Positions 1 to 39,202 of a stretch of 39,202 nucleotides of DNA are shown here, one piece after another. The number at the start of each line of letters is the position of its first letter. The first letter of the stretch is position 1. Location: positions 1 to 39,202 of the forward strand of contig JADZBU010000248.1 in the NCBI GenBank assembly GCA_020851955.1, read 5' to 3'. A program made the position numbers and the translations under genes. The notes beneath the pieces were generated by a model. That model was given only the letters and a program-made list of their open reading frames with translations, was not told the DNA's origin and ran no database searches. The stretch is from Chromatiaceae bacterium (GTDB lineage Bacteria; Pseudomonadota; Gammaproteobacteria; Chromatiales; Chromatiaceae).

Positions 1-1
1 C

Positions 2-112
2 GTCGCGGGTACCATCGCTAAACTCGCCCGCAAAGTCCGCCGCGTCTTCGATTATCTCGGCATGACCATGAACTCTACCCCTCGCCCCCGCCGCTTAGCG
101 GCCGAGGGTTAG
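2..112 (+). CDS. 3' fragment of an ORF entering from the left edge (…VAGTIAKLARKVRRVFDYLGMTMNSTPRPRRLAAEG*); product unknown
   Basis: Open frame 2 from the window edge to TAG at 110-112; too short to assign. Confidence 0.25.
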   Translation, partial: VAGTIAKLARKVRRVFDYLGMTMNSTPRPRRLAAEG

Positions 113-172
113 AACGGATTTGCCGTGTCATTCCACCACACAATGGCTAACCCACCAAGAGGTCCCGTCGTC

Positions 173-1111
173 ATGAACCTGATCCACGTCGTCGCCGGTG
201 CTATCCAGGATTGCCAAGGGCGGGTGCTGATCGCCCGGCGACCCTTGGGGGTGCATCAGGGCGGGCTCTGGGAGTTTCCCGGCGGCAAGTTGGAACCGGG
301 GGAGCTGCCGTTGCAGGGTCTGGCGCGGGAATTGGAGGAGGAAGTGGGGATTCGGGTCCAGGCCACGCGGCCCCTGATTCGCCTCCCTCACGACTACGGT
401 GACCGGCGGCTGGTGCTGGAGGTGCATCGGGTGACGGCCTACGCGGGGGAGCCGATCGGTCGGGAGGGCCAGCCCCTGAGCTGGCGGCACCCGGATGACC
501 TGGACCCCAGGGCCTTTCCCGCCGCCGACCGGCCCATCATCACCGCCCTGCGGCTGCCATCCCGCTATCTCATCACCGGGGACGACCCGGCGGAGCCGGC
601 GGTGTTCCTGGCGCGGTTGGCGGGGGCCCTGGCGAGGGGGATAGAGTTGGTGCAACTGCGCGCCCATGACTTGCCGGACGCGGACTACGCCGCCCTGGCG
701 GTCGCGGCCCGTGATCTCTGCCGGCGGCAGGGGGCGCGGTTGCTGCTGAACCGTGATCCGGCTCGGGCCTGGGGGCTGTCCGGCGATGGTCTGCATCTGA
801 CTAGCCAGCTGCTGGCGGGCCTGCGGGAGCGTCCGCTCGCTTGGCGCCTGGTGGGGGCCTCCTGTCACGACGCCGAGGAGCTGGCGCGGGCGGCGGACCT
901 GGGTCTGGACTATGCCCTCCTCTCGCCCCTCAGGCCCAAGTCCTCGCAGCCCGGGGCACCCCATCTCGGCTGGGAGCGGTTCGCGGCCCTGGTGGCGGAC
1001 GCCAGGCTGCCGGTCTATGCGCTGGGGGGGCTGGGGCCGGAGGATCTGGACCAGGCCATCGATCGAGGTGGCCAGGGCATCGCGGCGATCCGGGGTTTCT
1101 GGTCAGTGTGA
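173..1111 (+). CDS. Nudix hydrolase (MutT-like 8-oxo-dGTP diphosphatase) fused to a ThiE-like thiamine phosphate synthase domain
   Basis: Nudix box [25 protein letters not shown]-terminal TIM-barrel-like region with [38 protein letters not shown]. Start moved to internal ATG 173. Confidence 0.9.
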
Positions 1112-1339
1112 GCGCGCGCCGGTGTGGTCGTCCTGGTGACTTTCCCAGGCCTCCGGCGACTCCAGCGGCGCGGCATCGGGGTCCTCTTCCGGGGCGGCGG
1201 GGATGCGGTGGCCCTCGTCGAACCAGGCGCCCAGATCGATGAGGCGGCAGCGCTCGCTGCAGAAGGGCCGCCAGGGGGAGGTGGCGGTCCAGGGGACGGA
1301 TGCGCCGCAATGCGGACAGGCTACTCGTGTCTCGGTCAT
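1103..1339 (-). CDS. yacG: DNA gyrase inhibitor YacG (zinc-binding)
   Basis: [10 protein letters not shown]…[16 protein letters not shown], the YacG C-X2-C-X15-C-X3-C zinc motif. Confidence 0.93.
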
Positions 1340-1363
1340 GACGCCTCCCCCCCGCCGGAGGCC

Positions 1364-2131
1364 TTAGAGGACGCAGCAGGTCAACCTGAATTCCAGGTCG
1401 TCGCGGATCGGCTCCGGGGCCTCGTCGACGCCACCGCGCAGGAAGCGGATGGCGAAGCGATTCTTGTGACCGCTGATTTCGGGGAAGAGGGTGGGGTCGG
1501 TCTCCACCGTGATCCGAATCAACTGGGCCGGGGCGGGCGATTCCAGGGACTCCTGATAGAGACCCTCGTGGGCTATGACCCGGCGCGGGGCGCCGCTGCG
1601 GCGAATGAAGTCGAGCAGCAGGTGGATGGCGGCTCGGACGGGCGCCAGGTCCTCGGTCCAGAGGGCGATCTGACGGTCACGCTCGCGTACGGGCCGGGCC
1701 AGCCAATGATAGTACTGGGGCAGGTCGAAGCCGCAGGTGCCGCCCGGGAGGCTGCCGCGCTGGGCCACGCCCTTAAGAAATTCGTTCTCGCGGATGCGCT
1801 GGCCGATGGGGCGTTCCAGGTTGCGCAGGCCTTCCAAGGCGGCGTTGATCTCGGCGAGAAAATTCTCCAGGGCCTTGCGACTGACGCCTGGTTTGTCACG
1901 GACGCGCTCCAGGGTGGCGGCCTGACGGTCGAGCTCCTTGATGAGCTCGGTCTTGATGTCGGCGCGGGAGCTGATGGTGGCGATATCCAGCAAGGTCTCG
2001 ACCAGGGCCCGCGAGGCCCAGGGGTTATCCTGGGGCTGGAGAAAGGCCAGCTTTTCGAACAAATGTTCGAGCCGCATCTGAGTGCGGGCGCGTTCGTTGA
2101 GCGGATGTTCGAAGGTTAGGGTCGTGGCCAC
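1364..2131 (-). CDS. zapD: Cell division protein ZapD
   Basis: FEHPLNERARTQMRLEHLFEKL N-terminus and overall ZapD (DUF1342) pattern; adjacent to yacG as usual. Confidence 0.93.
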   Translation of the reverse strand: MATTLTFEHPLNERARTQMRLEHLFEKLAFLQPQDNPWASRALVETLLDIATISSRADIKTELIKELDRQAATLERVRDKPGVSRKALENFLAEINAALEGLRNLERPIGQRIRENEFLKGVAQRGSLPGGTCGFDLPQYYHWLARPVRERDRQIALWTEDLAPVRAAIHLLLDFIRRSGAPRRVIAHEGLYQESLESPAPAQLIRITVETDPTLFPEISGHKNRFAIRFLRGGVDEAPEPIRDDLEFRLTCCVL

Positions 2132-2284
2132 GGATATTCCAGTTGGGATGGGGGGTAATAAAGCTGCGCGCGCCCGGAGCGGCTTGTTAATGGTAACGAA
2201 TTTACGCCAGGCGCGGGAAGTTTCGCGCCGGCCAGGCCAAGCAGCTGCCCCGGCCTGACCGCCTGACGCGCGGTGCTCGGGGCT

Positions 2285-3289
2285 TCAGGTGGGCTTGGCG
2301 TACTCGAAGGCGTCGGAAAACATGTGCTCCCGGCCGAGCCCGGCGGCGGCGAAGGCGTTGCTGCCGCTCTCGACCATGATGGGCGGGCCGGCCAGATAGA
2401 CATCGAAGGGGCTCATGTCCGGGTGGTCGGCCAGTACCGCCTGGTGGACGTAACCGGTGCGGCCCGTCCAGTCCGGGTCCGGGTCCGACAGGACCGGGGT
2501 GTAGTGGAAATTGGCATGATCCCGGGCCCATTGCCGGGGCAGGTCTGGCAGGTAGAGATCCTGCCGCTGGCGCGCGCCCCAGTAGAGATGCATCGGGCGG
2601 CTAACGCCCAGGTACAAGGCATGTTCGATGATGCCCTTGATGGGGGCGAAGCCCGTGCCGCCGGCCACCAGAATGATGGGGCGCTCCGAGGCCTCGCGCA
2701 GGGTGAAGGTCCCCAGGGGGGCCTGGATGCGCAGGATGGCCTTTTCAGCCAGGGCGTCGAAGATGAAGCTGGTGAACTGGCCGCCGGGGACATGACGCAC
2801 ATGCAACTCGATGAGGGCGTCGTCATGGGGGGCGTTGGCGATGGAAAAGGCGCGCCGTTTGCCCCCCTCCAGCAGGAAGTCCAGGTACTGTCCGGCTAGG
2901 AAGGGCAGGCGCTGGTTTTCCGGCAGCTTGAGGTGCAGCCGCACCACGTCGTGATTCAGGGCCTCCTTGTCCACCACCCGGCAAGGCAGGGTGCGGGCCT
3001 CGATTTCGGTGGCACCCCGGATCTCGGTGACCCCCAGGATGAGGTCGCTCTCGGGCACGGCCTGGCAGACAAGGCAGGCGCTGGGCTCGCGGCCCGCCAG
3101 GGCCTGGGTGTTGCCGCTCGGGTAGGCCACCCGCCCCGCGATCAGGGTGGCCAGGCAAGAGCCACACTGGCCGCCCCGGCAACCGTAGGGCAGGACCATG
3201 CCCTGGCGCAGGGCCGCCTCCAGCAGGGTCTCGCCCGCCTCGGCCTGGAAATGGCGGCCGCCGGGTTGCGTCTGGATGTCGAAGGTCAT
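2285..3289 (-). CDS. 2Fe-2S ferredoxin / FAD-NAD(P)H oxidoreductase (CDP-6-deoxy-delta-3,4-glucoseen reductase-like)
   Basis: Plant-type ferredoxin motif CRGGQCGSCLATL…C, FNR-type RAFSIANAP and GGTGFAPIKGIIEH. Confidence 0.88.
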   Translation of the reverse strand: MTFDIQTQPGGRHFQAEAGETLLEAALRQGMVLPYGCRGGQCGSCLATLIAGRVAYPSGNTQALAGREPSACLVCQAVPESDLILGVTEIRGATEIEARTLPCRVVDKEALNHDVVRLHLKLPENQRLPFLAGQYLDFLLEGGKRRAFSIANAPHDDALIELHVRHVPGGQFTSFIFDALAEKAILRIQAPLGTFTLREASERPIILVAGGTGFAPIKGIIEHALYLGVSRPMHLYWGARQRQDLYLPDLPRQWARDHANFHYTPVLSDPDPDWTGRTGYVHQAVLADHPDMSPFDVYLAGPPIMVESGSNAFAAAGLGREHMFSDAFEYAKPT

Positions 3290-3444
3290 GGCGCGCTGGG
3301 CCTCGTCGGGGTAAGGGCTAAGGGCGGGGCGACTGTTTGACCGGCGCCCGATTGGTGGGAAAAGATGCGCCCACCAGGCCCTAATTGCAATAAACTCCCG
3401 GCCATAATCCGGCGTCGCCGGACGGGCGAGCAGAGAATCATGCC

Positions 3445-4299
3445 ATGTGGATACTGGGCTGCGGTTATATAGGCCAGCGGTTGGCGCGCACTTATCGGGA
3501 TCAGGGCTATCCCGTCACCGCCGTGACGCGCAGCGAGGCCAGCTGCCTGGCCTTGGCCCGGTCGGGCTTCCAGGCCCTGGCCCGGGATCTGGCCCGAGAG
3601 CCCCTGGATGACCTGGGTTGGGCGGGCGAGGACCTCTTTCACCTGGCCCCGCCGCCACCGGACGGGGTCGAGGATGGCTTGACCCGGCACCTGGTGGCGG
3701 CGTTCCGCCAAGGCGGTCATCCCCGCCGCCTCGTCTATCTGAGTACCACCGGAGTCTATGGCGATTGCGGCGGGGACTGGGTGGACGAGACCCGGCCGCC
3801 GGCGCCGGTGGCGGATCGCTCGCGGCGGCGTTGGGATGCGGAGGAGGCCCTGCGGGCCTGGAGCCGGGAATCGGGCGCCGACCTGGTCATTTTGCGGGTG
3901 GCGGGCATTTATGGGCCAGGCCGCCTGCCCTTGGAGCGCATCCGTCAGGGCCTGCCCCTGGCGCGCGAGGAGGATTCGCCCTGGTCGAATCGCATCCACG
4001 CCGACGACCTAGTGGCGGCCTGCGTCGCCGCCATGGCGCGCGGCGCGCCGGGCCAGGTTTACAACGTCTGTGATGGCCATCCCTCCACCATGACCGACTA
4101 TTTCCTGCGCGTCGCCGACGCCGCCGGCCTGCCACGACCGCCCCTCGTGTCGCTCAGCGAGGCCGCGGGGCTTGTGTCCCCGGGCATGATGTCCTACCTG
4201 GCCGAATCCCGGCGTCTGAGCAACCGCCGATTGCGGGAGGAGCTGGGCCTGAAGCTGCGCCACCCCGACCTGGCCCAGGGGTTGCCGACCTGCTTCTGA
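3445..4299 (+). CDS. NAD(P)-dependent epimerase/dehydratase (SDR family)
   Basis: GCGYIGQRLA Rossmann motif, YLSTTGVYGDCGGDWVDE, RVAGIYGPGR. Confidence 0.85.
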   Translation: MWILGCGYIGQRLARTYRDQGYPVTAVTRSEASCLALARSGFQALARDLAREPLDDLGWAGEDLFHLAPPPPDGVEDGLTRHLVAAFRQGGHPRRLVYLSTTGVYGDCGGDWVDETRPPAPVADRSRRRWDAEEALRAWSRESGADLVILRVAGIYGPGRLPLERIRQGLPLAREEDSPWSNRIHADDLVAACVAAMARGAPGQVYNVCDGHPSTMTDYFLRVADAAGLPRPPLVSLSEAAGLVSPGMMSYLAESRRLSNRRLREELGLKLRHPDLAQGLPTCF

Positions 4300-4335
4300 T
4301 GTCCGGCAGCTTGGCGGACCCGAGTCAGCGGGCAG
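4222..4335 (+). repeat. Direct repeat copy A: epimerase 3' end plus downstream intergenic sequence
   Basis: Gap-free match to 7160-7273 at constant offset 2938; I count 16 mismatches in 114 bp (~86%). Confidence 0.9.
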
Positions 4336-4500
4336 TTCCAGGCGCCAGGGCGGCAATCGCCTCGGGCGCCGCGCTTCCAGTCGCTGGCCATCGCTGACAC
4401 CACTTCCGCCAGACCATTCGCGATCCTCCCGGTGATTCAGTCGCGATGAGGCGCTGGCCGCCTGGGTGAGGCTTTTCGTGCCTTGGCGAGAGTAGCCACT

Positions 4501-4635
4501 ATGACCTTGGTCGAGATCCTGCGCGATGAGGGATTGCCGCGCGGGGACTGGCTTCCCAGGCGTATGATTGAGCGCAACCCGCCAGGCGCGTCCGTCCTCG
4601 TCCCCACCGAACTCAACCCGTGGAGCAAGGCTTGA
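4501..4635 (+). CDS. Possible small ORF (MTLVEILRDEGLPRGDWLPRRMIERNPPGASVLVPTELNPWSKA), possibly a remnant
   Basis: ATG-to-TGA 44 codons overlapping the start of the DUF433 gene; no family recognised. Confidence 0.25.
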   Translation: MTLVEILRDEGLPRGDWLPRRMIERNPPGASVLVPTELNPWSKA

Positions 4636-4862
4636 AAAATCTTGATCGCATAACTTTGGACCCCGCCATCATGGGCGGTAAGCCCTGCATCCGCGGTCTG
4701 CGCATGACCGTCGGTACCCTGCTGGGACTCATGGCGACCGGGGTGAGCCGAGAGCGAATCCTGCAGGCTTACCCATACCTCGAGCCGCAAGACCTGGACG
4801 CGGCCCTGGCCTATGCGGCCTGGCGGATCGAGGAACGCGAAGAGGTGCTGCTCAGCGCATGA
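4620..4862 (+). CDS. DUF433 domain protein, probable antitoxin
   Basis: ITLDPAIMGGKPCIRGLRMTVGTLLGLMATGVSRERILQAYPYLEPQDLDAALAYAAW is typical DUF433; GTG start; overlaps next gene by ATGA. Confidence 0.88.
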   Translation: MEQGLKNLDRITLDPAIMGGKPCIRGLRMTVGTLLGLMATGVSRERILQAYPYLEPQDLDAALAYAAWRIEEREEVLLSA

Positions 4863-5227
4863 GCTTGCGGCTGGTGATCGACGTCAATCTCTCGCCGGAG
4901 TGGGTACCGTTTCTCACCGAGGTGGGGTTTGATGCGTACCACTGGTGCCAGGTCGGCAGTCCATCCGCCACGGATCAAGTGATCATGGAATGGGCAACCG
5001 AACATGGCTATACGGTATTCACTCACGATCTCGATTTCTCGGTGATGCTGGCGCTTACGCGCGCGGGCCGCCCGAGCGTCATTCAACTGCGCGGGCCACG
5101 GGTGCTGCCGGAGCAGATCGGATCGGTATTGATCCAGTCCTTGCGTCGCTTTCGCACTGATCTGGAAAGCGGCGCGCTCGTGGTGGTGGAGCCGGGACGA
5201 AGCCGAGTACGCATCCTGCCGCTATGA
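4859..5227 (+). CDS. DUF5615 family PIN-like protein, probable toxin
   Basis: LRLVIDVNLSPEWVPFLTEVGFDAYHW…VFTHDLDFSVMLALT; ATGA overlap with DUF433 gene. Confidence 0.88.
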   Translation: MSLRLVIDVNLSPEWVPFLTEVGFDAYHWCQVGSPSATDQVIMEWATEHGYTVFTHDLDFSVMLALTRAGRPSVIQLRGPRVLPEQIGSVLIQSLRRFRTDLESGALVVVEPGRSRVRILPL

Positions 5228-5270
5228 GCGATATTGACTGGCCATGAGTGGCTGACCCCTACTGCCTCAC

Positions 5271-5296
5271 TAGCGGTATGACCCCTGATACCGCTA
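5271..5296. terminator. Perfect inverted repeat TAGCGGTAT-N8-ATACCGCTA between convergent genes
   Basis: 9-bp perfect stem, 8-nt loop; lies between the DUF5615 gene (+) and hipA-like gene (-). Confidence 0.5.
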
Positions 5297-5519
5297 TGTA
5301 ATTGGATCGCCGCTTATTCCGCGATGACCCCCGCCCCCACCCCGCGGACCAGGAGGTCGACTTCAGGAGCCAATCCGCATGGATGCCTCGCGAGGGCCCG
5401 CCAGAAAACCGCCCAGAATTTGCTGCGGAACCACTGCGCCCCTGCCGCTGGTGCCTTCGGGCACGACCAGACCGTCGGGGGTTGAGCACCTAGTCCCAGG
5501 CGATCGCCCAGAGGTTGTA

Positions 5520-6773
5520 TCAGGTTGACCTTGCGTGTTTCAGGCCATCTTCCCAGACCGCGCTGATAGCCGAATGCAGTGTCGATGAGATGCGTGCATC
5601 TTGTCTTGACTGGTCCAGCGTGTCGCTCATGGCTTGGGCGATGATCTGAATGATGGCCTCGGGATTGGTGACGCCGCAAAGGCGCCGTCCGAATGCCAGG
5701 AGCTCCGCGTGGGTCGGGTAGGATCTGGTCTGGTGCCTGCCTCGGAGCAGCTTGAGGGCCATGGTCCGGTCTTCCAGCTCGGGCCCGCCTTCGTAGCGGG
5801 CGTAACGGTAGATGGCCGTGGTGACGACATCGAACATAGGCGCCAGCCAGGCGTCGCTGGCCGAGCGATAGAGCAGCCCAAAGTTTTTCAGATGGGCATC
5901 GCCATTGCGTACCATCACCGAAAAGGCGACCTGCTCGAAGAAGCGGTGAAGGTTCTCGCGTGGCAGTTGGAGTTGTTTGAGCAGCTCGGCGATGGCTTGA
6001 TAGCTGCCCTGATATTTGCGATCGGACAGGGTGTCCCGGACCCGCAGGCCGGCGAGCGCGGCGATGTCCTCGAATCCGAGCCGTTCGATGCTTCCGTCAT
6101 TCCGATGAATGAGGTCGAAGCGATCGAGCACCAGCAGTTGGCCATCGTTGGACAGCGCGAATTCGGGGGTTGCGATGCCGGCTTTCCGGGCGGCGCTCAG
6201 GCACAGATATTCGTTGGCCGCGAGCTCTGGATAGGAGGGGCCGGCGGCTTTGACGATCAGCGATGGCATGGGCACCGTGGCGCGATCGGGAACCATGATC
6301 TTGGGCTGCACGCCGGCGATTCCGGCACCCGTGCTCAGATAGGCGCGGATCAACTCGGCAAAGACCTGGGGGGTAAAGGGCAGATTCAGCAGTTCAGCCC
6401 TGGAGATCGGCGGCGCGGGCGCGGTCGGTGGCTGCTCCGGCAGTCTGTAGCCCAGACGGCCGATGCCATTGCGGCCGATGAGCGCCAGCAAGTGCATGGG
6501 CGTGGGGGGCTGTTTGGGGAACAGGGCCCGGATGCGCATGAAGAGGTCGCCCTCGGGCAGGTTCTGATCCATGCTCGGGAAGAGGTCGCCATCCCGCCAG
6601 GTGAGCCGGGTGCTGGCGGGCATCAGCAGGGCCACGGAGGGCTGGTGCTGCGCGGGCGACAGGTACCTGAATTCGTAGCTGGATGTCCTCAGTAACTGAC
6701 CAGTGGCGAGGTTGTCGCCAATGGCCACCTCCAGCAGTGGGATTTTTTCAGGCAGCATCCTCGTCATCCTCAT
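5520..6773 (-). CDS. hipA: HipA-like serine/threonine kinase toxin
   Basis: GIAGVQPKIMVPD, ANEYLCLSAARKAGI, LLVLDRFDLI, VRNGDAHLKNFGLLY (HipA catalytic motif), MFDVVTTAIY. Confidence 0.9.
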   Translation of the reverse strand: MRMTRMLPEKIPLLEVAIGDNLATGQLLRTSSYEFRYLSPAQHQPSVALLMPASTRLTWRDGDLFPSMDQNLPEGDLFMRIRALFPKQPPTPMHLLALIGRNGIGRLGYRLPEQPPTAPAPPISRAELLNLPFTPQVFAELIRAYLSTGAGIAGVQPKIMVPDRATVPMPSLIVKAAGPSYPELAANEYLCLSAARKAGIATPEFALSNDGQLLVLDRFDLIHRNDGSIERLGFEDIAALAGLRVRDTLSDRKYQGSYQAIAELLKQLQLPRENLHRFFEQVAFSVMVRNGDAHLKNFGLLYRSASDAWLAPMFDVVTTAIYRYARYEGGPELEDRTMALKLLRGRHQTRSYPTHAELLAFGRRLCGVTNPEAIIQIIAQAMSDTLDQSRQDARISSTLHSAISAVWEDGLKHARST

Positions 6774-7035
6774 CCAGCCGGAATCGGGCGGCCACTTCCT
6801 GCAGCGTCGGTAAACCGGCTTTTTCCAGCCGCATTGCGAGTCCCAGCGCCCCGAGCACTGCCATCAGGGAGGAGAGGGTGACATCTTCCCCGCGCTCGAG
6901 GCGGTAAATCACTTCGCGCACCTTGCCGGCCCGCTGGGCGAGCTCCTTTTTCGACAGGCCGAGCTCGAGACGGCGCGCCAGGAGCAAGGGGCCAAGCTCA
7001 TCAAGCAAGCGTATTATGTCAGTCATGGCAGACAT
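6748..7035 (-). CDS. hipB: HipB-like XRE-family HTH antitoxin
   Basis: LGLSKKELAQRAGKVREVIYRLERGEDVTLSSLMAVLGALGLAMRL; overlaps hipA-like gene. ATG at 7035 or 7026; the track start at 7062 is TTG. Confidence 0.85.
   Translation of the reverse strand: MSAMTDIIRLLDELGPLLLARRLELGLSKKELAQRAGKVREVIYRLERGEDVTLSSLMAVLGALGLAMRLEKAGLPTLQEVAARFRLDEDDEDAA
7016..7035. promoter_or_regulatory. Candidate HipB operator ATGTCAG-N6-CAGACAT
   Basis: Imperfect palindrome (one mismatch) over the hipB start; third half site CTGACAT at 7070-7076. Confidence 0.4.
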
Positions 7036-7159
7036 TTTTCGCCGAAAGACTTCGATTTGCAAGTTATGGCTGACATGAATCCCTCGCTTCCCCGCCGGTG
7101 GCTGGTCCCGGTTCTGGATCCCGATCGAGGGTGCGGCGCTCTATGTCATTGCCGGCGAG

Positions 7160-7273
7160 AACCGCCGGCCGCGGGAGGAACTGGGCCTGAATCCGCGTCA
7201 GTCCGACCTGGCCCAGGGGCTGCCGACCTGCTTCCGATGCCCGGCATCTTGGCGGTCCCGAGCCGGCGGGCAG
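7160..7273 (+). repeat. Direct repeat copy B: truncated epimerase 3'-end remnant (NRRPREELGLNPRQSDLAQGLPTCF)
   Basis: Gap-free match to 4222-4335; the stop equivalent to 4299 is lost (TGA to CGA). Confidence 0.88.
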
Positions 7274-7383
7274 GCTAGACGCCGGAAGGTCGGGAGCCGA
7301 TAATCGCCCTCTCAATGATCATCGCCCCTTTGCCCGGTCAGCCACTCGGCTTGCCGGATTCACCCACCCACGAGAGTATTCCT

Positions 7384-7788
7384 ATGAGTGCTAAAACCAG
7401 GCTCCTAAGCCGTTCTTTCGCCGTTGCCGCCCTGACGGGGCTGATGTCCTCGTCCGCCCTGGCGATCGAGGACGCGGATTTCCGCTTCGATTCCACCGAG
7501 GACCTGGTTCAGGTCTGCTCGGTCCCGGCGACGGCCCCCGAGTATCTGACGGCCACCCTCGCCTGTAAGGCCTTCATTGAGGCCACGGTGCAGTACCACG
7601 ACCAAATAACCGACCGCAAGAAGCTCAAGCCTCTGATTTGCCCGCCCAAGACGGCTACCACCGAGGAAGGGCGCGTCGCCTTTCTGGCCTGGGCCGAGAA
7701 GAAGGCCGGTGACAAGAAGCTGATGGGTGAGCAGCCCGTCGTCAGCCTGGTGCGTGCCCTGGCGGCTAAGTATCCTTGCAAGAAGTAA
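7384..7788 (+). CDS. Secreted Rap1a/Tai-like family protein
   Basis: Signal peptide MSAKTRLLSRSFAVAALTGLMSSSALA; LVQVCS…ACKAFIEATVQYH…ICPP…VSLVRALAAKYPCKK. Confidence 0.65.
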   Translation: MSAKTRLLSRSFAVAALTGLMSSSALAIEDADFRFDSTEDLVQVCSVPATAPEYLTATLACKAFIEATVQYHDQITDRKKLKPLICPPKTATTEEGRVAFLAWAEKKAGDKKLMGEQPVVSLVRALAAKYPCKK

Positions 7789-7852
7789 GGCGGCCGCGAC
7801 ACCCCTTCCCGGGGCGATTTCACCGCGAAATCGCTCGACTTTGGAGAGCTTT

Positions 7853-8083
7853 ATGAAAAAGATTGCGACTGTTTCCGTCCTGGCCCTTGCGGCCCTGTCC
7901 CTGAACGGCTGCGGCACCACCACGGGCGAGCGGGCCGGCAGCGCCGCCCTCATGGGCGCGGCGGGCGGTGCCCTCATCGGTTCCTTGAGCGCCCAGGCTG
8001 GCGCCGGCGCCCTGATTGGCGCGGGCGTGGGCGCCCTGGGTGGTTACCTCTATGACCAGCATGAGAAAGGCAACATCGATTGA
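7853..8083 (+). CDS. Glycine-zipper lipoprotein
   Basis: MKKIATVSVLALAALSLNGCGT lipobox; AALMGAAGGALIGSLSAQAGAGALIGAGVGALGGYLYD. Confidence 0.8.
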   Translation: MKKIATVSVLALAALSLNGCGTTTGERAGSAALMGAAGGALIGSLSAQAGAGALIGAGVGALGGYLYDQHEKGNID

Positions 8084-8093
8084 TGCGCCCTAC

Positions 8094-8119
8094 CCGAATC
8101 CGCTCTTTGGCGGATTCGG
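8094..8119. terminator. Hairpin downstream of the glycine-zipper gene (CCGAATCCGC-TCTTTG-GCGGATTCGG)
   Basis: 10-bp perfect stem, 6-nt loop, 10 nt after the stop; weak T tract. Confidence 0.7.
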
Positions 8120-8202
8120 ATCTCCTCCTTACCCAGGCGTCGTTTGTTAGCCAATATGCTCGGGAGATTCAATGCTGTTTGAGTGGCTAACGGGATGATT
8201 TT

Positions 8203-8260
8203 GTCTAACGCCAGCGATTAGCCGCGAGCGAAGCGAGTCCGCTGCAACACCAAGTTTGGC
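8203..8260 (-). other. attC-like element (degenerate) at the 3' end of the PIN module
   Basis: Minus strand: GCCAAAC…GTTGCAGCGGACTCGCTTCGCTCGCGGCTAATCGCTGGC…GTTAGAC; GTTAGAC fits GTTRRRY, 58 bp, partially self-complementary. Confidence 0.35.
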
Positions 8261-8424
8261 TCTGGCGGTGGACTTGTAGGTGGCGGGATAATAACCCACC
8301 CTTCCTCCGCGTGTTTTTCCTGCCGGGCTTTTAAGTCAGCAAAAATTCTATCTAAATCATAATCTAGGCTGGCAGCGTGTGCTTCGCGAATGGCGCGAAC
8401 CTCTTGAATAATGTCATCACTCAT
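8218..8424 (-). CDS. Small protein co-encoded with the PIN-domain protein, unknown function
   Basis: MSDDIIQEVRAIREAHAASLDYDLDRIFADLKARQEKHAEEGWVIIPPP…; overlaps the PIN gene 3' end; C-terminal tail read from the attC-like element. Confidence 0.65.
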   Translation of the reverse strand: MSDDIIQEVRAIREAHAASLDYDLDRIFADLKARQEKHAEEGWVIIPPPTSPPPEPNLVLQRTRFARG

Positions 8425-8899
8425 CGTCGCCTCCCATGAGTTCCTCGGGGGTACAAATAAACGGCAAAAATAAACCTTTGACCCGAAAATTCTCGGCAAT
8501 TCGCGCCTGAATTTCAGGATTGCCGATGTGTCTGCAGTTCCATGTCAATAAATAGTCCGCAAAATGCACGGTCGCTATTGAAATGTGTAATGCGTCTTCG
8601 CTTGCTTTAGCCGGAACGATGTCGGTTGCTACCAATTCCTTGGCAAGCTCGATGCTTTGGTGGGTGATTTCAAGTAGATGGATGCCATGTAACGCGGCAA
8701 GACGTTTGCTCGCCGCCTCTTGATCACCAGCGGCACACTCTGTTAAAACCAATTCCGAGGCGGAAAGATCGAATTCTTCTCGCCTATCCCAAAATAAGTA
8801 GGTGCTTTGTTGGTGTCCGGCCTCAATCACATTTTTGCTTGGGCGAGCCGTCAGGTAGCTGATAACAGAAGTTTCTAGGTAGACCTTTCGTTTGGTCAT
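8417..8899 (-). CDS. PIN-domain protein (probable type II toxin nuclease)
   Basis: KVYLETSVISYLTARPS…SELVLTECAAGD…ASEDALHISIATVHFADYLLTWNCRHIGN. Confidence 0.87.
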   Translation of the reverse strand: MTKRKVYLETSVISYLTARPSKNVIEAGHQQSTYLFWDRREEFDLSASELVLTECAAGDQEAASKRLAALHGIHLLEITHQSIELAKELVATDIVPAKASEDALHISIATVHFADYLLTWNCRHIGNPEIQARIAENFRVKGLFLPFICTPEELMGGDDE

Positions 8900-8901
8900 G
8901 T

Positions 8902-9402
8902 CTAGGCCTTTGTTTTCTTGCTCAGTTCCTCGCGGAAACCGGTCACCAGCAACAGGACGATGCCGAGGGTGATGGCGCTGTCGGCGACGTTAAAGGCGGG
9001 CCAGTGCCAGGTGCCGACGTAGAAGTCGATGAAATCGACCACGCGGCCGGTGAGGAGGCGGTCGATCAGATTGCCGATGGCGCCGCCAATGACCAGGGCC
9101 AGGGCAGCGGCGGTGACGCCTTCATGCTTGGCCAGGCGCACCAGCCAGATGACCAGGGCGATGGTCATGACCAGGGCGAAGGCGGCGAAGAACCAGCGCT
9201 GCCAGCCGCCGGCATTGGAGAGGAAGCTGAAGGCGGCGCCCTCGTTGTACATGAGGGTGAGGTTAAGCAATGGTCCGATGGCGATGGGCCGGAAGGGCTC
9301 CAGCAGGGCCTCGGCCAGCCACTTGGTGGCCTGGTCCAGGATCACCACCAGCAGCGATAGCCAGAGCCAGCGGGCCATGGCGGCATTCGTGATCAGCTTC
9401 AT
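8902..9402 (-). CDS. lspA: Lipoprotein signal peptidase (signal peptidase II)
   Basis: VVILDQATKW, MYNEGAAFSFL, GGAIGNLIDRLLTGRVVDFIDFY, FNVADSAITLG. Confidence 0.96.
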   Translation of the reverse strand: MKLITNAAMARWLWLSLLVVILDQATKWLAEALLEPFRPIAIGPLLNLTLMYNEGAAFSFLSNAGGWQRWFFAAFALVMTIALVIWLVRLAKHEGVTAAALALVIGGAIGNLIDRLLTGRVVDFIDFYVGTWHWPAFNVADSAITLGIVLLLVTGFREELSKKTKA

Positions 9403-9450
9403 GCGGCCCTCCTTCCCCATGTCCGCCCCCCGATCCCTTTTAGGTTTTCC

Positions 9451-12282
9451 TTAAGCAAAACGCCGCTCCTCGCCCATCCCGGCGACACTGACGACGCAGC
9501 GGCCGCAGAGCTCCGGGTGTTCGGGGTCTTGACCCACATCCGCCCGCAAATGCCAGCAGCGGACGCATTTGGCGTGGCTGGATTTGCGCACCTGGATGGC
9601 GAGGCCCTCCAGTTCCGTGTCCTGGGCCTCGTCCGGACGCTCCGCCAGGGGCAGGACCCGGGCGGCGGAGGTGATGAGGGCAAAGCGCAACTCGTCGCCC
9701 AGGCGGCCCAGGGTCGTGACTAGCTCGGGGGCGGCGTAGAGGTCGATCTCCGCGTCCAGGGAGGAGCCGATGAGGCCCCCTTGGCGCGCCGTTTCCAGGG
9801 GTTTGGAGACCGCGAGCCGCACCGCCAGGACCTGGTCCCAGAAGGCGCGATCGAAGGCGTCGCCGGCGTCCAGGGTCAAGAGCCCCGGGTACCACTCGGC
9901 CAGGAAGACCGAGGGCTCCCGCTCACCCGGCAGGTAGCGCCAGATCTCGTCGGCGGTAAAGCTGAGGATGGGCGCCAGCCAGCGGGTCATGGCCTCGGCG
10001 ATGTGGTACATGGCGGTCTGGCAGGAGCGCCGGGGCCGGCCGTCGGTCGGGGTGGTGTACTGGCGGTCCTTGATGACGTCCAGGTAGAAGCCGCCCAGGT
10101 CCACCACGCAGAAGTTGTGGATCTTCTGGTAGATGAGGTGGAACTGGTAGTCCCGGTAGGCGGCGATGATTTCCTCCTGGAGCTGGTGGGCGCGATCCAC
10201 GACCCAGCGGTCCAGTTCGAGCATGTCCGCCCCCGCGACCTGGTTGACCGCTGGATCGAAGCCATTGAGGTTGGCGAGCAGGAAGCGGGCGGTATTGCGG
10301 ATGCGCCGGTAGGCATCGGCGGTACGCTTGAGGATCTCGTCGGAGACGCTCATCTCGCCGCGATAGTCGGTGGCCGCGACCCAGAGGCGGATGATGTCGG
10401 CGCCCAGGGTCTTCATGACGTCCTGGGGCCGCACCACGTTGCCCTTGGATTTGGACATCTTCTCGCCCTTGGCATCGACGGTGAAGCCGTGGGTGAGGAC
10501 GCCCCGGTAGGGGGCACGGTCGTACATGGCCACCGAGGTCAGCAGGGACGATTGGAACCAGCCGCGGTGCTGGTCCGAGCCCTCCAGGTAGAGGTCCGCC
10601 GGGGATCTCAGGCCCTCGCGCTTCTCCAGGCAGCAGGCGTGGGTGACGCCCGAGTCGAACCAGACGTCCAGGGTGTCCTGGACCTTGTCGTAATGAGCCG
10701 CCTCGGCGACACCGATCAGATCCGCGGCCTCCAACTCGAACCAGGCCTCGACGCCCTTGCCCTCCACTTTTCGCGCGACCGCTTCAATTAGTTCCGGGGT
10801 GCGTGGATGCAGGGCGCCGGTCTCCTTGTGGACCAGCAGGGCGATGGGCACACCCCAGGTGCGCTGGCGCGAGATGCACCAGTCCGGGCGGTTGCGCATC
10901 ATGGACTCGATGCGGGAACGGCCCCAGTCCGGGGTCCAGGTGACGCCCTCGATCTCGCGCAGGGCGGCGTCCCGCAGGCCCTGCCGCTCCATGCCGATGA
11001 ACCACTGGGGGGTGGCGCGGAAGATGATGGGGGTCTTGTGGCGCCAGCAATGGGGATAGCTGTGAGTGAAGCGGGCCGCCTGGATCAGGGCGCCCCGGGC
11101 CTTGAGGGTGTCCACCACCTTCTCGTTGGCGCTGAAGACATGTTCACCCGCGAAGAGGGGGGTGTCCGGCAGGAAGCGGCCGTCGCCGCCCACGGGGTTC
11201 TCCACCCGCAGGCCGTAGCGGTTGCCGACCAGGTAATCATCCAGGCCATGGCCGGGGGCGGTGTGGACGGCGCCGGTGCCGGCCTCCAGGGTGACATGCT
11301 CCCCGAGGATGATGGGCACCTCCCGGTCGTAGAAGGGGTGCTGGAGTTGCAGGCCCTCGAAGGCGTCGCCCCGGCCATAGGCGATGACCCGGTAGCGGTC
11401 GATGCCCCAGCGGTCCAGGTTGTCGCGCATCAGGCCCTCGGCGAGGATGAGGCGCTCGCGGCCAGTGTCGCCCTCGGTTTGGACGAGGACGTATTCCAGC
11501 TCGGGGTTGAAGGCCACGGCCTGGTTGGCGGGCAGGGTCCAGGGGGTGGTGGTCCAGATGACCACGGACAGGGGGCCGTCGCCGCGCCCGTTGGGCACCG
11601 AGTGACAGCGGGTGAAGAGGGCCTCCTCGTCCAGGACCGGGAAGCGGACGTCGATGGAGATGGACTCCTTGTCGGCGTATTCCACCTCGGCCTCCGCCAG
11701 GGCGGAACCGCAGTCGATGCACCAGTGCACCGGCTTGTAGCCCTTCTGGACATGGCCGTTGGCCAGGATCACGCCCAGGGCGCGGATGATGTTGGCCTCG
11801 AAGTGGAAGTCCATGGTTAGGTAGGGGTTCCCCCAGTCGCCAAAGACTCCCAGGCGCTGGAAGTCGCGGCGCTGGCCGTCCACCTGGCGCGCGGCATAGT
11901 CGCGGCAGGCGCGCCGGAACTGGGCGGCGCTGATCTTGGCGCCGGGTTTGCCTTCCTTCTTTTCCACCTGAAGCTCGATGGGCAGGCCATGGCAGTCCCA
12001 GCCCGGCACGTAGGGGGCGTCCAGGCCGTCCAGGGTGCGGGATTTGACGATGATGTCCTTCAGCACCTTATTGACGGCGTGACCGATATGAATGTCGCCG
12101 TTGGCGTAGGGCGGGCCGTCGTGAAGGATGAACTGCCGGGCCCCGGCTCGGGCGGCGCGAATCTGGCCATAGAGGTCAATAGCCTCCCAGTGGGCGAGCA
12201 ACTCCGGTTCCCGCTGGGAGAGGTTTGCCTTCATGGGAAAACCGGTGTTGGGGAGGTTGAGGGTGGTCTTGTAATCGCTCAC
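9451..12282 (-). CDS. ileS: Isoleucyl-tRNA synthetase
   Basis: [33 protein letters not shown]-terminal zinc site [10 protein letters not shown]…CGRC. Confidence 0.98.
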
Positions 12283-12461
12283 GGGGCTGGATCCTGAGGG
12301 GGGCGGTAAGGCTAAGGGTCCAGTTTACCCTGTTTTACCGGGAATCGGCCTGGCCGGATGTGGCCGCGGGCGGCTGATGGGGTCCGGTCGGCCCGTTACC
12401 TCAAGGCCATGCGCGGCCGCTGGTGTCGGCTCCCCGCCCCCGGTGGCTGCGGGAACCGGGG

Positions 12462-13856
12462 TCAGGAGAAGAGACGGTCGTAGATGCGGAAACCGGCGAC
12501 ATAGGTGCCGATGGCGGCCCCCAGGTTGCTCAGGAGGAAGACCTGGAGGATGCGCAGCACCCGGTTGCGCCACCAGCCCCGGAAGTGGGCCGCGTCCTGG
12601 CGCAGGCGGCCGAAGTCGCCCAGGTTGGGCTTGCGCAGATAGAGTTCCACCGGGGCCGTCACCATGCCGGCGCCGATGGCGGGGTTGAGGGTGGTCAGGG
12701 GCGCCGCGACGAAGGCCGTCAGCACCGTCAGGGGGTGCCCGCCGGCGAGGAGGGTGCCGATGGCGGAGAGGGAGCCGGTGATGAGGACCCAGTCCCAGAC
12801 GATGGACCAGCCGTCCTGGGGGCTCTGGGCAAAGCCGAAGGCGAAGCCGGCCAGAATGAGCGCCAGGATGAGCCAGGATATGAGCTTGGGCCAGGGGCTG
12901 GGCGGCGGCAGACGCTCCAGTGCCTCGATTTCGAGACGCGGGTCCGGGTCTGGCGCAGCGCGGGGCTCCAGGGGCGCCCCCGGGGTAGGGTCCGGGCTGG
13001 GTGCGGGCGCGGCCGCCCGCAGGTAGCCGGCGACGCCCTTGAGATGACCGGCCCCCAGGACCGCCAGTATCCGGCCGTGGCCATCCCGTTCGATCTCCTC
13101 CCGCAGGCGGGCCGCCATGTAGCGATCCCGCTCATCGATGAGCGGGAGGAAGAGGTCTTGGCGATTACGGGCGAATTCGGCGAAGGTGGTCTCCAGCACA
13201 TCCCCTTCCTTGAGGCGCTCGATCTCCGCCTCCGGGACCTCGTCGTGGGAGACCAGGGTTAAGACCAGGCCGGAAAAGAGTTCGAGGCGCTTCCACCAAC
13301 TCAGGTTGGCGGCGACGCGCTTGAGGGTCACGCCGATCTCGCGATCCACCAGCAGGACGGGCAGATGGCGTTCCCGCGCCTGGGCGATGGCCATGCGCTG
13401 CTCGGCCCCGGGTTCGATGCCGAACTGATCCGCCAGGCGCTGCTGGTAGGCGGCCAGGGCCAGGCTGGCGACTACCATGGCCACGCGTCCCTGGCGGATG
13501 ACGGCGAAGAGGTCCATGCGCGCCAGGGCGTCCGGGTCCAGGAGGGCCTGATAGCGGCTGGGGCAGAGCTCCACCGCCACGGCGTCATAGTCCTCCTGCT
13601 CCAGGAGTTCCCGCACTTTGTCGGCGCTGGCGCGGGAGACATGGGCGGTGCCGAGGAGGGTCAGGTGGGTGTCGCCGACCCTCAGATCGATGCGGGGCTC
13701 CTCGGGGCCCTGGCTGGCCTCGGGCGTCGGGGCTTGGCTGGGGCGGGCTTCGGCGAGGGATTGGCCGGGCCCGGCGATGGGTGGGGCGTCCTCGGCCAGC
13801 GGTTGCCGAGGAGCGTCGGGTCCTGGGTTGGCTTTCGCCTCGGCGTCCGGAGTCAT
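12462..13856 (-). CDS. TraB/PrgY family membrane protein
   Basis: [72 protein letters not shown]-terminal hydrophobic segments. Confidence 0.85.
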
Positions 13857-15316
13857 CGCCTGCCGCCCATCATGGAGCCCAGCAGGCCGCGGATCAGGCT
13901 GCGGCCCAATTGGCTGCCGATGGAGCGCAAGGCGCTGGTGGCGAAGGCCTCCAGGGGGCCTTGCCGGCTGGAGCCGCGGCGGGCGGCGGGGACCGGGGTG
14001 GACTCCCGCGCGGTCTCCTCCGCCCGACTGGCGGCCACGGCCCGGCCCTGGAGGATCTCGTAGGCGGATTCCCGGTCCAGGGCCTGGTCATAGACCCCCT
14101 TGACCAGGGAATCGGCCAGGAGGGCGCGGCGCTCGGCGGGGGTGATGGGGCCGATGCGGCTGCCGGGCGGGGCCACCTTGACGCGCTCGACCATGGTCGG
14201 GGTGCCGGTCTCGTCCAGGGTCGAGACCAGGGCCTCGCCGACTCCCAGGTTGGTGATGAGGGCCTCGGTGTCGAAGGCCGGGTTGGGCCGGAAGGTCTGG
14301 GCCGCCACCCGCACCGCCTTCTGGTCGCGGGGGGTGAAGGCGCGCAGGGCATGTTGGACCCGGTTGCCCAACTGGCCGAGGACATCGTCCGGCACGTCCG
14401 CAGGGCTTTGGGTGACGAAATAGACGCCCACGCCCTTGGAGCGAATGAGGCGCACCACCTGCTCGATCTTGTCCAGCAGCACCTTGGGGGCACTGTCGAA
14501 GAGCAGGTGGGCCTCATCGAAGAAGAAGACCAGGCGCGGCTTGTCCACGTCGCCCACCTCAGGCAGTTGCTCGAACAGCTCCGATAGCAGCCACAGCAGG
14601 AAGGTGGAGTAAAGGGCCGGGGTGTGGATGAGTTTGTCTGCCGCCAGCAGGTTGATGTAGCCCCAGCCGTGCTCGTCGGTCTGCATCAGGTCGGCGATAT
14701 CCAGGGCGGGCTCGCCAAACAGCTTGCCGGCGCCCTGTTCCTCCAGGGTCAGCAGCTTGCGTTGGATGGCGCCGACGCTGGCCTTGGAGACGTGGCCGTA
14801 GTCGTCGCCGACCGCGCCGGGGTCGTCCGCCAGATACGCCAGGAGGGCGCGCAGGTCCTTGACGTCCAGCAGCAGCCAGCCGTTGTCGTCCGCCAACCGG
14901 AAGACGATGTTCAGCACCCCCTCCTGGGTCTCGTTGAGGCCCAGGAGGCGCGCCAGCAGCAGGGGACCCATTTCGGAGAGGGTGGTGCGCACCGGATGCC
15001 CCTGGTCGCCGAGGATGTCCCACAGGGTCACCGGGCAGGCCTGGGTGGAGAAGTCCCCGGCCCCGAGCCCGAGTTCCGCCACCCGGGCATCGACTTTGGC
15101 GTTGCCGCCGCCGGGTTGGCCGATGCCCGCCAGGTCGCCCTTGACGTCCGCCATGAAGACGGGGACGCCGATGCGGCTGAAGGACTCCGCCAGCCGCTGC
15201 AGGGTCACGGTCTTGCCGGTCCCCGTGGCTCCGGCCACCAGGCCGTGCCGGTTGGCCATGGCGGGCAAGAGATAGACCGGGCCCAAGCCCTTGCCGATGA
15301 GGATGGGGTCTGTCAT
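13853..15316 (-). CDS. HerA/YjgR-like ATPase (DUF853)
   Basis: [20 protein letters not shown] Walker [15 protein letters not shown] Walker [18 protein letters not shown] overlap with the TraB-family gene. Confidence 0.9.
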
Positions 15317-15599
15317 GGGCGCTGTCTCCGGAAGCAGGAAGGACGAGGTTGAATCTTGGTGTGCCATCCTACCGATTCGCCTCACCAGGGCCAAGTCCCG
15401 CGGTTTCAAGCCGGGGCGTCCGCCTAACTCCGAAGTTGAGTCGGGGCGCTGCCCCCGATCTGGCGGGTTTGCCGGTCTCCTGGGGGGTCCCTTGACCTCG
15501 ATTCAGGTGGAGCGGAGGCTTTCCTTGCCGATGCGCAATGACAAAAGCTGGGGTTTGCGCCGAAGATTTCCGATCACATAATCCACCGGACGCCGAGCC

Positions 15600-16172
15600 A
15601 TGTTCTTCCCTGTCCCTCACGCCAGTCGCCGCCAGGCCAAGTCGGCCCATGAACTGGCCATGCTCAATCTGCTACTGGTCAACCTGCCGATGCTGATCGC
15701 CCTCCTGGCGGGGAGTTTTTTGCAGCAGGGGTCGCCCCTGGCCGACTACAAGCTGGTGGGTGTCCTGGTTCCTTGGGGGGTCTCCCTGGGTATCGTGGCC
15801 TTCACCTTCGCGAAGGCCGGCCGGCTGGCCGCCCGGGGGCCCTGGTTCGTGGCCGCCCACTGGCGGTTGGCCAGGGTGCGTTACCAGATTCTGCTCATAG
15901 CCTATGCCGTGGGGGCTGGCCTGATTGGTCTGGGCTGGCTGGTATCCACCACCCAGAAGACCCACGGGATGCAGGAACTCATGTTCGTGGCCCTGCAGCG
16001 GGTCGCCATTGCCCCCCTCCTCATCGGCCTCATGGTGCTCATCATGCTGGAGTCGGGCGCCCTCTATCAGGCGGGGCGCGGCGAGGTGCCTGATAGCCTC
16101 ATGAAGAAGTTCCCTCCGCCGGCGGACTGTAGGGGCGCGGCTACCGAGTTTGGGCTGGAGGATCAGGGCTGA
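15600..16172 (+). CDS. Membrane protein of unknown function
   Basis: About four hydrophobic segments (LLLVNLPMLIALLAGSFL, GVLVPWGVSLGIVAF, ILLIAYAVGAGLIGLGWLV, LLIGLMVLIML). Confidence 0.65.
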   Translation: MFFPVPHASRRQAKSAHELAMLNLLLVNLPMLIALLAGSFLQQGSPLADYKLVGVLVPWGVSLGIVAFTFAKAGRLAARGPWFVAAHWRLARVRYQILLIAYAVGAGLIGLGWLVSTTQKTHGMQELMFVALQRVAIAPLLIGLMVLIMLESGALYQAGRGEVPDSLMKKFPPPADCRGAATEFGLEDQG

Positions 16173-16341
16173 TTGGCGCCCAGGCCACCGGGCCAGGCTG
16201 GTTCTGGCGTCGGCTTGGCGGCGTGCCTTGCGTCAAGCGCCGACTGCCCTAGACTTGTGAGGTAGGACGCGCGGCCAGGGCGGGACTTTTGGCGACCTGG
16301 GCGCGCGGGATAGGGGCGACCATTGGCGAGAGGGGCAACCC

Positions 16342-17040
16342 ATGCGGCCCGATACGGCTCGAATGCTCAGGGATATCGCTGCCGAGATTCATTACACCCG
16401 CGCCCTGATCGGCCGGGAGGCGTTCGCCCCGCGCGTCATGGCTGCCATGGCAGCGGTGCCGCGCCACCTCTTCGTCCCCGAGGGCGACCAGGACCTGGCC
16501 TACGCTAATGGCCCCCTGCCCATCGGTTGGGGCCAGACCATCTCCCAACCCTACATCGTCGCCCTCATGACGGACCTGCTGGCCTGTGGCCCGGATGACC
16601 GGGTGCTGGAGATCGGCACGGGCTCCGGCTATCAGGCGGCGGTGCTGTCGGGGCTGGTGGCGCAGGTCTATTCCCTGGAGATCATTCCGCAACTGGCGAA
16701 GGCCGCGGCCGAACGCTTGGCGCGGTTGGGCTACCTCAATGTCAGTGTCCGCCAGGGTGATGGCCATCAGGGCTGGCCCGAGCAGGCCCCCTTCGATGGC
16801 ATCCTGGTGACCGCCGCCGCCCGGGCGATTCCGCCCGCCCTCGTCGATCAGCTCAGTCCTGGCGCCCGCCTGGTCATCCCCGTGGGGCAACCCTATGCCC
16901 ACCAAGACCTTCTTTTGCTGGAAAAGGGCCCGGACGGGTCCCTCGCCCTGACGGAGGTGCTGGGGGTGGCCTTTGTCCCCCTCACGGGTGGCGGGCCGGT
17001 GCCAGCGACCGGGGCCCCCGAGCCCGCGCCGGGCGCTTGA
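16342..17040 (+). CDS. pcm: Protein-L-isoaspartate O-methyltransferase
   Basis: MAAVPRHLFVP, GQTISQPYIVALMTDLL, VLEIGTGSGYQAAVLSGL, GDGHQGWPEQAPFDGILVTAAA. Confidence 0.93.
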   Translation: MRPDTARMLRDIAAEIHYTRALIGREAFAPRVMAAMAAVPRHLFVPEGDQDLAYANGPLPIGWGQTISQPYIVALMTDLLACGPDDRVLEIGTGSGYQAAVLSGLVAQVYSLEIIPQLAKAAAERLARLGYLNVSVRQGDGHQGWPEQAPFDGILVTAAARAIPPALVDQLSPGARLVIPVGQPYAHQDLLLLEKGPDGSLALTEVLGVAFVPLTGGGPVPATGAPEPAPGA

Positions 17041-17190
17041 GGGTCTAGCCCGGCCCCTCGGTCCGTTACGCGGCGCCGTCGAGCCCCGGCCCGGCATCAG
17101 TTCTCCCGCGCCGGTCAGCCGCTATCGGCCCCGTCCGCCAGTCCCCGACGCCTCTGCAAGCGGTTGCCAAGGGATTTCCGCCAGGAATTC

Positions 17191-17220
17191 TTGTAAGCAA
17201 TGACAATACTTGCCTATAAT
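17191..17220 (+). promoter_or_regulatory. sigma70-like promoter TTGTAA-N18-TATAAT for the EF-G paralogue
   Basis: Perfect -10 TATAAT at 17215-17220, about 115 nt upstream of the ATG. Confidence 0.55.
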
Positions 17221-17335
17221 TGAGGGTTTCACGGAGACGGGCCCGGGTGGTCCCGCCTCGCCCGTCCCCCGATCCTTGGCGCGGTTTCGTCCCTTATCCC
17301 ACCAGGTCCGGCTTGGTAGAACTCAGGAAGCAGCA

Positions 17336-19417
17336 ATGACAGACCTTTCACATTACCGAAACATCGGTATTTTTGCCCACGTGGATGCGGGTAAGACGAC
17401 GACGACCGAGCGGATTCTCAAGCTGACGGGCAAGATCCATCGCCTGGGCGAGGTGCATGACGGCGAGTCCACCATGGACTTCATGGAGCAGGAAGCGGAG
17501 CGCGGCATTACTATCCAGTCCGCCGCTACCTCCTGCCAGTGGAAGGGCTGTCGGCTGAATGTCATCGACACCCCCGGCCACGTGGATTTCACCATCGAGG
17601 TGTATCGCTCCCTCAAGGTGCTCGACGGCGGCGTCGGCGTCTTCTGCGGCTCCGGCGGCGTCGAGCCCCAGTCCGAGACCAACTGGCGCTACGCCAATGA
17701 TTCCCGCGTCGCCCGCCTGATTTTCGTCAACAAACTCGACCGCATCGGCGCTGACTTCTATCGCGTCGTGGACCAGGTCCAGAATATCCTGGGCGCCAAT
17801 CCCCTGGTCATGGTCCTGCCCATTGGCGTCGAGGGTGGCTTTGTCGGCGTCGTCGATCTGCTCACGCGCCAGGCCTGGGTCTGGGACGAGTCGGGCATGC
17901 CGGAGAACTACAACCTGCACGATGTCCCCGAGGACATGATCGCCCAGGTCGAGGAGTGGCGGGAAAAGCTCATCGAGACGGCCCTGGAGCAGGACGACGA
18001 GGCCCTTGGCAAGTACCTGGAGGGCGAGGAGCCCAGCATTGAAACGCTCAAGGCCTGCATCCGCAAGGGCACCATCAAGCTCGACTTCTTCCCCACCTAC
18101 TGCGGTTCCGCCTTCAAGAATAAGGGTATGCAGTTGATACTGGATGCCGTGGTCGATTATCTGCCCAATCCCATGGATGTCGAGCCGCAGCCGGAGGTGG
18201 ACCTGGAGGGCAACGAGACGGGCCTCAAGGCCATCGTCGATCCCGACCGGCCCCTGCGCGCCCTGGCCTTCAAGATCATGGATGACCGCTTCGGCGCACT
18301 GACCTTCACCCGCATCTACTCTGGGAAGATCAAGAAGGGCGACTCGGTGCTCAACACCTTTACCGGCAAGACCGAGCGCATCGGTCGTATCGTCGAGATG
18401 CATGCCGATTCCCGCGAGGAACTCGACTCCGCCCAGGCCGGCGACATCGTTGCCCTACTCGGCATGAAGGGCACCCAGACCGGCCACACCCTCTGCGACC
18501 CCAAGCATCCGGCCACCCTGGAGCCCATGGTCTTCCCCGACCCGGTCATCTCCATCGCCATCGCTCCCCGCGACAAGGGTGGCTCCGAGAAGCTCGGAGT
18601 TGCCCTCAATAAGATGATTCAGGAGGACCCCTCCTTCCGCGTCGAGACCGATATCGAAAGCGGCGAGACCATCATCAAGGGCATGGGCGAGCTGCATCTG
18701 GATATCAAGGTCGATATCCTCAAGCGTACCCATGGCATCGAGGTCGAGGTGGGCAAGCCTCAGGTGGCCTACCGGGAGACCATCACCCGTCGTGTCGAGG
18801 ACACCTATACCCACAAGAAGCAGACCGGCGGCTCGGGCCAGTTTGCCCGTATCGAGTATGCCGTCGAGCCCGGCGAGCCCGGCAAAGGCTATCAGTTTGA
18901 ATCCCTGGTCACGGGCGGTACCGTGCCCCGCGAATTCTGGCCCGCCGTGGACAAAGGCTTCCGGGACAGCATGAAGGAGGGGGTCTTGGCGGGCTTCCCG
19001 CTGCTTGACGTCAAGGTGAGCCTGATCGATGGCAGCTACCATGCCGTGGACTCCTCCGCCATTGCCTATGAGATTGCCGCCAAGGCCGGCTACCGTCAGT
19101 CGGTGCCCAAGGCGGGTCCCCAGCTGATGGAGCCCATCATGAAGGTGGACGTCTTTACCCCGGAGGATCATGTTGGCGATGTCATTGGCGATCTCAATCG
19201 CCGGCGGGGCATGATCCGGGCGCAGGAGGCGGGACCCAATGGCGTGCGTGTCAAGGCCGATGCCCCCCTGAGCGAGATGTTCGGCTACATTGGCGATCTG
19301 CGCACCATGACCTCCGGGCGCGGTCAATTCTCCATGGAATTCTCCCATTATCTGCCCTGCCCCAAGACGGTGGCCGAGGCGGTCATCAAGGAGGTCCAGG
19401 AACGTAAGAAGGGCTGA
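17336..19417 (+). CDS. fusA: Elongation factor G paralogue
   Basis: [82 protein letters not shown]. No rps/tuf neighbours, so probably a second EF-G. Confidence 0.92.
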
Positions 19418-19441
19418 TCCCTCGGCCCCGCTTCGTTGGAT

Positions 19442-19464
19442 GCCCGCCGGCCTGGTCGGCGGGC
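19442..19464 (+). terminator. Hairpin downstream of the EF-G gene (GCCCGCCG-N7-CGGCGGGC)
   Basis: 8-bp perfect stem, 24 nt after the stop. Confidence 0.55.
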
Positions 19465-19535
19465 TTGGCTAGGCACCCGATGGCGCGTTTCGGGCCAACC
19501 CGATCCGCTGCCCCGAAATGCAAGAGAGAGGCGAC

Positions 19536-19775
19536 ATGCTTTCCGAGCACCACGACATCGATCACGAATTCCCGGAATACCACGAGAAGCTCGAGGCCCT
19601 GTGCGCCATCGACGCCGTTTTCACCGATCTGGTGCAGCGCCACGACCGCCTCGACGATGAAATCCGCGAGCTGGAAGAGCGGGGTCTGCCCATTGGCGAC
19701 ACGGAGATCGAGGCCATGAAGTTCCGCCGCGCGGAACTCAAGGACGAGATTTACATCCGGTTGCGCAAGGGCTGA
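19536..19775 (+). CDS. YdcH-family (DUF465) small coiled-coil protein
   Basis: HHDIDHEFPEYHEKLEALCAIDAVFTDLVQRHDRLDDEIRELEE…LKDEIYIRLRKG. Confidence 0.87.
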   Translation: MLSEHHDIDHEFPEYHEKLEALCAIDAVFTDLVQRHDRLDDEIRELEERGLPIGDTEIEAMKFRRAELKDEIYIRLRKG

Positions 19776-19796
19776 GGTTCTAGGCAGGCTACACGC

Positions 19797-19815
19797 GGGT
19801 GGGGGAGGGGGCGGG
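19797..19815 (+). other. G-quadruplex motif GGGTGGGGGAGGGGGCGGG
   Basis: Four G-runs of at least 3 with three 1-nt loops, 21 nt after the ydcH-like stop. Confidence 0.75.
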
Positions 19816-20020
19816 CGCCCGGAGTTAGTCCCGAGGTTAGGGGAATACCGCCCCTTGTTTCCGGATTTAGGCCTGCGTGAGGGGTGCTCGGTAGTACTTG
19901 GGCACACTCAAAGCTCAGGGCGACTAATATCCCCGAAGAGTAGTAGCGGGTCGGCCCTCGAGACAGTATTCTGCCGCATTGAAAAGTTTGACCCGGCAAG
20001 CGGGGCTTGCACGAGTCCGG

Positions 20021-20042
20021 GATTGGCTAGGATTAGCCAATC
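20021..20042. promoter_or_regulatory. Hairpin upstream of qmoA (GATTGGCTA-GGAT-TAGCCAATC)
   Basis: 9-bp perfect stem, 4-nt loop. Confidence 0.6.
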
Positions 20043-20070
20043 ATGCCTGGGCGTGGCGGGTTGAACACAT

Positions 20071-20096
20071 CAAGTCCAGGCTCGGGCCTGGACTTG
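20071..20096. promoter_or_regulatory. Hairpin upstream of qmoA (CAAGTCCAGGC-TCGG-GCCTGGACTTG)
   Basis: 11-bp perfect stem, 4-nt loop, 128 nt upstream of qmoA ATG; no T tract. Confidence 0.65.
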
Positions 20097-20223
20097 TAGC
20101 TTGAAAATGGTGCCGGTATGGCCTTTTTCAAGGGGTCCGCAATAAACGGCAACCGCGGAGGCGCGACGCCCGCTCACCCCTCGGTTGTTCGCTACACCTA
20201 TTCCGCTTGACGGAGGAAAGTCC

Positions 20224-21507
20224 ATGACGGAAGTCGTCGCAACCAATGAGACCATTCTGGTGGTCGGTGGTGGCATCAGCGGCATGACCGCCGCTCTCGA
20301 GGCCGCCGAAACCGGCAAGCAGGTCGTACTCGTTGAAAAGCGTCCTTATCTGGGCGGCCGTGTCTCCCAACTCTACAAATATTTCCCGAAGCTCTGCTTC
20401 CCCACCTGCGGTCTGGAGATCAACCAGCGCCGCGCCAGGATGAATCCCAACCTCCGCGTCTTGACCATGGCCGAGGTTACGGGCATCAAGGGCGACAAGG
20501 GCAACTACACCGCCACCGTCAAGCTGTCCCCACGTTACGTCAACGGCAACTGCACCGCCTGCGGTGACTGCGAAAAGGCCGTCTCGGCGGAGTTCGACGA
20601 CGAGTACAACTATGGTCTCGGCAAGCGCAAGGGCGCCTATCTGCCCTACCGCATGGCCATGCCGACTCAGTATGTCATCGACCCGCGCCTCATCGGCACC
20701 GAGGAGGCTGACAAGGCCAAGGCGGCCTGCAAGTACGACGCCGTCGATCTGGAGATGCAAGAGGAGACCCTCGACTTCCCCTGCGGGGCCGTCATCTGGG
20801 CCACCGGCTGGCAGCCCTACGATGCCGCCAAGATTCAGCCCTACGGCTATGACCGCTTCCCCAATGTCATCACCTCCGTCGAGTTCGAGCGCCTGGCCGA
20901 CCCCCAGGGCCCGACCGGTGGCAAGTTGGTGCGTCCCTCAGATGGCAAGGAGGCGAAAAAGGTCGCCTTCATCCAATGCGCCGGCTCCCGTGACCGCAAT
21001 CATCTGCTGCACTGCTCGCGCATCTGCTGCATGGCCAGCCTCAAGCAATGCACCTATGTGGCCGATGCCTGGGGCGCCGAGGCCGAGGTGAGCGTCTATT
21101 ACATCGACATGCGCGCCATCGACCGCTTCGAGGACTTCTACGCCAAGGTGCGGGGTATCGAGCAGGTCAAGTTCATCAAGTCCAAGCCGGCCTCCGTGGT
21201 GGCGGATAAGGAGGGCAACCCGGTCGTCCATGGCGTCGATACGGAAGGCTACAAGCGCTTCGCCGATACCTTTGATCTGGTCGTGCTGGCCGTGGGCATG
21301 GAGCCCTCCGTGGACAAGGACAGCTTCCCGGTCGATATCGTCCTCAATCGCGAAGGCTTCATCGAGGCCGATCCAGGCAACGGCGGCGTCTTCGCCGCGG
21401 GTTGCGCCTCGGATGCGCTCGATGTGAACCGCGCCGTTCAGCATGCCACCGGCGCGGCGCTGCGCGCTATCCAGGTCGTCAACGGCGCCGCCGGAGTGGA
21501 GGGTTAA
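20224..21507 (+). CDS. qmoA: QmoA (HdrA-like flavoprotein, quinone-interacting membrane-bound oxidoreductase complex)
   Basis: ILVVGGGISGMTAALEAAETGKQVVLVEKRPYLGGRV, FPTCGLEINQRRARMNPNL, FIQCAGSRDRNHLLHCSRICCM, NGGVFAAGCASDALDVNRAVQHATGAA. Confidence 0.93.
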   Translation: MTEVVATNETILVVGGGISGMTAALEAAETGKQVVLVEKRPYLGGRVSQLYKYFPKLCFPTCGLEINQRRARMNPNLRVLTMAEVTGIKGDKGNYTATVKLSPRYVNGNCTACGDCEKAVSAEFDDEYNYGLGKRKGAYLPYRMAMPTQYVIDPRLIGTEEADKAKAACKYDAVDLEMQEETLDFPCGAVIWATGWQPYDAAKIQPYGYDRFPNVITSVEFERLADPQGPTGGKLVRPSDGKEAKKVAFIQCAGSRDRNHLLHCSRICCMASLKQCTYVADAWGAEAEVSVYYIDMRAIDRFEDFYAKVRGIEQVKFIKSKPASVVADKEGNPVVHGVDTEGYKRFADTFDLVVLAVGMEPSVDKDSFPVDIVLNREGFIEADPGNGGVFAAGCASDALDVNRAVQHATGAALRAIQVVNGAAGVEG

Positions 21508-21511
21508 TCAG

Positions 21512-23800
21512 ATGGCAGTAGATAAGAAATTCGCCGGCTACTTGTGCACCGGCTGCGGCATCGGCGAGCGCCTCGACGCCAAGCAACTGACCATGGTGGC
21601 CACGCGCGAAGGCAAGATGGCCTCCTGCAAGTCGCATCCCATGCTCTGCTCCGCCGAGGGCGTCCAGCTCATCCGTGACGATGTCGCCGCCGGTAACGCG
21701 ACCCACGTCATGATCGCCGCCTGCTCGCGCCGCGCCAAGATGGAGGCCTTCAACTTCACCGACATCGCCATGTCTCGCGCCAATCTGCGCGAGGGTGTCA
21801 TCTGGTTGCGCCCGGAGGGCGACGAGCACCAGGAGACCACCCAGGAGATGGCGGATGACTATGTGCGCATGGCCTGCGCCGAGGTCCGCTTCATGACGGT
21901 CCCCAGCGGCTCCGGCGAGCAAAGCCTGAACCGCAACCTGCTGGTGGTGGGAAATGGCGTCACCGCCATGGCCTCCGCCCTGGAGGCGGCCAAGGCCGGC
22001 TATGGCGTTCACCTGGTGTGCGACGAGGGGGTGCTGGGGGGCGTCTACAAGGACCTTTACAAGCGGGTGCCCTTCCGCGCCGCCCCCCCGGGGGTCTCCA
22101 ACGCCCGCACCGCCCCGCTGCCTCAGCCGGAGGAGCCCGGGATCGCTGAGATGATCGCCGAGGTCCAGGCTAACCCGCGCATCAGCGTCCATCTCAATGC
22201 CAAGGTCACCAAGACCTCCGGCGCGCCCGGTCGCTTCTCCGCCGATATCAGTACCGAGTCCGGCGGCACCGTCACCGAAAATATCGGTGCCATCGTCCAG
22301 GCCACCGACTACAAGCCCTACGACGCCAAGCGGTTGCCGGAGTTCGCTTACGGCAAGACCCCGGATGTGGTCACCAACTTCGAGATGGAGAAGTTGGCCA
22401 AGGCCGCCAACGGCGGGCCGCTGAAGCGCCCCTCCGATGGCAAGGAAGTCAAGGCCGTGGCCTTCATCCAGTGCGCCGGTCAGCGTTCCGAGCAGGAAGG
22501 GCATCTGCCCTACTGCTCGGGCTTCTGCTGCACCGAGTCCATCAAGCAGGCCATGTACTTCAAGGCCCAGAACCCGGATTGCGACGCCACGGTCCTCTTC
22601 GACGACCTGCGCACCCCGGGCGCCGCCGGCGAGGACTTTTACCGCGCCGGCCAGCAGGCCCAGGTCACCTTCTCCAAGGGCAAGGCCAGCGAGGTGGTGG
22701 TCGAGGGTGGCAAACTGACGGTCAAGTTCAAGGACCTGATCCTGAACGAGGATACGGCCATGGAGTGTGACCTGGTGGTGCTCGCCACCGGCCAGGTGCC
22801 CAACACGGGTCCGGACCCCTACGCCCAGTTGGCCGTGGACGAGGCCCCCACCGAGGAGGAAAAAGAGGCCGCCCGCCGGGCCCTGGCGGTCGCACCGCCG
22901 TCCATCCTCAACCTCGACTATCGTCAGGGCACCGACCTGCCGCAGCTCAAGCACGGCTTCGTCGATTCCCACTTCATCTGCTTCCCCTACGAGACTCGCC
23001 GCACCGGCATCTACGCCGCCGGTCCCGTCCGCCGGCCCATGGACATGAAGCAGGCCATCGATGACGCCGCTGGCGCCACCCTCAAGGCCATTCAGGCCGC
23101 CGAGAACGCCGCCTTGGGCGCTGGCGCCCATCCGCGGGTTGGGGACCTCTCCTACCCGACCTTCCGCAAGGAAGGCTGCACCCAGTGCAAGCGTTGTACC
23201 GTGGAATGCCCCTTTGGCGCCATCAACGAGGACGAGCAGAAGTATCCTCAGTTCAACGAGGCCCGCTGTCGCCGTTGCGGCACCTGCATGGGTGCCTGCC
23301 CGGTACGCGTCATCTCCTTCGAGAACTATTCCATCGAGACCGTCGGCCAGCAGATCAAGGCCGTGGATGTGCCGGACGAATTCTCGGAGAAGCCGCGCCT
23401 CCTGGTCCTGGCCTGCGAGAATGACGCCTACCCGGCCCTGGACATGGCCGCCCAGGCCGGCGGGTCCACCATCAGCCCCTTCGCCCGCGTCATACCGGTG
23501 CGCTGCCTGGGTTCGGTGAACCTGAACTGGATCACGGACGCCCTCAACTCCGGCTATGACGGCATCATCCTCATGGGCTGCCGTCGCGATGACGACTACC
23601 AGTGTCACTTCGTGCGCGGTTCCAAGATGGCCGCCGAGCGGCTGAGCAAGGTCGGCGATACCCTCCAGCAGCTCAGGCTGGAGACCGAGCGCGTCGTGGT
23701 TTACGAGGTCGCCATCACCGACGTCCAGCGTGTGCCGCTGTTGATCAACGACATGGCCGCGACGGTCGAAAAGATCGGCATGAGCCCCTTCAAGTTCTGA
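21512..23800 (+). CDS. qmoB: QmoB (HdrA-like flavoprotein with 4Fe-4S clusters and MvhD-like C-terminal domain)
   Basis: YLCTGCGIGERLDA, LLVVGNGVTAMASALEAA, CTQCKRCTVECPFGAINED, CRRCGTCMGACPVRVIS, MvhD-like IPVRCLGSVNLNWITDALNSGYDGIILMGCRRDDDYQC. Confidence 0.93.
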   Translation: MAVDKKFAGYLCTGCGIGERLDAKQLTMVATREGKMASCKSHPMLCSAEGVQLIRDDVAAGNATHVMIAACSRRAKMEAFNFTDIAMSRANLREGVIWLRPEGDEHQETTQEMADDYVRMACAEVRFMTVPSGSGEQSLNRNLLVVGNGVTAMASALEAAKAGYGVHLVCDEGVLGGVYKDLYKRVPFRAAPPGVSNARTAPLPQPEEPGIAEMIAEVQANPRISVHLNAKVTKTSGAPGRFSADISTESGGTVTENIGAIVQATDYKPYDAKRLPEFAYGKTPDVVTNFEMEKLAKAANGGPLKRPSDGKEVKAVAFIQCAGQRSEQEGHLPYCSGFCCTESIKQAMYFKAQNPDCDATVLFDDLRTPGAAGEDFYRAGQQAQVTFSKGKASEVVVEGGKLTVKFKDLILNEDTAMECDLVVLATGQVPNTGPDPYAQLAVDEAPTEEEKEAARRALAVAPPSILNLDYRQGTDLPQLKHGFVDSHFICFPYETRRTGIYAAGPVRRPMDMKQAIDDAAGATLKAIQAAENAALGAGAHPRVGDLSYPTFRKEGCTQCKRCTVECPFGAINEDEQKYPQFNEARCRRCGTCMGACPVRVISFENYSIETVGQQIKAVDVPDEFSEKPRLLVLACENDAYPALDMAAQAGGSTISPFARVIPVRCLGSVNLNWITDALNSGYDGIILMGCRRDDDYQCHFVRGSKMAAERLSKVGDTLQQLRLETERVVVYEVAITDVQRVPLLINDMAATVEKIGMSPFKF

Positions 23801-23850
23801 CGAGCCTGGGGCGCGCGGCGACCGCGCGCCCCACGAGAGGAATACCGACA

Positions 23851-24477
23851 ATGAGCGATCTGAACACGGCGATGATCGAAAGGTATCGCACCAACTTCCT
23901 CAAGGAGGTGGAGGCGAATGTCGAGGAGGGCGAGTGGGTCAAGATGTGCATGCAATGCGGCGTGTGCTCCGGCTCCTGCCCCCTGGGCAAGTTCTGGGCC
24001 CACCCGCCCCAGGAAATTTTCATGATGATCCGCGCCGGCAAGCGCGAGGAGGTCCTGTCCTCCGACTCCATGTGGATGTGCACCTCCTGCTACAACTGCA
24101 TCGTGCGCTGCCCCCGGGAACTGCCCATCACCCACATCATGCATGGCCTGGCCAGCTACGCCAAGCGCCTCGGCCTGGTGGCGGCGAACCAGCCCACGGC
24201 CAAGTTTGCCCAACTATTCTGGAATAACCTCATGAAGAAGGGCCGGGTCAACGAGCTCAAGCTCGGCCTGGCGCTCTACTTTATGAACGGCTTTGGCGAG
24301 GGCATCAAGATCGCCCTCAAGAAGCAGAAGCTGGGCATGAACATGATGAAGACCGGCCGCATGAACCCCATGGAGATCCTCGGCGGTCATGCCGTCAAGG
24401 ATCTGAGCGGCTTCCAGAAGGTCATCCAGAAGGCCCAGGAACTGGAAGACGCCCGTATTGCCAAGCACGGCGCTTGA
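23851..24477 (+). CDS. hdrC: HdrC-like 4Fe-4S protein
   Basis: CMQCGVCSGSCPLGK and CTSCYNCIVRCPREL; no QmoC-type transmembrane domain. Confidence 0.88.
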   Translation: MSDLNTAMIERYRTNFLKEVEANVEEGEWVKMCMQCGVCSGSCPLGKFWAHPPQEIFMMIRAGKREEVLSSDSMWMCTSCYNCIVRCPRELPITHIMHGLASYAKRLGLVAANQPTAKFAQLFWNNLMKKGRVNELKLGLALYFMNGFGEGIKIALKKQKLGMNMMKTGRMNPMEILGGHAVKDLSGFQKVIQKAQELEDARIAKHGA

Positions 24478-24490
24478 GGAGAAGACATCC

Positions 24491-25390
24491 ATGGCTAAGC
24501 GAGAATATTCCTTCTATCCCGGCTGCTCTTCCCAGAAGGGTGCCTCCTCCTCCAACTATCTGGTCTCGGTCCAGACCATGTGCCAGGAACTCGAGATCCA
24601 GCTCAATGAGATCCCGGACTGGAACTGCTGCGCCGCCTCCATCGGCTATGGCGGTGGTGGGGAACTGCCCCGTCTGACCCTGTCGGCGCGCAATATCGCC
24701 CTCTCCGAGCAGCACAACGCGGGTCAGGACATCGTCGCCACCTGCGCCGCCTGCTGGCTCTCCACCCGCGAGGCCGCCGAACGCCTGCACGAGGATCAGT
24801 CCCTGCTGGCCGAGTGCAACACCGCCCTGGCGGAGGCCGGTCTCAAGCTCAGGAACCAGACCCCCATCAAGCACATGGCCGAGGTGCTCATTGAGGATAT
24901 CGGTCTCGAGGCCATCGCCGCCAAGGTCAAGAAGCCCTTGGAGGGCATCAAGATCGCGGGCTATGTGGGCTGCCAGACCAACCGACCCTTCGGCATCGCC
25001 GGTGAGTCCTTCGAGAATCCCCAGTATCTCGACAAGCTGGTCGAGGCCCTGGGCGGCGACTCCCTCCCCGGCTACGAAAAGAAGGTGCAATGCTGCGGTG
25101 GCGCCCTGGCCTTCTCCGAACCGGCCAAGTCCCAGGAGATGGTCAAGGGTATCATCGAGTCCGCCTATGACCATGGCGCCGACCTCATCGTCACCCCCTG
25201 CCCCGTGTGCCAGATGAACGTCGAAATCTATCAGGACGAGATCAACGCCACCTACGGCACCCAGTTCAAGATGCCCGTGGTTTATTACTCGAACCTCATG
25301 GCCGTCGCCTTTGGTCGCAGCGCCAAGGACGCCGCGCTCAACAGCCAGATCATCGCCGCCAAGGCCCTGGATGAACTGGCGGCCAAATAG
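24491..25390 (+). CDS. hdrB: HdrB-like protein with two CCG domains
   Basis: FYPGCSSQ…NCCAASIG…CAAC and GYVGCQTNRPFG…QCCGGALAFSEP…CPVC. Confidence 0.9.
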   Translation: MAKREYSFYPGCSSQKGASSSNYLVSVQTMCQELEIQLNEIPDWNCCAASIGYGGGGELPRLTLSARNIALSEQHNAGQDIVATCAACWLSTREAAERLHEDQSLLAECNTALAEAGLKLRNQTPIKHMAEVLIEDIGLEAIAAKVKKPLEGIKIAGYVGCQTNRPFGIAGESFENPQYLDKLVEALGGDSLPGYEKKVQCCGGALAFSEPAKSQEMVKGIIESAYDHGADLIVTPCPVCQMNVEIYQDEINATYGTQFKMPVVYYSNLMAVAFGRSAKDAALNSQIIAAKALDELAAK

Positions 25391-25437
25391 CGCCTGGCCC
25401 TAATACCGCTCTCATCGGGCGGGCCCTCGTCCCTTCT

Positions 25438-25480
25438 AGCCGCCCGACCCAGGTCTTGCACCTGAGTCGGGCGGTTTTTT
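25438..25480 (+). terminator. Intrinsic terminator after hdrB
   Basis: CCGCCCGAC-C-CAGGT-CTTGC-ACCTG-A-GTCGGGCGG followed by TTTTTT. Confidence 0.93.
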
Positions 25481-25554
25481 GTTGATGGCCGCGCACCCCT
25501 CTTCCTGCCCACGGCGGGCGGGGTGACGGATGAGGGATGGCCTTGGCCAGTCCC

Positions 25555-26055
25555 CTAGGGCGCTGGAGTGAGCTGGTGCCGGGAAATCACGACCTTGTTG
25601 GTGCGGCCGAGCAGTTCGAGCAGGAGTTCGACACGTTCCTTGCCGGTCTCGGCCAGGATACGGGCCGGCAGGCCGGCGAAGGGGCCGGTGATGATCTCCA
25701 CCCGGTCGCCGGCCTGGAAGAGCTGTTCCTGGCGCACCACGCCCACTTCGTCCGCCGTGGCGGCCATGAGTTGTTCCACCAGCCCGGGTGGGACGGGTGC
25801 CGGGTCGCCCCCGAAGCGCACCAGGCCCAGGACGCCCCGGGTGGAGCGGATGGGCGAGCTGTCCTGAATCAGCAGGTCCAGCCGGGCGAAGAGGTAGCCC
25901 GGAAAGAGGGGCTCGATAACCTCCAGCCAACGCCCGCGCCGGCGTTTTGACGCCTTGATCCGCGGCAGAAAGGTCGCGAACCCCTGTCGCTGGAGGTTTT
26001 CCTCCGCCAGCTTTTCGTCACGGGCCTTGGTGTGGACGGCGTACCAGTGTTCCAT
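25555..26055 (-). CDS. rfaH: Transcription/translation regulatory protein RfaH (NusG family)
   Basis: HWYAVHTKARDEKLAEENLQRQGFATFLPRI, EPLFPGYLFARLDL, FQAGDRVEIITGPFAGLPARI. Start set at ATG 26055. Confidence 0.9.
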   Translation of the reverse strand: MEHWYAVHTKARDEKLAEENLQRQGFATFLPRIKASKRRRGRWLEVIEPLFPGYLFARLDLLIQDSSPIRSTRGVLGLVRFGGDPAPVPPGLVEQLMAATADEVGVVRQEQLFQAGDRVEIITGPFAGLPARILAETGKERVELLLELLGRTNKVVISRHQLTPAP

Positions 26056-26081
26056 GGGGGGGTCTCGCGGCTGGTCGTGGA

Positions 26082-26969
26082 CTAAAAGTTCAGGGCGCTC
26101 GCCAGCAAGGGCGCCAGTGCCAGGCGGTTGCTGGGATGGGGAATGCTGTCGGTGCTCCAGATATGGGTCACCCCGGCCTGGCGCAGACGCTCCAGGGTAC
26201 CTTCCAGAAAGAGGGCGTGGGTGACGAGGACGGAGAGGGACGCGGGCCGGCTGGAGGCCAAGGCGGCGACGGCATTCTCCAGGGTGTGGCCGGTGCTGGC
26301 GACATCGTCCACCAGCACCAGATGACGTTCGGGGGGCGGTGGGTGCGGGAAGTGGACCTCGACCTCCCGGTCGCCGTGCCGCTCCTTGGCGCCGACCCGG
26401 TAGTCGAGACCGGCGTGGGCGGCGATGGCGGATACCCACTGGCGGGCCTCCTCGTCCGGGCCGACGAGCAGGGGGTTTTCCAGCTCGCGGGCGAGGAAGT
26501 CGGCCATGAGGGGCGCCGCCGTGAGGCAGTGGGCGCGCTTGACAGGGATGGCGTCCTCCAGGCGCGGCACCCGGTGAAGGTGGGGATCGACGGTGATCAG
26601 TTCCTCCACCCAGTCCGCCAGGAGTTGGCCGATGATGGGCTGGCTGATGGCCTCCCCGGGGCGGAAGGCCTTGTCCTGGCGCATGTAACAGAGGTAGGGG
26701 GCGACCAGGGTCAGGTGGCGTACCCCCAACTCGCGGGCGGCGGCGGCGGTCAGGGCGAGCTCGATCAGCTTGTCGTTGGGGTGATCCAGACTCCGGCACA
26801 GGATGACCCGCTCGCCCAGGCCAGCCGGGAGCCGTACCCGGCTCTCGCCGTCGGGGAAGTGGTGAATCTCGACCTCGGCATAGTCGAGACCGGCGCGGCT
26901 GGCCAGGTGCTGGGCCTGTTCCCGATAGTCGGGAAAGCCCAGGATGAGGGTCGGATTGGCTGTGGTCAT
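26082..26969 (-). CDS. Ribose-phosphate pyrophosphokinase-like protein
   Basis: HHFPDGESRVRLP, LVAPYLCYMRQDKAFRPGEAIS, VDPHLHR, PRPP loop LVLVDDVASTGHTLENA. Confidence 0.88.
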   Translation of the reverse strand: MTTANPTLILGFPDYREQAQHLASRAGLDYAEVEIHHFPDGESRVRLPAGLGERVILCRSLDHPNDKLIELALTAAAARELGVRHLTLVAPYLCYMRQDKAFRPGEAISQPIIGQLLADWVEELITVDPHLHRVPRLEDAIPVKRAHCLTAAPLMADFLARELENPLLVGPDEEARQWVSAIAAHAGLDYRVGAKERHGDREVEVHFPHPPPPERHLVLVDDVASTGHTLENAVAALASSRPASLSVLVTHALFLEGTLERLRQAGVTHIWSTDSIPHPSNRLALAPLLASALNF

Positions 26970-27041
26970 CACGCGGTTTTTCGCTCGGTACACGAAGGGG
27001 CCATCAGGAGTGGTGGGCTCGCCCGCCGGCAAGGAGGGGCA

Positions 27042-28610
27042 TTAGTGAGGCATGCCGAGACCCCGCACCGGGAGGCGCCAGTCGCCGCCATGGCCCGGGC
27101 TGTTCAGGGGCGCGGCGATAGCATAGCCCGTATCCTGGCCGGCGAGGGCGCGGGCGAAGCGATAGTCGGCGGGAAAGCGGGCGTAAATGGCGTAGAGGGT
27201 CTCGCCCTGACGCACCGGATCGCCGAGCTTGCGATGCAACTCGACGCCGGCGCCCTGGTCCATGGGGGCCCCCGCCAGACGGGCGATGCGGGCGATCTGG
27301 AAATTGTCGATGGCGGTGACGATGCCGTCCACCGGGGCGGGCACCTCGTGGCGCAGGCTGCCCAGGGGCGGCGGGTCCGGGTTGGCGCCCTGGGCGGCGA
27401 TGATGGCGCGGAACTTGGCGGCGGCGCGGCCGGATTCCAGGAGGTCCCTGGCCAGGGCGCGGCCGGCCCCGCCCCGGACCTCCGGGTCGAACTCCAGGAT
27501 CTGGCCGGCGAGCAGCAGCGACTTGTCGCGCAGGTCCGCCGGGGCCTGGGGGTCGTTATTCAGCACCGCCAGGACGTCCCGGGCCTCCAGCACCGGCCCG
27601 ATCCCGCGGCCGATGGGCTGGCTGCCGTTGGTCAGCACCACCTCCAGATGCAGCCCCAGGCTGTCGCCGACGAATTCGAAGAGCTTGCGCAACCGCAGGG
27701 CATCCTGGTGATGCCGGACCTTGGCGGTCGGGCCGACGGGGATGTCGATCAGCAGATGCGTCGCGCCGGCGGCGACCTTCTTGGCCAGGATGGAGGCCAC
27801 CATCTGGCCGGGCGAGTCCAGGGACAGGGGGCGCTCCACGGCGATGAGGACATCGTCCGCGGGGGCCAGGCGGGCGGTGCCCCCCCAGGCCAGGCAGCCG
27901 CGCTCCCGGTGGACGATCTCGTGCAACTGGTCCGGGGACAGATCGACCCGTGCCAGGACCTCCATGGTGTCGGCGGTGCCGGCGGGGGAGGTGATGGCCC
28001 GGCTGGAGGTCTTGGGGATAAGGAGGCCATGAGCGGCGACGATGGGCATGACGATGAGGGTGGTGCGGTTGCCGGGCACCCCGCCGATGCAATGCTTGTC
28101 CGCCACCAGGCCGGCGCCCCAGTCCAGCCGCTCGCCACTGTCGACCATGGCCCGCGTCAGGTACAGGACCTCTTCCCGCTCCAGTCCCACCTGGGCGCAG
28201 GCGACGATGAAGGCGGACATCTCGATCTTGGAATAGCGGTTGTTGACGATATCGCGGGCGATGGCGACGTATTCCGCCTCCTCCAGGCGCTCTCCCCGGA
28301 TCTTACGATGGACGGAGCTCAGGGAGGCGGGTGGCTGGGCCTGGCAGACGGTCACGCGGGCACCCTCGGGTAGGCGAATCTGGGCGAAGGCCTGCTCCGA
28401 TAGCCCCAGTTCGTCGGGGCCGACGATGGCGCCGTCGTCCACCACGTTGAGGACCGCCAGCACCGGCATGGCGTTCTGGCCGGCGAGGATTTCCACCTTG
28501 TTCAGGGCCTGAAAGCCTTCGCTGCGGTAATGCGGGCAGTCCCGGTGGAGGAAGGCAACGTTCTCGCGGTAGGTATCGATGGCGATCCGCCGCAGTTTCA
28601 GGGTGTCCAT
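27042..28610 (-). CDS. Thymidine phosphorylase family protein, type 2 (AMP phosphorylase-like)
   Basis: [82 protein letters not shown]. Confidence 0.9.
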
Positions 28611-28807
28611 GGGTGACGGGGTCAGCTCCGGCTGTTCGGGCCGCGGGGTCTCGGGGGGGCGTGGCTGTCGGCCCTTCGCCCATCCCGCTATTTTACCTTT
28701 AGCAGGTTGCGGGGTATCTGGCGGGATTTTTCATCTCGCGGCTGCTAACCTGACTTTCTTGAACCCCGCCCGGACGGGGCGGCTATTTCATCACGGGAGG
28801 CTATGCC

Positions 28808-29197
28808 ATGTATGTATTTGGGGTCGTGCTCGAATCTCCCTTCGAGGAGGCGGTGGGGCGGGTCAAGGAGGCCCTGGCCGCCGAAAAGCTGGGTGTGGTG
28901 AGCGAGGTGGACGTGGGCGGTATCGTGCGCGCCAAGCTGGGAGAGGATATTGGCGGCTACCGCATCCTGGGTGCCTGCGCCCCGGGCCTGGCCAGGCGGG
29001 TAATCCAGTCCCAGCCCGCCGCCGGTGCCTTGCTGCCCTGTAACCTGGTGGTCCGGGCCATCAACGCCGACAGCACCGCCGTCGATTTCATGGACCCGGT
29101 GAGCGTGCTGGCCCTCGCCCGGACCCCGGAGATCGATGTCGTGGCCACCGAGGCCAGAGCCATGCTGGAACGGGTACGCGATCGTCTCTCGGTCTAA
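28808..29197 (+). CDS. DUF302 domain protein
   Basis: FEEAVGRVKEALAAEKLGVVSEVDV…YRILGACAPGLARRVIQSQPAAGALLPCNLVVR. Confidence 0.87.
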   Translation: MYVFGVVLESPFEEAVGRVKEALAAEKLGVVSEVDVGGIVRAKLGEDIGGYRILGACAPGLARRVIQSQPAAGALLPCNLVVRAINADSTAVDFMDPVSVLALARTPEIDVVATEARAMLERVRDRLSV

Positions 29198-29253
29198 GTG
29201 CTGGTGCGAGGCCTTGATCCCATTACTGGTCTCCCCTGCGGCTTCCAGCGGGA

Positions 29254-29348
29254 GGGTAGGGTGGCGGCGGGCGGGGGTGGCGACCGCAGGGATGCTGTCG
29301 CCAAGCCTACAGGGAGGTATTCACGGCGTCCCCCGCCCGACGCCACCC
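29254..29348. repeat. Large nested inverted repeat (possible REP-like element) after the DUF302 gene
   Basis: 29259-29277 GGGTGGCGGCGGGCGGGGG vs 29330-29348 CCCCCGCCCGACGCCACCC (19 bp, one mismatch); inner stem TGGCGAC/GTCGCCA at 29278-29303. Confidence 0.7.
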
Positions 29349-29462
29349 GGCCCGAGAAATCGAAAACCTGGCTGACTTGGGAATATCTGGCCGCGGGGTT
29401 AGTGCCCATGGGCTTGCCATCCAACACAGGGAGGCGGCGGGATTCCGGTCAGTGCCCCCCAT

Positions 29463-29592
29463 AAAAAAGGACCGCTAGCATGGGGTGTGTCCATCCTGGC
29501 GGTCCAACTGGCTTGCTGCCCAGAAACTGTCATGGACCCTTCGGCTAATCCGAAGGGGTACCTGCCTCTGTCATTCCGTTGCTAGCGGGTCC
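29463..29592 (-). ncRNA. Candidate structured small RNA with intrinsic terminator
   Basis: Minus strand GGACCCGCTAGCA…TGCTAGCGGTCC-TTTTTT closing stem; internal 8-bp hairpin CCCTTCGG/CCGAAGGG; alternative terminator stem GGACCGC/GCGGTCC. Confidence 0.6.
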
Positions 29593-29667
29593 TAAATGCC
29601 TGTAAATTAAAAGGTTTACTTTGCCTGGCCACCCGCAAGTTACCCCCTGAATAGCCTTCTGGCTGGC

Positions 29668-29805
29668 TCATCGCAAGGTTTCGGATTTCGCCAGGCGGCG
29701 ACGCACTTCGGAGGCCTTGTCATTCCCCCTCACGATGCCAATAAGGAGGCCCGCGGCCAGCAGTGCCAGCACAAGGCCCCCGATGGTCAAGGCGTCAAAG
29801 CTCAT
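29668..29805 (-). CDS. 45-aa single-TM microprotein MSFDALTIGGLVLALLAAGLLIGIVRGNDKASEVRRRLAKSETLR (absent from ORF track)
   Basis: ATG-to-TGA ORF with upstream GGAG; one hydrophobic segment and a charged C-terminal tail. Confidence 0.6.
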   Translation of the reverse strand: MSFDALTIGGLVLALLAAGLLIGIVRGNDKASEVRRRLAKSETLR

Positions 29806-29906
29806 TCTGGCTACTCCGTTACACAAACAGTTATTGAAAGCACATGGAATCTGGATGCCCAGAGGGGGTACCCCACGAGTCTAAGGCCCAATGATTTCTT
29901 CGGTAT

Positions 29907-29941
29907 TTCGTTATATACTTATTTTGTAACGAAGTGTAACG
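29907..29941. promoter_or_regulatory. OmpR-box-like 10-bp-spaced repeats TGTAACG-AAG-TGTAACG plus inverted repeat TTCGTTA/TAACGAA
   Basis: TGTAACG at 29925-29931 and 29935-29941; TTCGTTA 29907-29913 with TAACGAA 29927-29933; between divergent microprotein and ompR-like genes. Confidence 0.5.
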
Positions 29942-30058
29942 GCTGGCGCCGGTCCTGGCAGCCCCGGTGACCTGGCCCTTCGCGTTCCGATAATGGCGAC
30001 GGGCGGGTGAGTGGGAACCAGCCCCGGCGTTGTGAGTATGAGGAGTTGGCTTGCCCCG

Positions 30059-30778
30059 ATGACCGATCACCCCACCCGTCTTCTGGTCGTGGACGACGAT
30101 CAACATATCCGTGCCCTCTTGACCCGCTATCTGACCCAGGAGGGTTTTGCCGTGGCCGGGGTGGAGGATGGTGCCGCCATGGATGAGTGGCTGGCCGGGA
30201 ACCAGGCGGATCTGGTGATCCTCGACCTCATGCTGCCGGGAGAGGATGGTCTCTCGCTCGCGCGGCGCCTGCGGCGGGAATCAAGCGTGCCGATCGTCAT
30301 GCTGTCGGCGCGCGGGGAGGATATCGACCGCATCGTGGGCCTGGAGGTGGGCGCCGATGATTATCTGGCCAAGCCTTTCAACCCTCGCGAGCTCCTGGCG
30401 CGGATTCGTGCCGTCCTCCGTCGCCAGCCCGCCGCGGACCCGCCGGCGCGGGAAGATCCCGAGGCACCGGTGGAGGTCTTCGGTCCCTTCCGGCTCGATG
30501 CCAAGCGGCGGGAATTGACCCGTGACGGCGAGCCCCTGGCCCTGACCAGCAGTGAATTCGATCTGCTGCAGGTCTTTCTGGCCCGGCCTAATCGCCTCCT
30601 GAATCGCGACAGCCTCCTGGATCTGCTGAAGGGCTATGAGCGTTCCCCCTTCGATCGCAGCATGGACGTCCAGGTGGCGCGCCTGCGATCCAAGATCGAG
30701 CCCGACACCAAGCACCCCATCTACATCCGTACCGTCTGGGGTAAGGGCTATATCTTCACCCCCCAGGCCGAACCCTAG
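30059..30778 (+). CDS. ompR: OmpR-family response regulator
   Basis: LLVVDDDQHIRALLTRYL, LVILDLMLPGEDGLS, GADDYLAKPFNPRELLARIRAVLRR; winged helix TSSEFDLLQVFLARPNRLLNRDSLLDLLKG…YIRTVWGKGYIF. Confidence 0.92.
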   Translation: MTDHPTRLLVVDDDQHIRALLTRYLTQEGFAVAGVEDGAAMDEWLAGNQADLVILDLMLPGEDGLSLARRLRRESSVPIVMLSARGEDIDRIVGLEVGADDYLAKPFNPRELLARIRAVLRRQPAADPPAREDPEAPVEVFGPFRLDAKRRELTRDGEPLALTSSEFDLLQVFLARPNRLLNRDSLLDLLKGYERSPFDRSMDVQVARLRSKIEPDTKHPIYIRTVWGKGYIFTPQAEP

Positions 30779-30790
30779 CCGCCCGCCGCC

Positions 30791-32146
30791 ATGCGTCTGT
30801 CGCTCTTCACCCGAGCCTTGCTGACGCTGGTGGTGACCTTCGGGCTCTTCGCCTGTGTGGCCTTTGCCGCCGTGGTCCAGTTCGCCCTGATCCCCGTGGC
30901 CGATCGCTCGACTCAAGATCTGACGGCCCTCATGCTTCTGGCCACCGACACCCTGGCCCACCTGGATCCGGGTCACCAGGCGGCCTTTCGCGCCAGCATC
31001 GACCGTGACCATGGCCTGCGCCTGCTCGTGCCGGGTCAGGTACCCCAGGACCTGACCGACTACTACTTTCCCTACCTGGAGCGCCTGAAACTGGCGCTGG
31101 GGGAGCGCGTCGGGACCCCGGTGGCGGCGGGCAGTAATTTCGAGGGTGGCGAACGCTGGTTTTGGGTGCGCCTGCCCGCTCAAGGCGCGGTCGTCTGGGT
31201 TGGCTTCCCGCGGGAGCGGGTGGGGAGTCGGCCCTTCGAGGGCCTGGCCCTGGTGGTCTTCGTCTCCCTCATCCTCCTCGTCCTCTCGGCGGCCCTGCTG
31301 GCGCGACGTGTCACCATTCCCCTGGAGCGATTCTCGCAGGCAGCGGAGCAGGTCGCCAGGGGTTTTTCGCCCACACCCCTGCCGGAAACCGGCCCCCGGG
31401 AACTGGCCAATCTGGCGCGGCAGTTCAACGAGACGAGCCGTCAGGTGCGGGAACTCCTGGCGAATCGCACCCTGCTCCTGGCCGGCATTTCCCACGACTT
31501 GCGCACCCCGCTGACGCGCCTGCGCCTGGCCCTGGAGATGCTGCCCCGCGACCCGGCGCAACTGGACCTGCTGGAGCGCATGGAAGGGGACCTGGAGGAG
31601 ATGAACGGCCTTATCGGCGAGGCGGCGGAGCTGGGCAAAAGCCTGGGCCGGGGCGAGCCCCGGTGGGTGGATCTGGGCAAGTTACTCGGAGATCTGTGCG
31701 AGGCTAATCCGCGCCTGAGATGGCAGCCAGTGTCCGCTTGTTTCCATCAGGTCGATCCCCTGGCCCTGCGGCGCATCGTCGGTAACTTGTTGGAGAACGC
31801 CCTGCGCTACAGCCAGGGTGAGGTCGAGGTGCGTCTGGCTTGCGCCCAACCCCCGGAAATCCAGGTCCTTGATCGCGGCCCGGGTATCCCCGAGCAGGAG
31901 CGCGAGGCCGTCTTCCGGCCCTTCTATCGCCTGGAGCAATCCCGCAACCGCGCCACGGGCGGCAGTGGCCTGGGATTGGCGGTCAGCCGCCAACTGGCGC
32001 TGGCCAACGGCATCGATCTGCGCCTGGAGCCGCGGCCCGGGGGTGGCCTGATCGCCCGTCTCCGCTTGGCTGGGCAAGGTGCCTGGGGCCACCTGGCCGC
32101 TCATGCCGCGTCGAATCCAGTTGACGCCATCGACGGCACTGCCTAA
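30791..32146 (+). CDS. envZ: EnvZ-like sensor histidine kinase
   Basis: Two TM segments, HAMP, H-box LAGISHDLRTPLTRLRLALEML, N-box NLLENALRYS, GGSGLGLAVSRQLA. Confidence 0.92.
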   Translation: MRLSLFTRALLTLVVTFGLFACVAFAAVVQFALIPVADRSTQDLTALMLLATDTLAHLDPGHQAAFRASIDRDHGLRLLVPGQVPQDLTDYYFPYLERLKLALGERVGTPVAAGSNFEGGERWFWVRLPAQGAVVWVGFPRERVGSRPFEGLALVVFVSLILLVLSAALLARRVTIPLERFSQAAEQVARGFSPTPLPETGPRELANLARQFNETSRQVRELLANRTLLLAGISHDLRTPLTRLRLALEMLPRDPAQLDLLERMEGDLEEMNGLIGEAAELGKSLGRGEPRWVDLGKLLGDLCEANPRLRWQPVSACFHQVDPLALRRIVGNLLENALRYSQGEVEVRLACAQPPEIQVLDRGPGIPEQEREAVFRPFYRLEQSRNRATGGSGLGLAVSRQLALANGIDLRLEPRPGGGLIARLRLAGQGAWGHLAAHAASNPVDAIDGTA

Positions 32147-32263
32147 ATTCCGCTTTCCGGCCAAGTCCGCGCCAAGACGGACCGGGGCGAGGGCCCAGCC
32201 GGCTGACGCGACCAAGACCGGCCAGGTTACGGCTGATTCGACCACCTAGCGGAGTAAGCATAA

Positions 32264-32728
32264 ATGCTGCAACCCGGCGATCCCGCCCCCCCCTTCTCGC
32301 TTCCGGACGCGGACATGGACCGCTTCCATTCGGAGCACATGAAAGGTAAGAAGAACCTGGTGCTCTACTTCTACCCCCGGGACGATACCCCGGGCTGTAC
32401 CCTGGAGGCCTTGGAGTTCACGGACCTGCAGCCGGAATTCGAGGCCCTGGAGGCCGAGGTCGTGGGTATCAGCATGGATAGCTGCGTCAGCCATGGGGCC
32501 TTTCGGGATAAGCATGGCATCAATGTGCGGCTGCTGGCGGATACCGAGGGGGAGGTCTGCCGAGCCTATGGTGTCTGGCAGGAACGCGAGCGTCAGGGGG
32601 AGAAACGCTGTGGGATCCTGCGCTCCACCTTCCTGATCGATAAGGCGGGCGTCATCCGCCAGGCCCTTTATGACGTCAAGCCCAAGGGCCATGCCGCCCA
32701 GATGGTGGCCTATTTGAGGGAGCTGTAA
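32264..32728 (+). CDS. bcp: Peroxiredoxin (BCP/PrxQ type)
   Basis: LQPGDPAPPFSLPDADM, LYFYPRDDTPGCTLEALEF; usual +5 resolving Cys absent. Confidence 0.9.
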   Translation: MLQPGDPAPPFSLPDADMDRFHSEHMKGKKNLVLYFYPRDDTPGCTLEALEFTDLQPEFEALEAEVVGISMDSCVSHGAFRDKHGINVRLLADTEGEVCRAYGVWQERERQGEKRCGILRSTFLIDKAGVIRQALYDVKPKGHAAQMVAYLREL

Positions 32729-32751
32729 GGCGCCAGGGATCATCCAGGCCC

Positions 32752-35100
32752 GTGAAGCTTCGCGGCTCGATCCTCCTGTTTCTCCTGGTTTTCGGGCTGG
32801 CTCCCCTGCTGACGGCGGCGGCCATCAATCTGCCGCTGGTGCTCGACCGGGTAGCCCTCTTTTACCAGAAGGCCTACCTGCAAAATCTGCGGGCGGACTT
32901 CCGGGACCTGGATCAGCACTTGGCCAGCCGCCACGAGATGATCCGGCTCCTGGCCAAGCTGCCGGAGCCGGGGCTCATCCTGGGCGAGCAGGGCAACGAG
33001 GAGGAGATCGACCTGGCCAGGGCTCGCTACACGGGCTGGATAAACCAGATCCTGGGCGAGCAGCGGGATATCGTGCAAATCCTCTTTCTCGACGCCGAGG
33101 GTCAGGAACGCTTCTGGCTGGAGCGGGACGCCAAGACTCAGGAATGGCAGCCGACGGCCCGGCTCCCGGACCATCCCAGCGCGGAACTGGAGGCGGCGGG
33201 CCTGCGCATCCCGCCGGGCGAGGTGCTGGTCAGCCGCATTCGGATCGAGCCGGACGCCGGGGGCGCCTCGCCCCGTCAACTCATGCGCCTGAGCCTGCTC
33301 AGCGCCATCGCCAAGGACCCCCTGTCCGCGCCGGATGGGCTGGTGATCATGACCATCGACGTGGGGGGGCTGGCCCAGTTCTATCGGGATACCTTCTGGG
33401 TCACCGACAAGGGCCGCTACCTGCGCCCCGGTCAACCCTGGCGCGACGAGGCCCTGGCCTTCGCCGACTTTCCGGGCCTGGAGGAGATCTTTACCCAGCA
33501 TATGCCCGGGCTCTGGCAGGGCGAACGGGGTACCCAGGTCTTCTGGGTGCCCATGTTTGTCACCGAGGACGCCAGGCCTCTGTGGGTGGGCCGGCCGGTG
33601 GACCCCTCGCCCCTCGACAGCTTCCGCAACACCCTGGTCCTGCGGGTTGGCGTCGTCATCCTGGTCCTGGTGTTGGCGGTACTCGTCATGGCTGGCTGGA
33701 TCACCCGTCGCCTGGAGTTGATGGGCCGGGAACTGACCACGGGGGTGGATCGGGTGGTGCGCTCGGGCGAGGGGGTGCACTTCGCCTGGCGGGGACCGCA
33801 AGAGGTGCGGGATTTTGGTGACCAGCTCACGGCCCTGGCCAAGACCCATGTCGAGTACCTGCAAGGCGCCCGCGCCCATACCTTGGAACTGGAGCGTTCC
33901 AACCGCTACAAGTCGGAGTTTCTGGCCAACGTCAGTCATGAATTGCGCACTCCCCTGAATTCCATCCTGCTGCTGTCCAAGATGCTGGCGGACGACAAGG
34001 CGGGACTGGCTACGCCCCAACAGCGCCAGGCACGGGTCATTCACGCCGCCGGGCGTGACTTGCTCGCCCTGATCGATAATATTCTCGATATTTCACGCAT
34101 CGAGGCCGGTAAGGTCACCCTCAACCTGGAGTGGATCGATCCGCGCCTCATGACCGAGGAGGTGCTGGAGCTGGTTTCGCCCCAATTCACCGACAAGGGT
34201 CTCACCTTACGCCTGGACGCGAGGGCGGCGGCCCCGGCCCGGATCTATAGCGATCCGGCCAAGGTCCGTCAGATCCTGAAGAATTTTCTCGCCAACGCCG
34301 TCAAGTTTACCGAGCAGGGAGGTGCCACTGTCACCCTCGACCGGGGGAGCCAGGGTGATCTGCTGCTGAGCGTGACCGATACGGGGATCGGTATCCCGGC
34401 GGACAAGCATGCCCTCATCTTCGAGGCCTTTCAGCAGGCCGACGGCTCCACCCGGCGCCGCTTCGGCGGCACCGGCCTGGGGCTGACCATCAGCCGTGAA
34501 CTGGCCCAGCGTCTCGGGGGAAGCATTCGGGTCGAGAGCCAGGAAGGGCGTGGCGCCAGTTTCATTCTCAGTCTGCCCGAGGTGCTGGATACGGGGACCT
34601 TGCGGGAGGCGCCGCCCGGGGGCGAACCGGACGCGCCACAACCTCCCCCGGCCCTGCTCGAAGAGCCGCCAGAGGCCGTCGCCAAGGGCGGTGATTACGC
34701 GGGGCGCTGGGTGCTGCTGGTGGAAAGCGACGCCGCCAGTCTGGTGGCGGAGACACGGATGCTGGAGTCCTTCGGCTTGCGCATCCAGATGGCGGCGGAT
34801 GCCGAGGAGGCCCGGGAAACCCTGCGCGAGGAGGACGGCTGCGCCTTGGTGCTCTTGGCCGAAATGGTGTCCGTGGCCAATACCTGTGATACGCTTAAGG
34901 CTATTCGCCTGGATGCCCCGGCGGGAACTCTCCCGCTCGTTATCATCGGTCGGTTCGGAGAGACGAACGCCCGCGATAGCTACCTGGGGGCGGGCGCCCA
35001 TGATTTTGTCGCTAAACCCGTGACGCGGTCCCGATTGGCGGCGGTCCTCGCCGCCAACCTGGGGACCGGAGACCCTCGGAGCAAGCAAGAGACGGCATGA
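32752..35100 (+). CDS. Sensor histidine kinase with C-terminal degenerate receiver domain
   Basis: GTG start; H-box FLANVSHELRTPLNSILLLSKML, N-box LKNFLANAVKFTE, RFGGTGLGLTISRELA; REC-like VLLVESDAAS…ALVLLAEMVS…FVAKPVT. Confidence 0.9.
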   Translation: MKLRGSILLFLLVFGLAPLLTAAAINLPLVLDRVALFYQKAYLQNLRADFRDLDQHLASRHEMIRLLAKLPEPGLILGEQGNEEEIDLARARYTGWINQILGEQRDIVQILFLDAEGQERFWLERDAKTQEWQPTARLPDHPSAELEAAGLRIPPGEVLVSRIRIEPDAGGASPRQLMRLSLLSAIAKDPLSAPDGLVIMTIDVGGLAQFYRDTFWVTDKGRYLRPGQPWRDEALAFADFPGLEEIFTQHMPGLWQGERGTQVFWVPMFVTEDARPLWVGRPVDPSPLDSFRNTLVLRVGVVILVLVLAVLVMAGWITRRLELMGRELTTGVDRVVRSGEGVHFAWRGPQEVRDFGDQLTALAKTHVEYLQGARAHTLELERSNRYKSEFLANVSHELRTPLNSILLLSKMLADDKAGLATPQQRQARVIHAAGRDLLALIDNILDISRIEAGKVTLNLEWIDPRLMTEEVLELVSPQFTDKGLTLRLDARAAAPARIYSDPAKVRQILKNFLANAVKFTEQGGATVTLDRGSQGDLLLSVTDTGIGIPADKHALIFEAFQQADGSTRRRFGGTGLGLTISRELAQRLGGSIRVESQEGRGASFILSLPEVLDTGTLREAPPGGEPDAPQPPPALLEEPPEAVAKGGDYAGRWVLLVESDAASLVAETRMLESFGLRIQMAADAEEARETLREEDGCALVLLAEMVSVANTCDTLKAIRLDAPAGTLPLVIIGRFGETNARDSYLGAGAHDFVAKPVTRSRLAAVLAANLGTGDPRSKQETA

Positions 35101-35975
35101 ACCGCTATTCCGGCTTCAAACTCCTCATCGTCGATGATCATGCCCACAATCTGTTCACCTTGCGGACCTTGATCGAGGCCCGCACCGATGTGACCATTCT
35201 CGAGGCCACATCCGGACAGCAGGCCATCGACCTGACGCTGCACCACCCGGACATCGATCTCATCATCCTGGATGTGCAGATGCCCGAGATGGATGGCTTC
35301 CAGACCGCCGCCCTGCTGAAGATGCGCAAGCGCACCCGCGATATCCCCATCATCTTCCTTACCGCCGCCTTCAAATCCGAGGAATTCCAGCAACGCGGCT
35401 ATGCCATCGGCGCCGTCGATTATCTGCTCAAGCCCATCGAGGATAACCAGCTCATCAATAAGATCAGCACCTATTTCCGGCTGATCGAAAAGGAACGGGC
35501 CCTCAACCAGGTGCTGGAGCGGCAGGTGGCCGAGCGTACCGCCGAGCTGGCCCAGGCCAAGCAGTACCTGGAGAATATTATTGCCTACATGGGCGAGGCC
35601 CTCCTGATCCTGAACCCCGCGGGGGAGATCAAGTCCGCCAATCCCGCCGCCTGTCGGATGCTGGGCTACCGGGAAGCGGACCTGCGGGGCATGTCCATTG
35701 GCGACGTCTTCGAGGAGGAAGGCGACGAGGTGGCCGGCGCCTTCATGGGTCTCTGGCTGGAGGCCTTGATCCGCGCAGGGGCCCTCAGCAAGATCGATGC
35801 CCGCTTCATCGCCAGCGATGGTCGCCGCGTACCCATCCTCTTTTCCCGCACCGCCGTTCGCGACCCGGACGGCGGTATCGCCGATATCATCTGCATCGCC
35901 AAGGACATGACGGGTTATGTCCGGGTCGAGGATGAACGGGAAGACGCGGCTCAGACCGCTCAAGCACCCCTTTAG
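35097..35975 (+). CDS. Response regulator receiver domain followed by PAS domain
   Basis: LLIVDDHAHNLFTLRTLIE, LIILDVQMPEMDGFQTAALLK, GAVDYLLKPI; PAS YMGEALLILNPAGEIKSANPAACRMLGYREADLRGM; ATGA overlap with the kinase gene. Confidence 0.9.
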   Translation: MNRYSGFKLLIVDDHAHNLFTLRTLIEARTDVTILEATSGQQAIDLTLHHPDIDLIILDVQMPEMDGFQTAALLKMRKRTRDIPIIFLTAAFKSEEFQQRGYAIGAVDYLLKPIEDNQLINKISTYFRLIEKERALNQVLERQVAERTAELAQAKQYLENIIAYMGEALLILNPAGEIKSANPAACRMLGYREADLRGMSIGDVFEEEGDEVAGAFMGLWLEALIRAGALSKIDARFIASDGRRVPILFSRTAVRDPDGGIADIICIAKDMTGYVRVEDEREDAAQTAQAPL

Positions 35976-35984
35976 GAGCCGTCC

Positions 35985-36320
35985 ATGACCGAACCAGACC
36001 ATAACACCCTGCCGGAAGATGAAGAGACTTCCCTGACCGCCAATGCCCTCAAGGCCATGGCCCATCCCTTGCGGTGGAAGATCATTTGTTCCCTGGGCGA
36101 CCGGGAGCTGTCCGTGGGCGAGATCGTCGAACGGACCGGCACCTCCCAGAGCAACATCTCCCAGCATCTGGAGCAGTTGCGTAACAAAAACATCGTGGTG
36201 GCCCGCAAGGAGGCCAACCGCATCTTCTACCGCATCCGCAACCCGCAATTGCTGGATCTGATCGGTATCATGCGCGACGTCCTCTGCCCGGCGAACCTGG
36301 ACGACCGTTATCCGCGATAG
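35985..36320 (+). CDS. ArsR-family regulator, candidate SqrR/BigR-type dithiol persulfide sensor
   Basis: LKAMAHPLRWKIICSLGDRELSVGEIVERTGTSQSNISQHLEQLRNKNIVVARKEANRIFYRI…MRDVLCP; exactly two Cys, C35 and C101. Confidence 0.87.
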   Translation: MTEPDHNTLPEDEETSLTANALKAMAHPLRWKIICSLGDRELSVGEIVERTGTSQSNISQHLEQLRNKNIVVARKEANRIFYRIRNPQLLDLIGIMRDVLCPANLDDRYPR

Positions 36321-36404
36321 ACCGGGCGCCGGCCCCGGTTGCGGTGCCCCGCTTAACCCGGCCTCTTGCGCGGGCCTCCGGGTCCAGGCCGTGGCTGTTA
36401 GGGG

Positions 36405-38885
36405 CTAGCCGTCGCGTTTCGTGTCCCGGGGGCTGGACGCCAAGTCCCCGGCGACGGCGTCCGGGGAGGGAGGGGGTAGCCACTGCCCCAGTACCCGCAA
36501 CAGATCCGCGCGCACCACCGGCTTGCTCAGGTAGTCGTTCATCCCCGCCTCCAGGCAGAGCCGCCGGTCGTCGGTGAAGGCGCCAGCGGTCAAGGCCACG
36601 ATCGGCACCTGGCCTTGGTCCCCGGGCAGTTGGCGGATCGCCCGCGTCGCCTCCAGACCATCCATCTCCGGCATGGCGACGTCCATCAACACCAAGCCGT
36701 AAGACTTGCCCCGCACCGCCGCCACCGCCTGGCGGCCATCCGCGGCCATGTCGGCCTGGTAGCCCGCCTTGGCCAGGATGGCCTTGGCCACCAGGCGATT
36801 GGCGGGGCTGTCGTCCACCAGCAGGATCGGCAGCCGGGCCTGACGGTCCTGGGCCCGTGCCGCCTCGGGCTGGACCGGGGTGATCGCCGCCGGCGGAGTG
36901 GCCGCCAAGCGCGGGCCCGCGGCTTGGGTCAGCAGGCGCGCCAAGGTGCTTGGGGCCAGGGGGAGGTAGTCGTCCAGGGTGGGGCTGGGGCCTGCTGCCC
37001 CCCGAGCCGAGCCGAGGGGGCCGGGACGCAGGAGTCGAATCACGGGGCTGGACAGCGTGACCGACGCCTCCGGTTTTCGCGGTGAGGAGTCCGCGACCGG
37101 TGCCGTGCCCGCAAGCCCCACCGTGACCCCCTGGTCCGCCGGGGAGGCGCCGGTATCCGCCGAATCCTGACTAACCGCCCGATCCGGCGCGCCAGGGGCG
37201 ACGTCCACCAGGAGAATGACCGCCGCGCAGCCAGGTTCCTCGAGCCAGGGCGCGGCGCCCGGCGCGGCCGCGCCGATGCGGGTCTCCAGGCCCCAGGCGC
37301 CTAACTGATCGGCGACCCCCTGGGCCAGGAGCGGCTGCCGGCTCTGGATCAGAAGCACCCGCGAACCCAGTAACGCCTTCAATCCGGGCCCTGGCGGAGG
37401 AGGGGCCGCCGCCAGGTCGCCCACCGGCAGACTGAGCCAGAAGCGGCTGCCGAGGCCGGGGCGGCTATCGCAACCCAGTTCGCCCCCCAAGAGGCCGGCC
37501 AGGGAGCGGCTGATGGCCAGGCCCAGTCCGGTCCCGCCGTAGCGCCGGGTGTGGGAGTTATCCAACTGGCTGAATTCCTGAAACAGCTCCGCCCGCCGGT
37601 CCTCGGCGATACCGATACCGGTATCGATGACCTCAAAGCGCAGCCTGGGCCCCTTGCTACCTGGGTCCTCGGCGAGCAACCGCACTTGCACCCCGCCTTG
37701 CTCGGTGAACTTGATGGCGTTACCGATGAGATGGAGCAGAATCTGCCGCAGCAGACCGGGGTCGGTCGTGAAACTGCGCGGCAGGCGCGGATCCATGAAG
37801 AGGGTGAGTTCGAGCCCCTTGGCAAAGGCGCTGCTGGCCAGCAAAGAGGCCAGGTTCGCGACCAATTCCTCGGGATCGCAAGGCTCGGGTTGCTGTGCCA
37901 CCTGTCCCGCCTCGATCCGGGAGAAGTCGAGAACACGGTTGACGATGGCGAGCAGATTCTGCCCCGCCTCGCGGCCCAACCGCACATAGCCGGTCTGTTC
38001 GCCGTCGAGGGGGGTCTCTCGCAGAAGGTCGTTGGTGTTGATGATGGCGTTCAGGGGCGTGCGGATCTCGTGGCTCATGGTAGCCAGGAAACGTGACTTG
38101 GCCGCGCTGGCCAGTTCCGCCCGCTGGCGCGCCTCCTCGAGGGCCCGTTCGGCCCGTTCGCGCTCGCCGATCTGGCGCCTCAGTTCCGCCAGGACCTGCT
38201 CCCGCGCGGCGTTGGCTTGGGCCAGGCGGGCGGACATGTCGTTAAAGGCGACGATCGTCTGCGCCAGTTCGTCCCTGCCCCTGACCGGGATATGGACCCC
38301 GGGACCCTGGTCGGCCACCTGGCGGGAGGCATCCCGCAAACGCCGCAGTTGTTGGGTCAGGTGGTTGCCCAGCAAGAGGGAAAAGAGCCCGACCAGGGCC
38401 ATCTCCAGCACGGCGATGCCGCTGGCCTTGACCCGCGCCTCCTCCACCATGGCCTTGAAGTCCGCCGTTGACAGGCCGAGCTCGACCCGGCCAAAGGCGA
38501 CGCCCGCCGCCTTGATGGGGGCAAAGGTATCAAAGACGCCGTCGCCGATGCGGGAGGGGTCCGTGTCGGGGGAGAAGGTCCGCGCCAGGGCCGCGGGGCT
38601 GCCGCCCTCGGCCAAGATCCCGCCGTCGGCATCGCGCACCCGGGCATAGACGACGCCGGGGTTGTTAAGCGCCTCCCGGACAAAACTGTCGAGGGTGGCC
38701 AGGTCCTTGGTCAGGACCGCATCCTGGGTCATGGTGGCAAAGAGCCGGGCGCTGACGGCACCCCGCTGCACCAGTTGTTCCTGGTTCGAGTCCTGCAGCC
38801 ACCGCAAACCGCTGATGACCAGCAGCGCCAGCAGGACCGCCTCGATGGCGGCGATACCCAGAATGGTCTTGAGCCGAAAGCCCAT
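36405..38885 (-). CDS. Hybrid sensor histidine kinase (HAMP, HisKA, HATPase, REC)
   Basis: N-terminal TM, HAMP, FLATMSHEIRTPLNAIINTND, GNAIKFTEQGG, RYGGTGLGLAISRSLA, REC LPILLVDDSPANRLVAKAIL…LVLMDVAMPEMDGLEATR. Confidence 0.92.
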   Translation of the reverse strand: MGFRLKTILGIAAIEAVLLALLVISGLRWLQDSNQEQLVQRGAVSARLFATMTQDAVLTKDLATLDSFVREALNNPGVVYARVRDADGGILAEGGSPAALARTFSPDTDPSRIGDGVFDTFAPIKAAGVAFGRVELGLSTADFKAMVEEARVKASGIAVLEMALVGLFSLLLGNHLTQQLRRLRDASRQVADQGPGVHIPVRGRDELAQTIVAFNDMSARLAQANAAREQVLAELRRQIGERERAERALEEARQRAELASAAKSRFLATMSHEIRTPLNAIINTNDLLRETPLDGEQTGYVRLGREAGQNLLAIVNRVLDFSRIEAGQVAQQPEPCDPEELVANLASLLASSAFAKGLELTLFMDPRLPRSFTTDPGLLRQILLHLIGNAIKFTEQGGVQVRLLAEDPGSKGPRLRFEVIDTGIGIAEDRRAELFQEFSQLDNSHTRRYGGTGLGLAISRSLAGLLGGELGCDSRPGLGSRFWLSLPVGDLAAAPPPPGPGLKALLGSRVLLIQSRQPLLAQGVADQLGAWGLETRIGAAAPGAAPWLEEPGCAAVILLVDVAPGAPDRAVSQDSADTGASPADQGVTVGLAGTAPVADSSPRKPEASVTLSSPVIRLLRPGPLGSARGAAGPSPTLDDYLPLAPSTLARLLTQAAGPRLAATPPAAITPVQPEAARAQDRQARLPILLVDDSPANRLVAKAILAKAGYQADMAADGRQAVAAVRGKSYGLVLMDVAMPEMDGLEATRAIRQLPGDQGQVPIVALTAGAFTDDRRLCLEAGMNDYLSKPVVRADLLRVLGQWLPPPSPDAVAGDLASSPRDTKRDG

Positions 38886-38915
38886 GGGTGGGAATCCCTT
38901 AAGCGAGGGGTGGCA

Positions 38916-39202
38916 TCAAGCCTCATGCCAATGTAAGGGTCGCCCGTAAAGCAGATTTTCCATGTTATTCCAGACGACGAGGATCATGATCACCAGCCAG
39001 AGTCCCCAGAGCAGTACCAGGATGACGATGGCCGGGCCTTGGTATGGGCAGCGCAGACTGATGCAGCGGGCTACTCCCGCGGTCAGGGTGAGCAGGAAGG
39101 CGATCTCCAGCATGAGGACCGGATAGAAGAGGAGCCATACCAGATCCCGCAGCCAGAGGGGCCAACCCCCGATGTTACGCCAGAACAGCGGCTGCTCCCT
39201 CA
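38916..39202 (-). CDS. Membrane protein fragment running off the right edge
   Basis: Open minus frame to the edge: REQPLFWRNIGGWPLWLRDLVWLLFYPVLMLEIAFLLTLTAGVARCISLRCPYQGPAIVILVLLWGLWLVIMILVVWNNMENLLYGRPLHWHEA; the 65-aa track ORF is probably its 3' part. Confidence 0.6.
   Translation of the reverse strand, partial: REQPLFWRNIGGWPLWLRDLVWLLFYPVLMLEIAFLLTLTAGVARCISLRCPYQGPAIVILVLLWGLWLVIMILVVWNNMENLLYGRPLHWHEA

Follow-up and report, generated by a model that had tools for sequence, protein, structure and literature searches.

The qmoAB-hdrCB cluster of a Chromatiaceae sulfur oxidiser and its probable coupling to an unlinked lineage II APS reductase

The window analysed here, a 39,202-nt stretch of contig C248 (JADZBU010000248.1) from a Chromatiaceae genome of 4.26 Mb in 475 contigs (89% complete), carries four intact, co-directional open reading frames in the order qmoA-qmoB-hdrC-hdrB (Table 1). 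Each of them begins with an ATG preceded by a purine-rich stretch, the gaps between them measure 4, 50 and 13 nt, and the stem-loop that closes the series, proposed as a terminator in the first-pass annotation, folds with -33 kcal/mol (65-nt stretch folded). The neighbours named at that stage (an EF-G gene, there called a paralogue, a YdcH or DUF465 protein and rfaH) agree with the domain matches obtained, and the EF-G and DUF465 genes are common to the nearest relatives. Among named organisms, the best matches come from Candidatus Thiosymbion and other Chromatiaceae.

Table 1. Features of the cluster in the window, with examples from other loci (L, locus) of a protein that comes after aprBA
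Feature	Position	Strand	Description	Basis
qmoA	20224..21507	+	HdrA-type FAD/4Fe-4S subunit, 427 aa	NCBIfam/Pfam
qmoB	21512..23800	+	HdrA-type with two 4Fe-4S motifs and C-terminal FlpD/MvhD domain, 762 aa	NCBIfam/Pfam
hdrC	23851..24477	+	Soluble di-[4Fe-4S] subunit, 208 aa; like the N-terminal part of QmoC only	
hdrB	24491..25390	+	Soluble, two CCG domains, 299 aa	NCBIfam/Pfam
Stem-loop	25438..25480	+	Intrinsic-terminator-like stem-loop, then T-run	Folding
CxxCxxCC protein	L088:3679-4587, L133:9636-10529, L046:16299-17240		YkgJ-like, PF03692; examples	

QmoA matches the HdrA2 model with 362 bits (NCBIfam/Pfam), and its cysteines 58, 62, 110, 113, 116, 169, 252, 264, 268 and 269 are invariant in 80 aligned sequences. 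The same is true of the ferredoxin and MvhD-domain cysteines of QmoB (70 aligned sequences) and of all eight cysteines of HdrC (67 aligned sequences). In HdrB, C12/C46-C47/C85/C88 and C161/C201-C202/C237/C240 are invariant among 65 aligned sequences, and their spacing (C-X33-CC-X37-C-X2-C and C-X39-CC-X34-C-X2-C) yields two complete sets of the kind typical of noncubane clusters. Two complete CCG motifs are the mark of the HdrB family, and heterodisulfide reduction is here a possible activity. At the HdrA-type cluster site of QmoB, cysteines 321, 335, 339 and 340 occur in 26 of 70 sequences, the type found in the window included, and are replaced by NHGD, NFTD or DDGD in the other 44, whose operons are otherwise intact; a cofactor difference inside one clade is the probable meaning of this pattern.

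A simple Kyte-Doolittle hydropathy scan predicted no transmembrane helix in QmoA, QmoB, HdrC or HdrB, and HdrC matches the QmoC model over its N-terminal 88 of 360 positions only, scoring 46.5-47.8 bits against a cut-off of 300. Because its coverage ends there, the haem-b domain of QmoC can be taken as truly absent, and the separate, soluble nature first ascribed to HdrC and HdrB stands. In the host genome (89% complete) nothing exceeded the cut-off of the QmoC model, the sub-cut-off matches being HdrC itself and a hydrogenase-linked membrane protein on contig C170. The latter was rejected as a hidden qmoC, given its score of only 24.7 bits and its neighbours, a NiFe-hydrogenase large subunit and a DsrK/HmcF-like protein. 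This region (G000:C170, L127:1501-5491) encodes DsrK/HmcF-like and TmcC/HmcE-like proteins beside a hydrogenase large subunit, and we take these to resemble Isp1/Isp2 hydrogenase partners. The lack of a transmembrane helix and of a qmoC above cut-off supports the view of the cluster as a Qmo/Hdr hybrid without a membrane subunit of its own.

The QmoC model retrieved no true QmoC across 146 family and 398 phylum genomes, which leaves the search without a true positive control; it did pick up distant membrane relatives in the 398 phylum genomes (76-132 bits, all under the cut-off), which look TcuB-like, judging from their length and coverage. The 2013 description of AprM reported no resemblance to known domains (PMC3779200), yet the AprM at L131:5465-6310 gives a weak match to the membrane portion of the QmoC model (38 bits, positions 156-357).

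A genome-wide search for aprBA, aprM, qmoC and sat, as the first-pass annotation had advised, recovered aprBA on contig C145 (AprA scoring 905.7 bits to TIGR02061 and AprB lying over its cut-off) and sat on contig C94, and neither aprM nor a qmoC above cut-off; in particular, no aprM was found upstream of the host aprBA or anywhere in the genome. The host AprB carries the loop KGQDK. A further contig, C59, holds dsrABEFHCM and a partial dsrK cut by the contig end. DsrEFH, which mark the sulfur-oxidising Dsr pathway, were recognised over their cut-offs on this contig, and the host belongs to the sulfur-oxidising Chromatiaceae with reverse-Dsr. The absence of APS reductase genes reported at first holds for the surroundings of the cluster, where the scan of window genes (about 15-29 kb) revealed neither apr nor sat and model searches placed aprA and sat on other contigs only, but is ruled out for the genome by the presence of aprBA, sat and dsr. 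Since these genes lie on other contigs, the "missing" partners are simply unlinked. Of two marks of canonical QmoABC, neither adjacency to aprBA (C248 as opposed to C145) nor a QmoC with a haem-b transmembrane domain (no match above cut-off) is found in this genome.

Among the relatives, taken as the best 80 matches of one contig scan and all gammaproteobacterial by title, 62 extend far enough downstream to be informative, and 61 of these keep hdrC-hdrB after qmoAB. In the one that does not, L016 (Thiocystis violacea), the whole of hdrC and the last part of qmoB are missing around 13339-13564, a gap that reflects either a deletion or an assembly error. A stray internal qmoB fragment downstream of an intact operon (L009:17336-17630) is probably duplication debris. 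In 13 of the best 80 loci, aprBA lies 2.3-5.4 kb downstream of the cluster on the opposite strand. Downstream sequence reaches at least 6.5 kb in 31 loci, which include 10 of these 13. Several neighbour families recur beside the cluster (8-23 loci each among the best 80, judged by representative sequence only), and no recurrent membrane or soluble redox partner was obvious in these loci apart from an aprBA-associated CxxCxxCC protein. This protein comes after lineage II aprBA in the host genome and in several others (Table 1).

Across the 146 genomes of the family set, QmoA, called at an identity of at least 63%, is present in 73. The AprB proteins form two groups, one 68-100% identical to the host AprB (lineage II) and the other 51-58% (lineage I). 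AprB-II occurs in 66 of the 73 genomes with QmoA versus 16 of the 73 without it (p 9e-18, kinship ignored), and AprB-I accompanies AprM in 55 of 56 genomes, one AprM standing alone, while no genome devoid of AprM has AprB-I (kinship likewise ignored). QmoA therefore tracks the SRB-type AprB and AprM the other type, and the host genome conforms in combining QmoAB-HdrBC with SRB-type (lineage II) AprBA. Seven genomes, four of which reach a completeness of 91% or more, have QmoA but no detected AprB-II. Some family genomes are incomplete: G132, tabled as lacking QmoA, contains a 72%-identical fragment of qmoB and was counted as Qmo-positive in the loop comparison below. AprBA-II is kept without qmoA and qmoB in G009, G049, G063, G070, G083, G087, G097, G101, G102, G110, G121 and G144, and its persistence in about a dozen genomes suggests that it is able to exist without QmoAB. 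Nine of these twelve also carry AprB-I and AprM; in G009, G083 and G097 no AprM was detected.

Using homology models, Meyer and Kuever proposed in 2008 that a charged loop of lineage II AprB, KGx[D/E][K/R], serves as the dock for Qmo (PMC2211403). We scored this loop as KGQD[K/R]T, a motif whose core was published beforehand and whose exact form was set after the first sequences had been viewed. All 67 AprB-II proteins from Qmo-positive genomes have the loop intact, versus one of the 12 from genomes without qmoA and qmoB (Fisher p 1e-12, on counts that are not phylogenetically independent). Three Qmo-lacking genomes (73-87% complete), all with an intact loop, were set aside as possibly incomplete, and two of the twelve retained are 88-89% complete; a second AprB-II copy of G035, also off-motif, was left out. 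The departures include KSQAMT (seen in G063), KSRDKA, IDRDMT, EGRPEA, KGQGKT and KGQDKA, several of which represent a single-residue change, and KGQDKA (three cases) differs at the last position only, outside the published motif. Examples of the loop are found at L096 (host genome) and in family genomes (compare L133, L135, L136 and L145).

Outside the loop, AprB shows 0.181 changes per column in the absence of Qmo versus 0.091 in its presence, and part of the loop decay is thus general relaxation, since the remainder of the protein is about twice as diverged without Qmo. Within the loop, changes per column rise from 0.025 in Qmo-positive to 0.333 in Qmo-lacking genomes, and no other AprB window of equal conservation is affected as strongly. 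In a divergence-matched control, not one of 2120 Qmo-positive pairs showed a loop difference, whereas 10 of the 11 Qmo-lacking rows falling in the same bins did; the twelfth such row, G102, is 2% diverged elsewhere and its loop also differs. The AprB tree, built with the loop columns in and with many weak branches, implies at least eight changes of Qmo label when incomplete genomes are included, six being forced by well-supported branches, and the twelve Qmo-lacking rows fall by eye in about six branches. No earlier account of this decay was found in the literature searched, which took in few subscription journals. The coincidence of QmoAB absence with the decay of the proposed dock provides independent support for the interaction put forward in 2008 from homology models (PMC2211403), and the loop comparison points to residues worth mutating.

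The linkage to aprBA in relatives, the co-occurrence of QmoA with AprB-II and the decay of the loop without Qmo make the cluster a likely electron acceptor of APS reductase. On this comparative evidence, QmoAB-HdrCB is very probably coupled to AprBA, accepting its electrons during sulfite oxidation, a degree of confidence that applies to the coupling and does not extend to the exit of electrons after HdrB. An oxidative direction, raised as a possibility in the first-pass annotation, is the most likely one for the hybrid. In the scheme we favor, AprBA would convert sulfite and AMP into APS, Sat would turn APS into sulfate, and a cytoplasmic QmoA-QmoB-HdrC-HdrB complex would take the electrons from this SRB-type (lineage II) AprBA. 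The KGQD[K/R]T loop would be the site by which AprB docks on QmoAB, and the electrons would travel through the flavin, ferredoxin and MvhD modules of QmoB to HdrC and on to HdrB, from which, as a best guess, they would pass by way of an unlinked membrane protein into the quinone pool. That the cluster is instead unlinked to APS reductase and serves some other redox reaction might be suggested by the lack of an adjacent aprBA and by the seven genomes with QmoA in which AprB-II was not detected, but the co-occurrence, the linkage in 13 relatives and the loop decay all argue to the contrary and render it highly improbable.

The course of electrons beyond HdrB admits several readings. Because HdrB keeps both complete CCG ligand sets, a disulfide, quinone via an unlinked membrane protein and bifurcation are all possible, and the literature calls the route unclear and mentions bifurcation as a hypothesis (PMC4949241, PMC8269255). 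The main alternative to quinone is a disulfide acceptor: in the manner of a heterodisulfide reductase, the electrons of APS reductase would leave at the two CCG clusters of HdrB towards a soluble disulfide, such as DsrC or a low-molecular-weight thiol. Such an exit would agree with cysteine sets that are complete and invariant in the 65 aligned HdrB sequences, with the alignment of HdrB over nearly its whole length to the HdrB of solved HdrABC complexes, and with the absence of a membrane subunit from the cluster. Nonetheless, no thiol-partner gene stood out near the cluster in the best 80 loci, and QmoAB-HdrBC seems to replace the membrane protein AprM (co-occurrence, 146 genomes; PMC11237559), so that this exit seems conceivable, if rather unlikely. 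In a flavin-based bifurcation or confurcation, one acceptor of high and one of low potential (ferredoxin or NAD) would share the electrons from sulfite. The Qmo of Ca. Thiosymbion oneisti has been suggested to work in this way (PMC8269255), and QmoA and QmoB are HdrA-type flavoproteins with ferredoxin and MvhD domains, the modules of the bifurcating HdrABC-MvhD. This reading nevertheless appears quite improbable, as the neighbourhood of the cluster in the best 80 loci offered no conspicuous partner linked to ferredoxin or NAD and the HdrA-type cluster cysteines are absent from 44 of 70 QmoB of the same operon. A combined reading, in which sulfite electrons reach a disulfide at HdrB (or ferredoxin or NAD) without quinone and KGQD[K/R]T is the dock whose decay recurs when the complex is missing, appears unlikely; if true, the final oxidation in sulfur metabolism would follow a soluble path that does not depend on quinone. 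The identity of the acceptor after HdrB is a question common to all QmoAB-HdrBC organisms.

The locus itself represents a conserved and already published arrangement. A QmoAB-HdrBC lying apart from aprAB was already on record from Thiolapillus brandeum in 2014 (PMC4136832), and sulfur oxidisers are said to carry either QmoAB-HdrBC or AprM (PMC10504309, PMC11237559). The cultured purple sulfur bacterium Thiocystis violascens is reported to hold Sat, AprBA and Qmo at separate loci (PMC3779200). In the first-pass annotation, membership of the genes in a characterised QmoAB-HdrCB group from the same lineage was named as a ground for refuting its reading, and such membership is essentially what was found (PMC4136832, PMC11237559). 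Since the cluster is known and its likely partner APS reductase is encoded elsewhere in the genome, the finding is largely ordinary.

The closest systems are those of T. brandeum Hiromi 1 (PMC4136832) and of symbiotic sulfur oxidisers (PMC11237559), in which qmoAB is also followed by separate hdrB and hdrC, unlinked to aprAB, in genomes with Dsr and sat and no qmoC; we see no essential difference beyond the genus, and a T. brandeum MAG (L076) figures among the relatives with a QmoA 76% identical. Canonical QmoABC (Desulfovibrio, Chlorobaculum) shares QmoA and QmoB, and HdrC resembles the N-terminal part of its QmoC, but the cluster described here lacks the haem-b membrane domain, adds HdrB and is not adjacent to aprBA. 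In Gram-positive sulfate reducers QmoC is likewise absent and HdrBC present (PMC3569383), but in the Desulfotomaculum ruminis type qmoBA adjoins aprAB and is believed to run reductively, whereas the present cluster is apart from aprBA and most likely oxidative. AprM, associated with the lineage I APS reductase of Allochromatium vinosum (PMC3779200), is thought to perform the same job of accepting APS reductase electrons, but sits in the membrane and goes with the other AprB type, as opposed to a soluble cluster. Finally, the HdrABC-MvhAGD complex of methanogens (PDB 5odc) draws on the same HdrA, HdrB, HdrC and MvhD families together with a hydrogenase that has no counterpart in this cluster, where the HdrA-type modules are spread over QmoA and QmoB.
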